51,053 nt of DNA from Planctomycetaceae bacterium (GTDB lineage: Bacteria; Planctomycetota; Planctomycetia; Planctomycetales; Planctomycetaceae): the NCBI GenBank assembly GCA_021732845.1, contig JAKFUF010000134.1, positions 1 to 51,053 of the forward strand, read 5' to 3'. A program made the position numbers and the translations under genes. How positions within the stretch are numbered: position 1 is the first letter of the stretch; every line of letters begins with the position of its first letter. The notes under the pieces were generated by a model. That model was not told the DNA's origin. It was given only the letters and a program-made list of their open reading frames with translations, and did not search any database. Positions 1 to 51,053 of this stretch are shown piece after piece.

Positions 1-91
1 GGGGGGTGGAGGCTGGCGGGGCGGCCGGTTCGCAGCCAACGAGAGCGAAACCGAAGGCGACGGCGGCGGTCAGGGACAACAAACGCTTCAT
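1..91 (-). CDS. Lipoprotein, N-terminal part only
   Basis: This gene reads leftward and runs off the window edge, so only about 30 residues are visible. They begin MKRLLSLTAAVAFGFALVGC, a short positively charged N-region, a hydrophobic core and a lipobox (LVGC), followed by a Pro/Ala-rich linker. This predicts export and lipid attachment at the cysteine (SPase II). A GAGGAG Shine-Dalgarno sits 7 nt upstream of the ATG (complement of 99-104) and supports the start. The rest of the protein is outside the window, so no function can be given. Confidence 0.75.
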   Translation of the reverse strand, partial: MKRLLSLTAAVAFGFALVGCEPAAPPASTP

Positions 92-608
92 CAGAAGACT
101 CCTCATCAGGATGTTTACACGAGTGTGGGTTACAACAACCCTCACGCGAGGTGTTCAAAAGCCACACTGCAGCAACTGGTCGAGAAGTAAGATGCGCGGA
201 ACCGAAAATTATTCCCAAAACGCTGAGGAATTTCGGAAAAATCTGTAAGGGTTTACTCCACTGAGGGATACGCCGACCCTTTGATCAAGAATTTCTAGCC
301 CGGCGAACGAGCGACGGGAGATGAGATTTTGCGTCGCAGCTCAGCGTTCATCCGGGGGCGTGCAAGCAGAAAGGAGCAGCCGGAAATGCCCATCATTACA
401 GCGGCAAACTGCCGCCCCGCCCCGCCGAGTCGCTGACCTGAGCCGCATTTCTGCAAAATCCCGCCGTGAAGACACCCGTTTTCGTCCGGTTCGCGACGGT
501 GGCCGGTTCCCGTCGCTCATCTGATCTCGCCCGCGTTGTCCTCGGTTTTGCCGTCAAGTTTTATACGTCGGAGGGGCGGAACTGTCAGCGTCCCCGAGGT
601 TCTCAGCG
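92..608. other. Intergenic region containing a gene remnant
   Basis: This 517-nt stretch lies between the lipoprotein start and the end of the alpha/beta hydrolase gene. The only recognisable content is the decayed catalase piece at 433-576. The DNA just upstream of it may be further eroded catalase sequence, but I could not align it by eye. No RNA gene or convincing promoter was recognised. Confidence 0.6.
433..576 (+). pseudogene. Catalase remnant (heme catalase fragment)
   Basis: One forward frame reads [22 protein letters not shown] and then a stretch ending [11 protein letters not shown]. This matches the highly conserved heme-pocket segment of clade catalases ([14 protein letters not shown]...[14 protein letters not shown]). 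A stop codon at 439-441 interrupts the frame just upstream, and similarity ends abruptly after the SEG residues. The catalytic histidine region and everything downstream are missing. This is a dead fragment, not a small gene. The matching segment is about 45 residues of a protein normally near 480 or more. The remainder was probably lost by deletion, since the next gene (reverse strand) ends at 609. Confidence 0.75.
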
Positions 609-1565
609 TCATTCGACCGGTTCGGGGTCGCCCTCAGGCCGCAGGCGGCCGGTCTGCAGGAAGCAGGAGACAGCACCAACCGTGCGGCGGTCGTTGATCA
701 ACAGCGAGTGGATCGTGGGCACAATCAGCGAATCGACAGCGCCTTTGAGCCGCGCGCTCTTCACGCTGACCGTGCTGTCGTCGTCGCCGGGAATCAGCGG
801 GTTGTACCCCTTGGGAGTATTTCGCGCTCCGGCGATCACCGCAAACTCACCCGGCGGAGGCGCGAGTGTCCCGGCCACACCCAGCCTGTGCGACAGTTGT
901 TGCCCGGCGGGTCCAAAGGTGACCTTGAACCAGCGGAAGTCCCGGAGCACATGCGCAAATTCGGCACCCGAATTCGGCGTGCCGACGAGGACAGTTCGGC
1001 CAATCCGTTCGTCGGGATGCCGTTCGAGGCAGGAGCGCGTCACCAACCCGCCCAGACTGAAGGCCACCAGATGAATCTTCTCGACACCCTCCAGGGACTG
1101 CAGCACCGCGTGCAGCGAATCGGCGGCATCTTCGACCGGCACACGCGTGCTGGGATAGTCGAAGGCGACGACCGTCATGCCGGCGGCGGCCAGTTCTTCG
1201 CGGAGGCGGTGCATCGACTTGGACGAACGGAAGATCCCGTGGACCAGCACCACCACCTCTTTGGGCAGGTCAGGAAGCTTTTGTTCAACGCGGATGTCGT
1301 TGAGCCGCGTGCGGCACTGGATGTATGAACCCCAGGCATGCCGCACGTCGCTGTCGTCCAGCAGGCGGTAATGGCCGGTGTAAAAGTTCTTCTGGATGCG
1401 CCAGCCATGAAACCAGTAGACATCCGACCAGAACTGGCGGCCGCCCAGGGTTTTCATGGGGATGTTCAGATTTTGGGGCACAGGGGGACTGTCTTCAGGC
1501 AGCGCGGGGAGGGGATTCCCGAGCAGGAGCAAACTCGCGGCCCACACCAGGTCCAGCACACGCAT
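609..1565 (-). CDS. Secreted alpha/beta hydrolase (lipase/PGAP1-like)
   Basis: The product is 318 aa. The longer open frame upstream is rejected because an AGGAGGGG Shine-Dalgarno (complement of 1571-1578) sits 5 nt before the ATG at 1565, and translation from there starts with a signal peptide ([15 protein letters not shown]). The alpha/beta hydrolase core shows VVVLVHGIF (oxyanion HG near residues 109-110), the nucleophile elbow AFSLGG (Ser near 170), a following VGTPNSG segment, and late Asp and His candidates in GDDDSTV and PTIHSLL. This pattern resembles PGAP1-like/DUF676 lipases and triacylglycerol lipases, so an extracytoplasmic esterase or lipase is likely. The substrate is unknown. 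It is transcribed divergently from the Pro/Tyr-rich protein at 1834. Confidence 0.8.
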
Positions 1566-1833
1566 TTCGTCCCCTCCTGCGACAAAACCTCTTCGACACC
1601 GTGTCGGGTTGAGTGTATCGCAGCCCGGCGGTTGGCGGACAGGGCGGAATCCGTGGTCACCCACGACGCTCAACAGTCGAAATTCTCTCAGCCTTCAACG
1701 ACCAAGACGCAGTGGCCGGAACAATATCACGCGCCTTTTGCCTGTCTGGAGTTTTCAGCCCGCTCCATCCCACATCGGCCATGCAATGCGTACAATGCCC
1801 CCAGTTTTACTCTTCACTCCGTGGGCAATCACC

Positions 1834-2277
1834 ATGCGTCGGAACTTCCTCCGCACACTTCTTGTACTGGGCATCTCGGCAGCCACGGCGATCTGTTCCA
1901 GCCGGGATGTGTTGGCACAGGATTACGACTACCGCGCGCCGTCGTATTATGTCGTTCCGCCGACCTACTCGGCCTATTCGCTCTATGCACCGACGCCGAT
2001 CGGCGTGTACCCCGCTCCCGTCGTGGTCGCTCCGGCACCTGTCTTGGTGGCTCCGGTTCCGGTCGCCGTGGCTCCCGCGCCCGTCTATTACGCAGCGCCA
2101 CCCGTCTACGCCCCGGCCTATCCGCCCGTGGTGGGTTACCGGCCCGTGCCGTTCAGCAGCGTCACCGCACGGTGGCACACCGGCCCGCTGGGGGTGTCGC
2201 ACTACCACTACCGTTACAACACACCAGTGGGACATTATCGTTACAACTACAATGTCCGCGGGGGCTGGGGCTGGTAG
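1834..2277 (+). CDS. Secreted Pro/Val/Tyr-rich protein
   Basis: This 147-aa protein starts MRRNFLRTLLVLGISAATAI, a typical Sec signal peptide with likely cleavage near VLAQ. The mature part is low complexity: a Tyr-rich stretch, an APVVVAPAPVLVAP-type Pro/Ala/Val block, then a His/Tyr-rich tail ending in GGWGW. There is no enzymatic motif. Planctomycetes encode many such short Tyr/Pro-rich exported proteins of unknown function, possibly envelope-associated. The long frame upstream is not used, because the signal peptide fixes the start at the ATG at 1834. The composition makes homology searches unreliable. Confidence 0.7.
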   Translation: MRRNFLRTLLVLGISAATAICSSRDVLAQDYDYRAPSYYVVPPTYSAYSLYAPTPIGVYPAPVVVAPAPVLVAPVPVAVAPAPVYYAAPPVYAPAYPPVVGYRPVPFSSVTARWHTGPLGVSHYHYRYNTPVGHYRYNYNVRGGWGW

Positions 2278-2331
2278 GACCTGCTTCCGCCAACTGGCTC
2301 TTTGAACATCCCCGCATCCGTCAACGGCGAC

Positions 2332-3720
2332 ATGTCCGAATCGTCGCGAATTTTCTATGACCTGCTGCGAACGTCGCATGCGGTTTTTGCGCCGATTCTG
2401 GGCGTCGTGCTGCTCGTGGGGATGCTGCTGATCCCCACGCAGTGGCCCGCGGTGGCATCGGCCGTGGCGCTCGCCGGCCTGGTCAGCTTTGCCGGGTCGC
2501 TGCTTTCGGCGCATTGGGCCGCGCAGAGGCTGGGCGGCACACTGCGGCCGCTGGCCGCCGCCGCCGAGCGCTTGGGAGAAGGAGAATTTACGGTCCGGGT
2601 GGCCATTGAGGACCGGCGGCTCGTCGCTCCGCTGGTGGAGGCGTTGGAACTGGCGCGCAGCCGCCTCCTGGAACGGTTCACGTCGCTTCAGGACAGCCGG
2701 CAGCAGTTGCGGACGGTGCTCAACAGCATGCTTGAAGGCGTCATCGCCGTGGATGATGCCCAGCGGGTGCTGATGATCAACGAGTCCGCCTGCCGCATGT
2801 TCCGCCTGCAGGAGAACGCCGCCCTGCACCGTCCGCTGTGGGAGCAGGTTCGCAATCAGCAACTGAGCGCGTGGCTCACCGAGGCCCTGCGCGAGGGAAA
2901 ATCGGTCGCTGGTGAACTGGAACTGCCCGCCCCCGCCCTGCGAATCCTGCATGTGCGGGCCGCAGCCCTGCCAGCCCCCGAGCATGCCGGGGCGGTGATC
3001 GTGGCCAGCGACGTGACCGAGTTGCGACGGCTCGAACGTGTGCGGCGGGAATTCGTGGCCAATGCATCACATGAACTCAAGACGCCTGTGGCTTCCATCA
3101 AAGCGTTCACCGAAACGTTGCTGGACGGAGCCCTCGAAGACCGCGAGATCGCCCCCCGGTTTCTTCAGACGATCAGTGAGCAGGCGGACCGGCTGGACCA
3201 ACTGATCCAGGACATGCTGACACTGACCCGCTTGGAATCGGAGATAGTGCCGCTCAATCGCGAGCCAATTCGGGTCGATGACATCGTCGAAGTTTGCCTG
3301 GCGCGGCATCAGCAGAATGCCGAACGCAAGGAACTGGTGCTGGAGGTCCACCGGGCTGAAGAGGCGGCCGTGGTCCTTGCCGACCGTGAGGCGCTGACCC
3401 AGATTCTCGACAACCTGCTCGACAATGCGATCAAGTACACGAATGCGGGCGGAACCGTCACGCTCTCGTGGAACCTGGAAGGCGTTGCCTGCCTGCTGCG
3501 TGTCCAGGACACGGGGATTGGCATTCCGCAGAACCATCTGTCACGGATCTACGAACGCTTTTATCGCGTCGACAGTGCCCGGTCGCGCGAACTGGGCGGG
3601 ACAGGGCTGGGCCTGTCCATCGTCAAACACTTTGTGCAGGCACTGGGCGGCAGCATCACCGCCACCAGCCAGTTGGGAAAAGGAACAAACTTTATGGTTC
3701 GGCTGCCGTTGGCTCAATGA
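2332..3720 (+). CDS. PhoR-like sensor histidine kinase
   Basis: The product is 462 aa. Two membrane helices lie near residues 15-32 and 40-60, followed by a HAMP-like segment, a PAS domain (SMLEGVIAVDD...NESACRMF, about 130-160), a HisKA domain with the phospho-acceptor His in ANASHELKTP (about residue 247), and an HATPase with N box DNLLDNAIKYTN, G1 box DTGIGIP, and F/G2 boxes ERFYRVD and GGTGLGLSI. The order TM-TM-HAMP-PAS-HisKA-HATPase and the FVANASHELKTP wording are those of PhoR-type kinases. No response regulator is next to it, so the partner is unknown. The start is the ATG at 2332; a TTG 30 nt upstream is possible. The next gene begins 18 nt after the stop. Confidence 0.9.
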   Translation: MSESSRIFYDLLRTSHAVFAPILGVVLLVGMLLIPTQWPAVASAVALAGLVSFAGSLLSAHWAAQRLGGTLRPLAAAAERLGEGEFTVRVAIEDRRLVAPLVEALELARSRLLERFTSLQDSRQQLRTVLNSMLEGVIAVDDAQRVLMINESACRMFRLQENAALHRPLWEQVRNQQLSAWLTEALREGKSVAGELELPAPALRILHVRAAALPAPEHAGAVIVASDVTELRRLERVRREFVANASHELKTPVASIKAFTETLLDGALEDREIAPRFLQTISEQADRLDQLIQDMLTLTRLESEIVPLNREPIRVDDIVEVCLARHQQNAERKELVLEVHRAEEAAVVLADREALTQILDNLLDNAIKYTNAGGTVTLSWNLEGVACLLRVQDTGIGIPQNHLSRIYERFYRVDSARSRELGGTGLGLSIVKHFVQALGGSITATSQLGKGTNFMVRLPLAQ

Positions 3721-3738
3721 GCGAAATTGAGGATCCCC

Positions 3739-5367
3739 ATGACGCAGAAAGCAGCCACGATTTTTGCCGATTGGCCGACGCGGTTGGCGGACCTGCAGAC
3801 CCAGCGCCAGCAGATTCAGCAGGGCGGCGGCTCAAAGGCGATTGAGCGGCAACACGAAAAGCAGCGGCTCACGGCCCGCGAACGGATTGCTCGGCTGATC
3901 GACCCGGGCAGCACCTTTCACGAACTTGGACTGTGGGCGGCATGGGGCCTGTATGCCGAATGGGGCTCGGCTCCCGCCGCGAGCGTGATCTGCGGAGTGG
4001 CCCAGGTCTCCGGCCGGACCTGCATGCTGATTGCCAACGATGCGACGGTGAAGGCCGGAGCGTTTTTCCCGATGACGGCCAAGAAGGTCCTGCGATCCCA
4101 GCGGATCGCCATGACCAACCGCCTGCCGCTGATCTACTTGGTCGACTCAGCCGGGGTGTTCCTGCCGCTGCAGGATGAGATCTTTCCCGACGAGGACGAT
4201 TTTGGACGCATTTTTCGCAACAACGCGGTGATTTCCGCATTGGGAATCCCGCAGTTCGCGGCGATCATGGGCAACTGCGTGGCTGGCGGCGGCTATCTGC
4301 CTGTGCTGTGCGACAAGCTGCTCATGACGGAGGGCTCGGGACTGTATCTGGCGGGACCGGCGCTCGTCAAAAGCTCGATTGGTCAGGAGGTCTCGCACGA
4401 GGAGCTGGGCGGGGCGCAAATGCACGCCGCGATCAGTGGCACGATCGACTTCCTCGAAGCGGATGAACCCGCTTGCCTCGACCGGTTGCGGCAACTGGCC
4501 ACGGCCATACCGCCCGATGGTCACGCCAGCGTCTATTCGCGGATGGAAACGGCTGAGCCACGCCGGACGGTGGAAGAGTTGACTCAGGTCTTTCCGGTCA
4601 ATCCTCAGCAAAAATATGACATTCACGAAGTGCTGGACTGCATCGTCGATGCCGGGTCGTTTCAGGAATACAAGGCAAAGTTTGGCAAGACACTCGTTTG
4701 TGGCTACGCCCGCATTGGCGGCCTGGCGGTGGGGATCGTGGCCAATCAGCACCTGCCGCAGAAAACCGACCGGTCGGGCCTGCAGTTTGGCGGGGTGATT
4801 TACCATGAGAGTGCCGACAAGGCCGCGCGGTTTATTCTCGACTGCAACCAGTCGTGGCTGCCGCTGATATTTCTGCAGGACGTGTACGGCTTCATGGTGG
4901 GCCGCGATTCCGAGCAGGCGGGCATCATTCGGGCCGGGGCCAAACTGGTCAACGCCATCTCCAACAGCCGCGTCCCCAAAATCACGCTGATCCTGGGCGG
5001 CAGTTACGGTGCCGGGAATTACGCCATGTGCGGCAAGGCGTTCGACCCGCGGTTTATCTTTGCCTGGCCGACAGCCCAATACGCCGTGATGGGGGCGCAT
5101 CAGGCAGCCTCGACTTTGCTCGAGATCCAGATTGCCGCGCTCAAACGGCAGGGAAAAACGCCCGATGCCGACGAGCTGGAACAGCTTCGCCAGCAGACGG
5201 TCGCTTCCTACACCGCCCAAACCGACATCCGCCACGCCGCCGCCCGTGGCTGGGTCGATGACATCATCGAGCCGGCCCAGACGCGGGCAGTGCTGCAGAT
5301 GGCCTTGAATGTCGCCACGCGGACGGCAGAGGATGTTCCCGTGCGAACCGGGGTGTTTCAGGTGTGA
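3739..5367 (+). CDS. Acyl-CoA carboxylase carboxyltransferase (beta) subunit
   Basis: The 542-aa product belongs to the biotin-dependent carboxyltransferase family (propionyl-/methylcrotonyl-/geranyl-CoA carboxylase beta). It transfers the carboxyl group from biotin to an acyl-CoA in the cytoplasm. Both crotonase-like halves are present. The N-terminal half has LVDSAGVFLPLQDE.FPD..DFGRIF and NCVAGGGYLPVLCD (acyl-CoA site). The C-terminal half has LIFLQDVYGFMVG, GGSYGAGNYAMCGKAF and FAWPTAQYAVMG. The QDE.FPD...FGRIF wording is closest to methylcrotonyl-CoA carboxylase MccB. No biotin carboxylase or biotin carrier gene is in the window, so the alpha subunit must lie elsewhere. A GAGGA Shine-Dalgarno precedes the ATG, and the gene begins 18 nt after the sensor kinase, suggesting co-transcription. 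Confidence 0.9.
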   Translation: MTQKAATIFADWPTRLADLQTQRQQIQQGGGSKAIERQHEKQRLTARERIARLIDPGSTFHELGLWAAWGLYAEWGSAPAASVICGVAQVSGRTCMLIANDATVKAGAFFPMTAKKVLRSQRIAMTNRLPLIYLVDSAGVFLPLQDEIFPDEDDFGRIFRNNAVISALGIPQFAAIMGNCVAGGGYLPVLCDKLLMTEGSGLYLAGPALVKSSIGQEVSHEELGGAQMHAAISGTIDFLEADEPACLDRLRQLATAIPPDGHASVYSRMETAEPRRTVEELTQVFPVNPQQKYDIHEVLDCIVDAGSFQEYKAKFGKTLVCGYARIGGLAVGIVANQHLPQKTDRSGLQFGGVIYHESADKAARFILDCNQSWLPLIFLQDVYGFMVGRDSEQAGIIRAGAKLVNAISNSRVPKITLILGGSYGAGNYAMCGKAFDPRFIFAWPTAQYAVMGAHQAASTLLEIQIAALKRQGKTPDADELEQLRQQTVASYTAQTDIRHAAARGWVDDIIEPAQTRAVLQMALNVATRTAEDVPVRTGVFQV

Positions 5368-5611
5368 CGTGTCCGACAACGTCCAATCGCTGATGCCAAC
5401 GCAATTTAAAATTACACCGAAAACTTAGACATTTATTTGACTGATTGTACTGCGTCGCCCCGAATTGCGCCCCGCGCCCAGACTGGTGGCTGCAGATCGG
5501 TTTGGCGCAATATTCGCGTCATCGATTCTGGCATCTGGTGGCTCAATCCGCTTATACTGAGGTCTGACCGATTCATAGACCGGGATCATCGGTCCCGGCC
5601 GCGTTCTGCGG

Positions 5612-6172
5612 ATGCATGTCATGCAAGTCGATTTGGCCAGGCCTGATGTGAGCGATCTGGTGTTGCGGGTGTTCGGACGCCCGCTGCATCCGGAACTGGT
5701 CGAATCTCACGAGCGGACCACGATTCAGGGGACGGCGTTTTCCGCCACCCTTCAATTGTGCCGGTCCGGGCATGTGATCACCTTCTCCTTCCATGGTGGC
5801 ACGATTTGCGAAGTCGCCACGAGCGTCGACCAGCCGCTGCCGCAGCGGCACCAGGTGATCTCCCGTCGCATCCGGGGCAGCCGCGACGAATCGGTCGAGC
5901 ACGACGCGGGGATCCTGTATCACGTCTGCTTCCAGTTGGAGCAGGTTGAGCCACAGATCTTTCGCTGCCTGAATGATGAGTTTCTCGCCGACGTTTCGAC
6001 AAGCCGATTGTCGCACTGCTTCCCTGGCGCGAGTCGCCTGCAGCCCGCGCCACTGAGCCTGATTCAAACCGTCGAGCGCCCGCACAGCCTGCTAATCCAT
6101 GCCTTCCACACGTTCCCGGAAAACCTGGCGGTGCTCCGGACCCAGTCACTGTTTGAGATTCCGCGGTCATGA
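5612..6172 (+). CDS. DUF2617-like protein
   Basis: The 186-aa cytoplasmic-looking protein has no signal peptide or membrane helix. The N-terminus (RPDVSDLVLRVFGRPLHPEL) and the overall length fit DUF2617, a family of unknown function known from planctomycetes and some actinobacteria. Later landmarks are a HVITFSFHGGTICEV segment and a FHTFPENLAVLRTQSLFEI C-terminus. No catalytic motif is evident. Start choice is uncertain: ATG at 5612 or 5621 are both possible and neither has a strong Shine-Dalgarno. It stands alone, preceded by about 240 nt of unassigned sequence. Confidence 0.65.
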   Translation: MHVMQVDLARPDVSDLVLRVFGRPLHPELVESHERTTIQGTAFSATLQLCRSGHVITFSFHGGTICEVATSVDQPLPQRHQVISRRIRGSRDESVEHDAGILYHVCFQLEQVEPQIFRCLNDEFLADVSTSRLSHCFPGASRLQPAPLSLIQTVERPHSLLIHAFHTFPENLAVLRTQSLFEIPRS

Positions 6173-6281
6173 GCCACGGGCGACAAGACGTGTGTCGGAT
6201 CGTTGGCGATACGCAACCACAGAAGGCACAGAGCACGGTCATTGGAGATGGATGAAGTGCTCTATGTTTGAAAATGGTTTA

Positions 6282-6365
6282 AGCCACGGATGGAACACTG
6301 ATGAAACACGGATGAAACACGGATTTTAGTGAACGCCATAATCCCAGGTCATTCCATCCGTGGCT
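6282..6365. repeat. Inverted repeat with CACGGATG-type units
   Basis: A 14-bp arm at 6282-6295 (agccacggatggaa) is perfectly complementary to 6352-6365. The 56-nt loop contains further direct copies of a gaaacacggatg unit. Similar 'cacggat' phrases recur at about 22,990 in this window. It lies between the DUF2617 gene and a secreted-protein gene, so it could be a transcript end or a small mobile palindrome. Confidence 0.6.
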
Positions 6366-6407
6366 CATTATTCTGGATCGCAGTCAGCGCTCGACGGCGT
6401 TGCTCGC

Positions 6408-6776
6408 ATGCATCTGTCTGCACAACGAATGTTGCGCCCCGTAAGTTTGGTGGCGAAGCTCTCAGTGGTTCTTATCGCACTCGTGGCGGGAGTAGTGCCG
6501 CCGCCTTCACAGGCCCTGGGTGGAGACCGCCCGCCGATCTATGGTCCGCCGCACCGGTATCCATTCGGCTTTTACGGCGCGGTGGCCCGTTATCCGTTCG
6601 GCTATTACGGGCCTGTCGCGCGATATCCCGCTGGACGCAGGTACTACCGGTATTGGCCGCGGCCTTATTGGACGGGCGACACACGGTTCGTCAGCGAGCC
6701 GAACTGGGATGCCGAACTGCCTGATGACGTGGACTTGTCGCGGCATGGCTCAATTGAAGCCCCGTATGAATGGTAG
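6408..6776 (+). CDS. Secreted Tyr/Gly/Pro-rich protein
   Basis: This 122-aa exported protein has a hydrophobic segment (VAKLSVVLIALVAGVV) and a likely SPase I site after SQA. The mature part has short repeats of the RYPFG.YG.VARYP type, followed by an aromatic/Arg-rich stretch and an acidic tail. No domain was recognised. The start is ATG 6408 or the ATG at 6429, which lies closer to the signal peptide core. It may be an envelope or matrix component like the protein at 1834, but that is inference from composition only. Confidence 0.6.
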   Translation: MHLSAQRMLRPVSLVAKLSVVLIALVAGVVPPPSQALGGDRPPIYGPPHRYPFGFYGAVARYPFGYYGPVARYPAGRRYYRYWPRPYWTGDTRFVSEPNWDAELPDDVDLSRHGSIEAPYEW

Positions 6777-6797
6777 GCTTTAGGCTGGAAGCGTGCG

Positions 6798-7172
6798 TCA
6801 ACGTTTCATCCAAAGGATGGCAAGCCAGTTTGCAATTCCGGCTGTCATAGCGAGAACTGTGATGACCTGCCAGGTGCGAGTTAGTTTGGGAAACTCCCTT
6901 GAGTCGGCTTTTGGATCTTTGGTCATCTGCGGGAACAGTGCCGTTCCAAACCCCATGAGACACATCAAGGGAGGAAGAACGAACCACTCGTACGGATACG
7001 GGTCAGATTTGACTCCCGCAAGACAGGCCGCCCACTCCACATACCAGAGACCGGCGCCGATGACTCCACCCACAAACCCCAGCACCCGCCGGAACCATGC
7101 GGGTGCGATTTCGTCCGGGACAATGGGGTCGTCAGGACGCTGCCATTCAAGTAGTGGGTCCAGTAAGCTCAT
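6798..7172 (-). CDS. Small membrane protein, unknown function
   Basis: The 124-aa protein has three predicted membrane helices: RVLGFVGGVIGAGLWYV, FVLPPLMCLMGFGTAL and VITVLAMTAGIANWLAILW. It has a short charged cytoplasmic N-terminus. No family was recognised. Its ATG lies 3 nt after the stop codon of the DUF1501 gene on the same strand, so the two are almost certainly translated from one message. It could be a membrane partner of that exported protein, but nothing in the sequence proves this. Confidence 0.65.
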   Translation of the reverse strand: MSLLDPLLEWQRPDDPIVPDEIAPAWFRRVLGFVGGVIGAGLWYVEWAACLAGVKSDPYPYEWFVLPPLMCLMGFGTALFPQMTKDPKADSREFPKLTRTWQVITVLAMTAGIANWLAILWMKR

Positions 7173-7175
7173 CTC

Positions 7176-8537
7176 TCACGCCAAGATTTCTCTCACAACT
7201 CTGCCCGACACATCCGTCAACCGGAAATCCCGTCCCGCGTAGCGGTAGGTCAGCCGTTCGTGGTCGAGGCCCAACAGGTGCAGCAGCGTGGCATGCAGGT
7301 CGTGAACGTGCATGCGGTCATGCACGGCGCGGAAGCCGAACTCATCGGTGGCTCCGTAGGCCATGCCGCCCTTCACGCCGCCGCCAGCGAGCCACATGGT
7401 GAAGCCATAGTGATTGTGGTCGCGGCCGTTGGAACCTTCGGTCGTCGGCGTGCGTCCAAACTCGCCACCCCAGACAACGAGTGTGTCCTCCAGCATTCCC
7501 GAGCGTTTCAGGTCGGACAGGAGTGCCGTCATCGGCCGGTCGATGTCGTCGCAGATTTTTCGGATCTGCTCGTCGTGATTCGAATGCGTGTCCCACGGCT
7601 GGCCGTTGCCGTAGTAAATCTGCGTGAAGCGGACGCCGCGTTCCGCCAGGCGGCGAGCCACGAGACAGGCGTTGGAGAAGTGGCTCGTCCCATAATCTTC
7701 GCGGACGGACTGTGGCTCGGTGGCAACATCAAAGGCATCGGTGGCGGCGAACTGCATGCGGAAGGCAGTCTCCATCGCCTTGAGCCGCGCCTCGAGCGCG
7801 GCATCGCGCTCCGCGCGAGGACCATCCAGCTCCCGCAGCAGTTGCAGTTGCCGCTGCTGCGTCTGGGCATCGCGCTGCGCATGCCGCAGAAAGGGAATCA
7901 TCTTCTGCGGGTTAAGGTCGGCGTGGTTGATATAAGTGCCCTGAAATTCACCGGGCAAAAAGGCGCTGGTCCACAGTTCCGCGAACCGCACCGGCCGGCC
8001 CGGACAGAGCACCACGTAACCCGGCAGGTTCTCGTTTTCGCTGCCCAGCCCATACTGCATCCACGCACCCATGCTGGGACGGGTCGGGGCAATGGTCCCG
8101 TTGTTCATCATGAACAGCGCCGGGCCGTGATTGGGGTTGTCGGTATACATCCCCCGCAGCACGCACACATCATCAATGACGCTGCCAAACTTCGGCAACA
8201 GATCACAGACTGGCAGCCCGCTTTCCCCGCGTTGCTGGTAACCCCACGGCACCGCCATCAGGCCGCCCGTGGCGTTCTCCGTCCGCAACTGCACTTCCGC
8301 CGGGCGTTGTCCGGCATACTTGTTGATGGCCGGCTTGGGGTCGAACAAGTCTCCCTGAAACGGTCCGCCGTTCATGAACAGGTGGATCACCCGCTTCGCC
8401 CGCGGCGCGAAATGCGTGGCTCGCATCCCCGCCTCGACCTCAGGCTGCATGAGGGCCGCCGCACTCAGAGCGCCAAAGCCCCCGCCGAGGGCCTGGATGG
8501 CATGACGCCGGGAGAAATTTGCGTTAATCGGCAGCAT
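7176..8537 (-). CDS. DUF1501 family exported protein
   Basis: The 453-aa protein starts with a twin-arginine signal (FSRRHAIQALGGGFGALSAAA). The body is the alkaline-phosphatase-like DUF1501 fold with LFMNGGPFQGDLFDPKP near the N-terminus, RGVRFTQIYYGNGQPWDTHSNH, LVVWGGEFGRTP and a GRDHNHYGFTMWLAGGGVKGG segment, whose Asp/His residues are the likely metal ligands. In planctomycetes, DUF1501 genes usually sit next to a DUF1549/DUF1553 cytochrome gene. Here the nearest one is at 15222-18665 and is not adjacent. The start is the ATG at 8537, with a weak Shine-Dalgarno. The small membrane protein gene follows 3 nt downstream. Confidence 0.88.
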   Translation of the reverse strand: MLPINANFSRRHAIQALGGGFGALSAAALMQPEVEAGMRATHFAPRAKRVIHLFMNGGPFQGDLFDPKPAINKYAGQRPAEVQLRTENATGGLMAVPWGYQQRGESGLPVCDLLPKFGSVIDDVCVLRGMYTDNPNHGPALFMMNNGTIAPTRPSMGAWMQYGLGSENENLPGYVVLCPGRPVRFAELWTSAFLPGEFQGTYINHADLNPQKMIPFLRHAQRDAQTQQRQLQLLRELDGPRAERDAALEARLKAMETAFRMQFAATDAFDVATEPQSVREDYGTSHFSNACLVARRLAERGVRFTQIYYGNGQPWDTHSNHDEQIRKICDDIDRPMTALLSDLKRSGMLEDTLVVWGGEFGRTPTTEGSNGRDHNHYGFTMWLAGGGVKGGMAYGATDEFGFRAVHDRMHVHDLHATLLHLLGLDHERLTYRYAGRDFRLTDVSGRVVREILA

Positions 8538-8689
8538 CAAGGCAGATCCAAGGTGACGGGGTGTTCCATCAATGTTGCATCATATCATACCTCAACTTGC
8601 TGCGCGGAGGTCTATCGTGGCATTCGTCGGGGCCGGACAACAAGGCTTCGCCATCTTCAAAGACCGGCGGGCCCTGTGCCATTCACAAC

Positions 8690-10024
8690 TCATGCCGGCT
8701 CAAACACGACACCAACCGCCGGTTCCGTGGCTCCCTCCACTTGGCGGTCGCGCTTGTTGTTCCGAATCTCGCAGTCGCGGAACTTCATTCCTCGCACCCA
8801 GTCCTCCACATGCACGCCAATTTCATAGGAATTGACCTGCAGATTGTTGAACTGGCCCGCGGTGAGAGCCACGGCGTAAATGCCCTGCGAGCCCGGCAGA
8901 TTCGGGCCGTTCAACGTAATGTTTTCAAAGACTGGCTTGTTGATCCCCGGGTGGACCGGACTGCGAATCGCATCGTATCCGTTGTTTTTTCTGGCCCGCA
9001 CGATGTTGTCGGAAGTTCCATTGAGTACCAGTCCGAAACGCAGTGACTTTTCAATGGCCACATTCTGCACAACATAGCCCGAGTGCTCGTCGTCGCGCAG
9101 GTCAGTCCGGGCATACTCGTAGCCACAGTCACCCCCGAAGATCGCCACGGCGGTCGCGGCCGACTTCACGCTTACATTTCGAATCGTAATGCGGTGGCAG
9201 GCCGAACCGCGGACACCGGCATCATTGGCGTCGACGTTGCGCAGCAGGTGGCCCACCCGCAGGTTTTCGATCAGGATGTCGTGTGGATGCGTGCTGTAGA
9301 TCAGCCCCTGCTCCCACAGTTTTCGCATCCGCGGCAGTTCCTTGTCTTCGGAAGTGATCGGCCCGACGCTCCCCCAGTCCATGCCGATTCCCAGCAGGGC
9401 CTTCTTCGAGTCCAGGATCTCCACGTTGCGGATCACTCCGTGACACGCCTCCGACATGAGCTGGATCGCGGCTGCTTCGAAGGGTTGGTCGATCTTGATC
9501 CCTTCGATGGCCCAGCGGGAGACGGTGGAGAACTTGCCCGGTTTGTCGGGCGTGCCGCCATCGCCATATGCCGCCCCCACGCTGACGCCGCTGTGCCAGC
9601 ATGACTGCGAACCCTTGCCTGCGCTGCCAATGATCTGGATGGTGCCATTGCGAAGGGCGGAATCGTTGGAGAGCCGCACGCCATAGCTGTTGGAACGCAG
9701 GTCGAGCTTCAGCGTCGAGCCGTTGAGGTCGAGCTGCACTCCGGCGGGAACCAAGAGGCCATGCCGGGATGGCTCATCTCCCACGAGGTCCTCCCGCTCG
9801 CGGCAGACGATCTCGCGCGGACCGCTCAGCCGCGCGCATCCGCCGCCCAGCCGGTACAGGGCGGCCTGGAGTTCGTGGCCGTCTTTGGCGTCAACTGTGA
9901 CCCACCTGTCTGTGCAGGCAGTGAGCGATGGTGGTGATTCCGGAGCCGCCAACAGGCGAGAACCCAGAAGGCTGACCGCCGCGCCGGTGGCCGTCGTCAG
10001 CAGCTCTCGTCGAGTGAGGGTCAT
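8690..10024 (-). CDS. Tat-exported right-handed beta-helix protein
   Basis: The 444-aa product has a Tat signal at its N-terminus (TRRELLTTATGAAVSLLGSR). The rest is rich in short N/D-I/V-x-I repeats such as GVIRNVEILDS, DILIENLRVG, HRITIRNVSVKS and YVVQNVAIEKS, the pattern of right-handed parallel beta-helices (pectate lyase/polygalacturonase superfold). It is probably a periplasmic or surface polysaccharide-binding or polysaccharide-cleaving protein. No specific lyase active site could be assigned. A GGAGG Shine-Dalgarno precedes the ATG at 10024. It is separated by 152 nt from the DUF1501 gene downstream on the same strand. Confidence 0.75.
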   Translation of the reverse strand: MTLTRRELLTTATGAAVSLLGSRLLAAPESPPSLTACTDRWVTVDAKDGHELQAALYRLGGGCARLSGPREIVCREREDLVGDEPSRHGLLVPAGVQLDLNGSTLKLDLRSNSYGVRLSNDSALRNGTIQIIGSAGKGSQSCWHSGVSVGAAYGDGGTPDKPGKFSTVSRWAIEGIKIDQPFEAAAIQLMSEACHGVIRNVEILDSKKALLGIGMDWGSVGPITSEDKELPRMRKLWEQGLIYSTHPHDILIENLRVGHLLRNVDANDAGVRGSACHRITIRNVSVKSAATAVAIFGGDCGYEYARTDLRDDEHSGYVVQNVAIEKSLRFGLVLNGTSDNIVRARKNNGYDAIRSPVHPGINKPVFENITLNGPNLPGSQGIYAVALTAGQFNNLQVNSYEIGVHVEDWVRGMKFRDCEIRNNKRDRQVEGATEPAVGVVFEPA

Positions 10025-10387
10025 CGCCGCCTCCGATTGTTGAATGGAAATCTGGTTCTCATTCTGACTTCGCGCGATGTCACGTCAAGAAACGCGGTCC
10101 GATCGGTCAAGGCTGGCCAGTTTTTGAAGTTGGCGAAACCTAAATCAGCCGGAGGCCGTTAGGCCCCGGTTCAGGCCTATTTAAAAAGCAGTGATTGCGC
10201 AAGCTCGGGAACCGGACGCTAACGCGCGCTAACGCGTTCCGGCTGATTTTTCGAAAACTGGCCAGCCTTGTCTGATCGGCGGGTGCTTGCCGCCGCGGCG
10301 CTCCATGCGTTAGGCTGCCAGTGGATTCGCAGCGAATGGAAGCCCCACACCTGCCGCACACGGCACACGCAGAAAGGGCGGACCTGA
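10025..10387. other. Divergent intergenic region with nested palindromic element
   Basis: This 363-nt gap separates the divergently transcribed beta-helix and moxR genes. Its centre is the 181-bp element described at 10099-10279. The remaining sequence next to moxR (10280-10387) has no recognisable feature except a short purine-rich Shine-Dalgarno just before the GTG. Confidence 0.6.
10099..10279. repeat. MITE-like nested inverted-repeat element
   Basis: Two inverted arms of 26 bp (10099-10124 and 10254-10279) match at 24 positions, including a perfect 16-bp core (aaggctggccagtttt). A second, perfect 12-bp inverted repeat (aaatcagccgga at 10142-10153, complement at 10238-10249) is nested inside. 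The loop holds a direct repeat of cgctaacgcg. No ORF of a transposase is inside, so this would be a non-autonomous palindromic element. A diverged relative of the inner part is seen at 25784-25870. Confidence 0.8.
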
Positions 10388-11395
10388 GTGACTACGGAGC
10401 TTGACGCTTTCGAGCGGGAACAGCGGGTCGTCGAACAGATCCGCGGCAGTCGCAAACGGATCGATGCGGAGCTGTCCAAGGTGATCGTCGGCCAGGCCGA
10501 TGTCGTGCAGCAACTGCTGATCAGCCTGTTCGCCGGCGGACACTGCCTGATCACCGGAGCCCCCGGCCTGGCGAAGACGCTGCTGGTGCGGTCCATCGCC
10601 CAGATCTTTCACCTGAAATTTCAGCGGATCCAGTTCACCCCCGACCTGATGCCGGCCGACATTACCGGCACGGAAATCCTGGAGCAGTCGGCCGAGGGGC
10701 AACGGAAGATGCAGTTCGTCAAGGGGCCGATCTTCGGCAATGTGATCCTCGCCGACGAAATCAACCGCACGCCGCCAAAGACCCAGGCCGCACTGCTGGA
10801 GGCGATGCAGGAACACCAGGTCACGGTCGCTGGCGTCCGTTATCCGCTGGAAGAGCCGTTCTTTGTGCTCGCCACACAAAACCCGATCGAGATGGAGGGC
10901 ACCTATCCGCTGCCGGAAGCCCAGCTCGACCGGTTCATGTTCAACGTGCTGATTGATTATCTCCCCGAGAACGACGAAGTGGCGGTGGTGAAGCAGACCA
11001 CCTCGCGCCGGCCGGCTCCGATTGAGCCCCTGTTCACCGGCGACGACGTTCGTGGCTTCCACGAAATCGTGCAGAAGGTGCCAATCGCCGAGGATGTGAT
11101 CCGCTATGCCGTCCGCATTGCCGCCACGAGCCGACCCGGTCAGTCGGCCACGCCGCAGTTCATCACCGACTGGGTGAGCTGGGGAGCCGGCACGCGGGCC
11201 GCGCAATACATGGTGCTGGGTGCCAAAGCCCGCGCGCTGCTTGCCGGCCGCAACAACGCCACCACCGAAGACATCCGCGCCCTGGCCCACGCCACCCTGC
11301 GGCACCGCATCCTCGTCGGCTACCGCGCCGAGGCGGAGGGGATCACCGCGGAAAAGGTCATCGACCGGATTCTGGAGGTTGTGCCCGCGCCGTAG
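10388..11395 (+). CDS. MoxR family AAA+ ATPase
   Basis: The 335-aa protein is a complete MoxR-type AAA+ ATPase: Walker A GAPGLAKT (57-64), Walker B VILADEIN (119-126), the MoxR signatures LMPADITGTEIL, GPIFGN, RTPPKTQAALLEAMQE and ATQNPIE.EGTYPLPEAQLDRF, and an AAA lid domain at the C-terminus. MoxR proteins act as chaperone-like remodelers, usually beside DUF58 and von Willebrand A domain genes. None of those partners is present, so this copy is an orphan or serves an unlinked partner. The GTG start is supported by an AAGGGCGG-like ribosome site. The ParB-like/nuclease pair begins 152 nt downstream on the same strand, so co-transcription is possible but not shown. Confidence 0.9.
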   Translation: MTTELDAFEREQRVVEQIRGSRKRIDAELSKVIVGQADVVQQLLISLFAGGHCLITGAPGLAKTLLVRSIAQIFHLKFQRIQFTPDLMPADITGTEILEQSAEGQRKMQFVKGPIFGNVILADEINRTPPKTQAALLEAMQEHQVTVAGVRYPLEEPFFVLATQNPIEMEGTYPLPEAQLDRFMFNVLIDYLPENDEVAVVKQTTSRRPAPIEPLFTGDDVRGFHEIVQKVPIAEDVIRYAVRIAATSRPGQSATPQFITDWVSWGAGTRAAQYMVLGAKARALLAGRNNATTEDIRALAHATLRHRILVGYRAEAEGITAEKVIDRILEVVPAP

Positions 11396-11547
11396 CGTCA
11401 GCCGCGTGGCACGGGATCTTGAGCATGCGATTGAGGGGAGAACGTGGAACCGGGGAACCGGGTCGGACACGCCTGCCGCCTGCGGAGAGTTCTGCTAGAA
11501 TTGCCATGAAATATCGACTCACGTTCGTCAAATCCTAATGGCATCTC

Positions 11548-12672
11548 ATGCCCGACCCGTATCAACGCTTCGAGACGAGCAAGCTCCTGCTGGACCCGGA
11601 GAACCCGCGGCTCGTCGAGTTCGATCTTGGCCCCGAGCCCAGGCAATTCGATATTTTGAAAACTCTCTGGGAACGCATGGCCGTCACTGAAGTCGCGATG
11701 TCCATTGCCTGGAACGGATACTTTGCCCACGAACCGCTGTTCATTGAGAAAGACGAAGACGGCCAGTTGATTGTCATTGAAGGCAACCGCCGCCTCGTCG
11801 CCGTCAAATTGCTGCTTGATGCGCAACTGCGAAAGAAGGTCGGAGCCACGGACCTTCCAGAGATCGACAAGATTGATCCGAACCGCCGCGCGGAGTTGCT
11901 TTCGCTGCCTGGACAGCTCACCACTCGCAGGGATCTGTGGCGCTATCTGGGATTCAAGCATGTCAACGGGACGGCAACCTGGGGGGCGTACGCCAAGGCT
12001 CAATACGTCGCGAAAATTCACAACGAGTACGGCGTCCCTCTGGAAGCGATCGCCCAGCAGATTGGGGACTACAACAACACGGTGGAACGGCAGTATCATG
12101 GCCTCATGGTTGTGGAGCAGGCGGAGCGGGCCAAAGTCTTCAACCGCAACAATGCCATGCGAAAGCGGGGGTTTGAATTCAGTCACGTTTACGAAGGGTT
12201 GGGGCGCGAGGGGATTCAGAGGTTTCTTGGTCTGACCCGGGAATCTCGCGGGAGAAAAGACCCCGTCCCTTCCGGAAAAATCAAACACCTCGGCGAGTTG
12301 CTCGAGTGGCTCTACGGCAACAACGCCAAGAATATTGAACCGCGGATGCGAACGCAGTCGAAGGACCTGGAGGTGCTGAGTTCTGTCCTCTTGTCGAAGG
12401 ATGGAGTCCACGCTTTGCGAAGCGGTCTCAGCCTGGAACTCGCCCGAGACGCGGCGATGGGTGACGAGCAGTTGTTCAAGCAGGCGCTTGCGCATTGCAA
12501 GGGCACTCTGCAGGACTGTGTCGGCCTGGTGCCGACGGGATTTGAACCGGGAGATGATTATTCCTTCTCGCAGGCGCAGGGCATCGAACACCTGGCCACG
12601 GAACTGGTCGATTCCATGATCAAACGCCGCAAAAAGCGCCGCCGGTCCCAGGAGGCCAGTGTGGATGCGTAG
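11548..12672 (+). CDS. ParB/sulfiredoxin-fold protein, partner of nuclease-like gene
   Basis: The 374-aa protein begins with a ParB/Srx-like domain. HEPLFIEKD (about 61-69) corresponds to the first ParB box, and VIEGNRRLVAVKLL (about 77-90) is a variant of the GERRxxA nucleotide-binding box. A helical middle region (WGAYAKAQYVAKIHNEYGVPLEAIAQQIG, about 145-175) looks like the ParB helix-turn-helix area. The C-terminus is strongly basic (IKRRKKRRR), fitting nucleic-acid contact. It is not a chromosome-partitioning ParB: there is no parA neighbour and no parS site was noticed. Its last 8 nt overlap the next gene. The pairing suggests a nucleotide- or DNA-sensing component of a two-gene module. 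That role is inference. Confidence 0.75.
   Translation: MPDPYQRFETSKLLLDPENPRLVEFDLGPEPRQFDILKTLWERMAVTEVAMSIAWNGYFAHEPLFIEKDEDGQLIVIEGNRRLVAVKLLLDAQLRKKVGATDLPEIDKIDPNRRAELLSLPGQLTTRRDLWRYLGFKHVNGTATWGAYAKAQYVAKIHNEYGVPLEAIAQQIGDYNNTVERQYHGLMVVEQAERAKVFNRNNAMRKRGFEFSHVYEGLGREGIQRFLGLTRESRGRKDPVPSGKIKHLGELLEWLYGNNAKNIEPRMRTQSKDLEVLSSVLLSKDGVHALRSGLSLELARDAAMGDEQLFKQALAHCKGTLQDCVGLVPTGFEPGDDYSFSQAQGIEHLATELVDSMIKRRKKRRRSQEASVDA
12650..12655 (+). promoter_or_regulatory. Ribosome binding site inside the ParB-like gene
   Basis: AGGAGG lies within the last codons of the ParB-like gene, 9 nt before the ATG at 12665. It selects that ATG over the GTG at 12659, which would be only 3 nt away, and supports translational coupling of the two proteins. 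Confidence 0.7.
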
Positions 12673-13681
12673 CCTGCGCGAACTTTCGGTCCGCACCGAC
12701 AGCGCCGAGCAATTGGCGGATTGGGTGGAAATCTCGGCCTTTCTGTGTGATGACAAGTCCGTTTCCAAAGAGGATTTGGCGCGGGCTTTGGTTCGCGAAG
12801 GCTCAAACCAAGGCGAACAGCTCTATCGTGACAAGGCGACCGAAGCTTTCGACGAACTGGCCGCTCGAGAAGCAGCGGTTGGAAACTCAATCTCCGTTGA
12901 TCCAATTGCCGCCTATCCGTTTGAGATTGACGGCGATCTTTTGAGGCTGCGGGTTGATCCCTTCGACGAACATGGCCGGGGGGCAGTGTATGCATTCTTG
13001 CTGGCAGCGACGCGCGCCAGCATGGACTCGCGCACACGAAAGCTGGCGAATCTTGATCCGACGGTGCTCTTCGAGATGATTTGCGCCGAAGCGCTGTGCC
13101 AGTTTTGGGGCGGGCGGTCTGCAGTTTCTGATGTGCTGGTGACCGGCACCAGCAATCAATCGCTGCCCGCGGGCAATGCTCGCTTCCCGTCGATCATCGA
13201 GTCGCTTTCAGGTCAGATCCGGGAAGGCGGCGGTTGGAAAAAAGGAGCCAGGTCACCCGGAGCCGGGGATGGCGGCCTGGACATCGCGGTTTGGCGCCGG
13301 TTCCACGACAGACGACCCGGGTCGTTGGTCGGCTTCGCCCAGTGCAAGACTGGCGACAATTGGCGCGATCATTTGGGAAAACGCAACCCCTCCAGCATTT
13401 CCTGCAAATATTTCAGCAGCCCGTTGGTCATCGCCCCGGTGCCGATCTACATGGTCCCGTGCCGGGTCGGCCTGGAGGAATGGGCGGACGTGATGCGCCA
13501 GCATTCCGGCCTGTTGTTTGATCGCTGTCGAATCACGACCTGCTGCACCCACCTGCCGCATCAGAGGATTGGCGAGTGCCAGAGATGGGCGCACGCCGCA
13601 ATTCGCCGTGAATTGGACGAATTAATTAGCAAAAAACTTGTGCCGCCTTCCAGCGGAGGAACGGTCAAAATGACTCGTTGA
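12665..13681 (+). CDS. PD-(D/E)XK (restriction endonuclease-like) protein
   Basis: The 338-aa protein carries the Mrr-type arrangement of PD-(D/E)XK nucleases: a helix containing FEMICAEAL (Glu near 137), then GDGGLDIAVW (Asp near 206), then GFAQCKTG (Q-x-K at 226-228). Such proteins cut or nick DNA. The target and specificity cannot be read from the sequence. The N-terminal 130 residues are unassigned and may hold the regulatory or DNA-contact domain. The reading frame overlaps the upstream ParB-like gene by 8 nt (ATGCGTAG) with a perfect internal ribosome site, so both proteins should be made together. Candidate role: defence against foreign DNA. It converges on the aminotransferase gene downstream. 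Confidence 0.78.
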   Translation: MRSLRELSVRTDSAEQLADWVEISAFLCDDKSVSKEDLARALVREGSNQGEQLYRDKATEAFDELAAREAAVGNSISVDPIAAYPFEIDGDLLRLRVDPFDEHGRGAVYAFLLAATRASMDSRTRKLANLDPTVLFEMICAEALCQFWGGRSAVSDVLVTGTSNQSLPAGNARFPSIIESLSGQIREGGGWKKGARSPGAGDGGLDIAVWRRFHDRRPGSLVGFAQCKTGDNWRDHLGKRNPSSISCKYFSSPLVIAPVPIYMVPCRVGLEEWADVMRQHSGLLFDRCRITTCCTHLPHQRIGECQRWAHAAIRRELDELISKKLVPPSSGGTVKMTR

Positions 13682-13769
13682 ATTGATGCGCGACATCCCG
13701 CCAACGTCAGTCTGGTCCGTTGGAAGGATGTGCGACCAAATCACTTCATGACTCGAGCGATTGCCACGG

Positions 13770-14942
13770 CTACGCCAGCTTGGCGTTCGCCGCCGCCACG
13801 CCCGCGCCGGGCGGACAAGCGACGCCGTTGGCGGTCAGGCAGCGTTCCAGCGCGCCCAGCAGCAGCAGGACATTGCGAGGATAGGCGGTTTCGCCCATGA
13901 GGCCAATCCGCCAGGTCTTGCCCTTCATGGGGCCGAGGCCGCCGCCGATCTCGATGCCGAACTCGGTCAGCAGTTGCCTGCGGACCTTCATGTCGTCGAC
14001 GCCGGCGGGAATCAGCACGGCGTTGAGCTGCGGCAACTGGCAGTCAGCGGCGACTGCATACTTCAGCCCCATCGCCTGCAGACCGGCCTTGAGGGCGATG
14101 TGGTTGCGCAGATGTCGTGCATGGCGGGCTTCGAGGCCCTCTTCCAGCAGCAGCCGCAGCCCTTCATGCAGGGCATAGTTCATGTTGATCGGCGCGGTGT
14201 GGTGGTAGGCCCGGTCCTGGCCCCAGTAATTGCGGACGAGGCTCAGGTCGAAATACCAGCTCGAAACCTTCGTCTTCCGCTTGTCGAGGGCAGCCACGGC
14301 GCGGGGGCCAAACGTCACGGGAGACAACCCCGGCGGGCAGCTCAGGCATTTCTGCGTGCCACTATAGACCGCATCCAGGCCCCAGGCGTCGACTTCCACC
14401 GGAACGCCGCCCAGGGATGTCACCGCATCGACCACCAGCAGCGCGCCGGCGTCATGCACGATCTTGGAGATTTCTTCCAAGGGCTGCAGCGCCCCCGTCG
14501 AGGTCTCGGCATGGACGATCGCCACCACCTTGGGCTGCACGCGCTTCACAGCTTCGGCGACTTCAGCCGACGAAAACACCTCGCCAAACGGCCGTTCGAG
14601 AACGGTCACGTCCGCGCCCATGCGTTTGGCCATGTCGGCCATGCGGCCGCCGAAGACGCCCTTGACGCAGACGATGACCTTGTCGCCCGTCTCGATGAGG
14701 TTGACGAGGCTGGTTTCCATGCCGGCGGTGCCGGTGCCGCTGACTGCCAGGGTCAGCTCGTTCTGTGTGCGAAAGACCTGCCGCAGCATGACCTGCGTTT
14801 CGCTCATCACCTGCAGGAAGAATGGATCGAGGTGCCCGACAGTCGGGGCTCCCAGGGCGGCCAGGACGTGGGGATGCGTGTCACTGGGGCCGGGGCCCAT
14901 GAGAATACGACGTGGTGGATTGAGTGACGCGGGCAGTGACAT
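13770..14942 (-). CDS. Alanine-glyoxylate/serine-pyruvate aminotransferase family
   Basis: The 390-aa protein is a class V PLP-dependent aminotransferase. It has [13 protein letters not shown] at the N-terminus, [11 protein letters not shown] (cofactor phosphate region), [10 protein letters not shown] with the PLP-binding Asp near 172, and the Schiff-base lysine in [12 protein letters not shown] (Lys near 198). The GPGPS...GTQK.L..PPGL pattern is that of alanine-glyoxylate and serine-glyoxylate aminotransferases. The likely job is glyoxylate detoxification or glycine/serine interconversion in the cytoplasm. Length is normal for the family and all key residues are intact. It is a single-gene unit, convergent with the nuclease-like gene. 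Confidence 0.92.
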
Positions 14943-15221
14943 GTCAGAAATCGCTGGGGATTCGGGAAACGGGCTGAAAGCGGGATTGTAGACAGTCGTG
15001 CCTGTGACTCAAACCCCATGCAGGAAGCTGTTGTCTTCCGTGGAAAGAAGCATCGCAGGGCGCCTAGGAATCGGATGTAAGCCACAGTCGAGAATCCAGA
15101 GACCACCGCCGCTTTCTGATGGAAAATGACGGCAGACCCATTGGTAATTGGGACTTTGGTCATTGATTCATTGGCCACGACAAACTTCACGTCCATCTTT
15201 GAACAGAACCTCTCGTGGCCC

Positions 15222-18200
15222 TTACGGGATATAGATGAACTCCTTCGTGTTGAACATCGCATGCGCCAGGTCCTTCCACACAGCCTGACTCTTCAACACT
15301 TCGCCGGGCGAGACATTGTGCAGTTCGCCCAGTTGTTGAATCGCCTGCTGCAACCGCAAATGCTCGTCGCTCGTCGGCAAGCGGCCGAGAGCGGTCAGGA
15401 ACAGGGTATCGAGCCGCGCATCCAGTGATTCCTCGGGTCGGGCCACCAGTTTCTGTGCCCACACGTCCGCCTGTTGCAGCACGAACGGGTCATTCAACAG
15501 GGCCAGGGCCTGTGCGGGAACATTGGTCACATCCCGCCGCCCCTGAGCCACCTTGCCGCCGGGGAAGTTGAACGCCTCCAGGAATTTGGGGCCTTCCATC
15601 AGGTTGCTCTTGATGTAGACACTGCGCCGGCCGTCGCCATCGACCGGGCCGGGGAACAGCCGGCGGTCGACGTATTCTTTGTCGCGGAAGGGCTGCACGC
15701 TGGTGCCGTACAGCCGCGAGTCCAGGCGGCCGGAGGCAGCCAGCATCGAATCGCGAATCGCCTCGGCCTCCATGCGCCGGGCGGGGAAGTGCTGCAGCAG
15801 CCGGTTCTGCGGGTCGCGTTCGCGGGCGAGCGCCGAGGGCCGGTTCGATGTCTGGAATGCGCGGGACAGCACGATCGCCCGGATCAGGCGTTTGACAGAC
15901 CAGCCGTCTTCAACAAATTGGGTCGCCAGATAGTCCAGGAGTTCCGGGTGTGACGGCAGCTCGCCCACATGGCCGAAGTCGTCGACAGAGCGGACGAGCC
16001 CGGTGCCAAACAGGTGATGCCAGATGCGGTTGACCATCACCCGCGCGGTCAACGGATTCTGGGCGCTTGCGATCCGTTCGGCCAGCTCCCGCCGTCCACT
16101 TTCCGCAGGGGCGAAAGTGTCACCGGGCTGCGATAGGACTTCGACGTAGCGCCGAGCGATGTCCGTCGCCGGGCGCTGGCAGTCGCCGCGAATGAACACC
16201 GGTTGGTTATACCCGGGGCCTTCACCCACGCCCACGATCACGCACGGCAGGGTCAGCGTGGCTTCGACACCGCGATATTCTTTCGTCAAGGCCTCGAGGC
16301 GTGGCGAGGCCTGAAGCTGATTGCTCAACAGGTCGGCCCGGAGCAGGGTGCCGAGCCACCGGGTGTCGTCGTCGCTGGCGGTGTCCGCACGCCAGGCCTC
16401 CAGGGCGGCATTCATGACCTGGGCGAAACGCTCGGGAACGGCGGTGAGAGCCACGGGCTCGTCGCCGGCGAACAGGCCGCGCAGGTGTGAGACTTCGACT
16501 CGCGGCACTTCGCCTGCATCATGCAGGACCACACGGGTGATGCCAAAGTAGGAGCGTGGGTTCTCCGCGGCCTTGTCCCACGGCAGGCGATAGTTGCCGG
16601 GATCTCCGCCCAGGGCGGCAAGCTGGTCGGGGAACTTGGGGTTGTCGAACATCGTCATCAGTTCGGCATACGTCCGCAGGCTCTCCCGTTCTTCAGGTGG
16701 TGAAAACGTAATCCACTGCAGTTCAGGAGAGGTCAGTGCCCGATAGTTTTGGTAGTTGAGCTGGCAGTTGTTGGAGACCAACCGCAGCGCGCTGCTGCGT
16801 TCGCCCTGGACCTGAAAACTGATCTTTTTCTTGCCGCCGGGCAGCACCATCGAACGCAGGGTGCCGTTCAACTTGTCCGACTCAACGTTGGTGAACAAAC
16901 CAGCCGGCAGGACGCTTTTGACCACCTTGTCCCCGTCTGGCAGCAGCGTGAACGCCCCGGGCCTCGTAGAATTCTCGCGCAGCCCTAGGCCGCCCACCTG
17001 CCAGTCGGCCGGGGCTCCCTTGGTGAAGTCGGCGTAGGTGACGAACTGCGACTGATTAAATTCGGTCCGGTCGTTGTCTTCCTTGGCGTATTGCTCCTTG
17101 AGACCGTGCCATGCCGGAGTGAACTCCGTCTTGGCGATGACCGCGGTCGTGGCTCTGCGCCAGGGTTCAAACGCGTCTTCCAGCGGCGTTTTCTCCGCCG
17201 CCAGCACCGCGACCCATTTCGCGAGTCGAGCCGCGTCCAACTCCTTGGCCAGTTCTTCGGCCTCAGGCGACTTCAACCGCTGGGCTTGCGCCGCCAGCAT
17301 ATACTGCGACGCCTGGCCGAGGTCAGTCTTCCACACATTTGCCAACTCCTGCCGCAGTTCGACTTTCAATTCCCGCAGACGTGCCTGGGGAGTTGCGTTG
17401 ACCTCCGGTGCGTCGACCGTGTGGCTCACCATCCGCGAACTGCGGATCACGCCCAAGAGCGCGTAATAATCGGCCGTCGAAATCGCATCCAGCTTGTGGT
17501 CGTGGCAGCGGGCGCAGGCAATGGTCATTGCCTGAAATGCTTTGGAAAGCGTGTCGATCTGGTTGTCTGCCAGGTCAAACCCGATTTGCCGCAGGCTGAT
17601 GCAGTCGTCGTGGTTTGCCTCGCCAAAGCGGTAAAAGCCGGTGCCGATCGGGGCTTCGTTGATCTTCTCTTCGGCATTCCAGCGTGGCGGCAGCAGGTCG
17701 CCGGCGAGATGTTCGCGGACGAACTGGTTGTAGGGAACGTCGCTGTTGAACGCGCGGATGAGGTAGTCCCGGTACCGCCACGCGTGATGAACCTCGTAGT
17801 TCCACTCGTTGCCGTGCGTTTCGGTAAACCGCACCACATCCATCCAGTGCCGCGCCCAACGTTCGCCAAAATGGGGCGAGGCCAGCAGGCTGTCGACAAG
17901 TTCAGCCACGGCAGCATCCGCCTCGGGCGATCCCATCGCCGTCGCGCCCATCCGTGCCAAAAATGCCTCCAAGCGTGCCGGAGTTGGCGGCAGCCCTGTC
18001 AGCACGAGGCTCAACCGGCGGGCCAGTGTGGCTGGATCGGCTGGCGGTGCCGCGTCGAGTTCCAATACCTCCAGTTTTGCGGCGATGAACTTGTCGATCG
18101 GAGACGCCGGCCAGACCGACTTGGCGTCAGGGACCGCTGTCGTTTTGACGGGATACAAGCTCCACCATTCCCGCCGGGTGCGGAGAATGTCGGGCCAGGA

Positions 18201-18665
18201 GGTGGCGACATTCGTCGCCTTGGTCGGCTTGTCGCGCGAATCGGGCGCGCCCATTTTGACCCAGGCTTCAAAGTCCGCGATCACCGCGGCCGGCAGCTTC
18301 CCTTTGGGAGGCATCTGCACCGCGCCATCACTATAGAGGATCGCCTCGATGAGAAGGCTGTCCTCGGGTTTGCCCAGTTCCACAACCGCACCGGACTCGC
18401 CACCCATCCGCACCCCGTCGCGGCTGTCCAGCAGCAGTTTGCCGCCAACCTTCTTGGCGTCCGCCGCGTGGCACTCGTAGCATTGAGCCACGAGGACCGG
18501 ACGGATCTTTTTCTCGAAGAATTCCAAGCCGGCGGCGTCGACAGGTGCCGTGGCGGGAACCGCCGGAGCATCTTCCGCCTGAACCAGGCCGCTGGCCAGA
18601 GTGAACTGAAGTCCGACGACCGCCAGCAACCAGCGGAATCCGGACTTAATGGTTCGATCACGCAC
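15222..18665 (-). CDS. PSD1-type planctomycete cytochrome C / DUF1549-DUF1553 protein
   Basis: The 1147-aa exported protein starts at GTG 18665, chosen because GGAGGAG (complement of 18673-18679) lies 7 nt before it and a signal peptide follows ([15 protein letters not shown]). The order is a planctomycete cytochrome C domain with one heme motif CYECH (62-66), the DUF1549 domain ([31 protein letters not shown]), a central carbohydrate-binding-like region, and the C-terminal DUF1553 domain ([49 protein letters not shown]). The function is unknown; a role in extracytoplasmic polysaccharide metabolism is often proposed. Its usual DUF1501 partner is not adjacent. The longer open frame upstream is antisense to a WD40 remnant and is not coding. 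Confidence 0.9.
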   Translation of the reverse strand: [1147 protein letters not shown]

Positions 18666-18773
18666 AGGGACACTCCTCCGGGAATCTGCAATGCCGGGAC
18701 TGCCCGGATCGCGAATTCCGATCATATCGAATCCGGCCTGCGCAATTGAAGAAGGCGGGGGAATTCTTCGATT

Positions 18774-18869
18774 CCTGGTGGCCGGACGGTGGCCCTCAAG
18801 TGGCTCGCCGACAGCAGCGCCCTGGCCGTGGCTTCCGAACGTGGCCGCGTCCGCATCTGGGGACCAACC
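18774..18869 (+). pseudogene. WD40-repeat fragment
   Basis: One forward frame reads GGRTVALKWLADSSALAVAS, then ERGRVRIWG, which is a recognisable WD40 blade (strand, x-D-S, LA.AS, VRIW). The frame is closed by a stop about 25 nt upstream of the fragment and runs into the tandem repeats downstream. This looks like one blade left from a larger WD40 protein, often found beside PSD1 cytochromes in planctomycetes. It is not an intact gene. Confidence 0.5.
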
Positions 18870-19031
18870 GAGGCCGCGACCGCGCTGGGAATCCAGCCAT
18901 TGGCGGAACCCGAACTGCGAGCAACCGCTGCCGACGCGAAACAGCCGTATTCCTCCGCCCAGTTCCAAAAAGTGATTGATGTCCGCTCTTTTCCCCGGCT
19001 GCCAGAGGCTGTGCCGAGTTTTGGCGACGAC

Positions 19032-19608
19032 AAGTTGCCGAGTCACTCCGTGACTCGCTCGGCGTTGCTCTTTCGTTCAACGACCGAACTCAAGTCGACA
19101 GCGTGATTCCAGAGCCTCCTTGTTTGTCCGCGCCGGACCATGCCCGCGGCCTCTCGCGGAGCGAAAGGCGACACAAAGTTGCCGAGTCACTCCGTGACTC
19201 GCTCGGCGTTACTCTTTCGTTCAACGACCGAACTCAAGTCGACAGCGTGATTACAGAGCCTCCGTGTTTGTCCTCACTGGACCACGCCCGCGGCCTCTCG
19301 TGGAGCGAGAGGCGACACAAAGTTGCCGAGTCACTCCGTGACTCGCTCGGCGTTACTCTTTCGTTCAACGACCGAACTCAAGTCGACAGCGTGATTCCAG
19401 AGCCTCCGTGTTTGTCCGCGCCGGACCATGCCCGCGGCCTCTCGCGGAGCGAAAGGCGACACAAAGTTGCCGAGTCACTCCGTGACTCGCTCGGCGTTGC
19501 TCTTTCGTTCAACGACCGAACTCAAGTCGACAGCGTGATTCCATAGCCTCCGTGTTTGTCCGCGCCGGACCACGCCCGCGTCCTTTCGCAGGAGCGAGAG
19601 GCGACACC
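19032..19608 (+). repeat. Four tandem copies of a 144-bp unit with two hairpins each
   Basis: Copies start at 19032, 19176, 19320 and 19464, spaced exactly 144 bp, and are nearly identical; the last copy differs most. Each unit contains cgagtcactccgtgactcg, a perfect 8-bp stem with a TCC loop, and a second hairpin of the gcctctcg...cgagaggc type. The second stem changes between copies yet keeps pairing. The period is a multiple of three, and one forward frame (19103-19546) stays open with a 48-residue repeat beginning IPEPPCLSAPDHARGLSRSE. It has no ribosome site, so coding is doubtful. It lies between two divergent genes. Confidence 0.9.
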
Positions 19609-19737
19609 AAATCTCTGTCGATCCCCGCGGACTCCGGCTGGATCGAGTTCGACAACTCGACCGACCTGCAGCTCGTCGCCAACACGAAGCTGGATTTTGG
19701 GCCAGAAATTGTCGGGGAAACGCAAAACAGGCCCTGG

Positions 19738-19850
19738 GAATTGGACAGGGTGAGAAAAGATCAAATAGGATAAACAGGATCTGTTCTGCCGGCTTCCCAC
19801 AAGAATCTCCTTTCTCATCCTGCCTCATCATTTTCAATCCTGTCCAATTC
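19738..19850. repeat. Inverted-repeat element ending in gaattggacagg
   Basis: A perfect 12-bp inverted repeat (gaattggacagg at 19738-19749, complement at 19839-19850) bounds a 113-bp segment. Weaker pairing continues inward between the gagaaaag and cattttc sides. It carries no ORF and lies 41 nt upstream of the deacylase start, so it may carry or disturb that promoter. Confidence 0.65.
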
Positions 19851-19891
19851 ACCCCCACGCGATCCGTCACACAGATTTATTGGAGTGCTTC

Positions 19892-21466
19892 ATGCTTCGA
19901 ATCGGCGCTGCTCTTTTGTGCATTGTCTTCTGCGTCCACTCGACTTCCGGCGCGGAGCCCGTTGACGCCGACTTCCTGTTCACCGGCGCCACCGTTTACG
20001 ACGGCAGCGGACAGCCGGGGGTGAAGGCCAACGTGGCCATCAAGGGTGACAAGATCGTGGCGGTGGGAGACTTTCCCACGGGGCAGGTCGGCGTGACGGT
20101 GGAATGTCATGGTCTGGTGCTGACCCCCGGCTTTATCGACCTGCACAACCACAGCGACTCCCAGATGATCGACCGGCTCACGCGGGCCAATGTCAATTTT
20201 CTCATGCAGGGCTGCACCACCATCGTCACCGGCAACTGCGGTGCGGGACCGGTCGACACCGCCAAGTATTTTCAAAAGATGGAGGCCGAGGGCATCGGCA
20301 CGCATGTGATCCACCTGCTGCCGCACGGGTCGCTGCGGGAGTTGGTGATGGGCACGCAGGACCGCGCTCCGACCGACGCCCAGTTGCAGTCGATGTGTGA
20401 ACTGGCAGACAAGGCGATGCGGGACGGGGCGTGGGGGATGTCCACCGGTCTGATTTATGTCCCGGGAACGTATTCGAAAACAGACGAACTGGTGCGGGTG
20501 GCTGAGGTGGTCAGCCGGCATGGCGGGCTGTACGCGAGCCACATTCGCAACGAGGGGCTGGAACTTCTCGCTTCCGTCGACGAGACACTACAGATCGGCC
20601 GGCAGGCCAAACTGCCGGTACATGTGTCACACTTCAAGTCCTCCGGCCCGGAGGCCTGGGGGCTGGTTCGGCGGGCGGCGGAGATGATCGAGAAGGCCCG
20701 CGCCGCCGGGCAGACGGTCACGGCCGACCAGTATCCGTACATCGCCAGCAGCACTTCGCTGGAGGCGATGGTGCTGCCCACATGGGCGCGGGCCGGCGGG
20801 CAGGCCGAACTCATCAAACGGCTGGACGATCCCCAGCAGGGGGCCAAGATCCGCGACTCGATCCTGCATGACCTGCAGAAGCGGGGCGAGCAGGCCCCGA
20901 TCCGCCTGGCCCGCTACAAGCCACGGCCCGACTGGGTGGGCAAGAGTCTGCACGAAATCGCCGCCAAGGAAAATCGGGAAATGATCGACATTGTGCTGGA
21001 GATCACGCGAAACGGCGGCGCGGCGGCCGTCAGCTTCGGCATGCACGAAGACGATGTCCGCCATGTGATGCAGTTGCCCTGGGTCGCCACCGCTTCCGAT
21101 GGCCGGGCCTATCTGCCCGGTGCCGACCGCCCGCACCCGCGCAGCTACGGTACTTTTTCGCGCAAAATCGGCTTCTATGCCGTCCAGGAAAAAGTTCTGC
21201 CCCTGGAGGCCGCCATCCGCAGTTCGTCCGGCCTGCCCGCCGACATTCTCAAACTGACCTACCGGGGCTACGTTCGCGTGGGGCAGATCGCCGACCTCGC
21301 GATTTTCAACCCCGAAACCTTCCGCGACGCCGCCACTTTCGACGATCCCCACCGATACTCCACTGGCCTGAAACATGTCTTCGTCGCCGGCCAGCCTGCC
21401 GTCCTCAATGGCACACCCACCGGAGCCTTGGCAGGAAAGCCACTGCGGCACATCGGCCAGCCATGA
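19892..21466 (+). CDS. N-acyl-D-amino-acid deacylase (D-aminoacylase family)
   Basis: The 524-aa protein is a member of the amidohydrolase superfamily. It has a signal peptide (MLRIGAALLCIVFCVHSTSG), the HxH metal motif in FIDLHNHSD (His85, His87), GNCGAGP with the metal-bridging Cys (116) typical of D-aminoacylases, later metal/catalytic residues in YASHIRNEG and VHVSHFK, and a terminal ATASDGRAYLPG Asp. It should remove N-acyl groups from D-amino acids outside the cytoplasm, possibly from peptidoglycan or scavenged peptides. ATG 19892 is preferred over an in-frame TTG 12 nt upstream because it places the signal peptide at the terminus. A DUF1501 gene follows after 143 nt on the same strand. 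Confidence 0.9.
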   Translation: MLRIGAALLCIVFCVHSTSGAEPVDADFLFTGATVYDGSGQPGVKANVAIKGDKIVAVGDFPTGQVGVTVECHGLVLTPGFIDLHNHSDSQMIDRLTRANVNFLMQGCTTIVTGNCGAGPVDTAKYFQKMEAEGIGTHVIHLLPHGSLRELVMGTQDRAPTDAQLQSMCELADKAMRDGAWGMSTGLIYVPGTYSKTDELVRVAEVVSRHGGLYASHIRNEGLELLASVDETLQIGRQAKLPVHVSHFKSSGPEAWGLVRRAAEMIEKARAAGQTVTADQYPYIASSTSLEAMVLPTWARAGGQAELIKRLDDPQQGAKIRDSILHDLQKRGEQAPIRLARYKPRPDWVGKSLHEIAAKENREMIDIVLEITRNGGAAAVSFGMHEDDVRHVMQLPWVATASDGRAYLPGADRPHPRSYGTFSRKIGFYAVQEKVLPLEAAIRSSSGLPADILKLTYRGYVRVGQIADLAIFNPETFRDAATFDDPHRYSTGLKHVFVAGQPAVLNGTPTGALAGKPLRHIGQP

Positions 21467-21609
21467 TCGCGCCGGGCACGACTTTCTATCACAGGCCTCC
21501 AAATTCATATTCAAGAATTTTGATGGTTCACCTCGAACGACGCGGATCAAACGGTTAAACTCGCTCTGTTTCTGAGCCACGGGCGCGAGTTGCGAGCAGA
21601 GGATCACGC

Positions 21610-22950
21610 ATGCTGACCATTTCCGGCAAGTCGTTCCGGCTGTGTGACGGGTTGCCCCGGCGTGATTTTCTGTCGATCGGGTCGTTGGCGCTGGGCGGGT
21701 TGGCGTTGCCGCAGTTGTTGCGGGCCGAGCAGCAGGCAGGTGCCAGGCACTCGCACAAAGCGGTGATCATGATCTACCTGTGCGGCGGGCCGCCGCATCA
21801 GGATCTTGTGGATTTGAAGCCGGATGCGCCTGCCGAGATTCGTGGCGAATTCAATCCGATCAGCACCAACGTGCCCGGGATTCAGATCGGCGAACACCTG
21901 CCGCGGATCGCGCAGATGATGGACAAGTTTGCCATCATCCGCTCGCTGGTCGGGGCCGAAGAGCGGCATTCGTCGTTTCAGTGTGCCACGGGGCGGATGT
22001 TCCGGGCGCAGCCTCAGGGCGGCTGGCCCGAGATCGGTTCGGTGCTGTCCCGCGTCTGCGGACCGGTCGATCCCGCCGTGCCGGCGACCATCGACCTGTC
22101 GATGCACATGGACCATCTGCCGTTCAACCTGCCGGGACCGGGTTTCATAGGGATGGCCCACACGCCGTTCAAGCCCTCCGGCGAAGCGATGCAAGACATG
22201 GTGCTGCAGGGGACGAACATCGAGCGGCTGGGCGACCGCAGCCGGCTGCTGGCTGACCTCGACGGACTGCGCGGCCGGGTCGAAAACCGCGTGGCTGCCG
22301 AGCGCGGCGACGAATTTACCGAACGGGCTCTGGGGATTCTCAGTTCCAGCCGTCTGGTCGAAGCTCTCGACTTGTCGCGGGAAGACCCCAAAGTTCGCGC
22401 GCGGTACGGCCAGGACGATCCCGAGTGCCTGCCCTACTCCGCCCGTGGCTACCAGGCGCACATGTCGAAGTTCCTCGCCGCACGGCGGCTGGTGGAGGCC
22501 GGCGCGCGGTGCGTGACGGTCTCTTTCGCCGATTTCGACTGGCATGGCAGCAACTTCACGTTCGGCAAGAAGGTCTTCCCGCTGCTGGACCAGGGGATCG
22601 CCGCCCTCGTGGCTGACCTGCACGACCGTGGCTTGGACCGCGATGTCTCCGTCGTTGTGTGGGGCGAGTTCGGCCGCACTCCCAAGATCAACGCCAACGC
22701 CGGTCGCGACCATTGGCCAAAAGTCGCCTTCGCCCTGCTGGCCGGCGGCGGCATGCGGACCGGCCAGGTCATCGGCGAAACCAACCGCTACGCCGAAGAA
22801 GCCACCTCCCGTCCAGTGACCTACCAGGACGTCTTCGCCACCCTCTACCACAACCTGGGCATCGACCTGGCGACAACCACCATCCCCGACCTGAACGGCC
22901 GCCCACAATACCTAGCCGAAACGCAGACGCCGATTCGGGAACTGGTTTGA
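21610..22950 (+). CDS. DUF1501 family exported protein (second copy)
   Basis: The 446-aa protein has a Tat signal (LPRRDFLSIGSLALGGLALP) and the DUF1501 core: VIMIYLCGGPPHQDLVDLKP, FAIIRSLVGAEERHSSFQC, ARCVTVSFADFDWHGSNF, VVVWGEFGRTPKINANAGRDHWP and FALLAGGGMRTGQVIGETNRY. It is more canonical than the copy at 7176-8537 and only distantly similar to it, so the two are not a recent duplication. AGAGGA lies 7 nt before the ATG. The alkaline-phosphatase-like fold suggests a metal-dependent hydrolase in the periplasm; the substrate is unknown. It follows the D-aminoacylase gene and may be co-transcribed with it. Confidence 0.9.
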   Translation: MLTISGKSFRLCDGLPRRDFLSIGSLALGGLALPQLLRAEQQAGARHSHKAVIMIYLCGGPPHQDLVDLKPDAPAEIRGEFNPISTNVPGIQIGEHLPRIAQMMDKFAIIRSLVGAEERHSSFQCATGRMFRAQPQGGWPEIGSVLSRVCGPVDPAVPATIDLSMHMDHLPFNLPGPGFIGMAHTPFKPSGEAMQDMVLQGTNIERLGDRSRLLADLDGLRGRVENRVAAERGDEFTERALGILSSSRLVEALDLSREDPKVRARYGQDDPECLPYSARGYQAHMSKFLAARRLVEAGARCVTVSFADFDWHGSNFTFGKKVFPLLDQGIAALVADLHDRGLDRDVSVVVWGEFGRTPKINANAGRDHWPKVAFALLAGGGMRTGQVIGETNRYAEEATSRPVTYQDVFATLYHNLGIDLATTTIPDLNGRPQYLAETQTPIRELV

Positions 22951-23253
22951 GGGGTACGTTGGTCCTTGTTCGAGAAAGAAGAAGAGGAACCACGGATCTC
23001 ACGAATAAAAGTTTGTTAGGCAGCAAAGCGAGCGCAGCAGTGGGAGACGGCGTGGCGGTGGTCAAGTACCGTGCGAACACACCGTGTCTTTCAGGTTCCG
23101 CCATCAGTGGGGCAGTACCATTCAAACGTCGTCTGAATCTTACCCAGTATCTCGGCTGACTGTCGGCAATGTGCGAGTGCTGGTGGCCGATGCCGTCGTC
23201 GGCGGGTTCAACGCCCTTCGCTTCCGTGTCCCGCACTCGCTTCCGAATGATTG
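22951..23253. other. Intergenic region with repeat fragments
   Basis: These 303 nt contain a ccacggatctcacgaataaa phrase related to the inverted repeat at 48752-48829, and no intact gene. The DNA becomes more A+T-rich from here into the following accessory genes. No promoter or terminator was assigned. Confidence 0.5.
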
Positions 23254-24090
23254 ATGCTGCAGTCGCTTGAAGCAAAAGGCACCTTCTACAGAGCGCCGAA
23301 TCACGGTCTGACAATTGCTCAGCCGTCACTTCTCAATTCCCGAGACACTAAAATCGTGGCCAATCGCGAAAAGAATCGAGTCAACAAAGCCCGCCTGCGA
23401 ATCCGGCGAAACCTGTTTTCGTCTAAGCTCACTGTGTACAGCCCAAAGCGTGAAGTCATTGCCACCGCCAAGGCGTCAAACGGCAAACTGCTGATCTGGT
23501 ACAAATCTAATCCAAGCGGCCATCCGGATTATTGTGCTTCAACTGACAGCGATGGTGCGATCCAATTGCTTGGAGAAAGTGGAAGGCTCGGCTGGCTACG
23601 AATTGACAACATTACCGGCTGGTTGAATACAACAACCGTTTTACGCGTTTGGACTGAACGCGGTGGAGTTGTCGCCGAGACCAACACAACACATCCCGGA
23701 GGAATTCTTCACACTGTGATTGGGAGTGCTCTTGTACTCGGTGTTGGAATACATCTCATTTGGGCGGCGGCGACGGGCAGTCACCCCGTAGTTTCAATCA
23801 TCCCCTTCTTTCAGCAGCTTCTTGCCTACATCGCCATGTCTGGGCTCATCGTCGTCGCCAAGTGTTTTCGCCCATTAGTCGATCGGGTCTTCCCAATAAT
23901 AGGTTTCAAGTTCTCGCACGGAGGTTCCCAATTTGGGCAACTCCGGTTGGGACATTGGCCATCCCTCAGTGTTACAACTAACGACAACGACGAAATGCAC
24001 CTCCTAGTGGTGCTTTCGCTCATTCGTGTGTATGGCCTTCTGGCATGCCGAAACACTGACCTTGCAATTAAAGGCAACCCTCAAATTTGA
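23254..24090 (+). CDS. Membrane protein of unknown function
   Basis: The 278-aa protein has a soluble N-terminal half with alternating beta-type segments (NLFSSKLTVYSPKREVIATA, GKLLIWYKS, LGWLRIDNI) and two hydrophobic helices in the C-terminal half (HTVIGSALVLGVGIHLIW and LLAYIAMSGLIVVAKCF). No family was recognised. Base composition is lower in GC than the flanking core genes, consistent with acquired DNA. The start is uncertain: TTG 23251 and ATG 23254 are adjacent, and the first 25 residues look poorly ordered, so a later start is possible. Confidence 0.5.
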   Translation: MLQSLEAKGTFYRAPNHGLTIAQPSLLNSRDTKIVANREKNRVNKARLRIRRNLFSSKLTVYSPKREVIATAKASNGKLLIWYKSNPSGHPDYCASTDSDGAIQLLGESGRLGWLRIDNITGWLNTTTVLRVWTERGGVVAETNTTHPGGILHTVIGSALVLGVGIHLIWAAATGSHPVVSIIPFFQQLLAYIAMSGLIVVAKCFRPLVDRVFPIIGFKFSHGGSQFGQLRLGHWPSLSVTTNDNDEMHLLVVLSLIRVYGLLACRNTDLAIKGNPQI

Positions 24091-24431
24091 AATATGCCGG
24101 GACATAGCAGGCGTAGGGGTCCGCTTCGCGGACCGATAGTGGCTTGGATGATAGAAGTGGCGTCAACAGTTCAGCTTGGCGTGAGGCTGCTCAAATGTGA
24201 TGAACGCCTTGCCGTTGCCAGAATTCCGTATTGGTGAACATGTTCGTGTGATCCTCAACGCAGGGAACCGGACGCCGATAATGGTCATGTTCGTGAAGTG
24301 ATTTTGCCATCGATCTCGAATCAATCGTCGGTGGCTAGGAAAGTCGTTGCACCGGGCCGCCGCAACGTCAAGCGGGATGGAAAGTCGATCGGGCGGAGGG
24401 GTGAATTTTTACCGTTAGGAGGTCAACACAA
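24091..24431. other. Intergenic region, little recognisable
   Basis: This 341-nt gap contains one perfect hairpin at 24118-24134 and the strong ribosome site of the next gene at 24417-24423. I see no gene or RNA in it. Confidence 0.5.
24118..24134. repeat. Perfect triloop hairpin (REP-like)
   Basis: ggtccgcttcgcggacc forms a 7-bp stem with a TTC loop, 27 nt after the stop of the membrane protein gene. It has no T-tract, so it is not a classical terminator. The shape matches the hairpin at 34083-34099 (stem of 7, TCC loop) and the one in each 144-bp repeat. Confidence 0.6.
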
Positions 24432-25076
24432 ATGGGTTGGATCGAGCGAGAACCCCCTGAGATGGCCCGCGCAATTCACTTGGCGCAGAGCACGTTCCCG
24501 GAGTTCCAAAGGCAGGTGGATCTAGAGTGTTTTCGAATCGTTCCTGCGTTTGACAACATCTTCGTGAAAGTCTTTGTTTCTGACGACTCCGAATTGACCG
24601 GCGAACATGTCTTTCTGTCATCACCTGTGATCACCTCCACGACCATCTCGGGGACGTTGGCCAGCGAGCCGCAAGCCCTGCTTGACCTCCCGGACCAGGT
24701 CGAAGTTGGCCATCAACACCTTGCTGACTGGTTTCTCGAGATCAATGATGTTGGGGTCGGCGGATTTACGATCGACGTGCTAAAAAGTGGTGTTCCCGCT
24801 GAATTCCTCGAGGACTACTGTAAGTATCCACCGGTGTCCTGGTACAACCATCGAACATTGCCCGCGGAGGAAGAGTTGTTGCAGCATCCGGTCTGCGAAA
24901 CCTGTGGCCAGCGTGACATTATTGGATGGATCGCGTTGCGGAAACCGGTGATCTGCAGCTTGTGCAGCAACGGCCTTCAACGAATGAAGTGCCAATTGTG
25001 CTCCTATCCAATCATGCGTCACAGCACACAACCTGAGAAATGTGCCCACTGCACTGCTACAGGCGCTGTCCATTGA
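24432..25076 (+). CDS. DUF2314-like protein with C-terminal zinc ribbon
   Basis: The 214-aa protein starts at an ATG preceded by a perfect AGGAGGT 8 nt away. The middle shows the DUF2314 pattern: GEHVFLSSPVI...ISGTLASEP, then DQVEVGHQHLADWFLEI, then VGGFTIDVLKSG. The last 65 residues add a cysteine-rich module with four Cys pairs (CETCGQ, CSLC, CQLC, CAHC), which should bind two zinc ions. DUF2314 proteins are often found in accessory or immunity-like contexts; the zinc module here is an addition I do not recognise as standard. No function can be assigned. Confidence 0.7.
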   Translation: MGWIEREPPEMARAIHLAQSTFPEFQRQVDLECFRIVPAFDNIFVKVFVSDDSELTGEHVFLSSPVITSTTISGTLASEPQALLDLPDQVEVGHQHLADWFLEINDVGVGGFTIDVLKSGVPAEFLEDYCKYPPVSWYNHRTLPAEEELLQHPVCETCGQRDIIGWIALRKPVICSLCSNGLQRMKCQLCSYPIMRHSTQPEKCAHCTATGAVH

Positions 25077-25187
25077 GAGCCGCTTAGCAAGAGGTTACCC
25101 CCCCGTGTGCCGCAGGCGGCATTTCCGCGTGAGTTCAATCCCACCCGCAGCACGCGCGGGTTGACTCGTGCGTTAGGCGAAACCGCA

Positions 25188-25685
25188 ATGCTTCGTATCG
25201 CAGAAGCTTATTTCCGTCGGCTACTGTTCGAGACCGGGTCATTGCAAGCCGTTTCCACATTGTCCAGTTGCTGGGCACCCAGGGCGCGTTCGGGAGCACC
25301 GCAATTCGGGCTGGCGCTTCCGGAATACAATGTGACGCTGTGCATGACTTACTCCGGAGAAGTTGGCAACGGAGGTCATCTTCAGTACTTTCTCAATCGC
25401 GGAGGCTGGGCTGCTCGCGAGACATTGGGCGCGCTCGGCTCAGTTGGGCTCCCCCATGCCCAAGTTATTCTTCGTGAAGCCTGCAATCGCTTTCCTGATT
25501 GTTTCGTGCCCGACCAACCCGATGAGGTTGAATCGTTGCTCGATCGGTTGCCTGATGTCTTTGGAATGTCATTTCAAGCATTGGACGCCACACTGCTCAA
25601 AGAACGATTCGACGAGACGTTGATGACTTACATGCAGCACCATGCCGAGGAGATTTTGAGACCGGAGCGAAGCATGGTATTGTAG
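25188..25685 (+). CDS. DUF4375 (DMP19-like) protein
   Basis: The 165-aa protein contains TYSGEVGNGGHLQYFLNRGG followed by AARETLGALGSVGLPHAQVI, the hallmark of the DUF4375/DMP19 family (x-N-G-G-x-x-Q-Y-F-x-N...G-A). The founding member is a DNA-mimic protein of Neisseria, but most relatives are of unknown function. The longer open frame upstream starts in palindromic, non-coding-looking DNA, so the ATG at 25188 is chosen. It sits in the accessory stretch after the DUF2314 gene, same strand, separated by a 111-nt spacer containing the small palindrome tgccgcaggcggca. Confidence 0.7.
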   Translation: MLRIAEAYFRRLLFETGSLQAVSTLSSCWAPRARSGAPQFGLALPEYNVTLCMTYSGEVGNGGHLQYFLNRGGWAARETLGALGSVGLPHAQVILREACNRFPDCFVPDQPDEVESLLDRLPDVFGMSFQALDATLLKERFDETLMTYMQHHAEEILRPERSMVL

Positions 25686-25746
25686 CAAAATGGATCGGTT
25701 CAACCCGCTGTGTGCCGCCGGCATTTTTCCGTAAGGACGGCGGCAA

Positions 25747-25886
25747 GAATAACTGTCGATTTGTGACGAGCCGCACAGCCAATGAGCCGGAGGGCCTTAG
25801 CCGGCCTTAGCCCCCGGTTGGAGGATGATCGGTAGACGCCAACGCCACGAACCGGACGCTAAGGACCGGAGAATGAATAACTGTCG
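25747..25886. repeat. Diverged relative of the 10.1-kb palindromic element
   Basis: agccggaggg...ccttagcc...ccggtt on one side and gaaccggacgctaaggaccgga on the other resemble the inner part of the element at 10099-10279 (agccggagg...gttaggccccggtt and aaccggacgctaacg). The copy is flanked by a 12-nt direct repeat, gaataactgtcg, at 25747-25758 and 25875-25886, which could be a target duplication or part of the element. Confidence 0.6.
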
Positions 25887-25929
25887 CTTTTTTACAACGG
25901 ATCACTTTCGCAGGCGACGATGCCAAGAG

Positions 25930-26158
25930 ATCATCCCGGAGGGATGAAAGCTCTTAGCCGGGGGTTGAGCGAAGCGACACCCCCGGTTAGGTGCCCGGAA
26001 AAGATCCGATCCCGGAGGGATCGCAGCATCCTGCGAGCAACGGTGCTGGCACCCCTGCCGGGGTGCGTTCGTCACTCTCGCTTTTCCGGAGGGGCGCTGC
26101 GTGTTTGTCGACACTTCGCTCAACCCCCGGCTAAGAGCTGTGATCCCTCCGGGATTAT
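25930..26158. repeat. Palindromic element with 45-bp inverted arms
   Basis: The arm 25930-25974 (atcatcccggagggatgaaa...) matches the complement of 26114-26158 at 42 of 45 positions. The 139-nt centre holds further short palindromes such as gatcccggagggatc and gcacccctgccggggtgc. No transposase is encoded. The element ends about 50 nt before an orphan coding fragment, suggesting it may mark a breakpoint. Confidence 0.85.
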
Positions 26159-26211
26159 CCTTGGTCACGCCGTCCCTGTTAGCATGTGCCGTCTTCAACG
26201 CAACGACATAA

Positions 26212-26468
26212 AGTTCACTTTTATCGTTCGTGGAGTTTTTGATTCGCCAATACGACGCGCGGCGGTTCCGGAAATTCTACGTTGAATCATCCCCTGGAAC
26301 CGTCGCTGCCAAATGCCGCGAAATTTTTCAGCGTGGTCTCATCGAGCTTGAGGCCGACTTCTGGATGGACGTCGAGAAGACGCTGATGAGCCAGTCGCAG
26401 GCGAGCGCGTTGAATCCAGATCGATCGTGTCCTCGGCGGGTGTGGCATACCCGCCGTCACCGCAAAGA
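26212..26468 (+). pseudogene. Possible 3' gene fragment, unknown family
   Basis: After a stop at 26209-26211, a forward frame reads SFVEFLIRQYDARRFRKFYV and continues ESSPGTVAAKCREIF..GLIELEADFWMDVEKTLM. This is amphipathic, protein-like sequence without the Arg/Pro bias of shadow frames. It has no start or ribosome site and then runs opposite the end of the kinase gene. It is probably the remains of a gene truncated at the palindromic element. Confidence 0.35.
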
Positions 26469-29400
26469 TCATGGCGATTTCATTTCCGCCGCGGCTGGCA
26501 TTGGGGTGGCTGGAAAAACCGCGATGGTTCTTGCCGGTCGAAACCCAGACGCCGCGTGGGAATGTATGGGGGAAATTCCATTCCGCGCGGCAGAAGTTGT
26601 GGATTCCGAGGGACCACTGTACCAACCGCCCCGCATGGCTCTCAGGGAAGTGTCCTCTATGGTGGTAGTATCCTCCTTGTCGTCGGCAAATCCCACTGGG
26701 TACTGCGTGTATGGTCCCTGGCACCACTGACTGACATTCGAATGCATGTCGAAGAACCCGAAATCATTGGGTTTCAAACCCGCCACGGGCCAGGGCATTT
26801 CGTCACTGCTTTTGGAATACCAGGCGTATTTCGGCAACATTTCCTCAGAACTGCCAAAGCTCCAGCGGGTGAGCGTGCCCGCCTGCGCCGCATACTCAAA
26901 CTCGGCTTCAGTCGGCAACCGGTACCCACGCAGGCTCAAATAGTCCGGCCTCATTTCGAGGACCTTGAGGTTTTCGGGTCCCTTGAGCACGTAGCACCAC
27001 TGGTCTTCCGCAATGCCTTCCTGAGCGCTCAGCCAGTTGCAGTAGCGCGCCGCCATATGCCAACTGACACTTGCAACGGGCAGGTTCGGCAGCCGCGTGA
27101 ACATCGCTGGCAGAAGAAACTCCTTGTCAAATTCCCGATATTGCTCCACAGTCACAGGTTTCGCGGCAAGTGCGAAAGTGCGGCCGATCCGCCGTATGTG
27201 CCACGTCCAATCCTCATACTTTTTCCTGTCCTGCTCAATAATCTGTGCTGCCCCCATGGAGAACGAGACGGGGCCGGGAAGCACGATCATCGTCTGTCCC
27301 TGTCCGTTGACGTACCATCGCCGGAATGCCTTGTCGTCGTCCGAGTTCTGAGCTGGCTCCGCCAGGGCTTGCTCCCGCTGCGCCTTAGTGGTGGCAAGTT
27401 CGGCATTTGTGGCCTTGAGCCACGGCTCCTGACTCCAGATTCGCAGCAGCCATTCCGCCGCGGCATGCAGGCCGGGATCGGTGGCACGGTACAACTCCCG
27501 GAGCTTCGGCAGCAGGCGGTCACGGGCCGTGGTTGGAATTGCCTGCTCGCGATATTCACCCAGCGCCAACAGCAACGCCGCTTGAATTGACGGATCCCGC
27601 TCTTGTTCCAGCCGTGTCACAAGCAGGCTTGGATCGACGCGAAACGTTGCCAGGCGGTGAATCAACCGGCTTCGCGCCCCGGGGTCGATGTTCGACTTCA
27701 AAACCTCCCACGCCTTGTCCGGATGACCCGTCTTCAACAAGATTACGGCCGCATTCGCCCGTTCCGCGGGGGGCCAGGCTGACAGGTCCACGACAGACTT
27801 CATCTCAAAGAGCAGTGGATCCTTCGGCACCCGTTGAAGACTGAGAGTGGTCTGCTTAAGACCGAGAGTGTTCATGACCCCGACGTTTTTCTCAACTGTC
27901 GTCCTGCTCCAGTCGAATAAATCGAGATGCTGCTTGAACCTTGGAAACAGCAGGGCAAACTGCTGTTCGTCGGCCTTCAGCAACAGGTTGCCCAGTTGAA
28001 ACGGGCCATTTGAGTCGGCAAGCAGTTGGGTCGCCATCATGCGTTCGGCGGCATGCTCTGCTCGGCGGTCGTTGAACACCTTAAGTAGGGGGCGTTGGAG
28101 CTGGGAATTGATCGGCGACAGCGCTCCGCTCCAGACGCTCAGGGCTGCCGGACTTTCCAACACCAGATCCTGAGCCACAGGCTCTCCGATTTTGGCCCAC
28201 CGCTTGTCCGCGGGGGCGTACGTTGCCAGTGCCGCCGCTGCGCGCAGACGCTGTCCCTCGCGGTCGCCGTCCGGTGCCTCGGCGGTTTTCCAGAGACTCT
28301 CCAGCAACTGCTCCTTAAACGGTGCCAACGCGTCGCGGATCACCAGGACTTCCCCTGGCGTGGCGGACAGGAGCCGACTGTGCAGAAACTCCACCTGGCT
28401 CGGATCTACGGACAGGAGGGCAAGACTCGTGTGAAGTTTCTTCCGCGAAGAGTCAAGGGCGAGGCGGTTCTCCATTCGCAGCAGGGGATCGATCCAACGT
28501 CGATATTCGGACATCTCGGCGATGATTCCCGGCACCTGCCCGCTTTCGGCGTCCAGCAGGCGCTTCACCATCCCGGTGGCCTCGGCCGCACTGCGCTGTT
28601 CCAGGATCTGCCCCCGTGTTCTGAGCACACCAAACGCAAGCAGCGCCAGCAGCACTGACATGGCGGCCACCCTGAAACCGTGTGACCTTCCCGACCGGGT
28701 CATCACCGCGCGTTCGGGCGGCGTCCAGGCTTTCTTCCGGGTCCACCACCGGATCTGCAGCCACTGCCACAGCGATGGCAGTTGTCGCGCATCGGGCTTC
28801 GCCGCCCAGGTGGCGGCCCGCTCCTCAAGCAGCAGTTCCGCCCGGCCGCGGCGTGTTTCCCTCTGTTTGCTTGTCAGCCACTCCCGGAGCGGTGGCACGA
28901 GATAATCGTGGGCCAACTGGAAGAACCGATTTCCAGCCAGCGGGGTGCCCGGGTCGGCGGGTTGATTCCCGGCGGGATCGGTCGGGGTGATCAGCCGCAT
29001 TTCGCCGTCCAGAATCCGCAACAAGTCCTCAAAGTCCGCCGGCCGGCTGGCATAGCCCGAAGCAGCGAGCAACTCTTCCCGTTGCCGCATCTGGCCCTTG
29101 ATGTCCGTTCCGGCCTGGGGCAGCAGGGCCTTCAACACACCGCGGGCTGCCCGCTGGTGATACCGGTGCTCCGGCGGCGCGGCGGCGGCGCTGAAAGTCT
29201 CATTCAGAAAGGTGACGCCGATCCCCTCCATGCCGCCCACCTCCTTCAACGCCGCGGCGGTCCACGGCCGGTTCCTCATCATTTCCGCAAACAGCGCCAA
29301 CCGGACGGGAATCACCTTGCCCTGCTGCGCGAGCCCGGACACCGCCTGCTCCAGAAACTGTCGCTCCTCGGGGCTGGGCCGGCTGGGGAGGGCACCGAAC

Positions 29401-31070
29401 GCCCTTCCGTACGCCGCCAAAACCTTCTGCGCGTGTCGAACCGCAAACAGATCGACCGCGGAGGAATTCTGCCCCTCCTGCAGGCGGATCTCAAGCTCCC
29501 GCATGAAACGGATCACCGCCATCCAAAAATCATCCCGCACCAGCACCAGGCACTGTGTTCGCGCCCCGTCGCAATGCCGCAGCGCCTGGGTCAGTTCGGA
29601 GTTTTCCTCGGTTTGGACATGCAGCCACTGTTCAAACTGGTCCAGAACGATCAGCACCTTCTTTCCGTCCGGCAGCCCCTGCCCACGGCGGAGCGCCGCC
29701 AGCGTCTCCTTCAATCCAATGTTGCCAGGCAGGGTGGGGCAATGTTTTCTCAGGCCGCCTAGCAACCTGGCTTCGGTCTCGGATCCCGTGGCTTCCACGT
29801 AAACCGTCAGGACAAAGTCGCCAAGGCGTGGCATCAGGCCCGCCTTTACAAGGGAAGATTTTCCGCAGCCCGACGGACCGCAGATCAGCCCAACGGAAAA
29901 CGTGGCTTCCGCGTCTGACTCCTCGATGAGGTTTTTCCAGAACCGCAGACTCTCTGGCAGGCCGTCCCGGTCACACGGGCCGGGCAGCAGTTCCAGAAAA
30001 AAATCGGCATCGTGGGCATCAAAGGACCGGAGCCCCTTCGGGACGATCCTGAGTGGCCGCGAATCGGAGGGTGCCGCTGACGTGGGAGTGACGGGCATTT
30101 CCGTCGCCGGCGAGCGAATTGCAGATCCAGACGTGTCGGCCTCCGCGACCTGTCCGTTGTCAAAAGCCTCCCGCAAACAGAGCCGCAGGTCATCGGCCAG
30201 GTCTTTGGCGGTTGTGTAGCGGTCCGGGGCCCGCTTGGAAAGGGCCTTCAGGCAGATCCGTTCCAGCTCTCTCGGGATGCCATCGTCGGTCTGCCGCGGC
30301 GGCCTTGCCTCGGCGTTTGCCACCAGGTCCAGCAGCGTGTCCCGGGACGCCGAGTGAAACGGCCGCCGCCCTGTCAGCAATTCGTACAGCACCACACCCA
30401 GACTGAAAATGTCGCTGCGCCCGTCGACACGATGCCCCTCACCTCGCGCCTGCTCGGGGCTCATGTAGGCGGGAGTGCCCGCGAATCGCGGCCCGACACC
30501 GATGTCCTGCTCACGCAGGGCCAGGCCGAAGTCGGCCACGAACGGCCGGCCGCTGTTGTCCAGCAGGATGTTTCCCGGCTTGATGTCCCGATGCACCAGA
30601 CCGTGCTTGTGGGCATGGTGCAGCGTGTCGGCCACCGTCGCCACCAGGTCTGCCGCCTTTTGCGGTGACAGTCGGCAGACCTTGACTGCCGCCGCAAGGC
30701 TTTGACCGTCGATGTATTTGGAGACAATGAAACACGGAAATTCGGGCGTGCTGCCAACGTCGAACACCGGCACGATGTGAGGATGGTCCAGACTGGCCAC
30801 CATGCGGGCTTCAGCCAGGTAGGCATCGACGTTAGCCCGCTGGACGAAAAGCCGGGCGTGCGGCACCTTGATGGCCACCGACCGCTGCAACTGGTCGTCA
30901 TAAGCCAGATAAACAAGGCCAAATCCGCCCCGCCCCAAAATGCGTTCGATCTGGTGGCGGCCGATCTTTTCGGGAAGCGGGGCGTCGACCGCAGACTCTG
31001 GAACATCGGCTGACTCCGATGCCCCAGAGTCCGGCTGGGAATAGTCCACAGTTTTGTCCGGATCGTCCAT
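26469..31070 (-). CDS. Ser/Thr protein kinase / STAND-like NTPase / FGE-sulfatase fusion
   Basis: The 1533-aa protein is a Hanks-type kinase at residues 37-300: GRGGFG, VAIK (Lys68), HRDIKPGN (Asp162), DFG (Asp180), GTPAYMSPEQ, all intact. It is followed by a STAND-like NTPase (FFLELLPGPCDRDGLPESLRFW, Walker A GPSGCGKS at 398-405, Walker B VLIVLDQFE at 472-480), one membrane helix (VAAMSVLLALLAFGVL, about 820-840), a long helical HEAT/TPR-like region, and a C-terminal formylglycine-enzyme-like (SUMF1) domain (VSWHMAARYCNWLS, GYRLPTEAEFEYAAQAGT). The layout puts the kinase and NTPase inside and the FGE-like domain outside. It is a single signalling receptor; the ligand and targets are unknown. 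The family is common in planctomycetes. Start ATG 31070; ribosome site weak. Confidence 0.9.
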   Translation of the reverse strand: MDDPDKTVDYSQPDSGASESADVPESAVDAPLPEKIGRHQIERILGRGGFGLVYLAYDDQLQRSVAIKVPHARLFVQRANVDAYLAEARMVASLDHPHIVPVFDVGSTPEFPCFIVSKYIDGQSLAAAVKVCRLSPQKAADLVATVADTLHHAHKHGLVHRDIKPGNILLDNSGRPFVADFGLALREQDIGVGPRFAGTPAYMSPEQARGEGHRVDGRSDIFSLGVVLYELLTGRRPFHSASRDTLLDLVANAEARPPRQTDDGIPRELERICLKALSKRAPDRYTTAKDLADDLRLCLREAFDNGQVAEADTSGSAIRSPATEMPVTPTSAAPSDSRPLRIVPKGLRSFDAHDADFFLELLPGPCDRDGLPESLRFWKNLIEESDAEATFSVGLICGPSGCGKSSLVKAGLMPRLGDFVLTVYVEATGSETEARLLGGLRKHCPTLPGNIGLKETLAALRRGQGLPDGKKVLIVLDQFEQWLHVQTEENSELTQALRHCDGARTQCLVLVRDDFWMAVIRFMRELEIRLQEGQNSSAVDLFAVRHAQKVLAAYGRAFGALPSRPSPEERQFLEQAVSGLAQQGKVIPVRLALFAEMMRNRPWTAAALKEVGGMEGIGVTFLNETFSAAAAPPEHRYHQRAARGVLKALLPQAGTDIKGQMRQREELLAASGYASRPADFEDLLRILDGEMRLITPTDPAGNQPADPGTPLAGNRFFQLAHDYLVPPLREWLTSKQRETRRGRAELLLEERAATWAAKPDARQLPSLWQWLQIRWWTRKKAWTPPERAVMTRSGRSHGFRVAAMSVLLALLAFGVLRTRGQILEQRSAAEATGMVKRLLDAESGQVPGIIAEMSEYRRWIDPLLRMENRLALDSSRKKLHTSLALLSVDPSQVEFLHSRLLSATPGEVLVIRDALAPFKEQLLESLWKTAEAPDGDREGQRLRAAAALATYAPADKRWAKIGEPVAQDLVLESPAALSVWSGALSPINSQLQRPLLKVFNDRRAEHAAERMMATQLLADSNGPFQLGNLLLKADEQQFALLFPRFKQHLDLFDWSRTTVEKNVGVMNTLGLKQTTLSLQRVPKDPLLFEMKSVVDLSAWPPAERANAAVILLKTGHPDKAWEVLKSNIDPGARSRLIHRLATFRVDPSLLVTRLEQERDPSIQAALLLALGEYREQAIPTTARDRLLPKLRELYRATDPGLHAAAEWLLRIWSQEPWLKATNAELATTKAQREQALAEPAQNSDDDKAFRRWYVNGQGQTMIVLPGPVSFSMGAAQIIEQDRKKYEDWTWHIRRIGRTFALAAKPVTVEQYREFDKEFLLPAMFTRLPNLPVASVSWHMAARYCNWLSAQEGIAEDQWCYVLKGPENLKVLEMRPDYLSLRGYRLPTEAEFEYAAQAGTLTRWSFGSSEEMLPKYAWYSKSSDEMPWPVAGLKPNDFGFFDMHSNVSQWCQGPYTQYPVGFADDKEDTTTIEDTSLRAMRGGWYSGPSESTTSAARNGISPIHSHAASGFRPARTIAVFPATPMPAAAEMKSP

Positions 31071-31700
31071 CGCCTGATCGCCCTGTCACGGATTTCCACC
31101 AGAGCCTGAACTTTATGCGTGGCGCAGACGGATCGCCAGTCTCTCATCGGTGGAAGTCTCTCATCGGTGGCACGGTGGCACAGGGTTGGCCAGTAATTCA
31201 ATCTGAATAAGGAAGTGACGCTCAGGCACAACGCACCAGCTCCGCCCAGGGATTGTCGTCCCCGCAAAAATCGAGGCGATCGCCTCCAGCTTCTGGTGGA
31301 ATGCCATAAGCACCTCACCACCACGGCCCCAACAGGGACTTCATTCGAGATTCCCCACTTTAGGGCGGCGGGCGTGGCACTGGCGACAGGGGAAAAACCG
31401 AATGCGGGAGACGCGAGAATTTTGCCACGACAGCTTTGAAGCACCGCAAGACGGTCCGGAATTCTCATGAGTCGGGGCTTTGCCGGTGCCTGCGAGGGGC
31501 AATGGAACGCTTCTGGGGGCAGGCTGTCGATGTGCGGCAGGTCCGCCTCCTGCTGTCATTCTGGATCTTGCCGAATCACGAATTTCACGGCAGGCACATC
31601 TTCTGGCATTCACTCTGGCAGAGCCACAGTGCCACACCCGCCGTACAGAGCACGTCATCCGACACCGCCAGGAAACACACCTGGATCTGCCCGGCCGCCA
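31071..31700. other. Intergenic region with short repeats
   Basis: The 630 nt between the kinase start and the end of the SGNH-like gene contain no credible gene. There is a short direct repeat (tctctcatcggtgg, twice near 31140-31170) and a copy of the ggctttgcc-gtg family at 31476-31494. The kinase promoter should be near its left end, but none could be assigned. Confidence 0.55.
31476..31560. repeat. Copy 1 of a 'ggctttgccagtg' repeat family
   Basis: ggctttgccggtgcctgcg here resembles gctttgccagtgtctgcg at 34424-34445 and ggctttgccagtg at 34148-34160. The first two copies stay alignable for about 80 nt (both continue to tgcggca...cctgctg..ttctg). These are diverged, non-coding intergenic repeats. 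Confidence 0.5.
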
Positions 31701-33899
31701 TTACTTGTGGGTGGACAGGAACCAGCGTTTGGTGGAGTCTTCGGTCTTGAAGAACTTCAGCAGCATCTTTGCCACTTTTTGTTCTCCGCGTGCGGACGGG
31801 TGGATGCCATCGCGACCGAAGTCGTTCCGCTCCCATTGCAATGCGTCGGAGCTTCGCGGCGTCAAGCCGTCCGCCCACAGGTACGGTCCCCAGAACAGAA
31901 GAGGCGACATCACAGCGCCTCTTGCAGGATCGAAATTGAGCGACTTATCCCCCTTGAGTTGATCCAAGATCAGGGCACGGGCCGCAAAGCCCGATTGATA
32001 GGCGTAAGGCTCGGGATTCAAATCCGTTGAGCAGTAGCCTCCGTAAGTCCGGCTGCCGAGAAAGGCGATCCGAAGATTGGGGTATCGACTTTTGGCTTCG
32101 TTGAGAACGGACTTTGTATCAGCCCGCACCTTCTTCATATTCTCACGCAGGTCTTGAGGATCTTTTGAGCCAACTGGACGCCCCTGAACCAGTTCGATGG
32201 GGATTTTGATCCACGCGACCTGAACCTGTCGTGGAGTCACGCCAGCCTGTTTCAAGCGTTCTTCGGCAATCTCAAAAGTCCGATAACGCGGAGTTGCCCA
32301 AGCGCTCATGGCGCGACCGCCCTGGGCTGTATTGACCACCACGACGTTCGGTGAAACCTCGTCATCGGCGAGCACAAGTTTCTGAAAGGCCCCAAACTCT
32401 TGCTCGGCGTTCGACATGCTCATCGCGATGACGGCGATCTTCCCATTCGTGCCAGGCGCGCCGTCCCCCATGCGCGGAACAATTTGGTCTGACTCACGTT
32501 TGGCGGCATCCACCAACACTTTCGGTGGATCGTTTTGTCCGGCACCATAGAGACCCCCAACTTCCATTTGGTAAGAATCGTTTTCGGTCATTTCGTTGAT
32601 CGGTTTCAGTCTGGGTGCCGGTTGCGGCTCTTCCTCCTTCGGGGCGGAGCGGGTTTTGTCGGCAGCCACGAACCACGGCTGAGCGAAAGGATCGGTTTTG
32701 AAGAATCCCAACATCACGCCGGCCCCCTTCATGCGGCCTGCATCCGAAGGGTGCGTCCCGTCGGCCCCGAAATCTTCGCGATTCCAGACGAGTCCATCGC
32801 TCTTCCGGGGCGTGACGCCATCACTCCAAAGGTACGGCCCCCAGAGCAACAACGGCACTTTCGTCGCCTCACCGCGATACGCCAGCTCTGGCTTTCCTGC
32901 AATCTGGTCGGTGATGAGATCGCGAACGGCGAATGCGCTCTCGTAGGCATATGGTTCCGGATTGAGAATGCCGTTGGAGTAACCGGCATACGTTCGGCTG
33001 CTGAGATAAACGATTCTGACGTTGGGGAATTTGGCCTTGACGTTTTGCAGGACCGCCAATGTGTCGTCCCGCAGTTTCCTGGTGTGGAGGTTGAAGTCGC
33101 CGGTTGGCAGGACATTGGCGAGCTTGATCCACGCGGCTTGCACTTGCCGAGCTGAAACACCAGCGGCAGCCAATCGGCGTTCAGCTTCCTTCCACGGCCT
33201 GGCATTCGGCGGTGCCCATTGCTCCATCGCTTCCCGATTCTGGGCACAGTCGACGATCATCAGCGAAGACGACTTTTGCGGATCGGCGTCCGCTTTCTGC
33301 TTGAACGTCGTAAACAACTGTGTCGCGTTCGACATGCTGATCGAGATCAGCACAATCTTCCCCTCGGCCGATGGCTGGCCATCCGCCGCTCGGGGAACAA
33401 TTCGGGCTGATTCTTGCATTGCTGCGTCAGCGTGGGGTTTGGACGGCTCGTTCATGCCGCCGCCATACAAACCGCCATCACGGTCATGATACCGGTCATC
33501 TGCCGACAGATCGGTCAGCGGCTTCAGGCCTATCGAATTGAGTGGCGGCAATGCATACGACCGGCCAGGCGGCATGCGCGGATTCGCCGGTGCCGCAGCC
33601 AGATAGCGGATCGACTGCACGATGAAGTTGCCCTCCGATACGGAAGCATCGATTTCGACCTTCGCACCATGCAGCAAAGGTGATCGAAGCCCATCGGCAA
33701 GCGTCTTGCCGTCCTTGTCCGTCACGGTGGCCTTTGGATCGAGACGTGCGGAAATGCTGCCGGTGGCCGTTATCAATGAGAGCGCGCCTCGCTCAGGGTC
33801 GAATTGACGCAGGATTCCTTCGCGGGTCTGTGGTTCGGATGCTAATAAGGCGACTGCTCCAACGAGAAGCAGCAACAGGCCAGGCATGCACTTCGTCAT
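31701..33899 (-). CDS. Exported protein with two tandem SGNH-hydrolase-like domains
   Basis: The 732-aa product has a signal peptide (PGLLLLLVGAVALLAS), a small N-terminal beta domain (about 30-100), and then two copies of one domain of roughly 290 aa. Copy 1 begins LKPLTDLSADDRYHDRDGGL and ends with DGTHPSDAGRMKGA. Copy 2 begins LKPINEMTENDSYQ..VGGL and ends with DGIHPSARGEQKVA. Both share SMSNA, NTAQ/DCAQ, VQ.AWIK, RIVYLSSRTYAGY/RIAFLGSRTYGGY and LNPEPYAY. The DGxHPS ending matches block V of SGNH hydrolases; a catalytic serine is less clear (SMSN is a candidate). It may act as an esterase on a cell-wall or external glycan. ATG 33899 is chosen because GGAGGT lies 7 nt before it. Confidence 0.75.
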   Translation of the reverse strand: MTKCMPGLLLLLVGAVALLASEPQTREGILRQFDPERGALSLITATGSISARLDPKATVTDKDGKTLADGLRSPLLHGAKVEIDASVSEGNFIVQSIRYLAAAPANPRMPPGRSYALPPLNSIGLKPLTDLSADDRYHDRDGGLYGGGMNEPSKPHADAAMQESARIVPRAADGQPSAEGKIVLISISMSNATQLFTTFKQKADADPQKSSSLMIVDCAQNREAMEQWAPPNARPWKEAERRLAAAGVSARQVQAAWIKLANVLPTGDFNLHTRKLRDDTLAVLQNVKAKFPNVRIVYLSSRTYAGYSNGILNPEPYAYESAFAVRDLITDQIAGKPELAYRGEATKVPLLLWGPYLWSDGVTPRKSDGLVWNREDFGADGTHPSDAGRMKGAGVMLGFFKTDPFAQPWFVAADKTRSAPKEEEPQPAPRLKPINEMTENDSYQMEVGGLYGAGQNDPPKVLVDAAKRESDQIVPRMGDGAPGTNGKIAVIAMSMSNAEQEFGAFQKLVLADDEVSPNVVVVNTAQGGRAMSAWATPRYRTFEIAEERLKQAGVTPRQVQVAWIKIPIELVQGRPVGSKDPQDLRENMKKVRADTKSVLNEAKSRYPNLRIAFLGSRTYGGYCSTDLNPEPYAYQSGFAARALILDQLKGDKSLNFDPARGAVMSPLLFWGPYLWADGLTPRSSDALQWERNDFGRDGIHPSARGEQKVAKMLLKFFKTEDSTKRWFLSTHK

Positions 33900-33980
33900 C
33901 ACGGAGACCTCCAGTTAGACAACGCTGACTGATCCGTCACTGCCCGATGCAGCACGACTTGTATCCATGCTCAGCGTCAT

Positions 33981-34020
33981 GGCTGCGCACCGCCGCGGCA
34001 GGAAGGTATGTGCTGGTGCA
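33981..34020 (-). pseudogene. Degraded copy of the 34537-34908 gene
   Basis: Twenty-eight consecutive bases at 33981-34008 are identical to 34737-34764 inside the 123-aa gene, and weak similarity continues on both sides. Read leftward, the fragment gives TYLPAAAVRSHD against AYLPAAAVRSLAVHD of the intact gene. The match is in the same orientation and frame, so it is a lost paralogue or a partial duplication, not a shared regulatory site. Confidence 0.6.
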
Positions 34021-34082
34021 CCAGGAACCCTCGTTACCAAACCATTATTCCGAAAAAAGACCCCTTGACCAGCCTAGAAAAG

Positions 34083-34099
34083 GGTACGCTCCGCGTACC
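34083..34099. repeat. Perfect triloop hairpin (REP-like)
   Basis: ggtacgctccgcgtacc has a 7-bp stem closed by a TCC loop. It has the same shape as 24118-24134 and as the hairpins of the 144-bp repeats, suggesting a dispersed short palindrome family. Confidence 0.6.
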
Positions 34100-34423
34100 A
34101 TGAGTGACAGGCGGCGCTGCTCCGGAACCAATAAGTTGTGTGCGACGGGCTTTGCCAGTGTTTTTGAACGTCGTCGATCACTCTCGACCGGTCAACGCAC
34201 TGGGTGAAATCACCCCGCGGCCTGCGACCCCGGCGGGCAGTTGATCGGGGTGATCGACGCCTTGGGGAATCTGACCCCGTGTAGGACCATGCCGGGCAGC
34301 AGACGGCGGTCGTCACTCCGTGGCTACGCTCCAACACGATCCTCCCCGCCTGATTCCGGCGCGGGCGGGTGTGGCACTGTGGCACTGAGGGAATCGCAAC
34401 CAGGGGTGTGTGCCACCAGCCTC

Positions 34424-34530
34424 GCTTTGCCAGTGTCTGCGAACGTCAGTTGAGTGTTCCCGAAGAAAGGCTGTTGACTTGCGGCAACTCTGGCACCTGC
34501 TGGCGTTCTGTCTGCGCGAGCGAGAGTAAT
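34424..34530. repeat. Copies 2 and 3 region of the 'ggctttgccagtg' family
   Basis: gctttgccagtgtctgcgaacg at 34424-34445 follows another partial copy at 34148-34160 (ggctttgccagtg, then tttttgaacg). The longer copy aligns for about 80 nt with 31476-31560. The DNA just before it contains gtgtggcactgtggcactg, a phrase whose complement occurs near 31630. Confidence 0.5.
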
Positions 34531-34536
34531 GCCCGT

Positions 34537-34908
34537 CTAGTGCCAAGTGTGCAGTTGAAGCTCCCCAGCCACTGGTGGGGCCGACGGCGGCAATTCCTTT
34601 TTCATGACCGACAACACTTTTGCCACCCACTGGTTCGCACCGGCAAGGTCGTCGGTTGTGCCGAGAAGATGCTCGTCCGATTTCCCGAATCCCAGCACGA
34701 TCTGGCAGGTCTTCTCAGAGACATCATGCACAGCCAGGCTGCGCACCGCCGCGGCAGGAAGGTACGCGCCGGTGTACCGGTCGTCGCCATCCCCCTCATC
34801 AAGTTGCAGATCCCCCGTCCTGAGATTGACTGCAACACTTGCCGGCGCGTCTTCCAGGTCGAGAAAGATGCCGTAATCTTCATATCTGAATGATTTGATC
34901 GTTTTCAT
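34537..34908 (-). CDS. Small protein, partner of papain-like gene
   Basis: This 123-aa soluble protein is acidic in its first half (YGIFLDLEDAPASVAV...DEGDGDDRYTG), with LPAAAVRSLAVHD in the centre and a Pro-rich tail. No family was recognised. Its ATG overlaps the stop of the upstream gene (ATGA, 34905-34908), so the two are translationally coupled. The small acidic character and coupling would fit an inhibitor or immunity protein for the upstream product, but this is inference only. A degraded copy lies about 750 nt downstream at 33981. Confidence 0.6.
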   Translation of the reverse strand: MKTIKSFRYEDYGIFLDLEDAPASVAVNLRTGDLQLDEGDGDDRYTGAYLPAAAVRSLAVHDVSEKTCQIVLGFGKSDEHLLGTTDDLAGANQWVAKVLSVMKKELPPSAPPVAGELQLHTWH

Positions 34909-35402
34909 GCCTGACCCTCCAGGTCCGCAATCAGCAGCTTGAGCCGTCCATCGCGCACGTCAGGGAGCTTTTCGCGCAAGTAGGGTTGAAGAAGTCGAAC
35001 AGACCAAGTCACACAGTTGTTGCACTGCGGCGGCATCTTGCAGCATCCGAGGCTGTCAGGGCTGAATGTGTAACGTCCTGACGGCTGAGGGAAGGTGGCG
35101 TTCTTCACTGCCGCCATGTCCTCATCCGACAACTCGCGGGTGGCAAATTTCAATGCTTCTCTTCGATTCTTAAAGTCATCCTGCAACTGCAAGTCTTCAA
35201 CGATGTAACCGGGACATGCATTGTCAAAGAGATAATTCCGCCACTCTGACGGTGACCGAAAGGCTTCTGGCAGTTCATCGGGCCGGAACACGAATCCCCG
35301 AAATTCATGCGTGGAGTCCGCATTTTCCCAGAACATTCCCGCGTGGCCAATATCGGTTGAATTCCTGGTCCTTGATGGTCGAATTTGGATTCCAATTTTC
35401 AC
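34905..35402 (-). CDS. Possible permuted papain-like (NlpC/P60-type) protein
   Basis: The 165-aa protein has STDIGHAGMFWEN near the N-terminus (His20) and CNNCVTWSVRLLQPYL near residues 127-142 (Cys130). An early His and a late NC[VE]xW/F motif is the arrangement of circularly permuted papain-like enzymes (LRAT/YiiX/DUF4105-type). There is no signal peptide. The start is GTG 35402, supported by GGAG 7 nt upstream in the message. It could be a peptidase, amidase or acyltransferase, perhaps a delivered toxin with the next gene as antidote. The fold call rests on two motifs. Confidence 0.5.
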   Translation of the reverse strand: MKIGIQIRPSRTRNSTDIGHAGMFWENADSTHEFRGFVFRPDELPEAFRSPSEWRNYLFDNACPGYIVEDLQLQDDFKNRREALKFATRELSDEDMAAVKNATFPQPSGRYTFSPDSLGCCKMPPQCNNCVTWSVRLLQPYLREKLPDVRDGRLKLLIADLEGQA

Positions 35403-35483
35403 TCGTTACTCCGGTTCAAGCCAATAACGAACCATCGGTGCTGAGAGAGCATGCCATCCATTTAGTTTACCATAAGTTCGCCC

Positions 35484-37115
35484 TCACTGCACACTCATCA
35501 TCCTCACATACTCCCCCGCCGCGCGGTCCCAGGAGAAGGTTTGCTGGATGTGGCGGATGCCGGCGACGATCATGCGGTCGTGGTCGGTGGGGAGGATGCG
35601 GGTGGCGTCGAAGAGGGCGCGGCGGAGTTCTTCGGCCATGGAGTGGAACAGGGGGAGTTTGCGGCGGTGCTGGACGCGGTCTTCGCCCGTGGCTCCGCCG
35701 TGCAGTCCGGCGTTGAGTTTCTTCCAGTCGGCCACCTCGCTGAACAGGCCGTCGCGTTCGCGGAATAGGAGGCCGGTGGGCTGCGTGGCGGCGGTGCTCC
35801 AGCGGGCGGCACGGATTTGAACCGAGCGGCCGTGCGAGGCGGCGGCCCGCAGCGGGACGATTTGCTGCAACAGGCCGCCAGTGGCCCGGCCGATGCACGG
35901 CGTGCCGTTGAGATAGAACTCGTTGGCCATCCCAAACGGTTCGTAGAGCGAGGGCATCAGGGCGAACGTGGCTCCGCGCATCGCCCTTAAAAAGCCTTCA
36001 TTGAAGCGGAAGGGGACGGCCAGCACATGTTCGGGATGCCGGTTGGCAAAACTGTGCAGAAAGTCCAGGCCCGCGTGGCCCTCGTCGCCGGGAATGGGGA
36101 AGAACAAGAACCGGGCCTTGCCGCCCGCCGCCAGGAACTCGGACGCTGCATGCACCGCAATGTCGTAACCCTTTTGCCGCGCGTCGTCGCGGCCGGCCAT
36201 CATGAACCAGGGGGCGTCGTCCGTCAGAAACTTTTGACGGTCACCCCACAGTGGCTTCTCGTCCGAAAGGGTGTGTTCGGCCAGGGCCGTCAGAAACTCA
36301 GCCCGATGCCGCGCCTTCCAGGCCCGCAGGCCGGCGGGTGAGCCGGCGTCCACTTCCTGCAGCAGTTCCGGCGGCACGGCCAGTTCGGCGAACGGGCCGT
36401 TGTCGATGCCGATCAGCCGGGGACGCAGCGTCTCCCGCAGATGCGACGCCAGGATCTGGGCCTGCAGCACGTCTTCCGTCAAGTCGGAGGCGAACTGGTC
36501 GGAAACGGTGGAGACTGGGTACTCTGCCAGCCCCAGTGCTCGCTGCAGAATGGTTCCGCCGGGGCAGAGCTGGGGGTTCATTCCCGCCCGCCACAGATCC
36601 TGCGCGGTGGTCTCGCAGTCGTAGCTGTTATGCAGGGTCAGGTAATTGCGGTGCGTGCCCGGGTGGCCGGCAAAGGCCAGCGCGGTGGTGGCCGCCTCCC
36701 AGTCCTGCAGCAGCAGGCTCCAGCGTCCCCCGGGCTTGATGACATGCACCGCCTCGGCGGCGGCCGCCCCGAAAAACAGCGAATCCCGCAGCAGCACGCC
36801 GGGCGGAACCTGGTACGGATGCGGGTCACCCGCGAAGAACTGCGGATCTTCCGGCTGAATGAAATACCAGGGCACGCCAGCGTCGTGCCGCAGCAGGTTG
36901 ACGATCACCGTGCGGCCGTCAAACGTCACACCAAAGCTGCCGGCCTTCGTGCACTGCAGGTCTGGCATCTTCCCCACCAGCCGATGAAACGGCGTCAGAC
37001 CGATCACCGGCAGGCCGCTGCTGACCGCCACCCGCTCCGGCAGCTTGCCCATCACGGCCGCCACGCCTCCGCAGGGAGCGAAGGGGGTTTCGTACGACAC
37101 AAAAGCGATGTTCAC
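35484..37115 (-). CDS. Glycogen/starch-synthase-like GT5 glycosyltransferase
   Basis: The 543-aa protein has a GT-B layout similar to bacterial glycogen synthase: MNIAFVSYETPFAPCGGVAAVMGKLP at the N-terminus, LLLQDWEAATTAL, TLHNSYD, GIDNGPF, and the C-terminal MPSLYEPFGMANEFYLNGTPCIGRATGG containing the conserved E-P-x-G nucleotide-sugar motif. The KxGG lysine that contacts the ADP-glucose phosphates in GlgA appears to be Pro14 (P-C-G-G), and the spacing of several motifs is unusual. It may use another donor or acceptor. The start is GTG 37115 with a weak ribosome site; no other glycogen gene is near. Probably cytoplasmic. Confidence 0.75.
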   Translation of the reverse strand: MNIAFVSYETPFAPCGGVAAVMGKLPERVAVSSGLPVIGLTPFHRLVGKMPDLQCTKAGSFGVTFDGRTVIVNLLRHDAGVPWYFIQPEDPQFFAGDPHPYQVPPGVLLRDSLFFGAAAAEAVHVIKPGGRWSLLLQDWEAATTALAFAGHPGTHRNYLTLHNSYDCETTAQDLWRAGMNPQLCPGGTILQRALGLAEYPVSTVSDQFASDLTEDVLQAQILASHLRETLRPRLIGIDNGPFAELAVPPELLQEVDAGSPAGLRAWKARHRAEFLTALAEHTLSDEKPLWGDRQKFLTDDAPWFMMAGRDDARQKGYDIAVHAASEFLAAGGKARFLFFPIPGDEGHAGLDFLHSFANRHPEHVLAVPFRFNEGFLRAMRGATFALMPSLYEPFGMANEFYLNGTPCIGRATGGLLQQIVPLRAAASHGRSVQIRAARWSTAATQPTGLLFRERDGLFSEVADWKKLNAGLHGGATGEDRVQHRRKLPLFHSMAEELRRALFDATRILPTDHDRMIVAGIRHIQQTFSWDRAAGEYVRMMSVQ

Positions 37116-37227
37116 GTGCGCGGCCCGGTCAATGCGGCTGGAGGGGAATGTGACCAGTTTATCGCGGTGGAGGGGAAAGCGAAATCCGTGGTGTCCGGTG
37201 GTTGGGACGGTTTGCCTGCAATAATGT

Positions 37228-37260
37228 CAAATTGCAGATTTCAAATTTCACAGTCTGTGG
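37228..37260. repeat. Partial copy of the 'tttcaaatttcacag' element
   Basis: caaattgcagatttcaaatttcacagtct here matches the left arm of the element at 50731-50895 with one change. The partner arm is missing, so this is a solo end or a truncated copy. It sits between the GT5 gene and the PQQ/TPR gene. Confidence 0.6.
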
Positions 37261-37347
37261 AGCAGCGACGACCTGAAGGCCAGCGCTTGGGGCGGTCTCG
37301 GAAGCGGAGCAGAGTCGCCCGCCGGGTGGGCTGAAGCCCATGCTATG

Positions 37348-40300
37348 TTACGGGCTGAACCCGACCACGGCGGTGCCGGCGGTGACGACGAACGAATCGG
37401 TGCCGGCATGCACTTCGAGTTGTCCTTGAAGGGCGAGGCGCAGGCGCTGCACCAGGGTACCGCTGCCGGGGTCGCACAACAGGATTTGGGTGTCGGTGCC
37501 GGTCGAATGGGTGGGGTACGCCGCGAGGCAGTTGCCCGCGGACCGTACCGCCCAGCGCTGCTTGGGATTTCCCAGCGACTGCTCCCAGAGCAGATGTCCG
37601 GTGGTGATGTTGTAGCTGCGGAGGATGCCCGCCGCCGGGACAAACAGATGGTCTCCCCGCAGGCAGGCCACTTCATGAATGTATGGAACGGGGGCGGCGG
37701 CCAGGCGTCGCGGACTGGTCCAGAGGGCCGTGCCGTCCTGGGGCCGCAGCGCTATTCCCAACATCCCGTCGCGCACGGGCAGCACCAGCGATGGCGTGGC
37801 CAGCACGTCGAGGCTGGCGTTCACGGCGTAACCAGGCTCGTCGCGCGACCACCGGACGGTCCCTTTGCGGACATCGAACAGTTCCAGCCCCTTGGTGTCG
37901 GGAAGCAGGGCCAGCTCGTTCTCAGCCACGGGCAATGGATCCGTGAGCCACGGGTGGTTGGCAGCCGCGATGCCGACGGCGTTTTCCGCACGGATGAGAG
38001 ATCCATTGGCCAGCCGCACCAGGGTGGTGCCGTCGTCCATCGCCAGAACGAAGATCCTGCCTGGCCGCTGCGTCTGGATGACAACCCGCTGGCGGTCGGC
38101 AAACCACCGCTGTTGCAGCTCCCCGCCGGGGCGGACGGACCACAGCAGTTCTCCGCTCTCGTTGAGCGCCCCGACCCAACCGGTCGAAGCATGCCCGGCC
38201 TGTTGTGTAGGGCTGAATGGCGCGCGGCTGGCCAACTGCCCAGCAGTCGTGTCGGTCGGCTGAAGGATGCACAGGGTGTCGCCCGTGGTGCGAAACTGCA
38301 GCGGCGATCCCAAATTGCGAAGCAGGTGATTCCACAGCAGGCGGCCGGTTGTTGGGTCCACCGCCGTGGCTCCGTCGGCATGCCCCAGCACCAGCGCATC
38401 GCCCACGAAGCCCGCCCAATTTGGCCGCTGGTTGAGCCGCAGCGACCAGCGAACCTTGCCGTCGACGCGGTTCAGGCCGAGGACTTCAGCTCCCGGAATG
38501 ATCACGCAGGCTGCCGCGGGAGCGGGCGGCAGCCCTGCGGGAAAAAGCGGTGTCCCCGCGGTGGCTTGATGCTCCCAACGCGGGAGCCACGGGCGGGAGC
38601 CATCCCACACGGGCGGCGTCCGAAAGTCGGGGCTCGCCAGCCGGGCCGTGGCATGCTCGGCGATTGTCTTTCCGCGAAGTTCCGGGGGCTTGGCGTCGGC
38701 GAACTCCTGCTGGAGGGAGTTCCAGCAGTCTGCCGCGCGCTGCCAGGCCTGTTGCTGTTCAGCCAAATGGGCCAGCCCCAGCAATGCCTGCAAACGGGTC
38801 TCCGGAGCAGACGAGAGGCTCGCCTTGAGGTAGGCCTGCCGAGCCTCAATCCACTGTTTTCCGGCCAGGTGATTTTCAGCCAGTTTTAGCCATAAGGCAG
38901 GCGCTTCCTTCGCCAGCGGATACTGTGTCAGGATTTGCAGGACGGCGTCTGGTGACGGTTCTTTGTCACCCTCCTTGCCAAGTGCCGCCATGGCCTTGGC
39001 CAACGCCGCATCGAACTCGGCGTAAACCGCGGGGCCGTTGACGGCGATCAACTCGGCCATCCGCATGGTGGCCAGTCGTGCCAGCGGCGCGGCTCTGCCC
39101 GGCAAGACTTCAACTTGCAGGGTGGGGTTGGTGAGCAGCCGTTGAAAGTGCTGCATGGCGGCCAGCGTTTGTCCTGCGCGAACCTGTGTCACCGCCGTTG
39201 TCCACTCGACGCGAGCCCGCTGCTGGTCCGTGGTCGCGGTTTGCTCGGCCGTGGCCAGCCGCTTCAGCGCGAGGTCGTATTTGGCGGCACCGGCGGCCGC
39301 GGTGGCCTCCCGCAGCAGACATTTTTCCAACCGACCCGCAGCCAACTGCCGAAGCGGGACCGACTCCCGTAGACGCTGGGCGTCCACCAGACGGAGCGTT
39401 TCGGCATACTCTTTGATCGCCTCGGCCGAGTTCTGCTCGGCTTCCGCCAAGACCGCCGCGTCATAGTGTGGCTCAGCCGCGTTCGGACGCCGAGCCACAT
39501 CTTCCTGCCGCTGCCGCCGCAACCCCGGCTGATCCCACAGCGCGGTCAGGCGGCTCCCCTGAGCCACCAGCAGTACGCCGTTGACCCAGAGCAGATTGCC
39601 GCCTTCCGGGCACTGCTTCATGCTCAGCGTAATCGGATCGTCCACCTGCTTGCCGTTGAAGTTCGTCAGGAACAGCTTTTCGTGGCTCGTCGTGGCCAGG
39701 ACGTCGCCCGCGATCAGCCCGCGTCCAAAAATTGCGTGTTCGGGGTCATCCGCATGCTGGGGGAACCGGCTCCGCTGCCCGGTGGACAGATCGAGGCTCC
39801 AGACTTCGTCGCCGGCAATGAACAAGCGGTCGGTCAGTTTGTCGTCGCGCCCCTTCCATTGACCGACCCCCAGCAAAGCGTGGGCGTCTTCGTCGAGTTC
39901 TTCCTGCCAACGCATCGCCCCCGACGTGGCATCGAACGCCAGGATCGCTTTGCTGTCGTAGGGCGCGGCGATCACCAAGTCTTGATGGACCAGGCAGGGG
40001 TTCGGCCCCGATCGCTGGCGGTTGTGCCATTCTGCGATTTCGCGGGGCTCTTCGTGCTTGTAGGTTGTGAGCCACAAGGGCAGGCCGTCGCGGGCGTCGA
40101 ACGCGGCGACGGCACCGAGGTTGGTGCAAAAGTAGAGGTTGTTGCCGGCGAGCGTCAGCAGTTGATGGCTGATTTCTGGTTTGTCGCTGGGCAGGGTCGT
40201 GGCTCCGATGCAGACGCTGCGGCTCCACACCATCCGTTCCATGCCGGTGTCGAAGCAGGCGATGGCCACCTGTGGCTGCGGCCGGTGGCTGCGCAGCGAC

Positions 40301-41766
40301 ACGTAGACGCGATTGCCCGAGACCACTGGTGCCCCCTCGAAGGCCCATCCGCTGGTGCCGTCGATTTTCAGGTCTTCCGCATCAATGGTCCCCAGATGCT
40401 GGCCTTCGCGCGTCAGGTCCAGGGCCACCAAAAAGCTGCGGGGAGCCCGTCGGCCATCCAGTTCGTGCCGGGTTGTGACCGAGCCCAGCCGGGCGTAAAG
40501 ACGTCCGGCATGAATGGTGACGGTGAACGAGGGGACGCCGACGACTTCCGGATCATCGACACGCCGCCGCTGCAGCTCCGGCGGCAGATCGTAGATGCGG
40601 GCCGCAACCAGGGCCGCCGACAGGCCATCCAGGTCGGCCTCGCGCCGGCGCAGTTGTTCCGCATCCAGAACCTCGCCTGCGGCAGACTCCTCCGCGGCAA
40701 AGGCCGGCTTGCCCGTATAGAGGTTGACGGCATAGATGCCGACATCGTCACTGAAATACACCGTGTGGTCGTGAACCACGGGAAAATACGGCGCGACATC
40801 ATGAGTCAGCGAGCGGTCGACCATGGTGAACTTGCGCAGCGGCAGGCTCCACGGGCTGGCACCGATCGGCCAGTCCTGTTTGGCGGTACCATTGCGTTCC
40901 GGAGTTCCGGCGAACGTCGAGTGCGGCGAGTCGACCGGCGGCAGATCGGCCTGTTCCATATCCTTGATCACCACCTCGAGAATTTCAGCCAGCACACCCT
41001 TGCGGCCGGCCAGAGTCCCCCGGGCCTCGGAATACTGCTGCTTGAAGGCCAGCAGTTCCTGCTTCCCGCGTTCCAACTTGCCCTCCGTCACCCAGCCGAG
41101 GACCAGGCGAGCCCGCACCAGTGCGGGCTCGATGCCCGCATCGGGGTAGCCCAACTGCATGGGGACTCCCCCCGGCTCGGACGGTGGCGGTGCGGGCAGC
41201 AACAGCGACCAATACTGCCGGGCATTCCCCAGGTCGCCGCGTTCCCAGGCCAGATCGCCCAGCATCAGCAGTGCGTCGTCGCCATGGCTGCTGATAAAAG
41301 CCTGCCGCACGACGCGTTGCAGCAGCGCCACATCCTGCCGGGCGGCCCCCTCCTCGAACCAGCGCCTCGCCTGGGGATCGATCCGCTTCCTGAGGGTTGC
41401 CAAAGCCGAGGGCGAAAGCGTCGTCAACAGGCGGTCGCAGCAGTTCTGCACGCTGACGTAGCGGCCGGGGGCGATGTCAACGAGTTTGTCCCCATGCTGA
41501 TCGGCGGCCAGCCGCATCAGGGGCACCGCTTCTTCCCACTGTCCGGCGGCGAGATGCTTGCGGGCGGCGGCGATCTGCTTGCCGGCGAGCCCGTCCGTTT
41601 GCAGCAGGACAGACTCTCGCGCCCCGCGCTCCTGTCCCGAAAGCCCGCCGACACACCACAGGCAGAGCCACGCCAGAAACCACAGCCGGGGGTGACGCCC
41701 CCCTGCACCAAACGAGGAACTCAGCCATGACAGGATGACGCGGGGAGGCGGTCGATGTGCGGTCAT
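37348..41766 (-). CDS. Giant exported PQQ-like beta-propeller / TPR protein
   Basis: The 1472-aa product has a signal-like segment (RLWFLAWLCLWCVGGLSG), a helical N-terminal region with TPR-like units (KHLAAGQWEEAVPLMRLAADQ), a first set of PQQ/quinoprotein-type blades (LYTGKPAFAAEESA, GNNLYFCTNLGAVAAFDARDGLPLW, DATSGAMRWQEEL), a long central TPR region (about 760-1060), and a second propeller near the C-terminus (VDPTTGRLLWNHLL, SYNITTGHLLWEQSLG). Such proteins are probable scaffolds or binding proteins in the periplasm. No enzymatic PQQ site was identified. It follows the 54-aa membrane gene by 13 nt and is likely in its transcript. Confidence 0.85.
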   Translation of the reverse strand: MTAHRPPPRVILSWLSSSFGAGGRHPRLWFLAWLCLWCVGGLSGQERGARESVLLQTDGLAGKQIAAARKHLAAGQWEEAVPLMRLAADQHGDKLVDIAPGRYVSVQNCCDRLLTTLSPSALATLRKRIDPQARRWFEEGAARQDVALLQRVVRQAFISSHGDDALLMLGDLAWERGDLGNARQYWSLLLPAPPPSEPGGVPMQLGYPDAGIEPALVRARLVLGWVTEGKLERGKQELLAFKQQYSEARGTLAGRKGVLAEILEVVIKDMEQADLPPVDSPHSTFAGTPERNGTAKQDWPIGASPWSLPLRKFTMVDRSLTHDVAPYFPVVHDHTVYFSDDVGIYAVNLYTGKPAFAAEESAAGEVLDAEQLRRREADLDGLSAALVAARIYDLPPELQRRRVDDPEVVGVPSFTVTIHAGRLYARLGSVTTRHELDGRRAPRSFLVALDLTREGQHLGTIDAEDLKIDGTSGWAFEGAPVVSGNRVYVSLRSHRPQPQVAIACFDTGMERMVWSRSVCIGATTLPSDKPEISHQLLTLAGNNLYFCTNLGAVAAFDARDGLPLWLTTYKHEEPREIAEWHNRQRSGPNPCLVHQDLVIAAPYDSKAILAFDATSGAMRWQEELDEDAHALLGVGQWKGRDDKLTDRLFIAGDEVWSLDLSTGQRSRFPQHADDPEHAIFGRGLIAGDVLATTSHEKLFLTNFNGKQVDDPITLSMKQCPEGGNLLWVNGVLLVAQGSRLTALWDQPGLRRQRQEDVARRPNAAEPHYDAAVLAEAEQNSAEAIKEYAETLRLVDAQRLRESVPLRQLAAGRLEKCLLREATAAAGAAKYDLALKRLATAEQTATTDQQRARVEWTTAVTQVRAGQTLAAMQHFQRLLTNPTLQVEVLPGRAAPLARLATMRMAELIAVNGPAVYAEFDAALAKAMAALGKEGDKEPSPDAVLQILTQYPLAKEAPALWLKLAENHLAGKQWIEARQAYLKASLSSAPETRLQALLGLAHLAEQQQAWQRAADCWNSLQQEFADAKPPELRGKTIAEHATARLASPDFRTPPVWDGSRPWLPRWEHQATAGTPLFPAGLPPAPAAACVIIPGAEVLGLNRVDGKVRWSLRLNQRPNWAGFVGDALVLGHADGATAVDPTTGRLLWNHLLRNLGSPLQFRTTGDTLCILQPTDTTAGQLASRAPFSPTQQAGHASTGWVGALNESGELLWSVRPGGELQQRWFADRQRVVIQTQRPGRIFVLAMDDGTTLVRLANGSLIRAENAVGIAAANHPWLTDPLPVAENELALLPDTKGLELFDVRKGTVRWSRDEPGYAVNASLDVLATPSLVLPVRDGMLGIALRPQDGTALWTSPRRLAAAPVPYIHEVACLRGDHLFVPAAGILRSYNITTGHLLWEQSLGNPKQRWAVRSAGNCLAAYPTHSTGTDTQILLCDPGSGTLVQRLRLALQGQLEVHAGTDSFVVTAGTAVVGFSP

Positions 41767-41779
41767 GCGAAGCCGTTCT

Positions 41780-41944
41780 TCATTTTGTCCGCAGGCGTTG
41801 TCCGAGCGAAAACAGCCCGATGGCGACGATGGTCAACGCCGGCATCAGGATCAACGGCATCTTGAACCACAGGTTGAAGCCGACCAGCAGCGGCAGGTAC
41901 ATCAGCACCAGCACCTGCAATAATACGCCGATCTGCTGACGCAT
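41780..41944 (-). CDS. Small two-helix membrane protein (54 aa)
   Basis: This short gene is below the usual length cutoffs. It starts MRQQIGVLLQVLVLMYLPLL, continues with a second hydrophobic stretch (PLILMPALTIVAIGLFSLG), and ends in a basic tail (QRLRTK). AAGGTG lies 5 nt before the ATG, and the stop is 13 nt before the start of the PQQ/TPR gene on the same strand. The helix-rich, non-arginine-biased composition and the ribosome site make it a credible gene. The role is unknown; perhaps a membrane anchor associated with its neighbour. Confidence 0.6.
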   Translation of the reverse strand: MRQQIGVLLQVLVLMYLPLLVGFNLWFKMPLILMPALTIVAIGLFSLGQRLRTK

Positions 41945-42525
41945 CAATCACCTTGTCGTGGGCCATTTTCCGACGGATGATGGGGCGAAACGCTGCAAGT
42001 TCATCCGCTCAGAGCATCGTAAAGCATCGCCTGTGGTGCCACAACGCAGTTCATCTTGTCGTGTAGCATGGCCTTCCTCGGCCGTGGGCTTCACCAGGCG
42101 GCAAGACTCGCTTGAGAACGGACCAGGAAAAATACCGTTCGGCCAATTGCCATGGCTTTGAATGAATTGTGATCTGTGATCTGTGATGCGTATCTCAAAT
42201 CAGAGGTCTCCGACAAAAGTCGGGCGTCTCAGTTTCATGGAATTTCAAATTTCAGATTCAAATTTCACAGTAAAATACTTTTTTGCGACATCTGGCCTTC
42301 CGGGCGAGAGTTACGTCCTTCGCTGTGGAGGCGTGGCCGATCGTTCGATGTGGTCGCACAGACTGTGAAATTTGAAATTTGAAATTTGAAATCAACTTTT
42401 GTCGGACACGTCAGATTTGAGATTCCGCCGTAAGTATTTCTCGAAGAGTACTTTTCGGCGAATTGAACTGTGTTTGGGCTAGGAGGTACTCGGAAACCCA
42501 TCCTACGGTTCGGTTCGCCCAGATC
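41945..42525. other. Intergenic region with palindromic element
   Basis: The 581 nt upstream of the small membrane gene contain the element at 42192-42423. The remaining sequence holds no recognisable gene. The Hsp20 gene ends at 42526 on the same strand. Confidence 0.6.
42192..42423. repeat. A+T-rich palindromic element, 'tttcaaatttcacag' family
   Basis: Nested inverted repeats: atctcaaatc near 42192 against gatttgagat near 42413; ccgacaaaagt 42210-42220 against 42395-42405; and ttcaaatttcacag 42257-42270 against 42363-42376. The inner arms are extended by repeated tttgaaa units. The element is strikingly A+T-rich against its surroundings. Related copies lie at 50731-50895 and 37228-37260. 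Confidence 0.8.
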
Positions 42526-43011
42526 TCACACGGGCGGCGCGGCAGCCGGCACCGTCGTCACGGGAACGCGGACTTCGGCGGGGCGGGGTGGTTCCAAGCG
42601 GGCCAGCGTAACGGTGAACACGCCGTGCAGAGCCACGGCGGAGACACGGGCGGGATCAACTGGAGCCGGCAGCGGCACCGAGCGGGTGAACGGTCCGGTG
42701 CAGCGTTCATTCCGCAGCATCAGGTCTTTTTCGCCCCAGGCCGAGGTCGGGCGCTCTCCGCGCACCGTGAGCATGTTGCCCACGAGCACGATGTCGACCA
42801 AGGCCGGATCAACACCGGGCAGGTCGACCAGCACCAGAATGTTGTCGACGGTTTCGATCACGTCGACATGGGGCAGCCATGCCTTGGGCGCGGGGCGCAA
42901 TCCAAAGGCGTCGACGGCCCGCTCGCCCTGCGACCAAACCGTCTCAATGAGTTTTTCAAAATCCTGACGCAGCCGATCCACGGATGACTCAGGTTGACGT
43001 TGTTCCGTCAT
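42526..43011 (-). CDS. Small heat shock protein (Hsp20/alpha-crystallin)
   Basis: The 161-aa protein starts at ATG 43011, selected by AAGGA (complement of 43020-43024) 8 nt upstream. The longer frame is not used. The alpha-crystallin domain runs from about 50 to 145: PHVDVIETVDNILVLVDLPG, NMLTVRGER, FTRSVPLP.PVD...VSAVALHGVFTVTL, with the usual L-P-x-x-V-D and G-V-x-T-V-x-L signatures. An N-terminal helix (VDRLRQDFEKLIETVW) and a C-terminal Pro/Ala/Val tail flank it. The function is an ATP-independent holdase for unfolding proteins in the cytoplasm. No heat-shock promoter element was recognised upstream. Confidence 0.88.
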   Translation of the reverse strand: MTEQRQPESSVDRLRQDFEKLIETVWSQGERAVDAFGLRPAPKAWLPHVDVIETVDNILVLVDLPGVDPALVDIVLVGNMLTVRGERPTSAWGEKDLMLRNERCTGPFTRSVPLPAPVDPARVSAVALHGVFTVTLARLEPPRPAEVRVPVTTVPAAAPPV

Positions 43012-43105
43012 GGTGCAAATCCTTTTGTGACCGTCAGCCGCAACTCTCGGTGCTGCCTTTGTCTCGCACAACGAGTGCATGCGAGACAGTCGACAGCCCC
43101 ACGAA

Positions 43106-43657
43106 CTACTTCAGAAGGGATTCCACGAGTTCCGTGATCTCCTTATAGGTGAACCCCTCTTCTTCAGTCCCCGCGTTATCGTTATCGAAGCGTTTGACCA
43201 GTTTGCCGTCCGGTCCATAGACGAACACCGCAGGAATCGAGGCGATTCCCATGCTGGAGTACATCGCCTCGGCCGGCTGCGTGGACAGATAGTTTTCGAA
43301 GGTCGCGCCCTGCTTCTCCAGAAACTTGGTGACGCGCTCGCGGTAGAACTCCGGGGGCTTCGACTTGATGCCCTGATAGTCGCAGCTCACGGAGATGCAG
43401 GCGACTTCTTTGCCATGGAGTTTGTGCAGCTTGACCAGGCCGGGAAATTCAGCCACGCACGACGGGCAGGAGGTGGCCCAGGCATCGACAACGACGACTT
43501 TTCCCTTGTGCGCGGCGACTCGCGCTTGGACTTCTTTCCAGGTGCCGGCAGTGATCACGACCTTGGGCACATCGGCGGCGGGAAGGCCTTGCCAGCCGGC
43601 AACGGTCAAGCCCAGCAGCGCCATCACAGCCACGGCACGGAAATTCCACGTTCGCAT
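43106..43657 (-). CDS. TlpA-like thioredoxin-fold protein
   Basis: The 183-aa product has a signal peptide (FRAVAVMALLGLTVAGWQG) and a thioredoxin/TlpA domain: VVVVDAWATSCPSCVAEFPGLVKLHK with redox Cys64 and Cys67, the ISVSCDYQG segment, and IASIPAVFVYGPDGKLVKRF containing the conserved cis-proline. It should act as an extracytoplasmic thiol-disulfide reductase, perhaps in cytochrome maturation. GGAGAG lies upstream of the ATG at 43657. Family length is normal. Confidence 0.88.
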   Translation of the reverse strand: MRTWNFRAVAVMALLGLTVAGWQGLPAADVPKVVITAGTWKEVQARVAAHKGKVVVVDAWATSCPSCVAEFPGLVKLHKLHGKEVACISVSCDYQGIKSKPPEFYRERVTKFLEKQGATFENYLSTQPAEAMYSSMGIASIPAVFVYGPDGKLVKRFDNDNAGTEEEGFTYKEITELVESLLK

Positions 43658-43773
43658 TGTTCTCTCTCCAGAGGGGGACTTTGGTCGCGTGACGAAATCA
43701 TATACAGCCCATGGCGGATTGACGAACCAGATCCTGGCTCAGGGGCTCAGGGTTGATACGTTTCCACGGGTGT

Positions 43774-44082
43774 CTAGAGTGCCGGCACATCCGTCGAATA
43801 GCCCAAATAGGGAAGCCAGCCGCGTTCACGGCAGAACTCCATCTGAGCCTCGTAAAACGACTCAATCCAAGCGTTCTTTTCCGCCGCCCACGCGATGGGC
43901 TGGTAAAAGGTCTCCAGCCCGACCTTCACGGAATGCAGACCATCCTCACTCCTCCGCCCGGCCCACTGGACCAGCACACGGGCGGAAACTGGACTGAGGA
44001 TGTATCCGGCGACGAGCACGAGTGCGGCAATCGCGCAGGCGGACCAGGCAGACTTCCAGCCAGAGGGCGTGGGCGATTCCAT
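43774..44082 (-). CDS. Small single-helix membrane protein
   Basis: The 102-aa protein has one membrane helix (SACAIAALVLVAGYILS) and a soluble C-terminal part rich in Trp/Glu/Phe (FYQPIAWAAEKNAWIESFYE). No family was recognised. Its ATG, with GGGAG upstream, lies 18 nt after the MscS gene on the same strand, so they are probably co-transcribed. A role linked to the channel is possible but unproven. Confidence 0.65.
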   Translation of the reverse strand: MESPTPSGWKSAWSACAIAALVLVAGYILSPVSARVLVQWAGRRSEDGLHSVKVGLETFYQPIAWAAEKNAWIESFYEAQMEFCRERGWLPYLGYSTDVPAL

Positions 44083-44100
44083 GGGGTTCTCCCGGGGGGC

Positions 44101-45627
44101 TTACACCGAAAAGAAGTTGCGAATCCGCTGCAACAGGTCTGGTTCCGGCGGGGCGTCGGATTGATCCAACTTGGCGGGCTGCTGGGCGTGAGTGACCAGC
44201 GCCTTCATGCGTGTTTCCAGTGTCTGCGAAATGACCGCCAGAAGTTCTTCAGAACTGACCAGAATGGGTGCCAGGGCCGCCTTGTTAACCACATACAGTT
44301 CGCAGCCCTTGGTCGCCTTGATGGTTGCCCGCCGGGATTGGCCAGTCATCAGCGACATTTCGCCGAAGAACTGATCAGGACCCATTTTGCCGACCTCCTG
44401 CGGCGGCTCTCCCTCGTGGCTCACCAGCACCTGGACCTCGCCGCTGGAAATGATGAACAATTCATCGCCAGGGTCGCCCTGGCGGATGATGGTCTCGCCC
44501 GTGGCATAGTGCCGCAGCTCGGCAGTCTCGGCCAGCTTGTCGATCTGTTCATCCTTGAGGGGATCCAGAAAGTCGACGCACCGCAGCGCCTCGCGGCGGC
44601 GAAGCTGCCGCTGCTCAACCGGCTCGGGCTGCCGCAAAACCACGTCGTGCGCCTGCACCGGCATCTGGATCCCATGCCGATGCAATGCGTGCCAGATGCG
44701 GTCACGGACGCCGCCGTCCACGCGGTCGCGTGAACCAAATTCGACGGTGAAGATCCGCACCCAGTATTCGACGCCGTAGTTCAAAAAATTGTTGGTGACC
44801 ACCGACGGCGGCGGATCCGTCAGCACGCCCCATGCGTCGGCAACCGCTTCCAGCACAATCCGCCGCACGCGCTCCGTCGGCTCGGAATAGGGGGCGACAA
44901 AAAAAATGCTGCGGCGCGAAAACGTCTCGGGCTTGGTGAAGTTGGCGATGGGGAACCCCGCCAGCGTGCTGTTGGGAATGATCACCTCCACCGCGTCCAG
45001 CGTCAGCACTTTGGTCGCCCGCCAGTTGATTTCGAGCACCCGTCCAATGTGCGCCCGGTTGTCATTGAACTGGATCCAGTCGCCAACCTCGAACGGCTGT
45101 TCGCCGTGCATCGCCAACCCGGCCAGCAGGTTGCCCAGTGTGTCCTTCATCAGGAAGCCGAACAGGGCCGCCACCACGCCGCCTGCGGTCAGAATGGACG
45201 AGGCATTGATGTCCGCCGACGCCAGCGTGATCAGTCCGACGCACACATACACCGCCCCCTGCAGGGCGTCGAGAAAGATCTGCGGCGGCGGATGGAACAG
45301 CTTCTGCGCGACCCACGAGCGGGTCAGCAGGAGAAACGCCGACCGCGACATGCCGATCAGCAGCACGAACAGCGCCATGTGCTTGAACGGCAGCGAGACG
45401 CTGAATGCCTTCGAGATGTGTTCGAGCCACAGCATCGCGAGGTACAACGCCAGCGAAATCGCCGGCCCGCGCGCCCGGCTGCGTTCACCCTTCGGCAGCA
45501 GCACCACCACCAGCACAATCAGCAGCAGTGAGGAGATACCGCCCGCTCCCTGAAATGCATCGTTTTCCAGCGGAAACAGATACCAGGGCTTTTGTGCGAA
45601 AAGCAGCGGGCTGAAGATTTCCGGCAT
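44101..45627 (-). CDS. MscS-type mechanosensitive channel with cNMP-binding domain
   Basis: The 508-aa protein has four or so membrane helices in the first 170 residues, then the MscS pore-lining and beta domain (GGVVAALFGFLMKDTLGNLLAGLAMH, FEVGDWIQFN, GRVLEINWRATKVLT, VIIPNSTLAGFPIANFT), the cytoplasmic alpha/beta domain, and a C-terminal cyclic-nucleotide-binding domain (LAETAELRHYATGETIIRQG, FFGEMSLMTGQSRRATIKA). MscS channels relieve hypo-osmotic stress; the added CNBD suggests gating by a nucleotide. ATG 45627 is chosen over two upstream starts because AAGGA lies 6 nt before it and the first residues lead directly into the membrane region. Confidence 0.9.
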   Translation of the reverse strand: MPEIFSPLLFAQKPWYLFPLENDAFQGAGGISSLLLIVLVVVLLPKGERSRARGPAISLALYLAMLWLEHISKAFSVSLPFKHMALFVLLIGMSRSAFLLLTRSWVAQKLFHPPPQIFLDALQGAVYVCVGLITLASADINASSILTAGGVVAALFGFLMKDTLGNLLAGLAMHGEQPFEVGDWIQFNDNRAHIGRVLEINWRATKVLTLDAVEVIIPNSTLAGFPIANFTKPETFSRRSIFFVAPYSEPTERVRRIVLEAVADAWGVLTDPPPSVVTNNFLNYGVEYWVRIFTVEFGSRDRVDGGVRDRIWHALHRHGIQMPVQAHDVVLRQPEPVEQRQLRRREALRCVDFLDPLKDEQIDKLAETAELRHYATGETIIRQGDPGDELFIISSGEVQVLVSHEGEPPQEVGKMGPDQFFGEMSLMTGQSRRATIKATKGCELYVVNKAALAPILVSSEELLAVISQTLETRMKALVTHAQQPAKLDQSDAPPEPDLLQRIRNFFSV

Positions 45628-45801
45628 CGGGCATCCTTCGGGCATCACGAGACTGTAGCTTGAGCAGAGGCCGCGCTTGCGCCGCCCTGGGCTATATATA
45701 TTATTGCGAAAACGTAATGTGGAGAAGCGGGCTGCCGTGTTTCCCACGACAGGCGGTCAGACACCACGGAACGCGCCGGCGGAAAATTGCAACCGACGTG
45801 G

Positions 45802-46674
45802 TCATTGTGCGCGATGGCCAGCACCACCAAGAACAGCGGCCGGCCTGTCAGCGATCCGCACTTCGGCCCAGACCAGCGGGTGGTCTGATACGCCCGCATC
45901 GACCCGCCCGGCCGTCACGCATTCCAGATTCCTGGCGAAGATCCAGTCGATGCGGTCGGCGGACCTGTCCGCGGCACGCGACACGCAGTCGGTGACGTTC
46001 GCGGCCATGAACAGCGGACTCAACAGCGGGTCGTCAGCCGTGGTGTTGAAATCACCCATCAAGATTGCCGGAGTCGCCGCTGGAAGCGCGAGAAACTGCC
46101 GAATCACCCGCTCCAACTGGGCCTCGCGGTCCTGTCCCCGGTCGATGTGCGTGACAAAGATCCTCACGGAGCGCCCATCAAGCGTCGCCTCCAGGTCAAT
46201 CAGGTTCCGGTAGCCCTTGCCCTTCGTGCACCGCAGCGGCTGCCGCGACCAGTTCCCGATCTGCAGCCGTGAGAGCACGCCGTTGCCGTAGTGGTCGCAC
46301 CACCACTGCCGTTCGGCCGGGGCAAACAGCCAGTCCTGCTCGCTCACGGAGGCAAGCTGTTGGGCCTGACTGGAGAGACCAGGCACGAACGACTGTCGAA
46401 CTTCGTTGAGGCCCACGAAGTCGTATGGTTTCAGCAACCGTGCGATCCGTTTCAGATCCTGGACTCCGTCCAGCCCCACGCCGCTGTGAATGTTGAAGCT
46501 GGCCACCCGGATCGTGCCGCCGGTCGAGCGTTTTACTCCCGCCTGGGAAACACATCCATAACCAGTCGCGGCATCACTGGCGCGGCGATCGGCACCGATG
46601 CCGATGACCAGTGCCAGAAGCAGGCACAACGTCAGAAGCGGCCATCGACGACGGATAGGTGGCAAGTATCTCAT
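45802..46674 (-). CDS. Endonuclease/exonuclease/phosphatase (EEP) family protein
   Basis: The 290-aa product starts MRYLPPIRRRWPLLTLCLLL, a signal anchor or signal peptide. The EEP fold shows every expected motif: VASFNIHSG (Asn61), GLNEVRQ (Glu91), IFVTHID (His176), LMGDFN (Asp208, Asn210), RIDWIFA and GVSDHPLVWA (Asp264/His265). It is probably an exported metal-dependent phosphodiesterase or nuclease; the substrate (DNA, lipid head group or phospho-ester) cannot be told. The upstream in-frame TTG would add a His/Arg-rich leader and is not used. Confidence 0.88.
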   Translation of the reverse strand: MRYLPPIRRRWPLLTLCLLLALVIGIGADRRASDAATGYGCVSQAGVKRSTGGTIRVASFNIHSGVGLDGVQDLKRIARLLKPYDFVGLNEVRQSFVPGLSSQAQQLASVSEQDWLFAPAERQWWCDHYGNGVLSRLQIGNWSRQPLRCTKGKGYRNLIDLEATLDGRSVRIFVTHIDRGQDREAQLERVIRQFLALPAATPAILMGDFNTTADDPLLSPLFMAANVTDCVSRAADRSADRIDWIFARNLECVTAGRVDAGVSDHPLVWAEVRIADRPAAVLGGAGHRAQ

Positions 46675-46764
46675 GAAGGACGGGCCACAATGACGATCGT
46701 GATGACGTCGACACAATCTGAGGCAAGCGGGGCAGAAAGTTTGATTCCATTTGCCGAACGACGT

Positions 46765-46848
46765 GACGGGAGGCGAAGCTCCTGCTGAGCCGCGGTAAAC
46801 TCACGTCGACCATTGCCCGCGGCTCGGCAGGAGCCTCGCCCTCCCGCC
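46765..46848. repeat. Long inverted repeat between genes
   Basis: gacgggaggcgaagctcctg...agccgcgg (46765-46795) pairs with ccgcggctcggcaggagcct...cccgcc (46817-46848) with a few mismatches, giving a stem of about 30 bp around a 21-nt loop. It lies between the EEP gene start and the end of the ArnT-like gene, so it may terminate the latter's transcript, or be another palindromic element. Confidence 0.75.
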
Positions 46849-46870
46849 AAGTCGCCCCTCTGTCACCGTA

Positions 46871-48652
46871 TCATCTCAAAAACGGCCCCTCTTCCCGCTG
46901 CATGACCTGCATCGGCGAGATGCGGACGGCGGCGGTGGAGACGCGTGGGCGGTCGGGCCGGTAGGTCAAACGGAACAGCGTGAAGCGGTCGGCGGGAGAC
47001 TTCTCCCGCCGCGTCTTCGCGCTTTGGGCGACCAATTCCACGTCTCCAAACGGTTCAAGCTGTTGCTCGGCCGACGCCCGAGCCACCACCAGCACCTGTG
47101 GCTTCTCAATCTGGCTGTCCGCCAGAAATGACAGGTTGTGCAGGGCTTTGGTGCGGCCGTCCAAATAATAGAGGATCCGGAATTCGTCGAGCGAACCGAG
47201 CTTGGTGTCCACGAAAACCTGCTCATCGGGCTGGGCGATCTGCCGGACCTTGGCCAGGAACACCGTGTCGTCGCGGCACAAGTCGGCATAGGCCCCGGCG
47301 TACCAATGGCCGCCGCAAAAGCCGAGGGCAATCACGCCGAACAACGCTCCAGCCGCAAACCGCGGCCGTGGCTGCGCGACCGCCCAGACGGCTGCGGCCA
47401 GTGTCGTGGGGACGATGGTCAGGGCAACAGGAAAGAGCCACGGTTCGGGAAGTTTGTGTCGCACGACGATGAGAGCCACGGCAGCAGCAGCAGCAGCCAC
47501 AGTGGGGCCGACCCACGGTTTGACGGCGGGCTGGGTGGTGATTTTCTTGTGCAGCCAGACGAGCGCGACCGCGGAGAGTATCCCCCACGGGGCGATGCAG
47601 TGCAGCAGATAATGATGGTTCTTGCCCTGTGGGATCGAGAAGACGACGGGTGTGGCGATCGCCCAGCACCAGACGAACCGCCAGGGTGAATAGCGTTCGC
47701 CAAACGCCGTGCGGGCCGTGAGCCACAAGCCAAGCGGGGCGACCAGCGTCCAGGGGGCAATTTCGCCGGGCAGCGTCTTGGCGTAGTACCACAGCGGCTT
47801 GGTGATCGCCTGATAGTCGCCATCCAGCCGTCCCATGTGGTCGAAGAACCACACATTCACAACGTCCGGATACCGCAGCCAGGCAGCCAGCGGCCAGGCC
47901 AGAGCCACGGCTCCATACGCCAACCAACCCCAGAACCAGCAGTAGAAGGAAATGCGGCGGAAGTCGCGGTTCCACAACAGCGTCGTCGCCATGGAGACCG
48001 CGGCCATCACCGTCCCAAAGGCCAGCCCCTTGGCAAGGTTGGTGGCTCCCAGTGCCAGAAAGAACAGCAACAGGCTCAACGGACGAGCCCCAAAAAAATG
48101 ACGATTGCCGGGGGCGGCGGAATCGCGGCGTACATACTCAACCCACACGAATGCCGAAATGGCCAGCGTCACCAGGGCACAGAGAAAGATCTCGTCCTCC
48201 GCCAGCCACGAGTACTGGACGAGTTCGTACATGGTGGCAAACACACCGCCGCTCAGGAGGCCAATCGTCCGGCCAAACAAGCGGCCCGCCATCCATGCCA
48301 GCAGCAGGACCGACAATGTTCCCATCAATGCCGGTCCGATGCGTGCGACCCACAGTTGGTCGCCTCGTCCGAAGAGGCTGTACAGCGCGACCGTGCTCCA
48401 TTGTGGCAGCGGCGGACTTTCGAGCCACGGCCGGCCGCCATTCTTGGGGACGACGAAATCGTGGTCGGCGAGCATCTCGCGGGCCGACTGCGGCAGCACG
48501 CCTTCGTGCATTGTCAGCGGGCGACCGCCGACGAGCGAGAAGCCAAAAAAGGCAAGGCAGCAGACGGCCAGCAGCAGAAAGTCATTCCGCCGCAGGCCGG
48601 CGGGACCGTCAGTTGAACTATCCACGGGAAGAGTCGGGGCGAGAGTGTTCAT
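46871..48652 (-). CDS. ArnT/PMT-like glycosyltransferase (GT39/GT83 type)
   Basis: The 593-aa polytopic protein has about eleven hydrophobic segments. Its first extracytoplasmic loop has the family pattern: HEGVLPQSAREMLADHDFVV (Glu in place of the usual Asp-Glu), P..GGRPWLESPPLPQWSTV, and an R-rich DxxxR-like segment later. Such proteins move a sugar from a polyprenyl-phosphate donor to lipid A or proteins on the outer face of the cytoplasmic membrane. A soluble C-terminal domain (residues about 480-570) may bind the acceptor. The acceptor is unknown here. No arn operon is nearby. Confidence 0.82.
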   Translation of the reverse strand: MNTLAPTLPVDSSTDGPAGLRRNDFLLLAVCCLAFFGFSLVGGRPLTMHEGVLPQSAREMLADHDFVVPKNGGRPWLESPPLPQWSTVALYSLFGRGDQLWVARIGPALMGTLSVLLLAWMAGRLFGRTIGLLSGGVFATMYELVQYSWLAEDEIFLCALVTLAISAFVWVEYVRRDSAAPGNRHFFGARPLSLLLFFLALGATNLAKGLAFGTVMAAVSMATTLLWNRDFRRISFYCWFWGWLAYGAVALAWPLAAWLRYPDVVNVWFFDHMGRLDGDYQAITKPLWYYAKTLPGEIAPWTLVAPLGLWLTARTAFGERYSPWRFVWCWAIATPVVFSIPQGKNHHYLLHCIAPWGILSAVALVWLHKKITTQPAVKPWVGPTVAAAAAAVALIVVRHKLPEPWLFPVALTIVPTTLAAAVWAVAQPRPRFAAGALFGVIALGFCGGHWYAGAYADLCRDDTVFLAKVRQIAQPDEQVFVDTKLGSLDEFRILYYLDGRTKALHNLSFLADSQIEKPQVLVVARASAEQQLEPFGDVELVAQSAKTRREKSPADRFTLFRLTYRPDRPRVSTAAVRISPMQVMQREEGPFLR

Positions 48653-49006
48653 CCATGAACCTGCTGGCGGGATTTCAGACGTCGATTGTCGCGTTCGAGT
48701 CGCGCGTGATAATGGATTAAAGTGGTGGCACGCAAAGACGCAAAGGAAAAATTATTCGTGTTATTCGTGAGATTCGTGGTTATTCACTCATTTTTACTAA
48801 ACCACGAATCTCACGAATAACACGAATTAGTCACACATAGAGAACTTCGTAAATGACACACAATCATTTGGAATAGTTCATAAACAACGACCACCTCTTT
48901 CATCGATCCTCTCAGGACGGGCCAGATCAACCTTACTTTGCGTCTTTGCGCCTTTGCGTGCCACCCTTTTTCTGATCCTGTTCGGCGTTCGTAGCCCTCG
49001 TCAGCC
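48653..49006. other. Intergenic region dominated by a nested inverted repeat
   Basis: This 354-nt gap between the ArnT-like gene start and the SDR gene end is mostly the element at 48725-48965. No gene or RNA is visible in the remainder. Confidence 0.65.
48725..48965. repeat. Nested inverted-repeat element
   Basis: The outer arms are ggcacgcaaagacgcaaag (48727-48745) and its complement ending at 48965, the latter with one extra gcaaag-type unit. The inner arms, 48752-48780 and 48801-48829, are complementary at 28 of 29 positions around a 20-nt loop. The arms are built from short units (ttattcgtg, gcaaaga). A related phrase is found near 22,990. There is no coding content. Confidence 0.8.
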
Positions 49007-49738
49007 TCATCCCCGGCCCACATACAACTGATCCACGGGCAGGACGATCGCTTCCAGCATGTTGACGTGCGGCGGCAGCACGGCCATGGCGACGGCGACT
49101 TCGGCGATGGTCGCGCTTGACATCATTGGCTCCTCATCCGAGGTCTTTCCGGAATCCTGACGGCGCTCGACCATGACGTTGCCGGGGTGCAGGCAACTGC
49201 AGGCGATGCCGAACGGCCGTCCGTCGAGGGCGATCGCCTGCGTCAGGCCCCACACGCCAAACTTGGCGGCGGTGTAGGGGGCGCTGCCTTCACGCGGCCG
49301 CTGGGCCGAGATCGATCCGATGTTGATGATCCGTCCGCCGCCGCTGTCCTTCATGAAGGCAAAGGCGCGGCGGCTGCACAGGAACGTGCCGGTCAGACAG
49401 GAACCGATGACGGTGTTCCAGTCGTTCAGCGACACCGTGTCGAACCGTCCGCCATCGAAGGCCCCGGCATTGTTGACCAGCAGATCGACGCGGCCAAAGT
49501 GCTTGTGCAGGTTGCCAAAGAACGCTTCGACCTGGCTTTCGACCGTGACGTCGACAGGTTCGGCGAAGACCTCCGCCCCCCTGGCCCGAAGTTCCTGGGC
49601 TGTGGCCTGAAGCTTCGTGTCGTTGCGCGCGCAGAGCGCCAGCCTGCAGCCCTCGGCCGCCAGCGCGATGGCGATCGCCTTCCCGATCCCTTGATTGGCC
49701 CCGGTGATGACGGCGACTTTGCCCTGCAATCGCGACAT
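49007..49738 (-). CDS. Short-chain dehydrogenase/reductase
   Basis: The 243-aa protein is a classical SDR: nucleotide-binding TGANQGIG (12-19), DVT (63-65), NNAG (89-92), catalytic Ser142, and Tyr155/Lys159 in YTAAK. The cofactor and substrate are not defined; the GlyXXXGlyXGly pattern with Arg38 (CARND) favours NADP. AAGGA before the ATG at 49738 supports the start. The normal family length suggests an intact enzyme of the FabG/3-ketoacyl reductase or sugar-alcohol type. Cytoplasmic. Confidence 0.9.
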   Translation of the reverse strand: MSRLQGKVAVITGANQGIGKAIAIALAAEGCRLALCARNDTKLQATAQELRARGAEVFAEPVDVTVESQVEAFFGNLHKHFGRVDLLVNNAGAFDGGRFDTVSLNDWNTVIGSCLTGTFLCSRRAFAFMKDSGGGRIINIGSISAQRPREGSAPYTAAKFGVWGLTQAIALDGRPFGIACSCLHPGNVMVERRQDSGKTSDEEPMMSSATIAEVAVAMAVLPPHVNMLEAIVLPVDQLYVGRG

Positions 49739-49858
49739 TGTTGGTTCCTTGTTGCATCACGTCATGGCCAGTCCGTCACGATTGTCGGCTGGCAGCGGCC
49801 AGCGTATCAATGTCAACGTGGACTTGCCGTGAATCTACGATTGCGGCGCGCCGTCAAT

Positions 49859-50674
49859 TCACGCGGCGTTGCTCTCGGCCTTTCCCTTGGGAGCGACCGC
49901 GTCAGTGCTGCCTGAGTCGCCGGCCTCGCTCCCGCGGGCGATCATGGCCGATTCGTGGTACCGGCGCTTGCCGAAATACGCCGCCTGCGCCAGTTCGTCG
50001 TTCAGCACGGTGTCCGAATCGCCCGAGCAGAGCACCTTGCCGGCGCAGATGATGTAGTTGCGGTCGGTGATCGTCAGGGTTTCCATTTCGCGGTGGTCGG
50101 TCAGCAGAATGCCGATGCCGCTGTTTCGCAATTCCTTGATGATCCCCTGGATCCCCTGAATGGTCACGGGGTCAATCCCCGTGAACGGTTCGTCCAGCAG
50201 GATCAGCGAGGGCTTGCTCGCCAGGCAGCGGGCAATTTCCAACCGCCGGCGTTCACCGCCCGACAGCGTGTCGGCGCGGGAGGTCCGCAGCTTGGTGAGT
50301 CCGAACTGATCCAGCAGTCCGTCCGTGGTCTTCTTCCGTTCTGGACGGCCGACATGCAGCAACTCGAGAATTGCCAGGATGTTTTGCTCGACCGTCAGCT
50401 TGACGAAGACGCTCGATTCCTGAGCCAGATAACCCATCCCGCGCTGCGCCCGGCGGTACATGGGCCAGTCGGAGACATCGACGCCATCCAGCAGCACCTG
50501 GCCGCCGGTGGGGATGACCATGCCGCACGTCATGCGGAACGTGGTGGTCTTCCCCGCGCCGTTGGGTCCCAGCAACCCCACGATTTCCCCGCGTTCGACG
50601 GTGAAATTCACATCGTCCACAACACGGCGCGAGCCATAGGTCTTCTTCAGACCGACACAGTTGAGCTGCGGCAT
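49859..50674 (-). CDS. LptB-like ABC transporter ATP-binding protein
   Basis: The 271-aa ATPase has Walker A GPNGAGKT (36-43), signature LSGGER (137-142), Walker B LILLDEP (157-163) and H-loop TDHRE. The segment ILLTDHREMETLTITDRNYI and the following VLCSGDSDTVLNDELAQAAYFG are those of LptB, the ATPase that drives lipopolysaccharide transport to the outer membrane. About 30 residues of Ser/Asp-rich tail are added at the C-terminus. AGGAGG lies 7 nt before the ATG. No LptF/G permease is next to it in the window. Confidence 0.85.
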   Translation of the reverse strand: MPQLNCVGLKKTYGSRRVVDDVNFTVERGEIVGLLGPNGAGKTTTFRMTCGMVIPTGGQVLLDGVDVSDWPMYRRAQRGMGYLAQESSVFVKLTVEQNILAILELLHVGRPERKKTTDGLLDQFGLTKLRTSRADTLSGGERRRLEIARCLASKPSLILLDEPFTGIDPVTIQGIQGIIKELRNSGIGILLTDHREMETLTITDRNYIICAGKVLCSGDSDTVLNDELAQAAYFGKRRYHESAMIARGSEAGDSGSTDAVAPKGKAESNAA

Positions 50675-50979
50675 GGGAACCTCCTTGTTCCGAATTCCTT
50701 CAACGAATCGGTAGGCTGTCGACTCGAAGGAATTTCAAATTTCAGATTTCAAATTTCACAGTCTTTGCAGCGGCTTCGATTTGTCGGCAATACTTCGGTG
50801 TGGGATGCAACTCGCCCTGCACGCCCGCTTTCGAGAAAAAGCATTCTACTGTGAAATTTGAAATCTGAAATTTGACGTGTCCGACAAAAGTCGGGAGCCT
50901 GGACAGCGATTCGTTCGGGCGCTAATGTTTTAGCCGGTGATGGATTTCTGACAGCAGTGGCGGTGGCTGGAGCGGCACG
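50675..50979. other. Intergenic region with palindromic element
   Basis: The 305 nt between the lptB-like start and a probable transposase start contain the element at 50731-50895. The remaining sequence after it shows only a GGAG ribosome site before the ATG at 50980. Confidence 0.6.
50731..50895. repeat. Palindromic element, 'tttcaaatttcacag' family
   Basis: A perfect 25-bp inverted repeat joins 50737-50761 and 50849-50873 (core aaatttcagatttcaaattt). It is followed by gtgtccgacaaaagtcggg, a small hairpin that also occurs in the 42.2-kb copy. The A+T-rich arms and GC-rich centre match that copy in layout though the centres differ. It lies next to a probable insertion sequence, which may be coincidental. 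Confidence 0.85.
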
Positions 50980-51053
50980 ATGCGGCACATGGTGGATCCG
51001 AGGGAGCAGCGGCTGTTCAGCCCGTTTGTCGGGCTGTTCTCCGGTCAGGCGAT
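50980..51053 (+). CDS. Probable transposase, N-terminal part only
   Basis: Only 24 residues are visible: MRHMVDPREQRLFSPFVGLF and SGQA. The M-x-x-M-V-D-P-x-x-x-x-L-F-x-P-F opening resembles the start of some IS transposases of bacteria, which is the basis of the call. GGAG lies 8 nt before the ATG. The rest is beyond the window, so this is a weak assignment; a non-transposase gene cannot be excluded. Confidence 0.4.
   Translation, partial: MRHMVDPREQRLFSPFVGLFSGQA

Follow-up and report, generated by a model that had tools for sequence, protein, structure and literature searches.

A ParB-like protein and a predicted PD-(D/E)XK nuclease as probable restriction subunits of a usually three-gene restriction-modification module

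What does a ParB-like gene do when it overlaps a putative nuclease gene, and which of its neighbors, if any, belongs with the pair? The question is raised by a stretch of Planctomycetaceae DNA of 51 kb (51,053 nucleotides; hereafter, the window), in which two genes lie on the forward strand with an overlap of 8 nt. Gene A (11548..12672; ATG at 11548, stop TAG at 12670-12672) encodes a protein of 374 amino acids predicted to combine an N-terminal ParB/Srx nucleotide-binding fold, an HTH region and long C-terminal helices. Gene B (12665..13681; ATG at 12665, stop TGA at 13679-13681) encodes a 338-residue protein predicted to join a winged helix to a PD-(D/E)XK nuclease, and an AGGAGG inside gene A (12650..12655, forward strand) is its presumed ribosome-binding site. 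The initial annotation had reported both reading frames, the overlap and the internal AGGAGG, and all lie where it placed them. It had also recognized no named defense system with exactly such a pair. The window A and B have no full-length match to a Pfam, NCBIfam or PADLOC model. Neither protein has a match that reaches the Pfam or NCBIfam cut-off, and an Rfam scan of the window returned no match. Phage protein families were matched by both: A aligns over nearly its whole length with phrog_3694 (7.7e-64), and B matches phrog_14650 (2.4e-11) as well as phrog_3984.

Structural prediction places A among the ParB-like proteins. Its AlphaFold2 model (pLDDT 94.7) has KorB as its best structural match (8qa9; Z 10.6, rmsd 5.1 over 200 aligned residues, covering residues 3-289 of the model), with Noc also among the best matches and nucleotide-bound ParB superposing at a Z of about 9 (rmsd 2.4, 92 residues), and these matches indicate that A is probably ParB-like in its HTH region as well as in its nucleotide fold. 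A profile search with A retrieved ParB (4umk) at 2.1e-05, aligning residues 79-82 of A, GNRR (11782..11793, forward strand), with the GERR of the solved protein. This phosphate-binding GxxR motif of the ParB-CTPase fold is invariant, together with the preceding E78, in all 71 aligned relatives, bearing out the ParB-type box GNRRLVAV that had been noticed from the sequence. The poly-basic tail noted at the same time is present as a basic C-terminus, but it is not common to the eight relatives compared. The loop GYFAHEP resembles the GFFKP loop of an ATP binder described in PMC12704722, a likeness that is only a hint as to the nucleotide that A might bind; according to the available text of that source, sequence offers no reliable reading of nucleotide specificity in ParB-CTPase folds. 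The HTH sequence of A varies with the class of the associated methylase, described below, but this variation is confounded with ancestry.

In B, structural comparison of the AlphaFold2 model (pLDDT 90.1) matched residues 10-120, approximately, to winged-helix proteins (5ocn, 2vqc) and residues 106-298, approximately, to PD-(D/E)XK enzymes, including BsmI (Z 7.3), MspJI (7.1), BsaWI (7.0) and Can2 (6.9). The top 25 structural rows are mostly restriction enzymes or Can/Card/Cdn nucleases, with Z values from 5.7 to 7.3. Since these values are moderate, the assignment to the PD-(D/E)XK group is based on the order of the structural elements and on the residues that they carry: the model presents the alpha-beta-beta-beta-alpha-beta core (H132-147, E155-159, E207-211, E221-227 and E259-263), with acidic residues and a Q/E-x-K motif in the expected strands. 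The predicted active site comprises E137 (13073..13075), the two aspartates of D202-D206 (DGGLD; 13268..13282) and Q226-C-K228 (13340..13348), all on the forward strand. The initial annotation had proposed an E...D...QxK pattern, of which D202, D206 and Q226 are present in 74 of 74 aligned B sequences; E137 is less strictly kept (E in 59, Q in 13, H in 1 and A in 1), and K228, found in 57 of 74, is replaced in one clade. The 17 sequences that lack K228 all carry a lysine at position 236, which is present in only two of the 57 that retain K228, so that a lysine occupies 228 or 236 in every one of the 74. This swap maps to one event on the tree and therefore does not amount to 17 independent supports. 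At the sequence level, B has no significant match to a solved chain or to a Pfam or NCBIfam family, and any given PADLOC family has at most one match among the 74 B proteins (E 0.01).

The association between the two genes was surveyed in viral loci (the best 80 of 148) and genome loci (the best 80 of 122), in Planctomycetota genomes, and in phage and plasmid loci. A census of places matching A at more than 200 bits, leaving out window copies and a stray hit (L001, L002 and L090), yielded 175 places, reduced to 147 by clustering A at 90% identity. In this census of best-scoring loci, B or part of B adjoins A in 145 of the 147 non-redundant loci, the window included, and the pairing is not due to chance. 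The cut-off of 200 bits keeps weaker, partial matches to A out of the census, including those in nine Planctomycetota genomes that lack B. These nine are part of a set of 14 Planctomycetota genomes with matches to the A profile; their partial matches look like other ParB-domain proteins, and they count against a strict coupling of A and B. B occurs in five of 392 Planctomycetota genomes, including that of the window, always beside A or an A fragment, and one of these copies is degenerate; the other genomes of the same family listed in the A survey returned no A match. The reverse survey, starting from B, identified 57 viral loci, 38 of them on contigs already among the best 80 of 148 A loci and 19 new; A is present in 56, the exception being a locus whose contig begins within B. 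The genome loci (best 80 of 122) span 16 named phyla, conservation of the pair as a unit across distant phyla being what the initial annotation had named as support, and many copies of the pair are found on bacterial genome contigs. Independent occurrence of A and B homologs, which would have spoken against a functional unit, is thus not what the census revealed.

The survey also revealed a usual third gene. Of the 137 non-redundant loci that either extend 1.3 kb to each side or show a methylase, 128 have a DNA methyltransferase of C5, D12 or PF01555 type adjoining A-B, at a distance of no more than 1.5 kb; one further locus has a remnant and eight, the window among them, have none. This count leaves out eight loci whose flanks are short and show no methylase; L186/L092 was assigned by hand to the methylase-bearing loci on account of overlapping ORFs, and L174/L184 to those with a remnant. 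The gene is arranged as D12 upstream on the same strand (48 loci), C5 downstream and convergent (34), PF01555-type downstream on the same strand (19), D12 downstream and convergent (17) or otherwise (10), with median gaps, as measured before clustering, of -40 to 47.5 nt except in one divergent case at 325 nt. One representative of each class was assigned by Pfam, to PF00145, PF02086 and PF01555, and the class changes at least six times on the A tree. A methylase also accompanies all 57 viral loci found with B. In the family, then, a methyltransferase is encoded with a predicted nuclease, and its adjacency in 128 of 137 loci gives the module the appearance of a restriction-modification system. 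The proposal of a two-protein module for sensing and cleaving DNA can be retained insofar as the pair, kept as a unit, is predicted to bind and to cut DNA, but it had missed the methyltransferase partner.

The eight loci with full flanks and without an adjoining methylase are L093, L139, L140, L168 (Runella limosa DSM 17973), L175, L005, L007 and the window. L093 is degenerate and has a longer form, L187, which is a degenerate fusion, and the islands of L005 and L007 contain a C5 methylase at a greater distance. Methylase remnants were located in L174 (10102-10356) and L184 (7077-7133) and also beside L145, and a fused remnant in L187 (8662-9846); two of L174, L184 and L187 decayed by internal deletion. 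At L112 (9077-11145), B is cut to a fragment of 57 residues; beyond it lie a NotI-type nuclease gene in convergent orientation (PF12183, 3.5e-42) and a D12 methylase gene, and one restriction enzyme has apparently been replaced there by another next to A. L114 has a similar layout, the B fragment itself having been seen in L112.

We conclude that A and B are quite probably the two restriction subunits of a usually three-gene restriction-modification module with a ParB-like restriction subunit. Gene coupling, predicted folds, conservation of the nucleotide-motif and nuclease residues, methylase adjacency and the exchange of methylase classes between lineages all support this conclusion; nucleotide use, cutting and dependence on methylation are what we infer from them. 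In such a module, A would act as a ParB-like sensor or loader, B as the winged-helix PD-(D/E)XK nuclease and the methyltransferase, M, as the enzyme marking self DNA. A would dimerize and use a bound nucleotide triphosphate to recognize, or load at, a DNA site left unmethylated by M, and would then recruit or activate B, which would cut the DNA. More tentatively, and with odds well short of even, A may work as a ParB-type nucleotide-gated clamp that loads at the unmethylated site, closes around the DNA with CTP or ATP and slides, while B, recruited or carried by the clamp, cuts away from the site; if so, the module would correspond, on a ParB basis, to the Type I and III enzymes, which translocate. 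Counting against a restriction reading are the window copy, which has no methylase, and the pairs without a methylase at L139, L140, L168 and L175 and with remnants only at L174 and L184, which are unexpected for a simple lethal restriction enzyme. So do the partial A matches without B in nine Planctomycetota genomes, the lack of a significant sequence match for B and the moderate Z values of its structural matches.

Mobile elements carry the module in several configurations. Searches of phage records with tblastn located A in 14 and B in five; Escherichia phage Wphi, a P2 record and a gut scaffold contain both, and profile searches placed B beside A in two further phages, 12474III and Pseudomonas phage D14A. 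A convergent DNA cytosine methyltransferase gene comes after the pair in Wphi (gp98, gp96, Mth), in D14A and in 12474III. In the last of these, a P2-like phage, the triad adjoins the portal gene, a place that the available text of PMC9519451 reports as a defense hotspot. Plasmid records contain A in seven cases and B in two: the pair precedes an in-operon methylase on a Mesorhizobium plasmid and a convergent D12-type methylase on a Vibrio campbellii replicon. In Escherichia coli, each of two triad queries has matches in about 139 of the 5,426 complete genomes, presumably the same 139, with 103 covering at least 80% of the Wphi query and 36 that of the 12474III query. Among the matches listed, RefSeq labels the three products ParB N-terminal domain-containing protein, hypothetical protein and DNA cytosine methyltransferase. 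The laboratory strain E. coli W, which has been called restriction minus, carries a complete A-B-methylase triad (NC_017664.1, 4335184-4338354) in a Wphi-type prophage; a putative 5-methylcytosine restriction system is noted in PMC3032704. A human gut phage scaffold (MT835579; L005, 745-9624) holds two convergent A-B pairs in one island, together with a Vsr protein, the C5 methylase and a Z1-domain protein.

That phages and plasmids carry the pair, and that A has a ParB fold with HTH, would also be expected of a partition or replication module of mobile elements, in which A would be a ParB for DNA maintenance and B a helper. The conserved nuclease active site of B, the methylase beside most pairs and the many copies on bacterial genome contigs make such a role very improbable.

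The methylase gene next to A-B in phage and plasmid loci also identifies the third gene of the module as the methylase, and not as the MoxR ATPase gene that precedes A in the window (10388-11395, on the same strand as A). MoxR, whose stop (11395) lies 152 nt ahead of gene A, had been considered by the initial annotation as a possible third part, and the spacing and shared orientation would fit a three-part system of ATPase, sensor and nuclease. No MoxR homolog was found, however, in the other A loci (L001-L190, window copies excepted), so that MoxR is not conserved beside the pair. MoxR orthologs are instead present in 40 of 40 relatives, whereas the other same-family genomes listed in the A survey have no A match, and MoxR has 12 matches in its own genome at E <= 1e-80. 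A gene that we take to be DUF58-like follows the five nearest MoxR orthologs in five of five cases, with what we assume to be a BatA-like gene as a further usual partner; in the genome of the window, the DUF58-like ortholog is on another contig (C22) with its BatA-like partner. Downstream of the pair, the window continues with a convergent gene, presumably for an aminotransferase, and in relatives where both could be placed (e.g. G373, G397) MoxR and the aminotransferase lie apart. The window MoxR thus appears, from gene order, to be half of a split housekeeping operon, and we see next to no chance that it forms a system with A and B.

If the pair is part of a restriction-modification module, the window copy is incomplete. 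No methyltransferase was found in the 51 kb of the window by profile searches or tblastn, so that here the predicted nuclease is encoded without one. On the A tree, the window A groups with L105, L106 (Paludisphaera soli) and L107 (SH-aLRT 99), in all of which a PF01555-type methylase ORF starts at or just before the B stop; the corresponding position in the window is an 88-nt gap (13682..13769) between B and the unrelated convergent gene. A methylase remnant after B was considered and rejected, matches in 13500-13900 being at chance level for the number of queries, and elsewhere in the genome the L105-L107 methylase family is represented by weak fragments only (best E 0.009). Taken together, the methylase of the nearest relatives, the 88-nt gap and the lack of a remnant or genomic copy indicate that the window copy is most likely an orphan restriction pair whose methylase was lost.

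Protection of the window pair in trans could come from any of four further methylase loci of the genome: a PF01555 methylase on C27, a ParB_N-PF01555 fusion on C72, a PF00145 methylase on C17 and a PF01555 methylase on C6, the last in two pieces, one with an internal stop. The C72 fusion protein (L202, 5538-6896) has, farther on, a large gene that presumably encodes a phage terminase. Clear decay of the window copy was not borne out, the signs being mild: A deviates at three of 41 conserved columns, with more deviations in 11 of 71 rows, and B at two of 21, with more in three of 74; none of the deviations is catalytic, and the active-site residues are intact. The window pair may be protected by another genomic methylase, functionally tamed or decaying. 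Elsewhere in the window, at positions 19023-19607, a 144-nt unit is repeated in tandem about four times (94% matches), and a long open frame runs through the repeats.

Pairs without a methylase would be expected if the pair cut foreign, modified DNA and needed no methylase of its own, in the manner of Type IV restriction, and the window copy would then be functional alone. Several such pairs exist, their aligned B rows deviating at zero to two of the 21 conserved columns, and GmrSD also has a ParB_N-type domain (PMC12373910). The retention of a methylase in 128 of 137 loci, the restriction of GmrSD_N matches to weak ones in three of 71 A members and the derived appearance of the methylase loss in the window on the A tree all count against modification-dependent restriction, which we regard as unlikely.

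Under the preferred reading, A-B-M is an apparently unnamed restriction-modification architecture extending across the 16 phyla of the 80-locus sample (best 80 of 122). If A uses nucleotide as ParB does, the module would represent another kind of nucleotide-dependent restriction and would assign a function to some of the orphan ParB proteins that mobile elements carry. The copies without a methylase, that of the window included, raise the question of how a cell tolerates a restriction pair when the methylase that would protect it is missing.

In the paper listings and passages covered by the literature searches, no description of an A-B-methylase module was found, and the module can be compared with several known systems. 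As in Type II restriction-modification, nuclease and methylase genes adjoin and the methylases are of differing classes; unlike there, the restriction half consists of two genes, one of them ParB-like, and to our knowledge Type II enzymes act without a ParB-like subunit. The GmrSD Type IV systems likewise couple a ParB_N-type domain to a nuclease, but in the available text of PMC12373910 this nuclease is of HNH or DUF1524 type and the systems consist of single genes or gmrSD doublets, unlike A-B, and neither window protein has the Pfam matches (GmrSD_N with HNH or DUF1524) that would place the pair among them. By gene make-up, the module resembles the operons of a ParB gene, a HEPN gene (MAE_28990) and a DNA methylase gene described by Anantharaman et al. 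2013 (PMC3710099), which also unite ParB, methylase and effector; as far as the available text goes, the effector there is a HEPN domain, whereas in A-B it is a predicted winged-helix PD-(D/E)XK protein. The survey of ParB-CTPase folds by Kaljevic et al. 2025 (PMC12704722) describes orphan ParB-fold proteins tied to mobile elements, with the GxxR motif and with CTP, ATP or GTP binding; the fusions in its available text are with methylases and HNH domains, not with an operon of nuclease and methylase such as that of A-B.

The closest relationship is with PD-lambda-5, which the available text of Vassallo et al. 2022 (PMC9519451) calls a compact RM+Abi system and reports to alter plating or plaque size for all but one of the phages tested. 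Residues 10-171 of A match positions 16-174 of the 473 of PADLOC PD-Lambda-5_A (3.6e-15), and an hhalign comparison with PD-Lambda-5_A-type proteins aligns 206 columns (99.1%, E 8.8e-19), so that the ParB-like N-terminal half of A is homologous to that of PD-Lambda-5_A. Many A-B systems also have a D12 methylase, PD-Lambda-5_B being present in the D12-type relatives and matched at 4.8e-101 by the methylase of the methylase-A-B operon in L117. Full PD-Lambda-5_A proteins, confirmed by PADLOC, adjoin A-B in L124 and L179, and similar longer ParB proteins, detected with the A profile only, occur at L138, L154, L157, L159 and L166. A defense similar to PD-lambda-5, with A sensing infection, abortive infection as the outcome and the methylase as regulator or decoy, would fit this homology and the RM+Abi designation. 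It is nevertheless improbable for A-B: profile comparison found no link between B and PD-Lambda-5_A, B has a conserved DNase-type active site, and other A-B members use C5 or PF01555 methylases. In the window, A is not a full-length PD-Lambda-5_A, profile searches revealed no D12 methylase of PD-Lambda-5_B type, and the genome has no PF02086 match at E <= 1. Where A-B has a separate predicted PD-(D/E)XK nuclease, PD-Lambda-5_A is a single, longer protein whose C-terminal half is different. The module identified here therefore shares its sensor half, and often its methylase, with a tested defense system from which it differs in an effector predicted to cut DNA.
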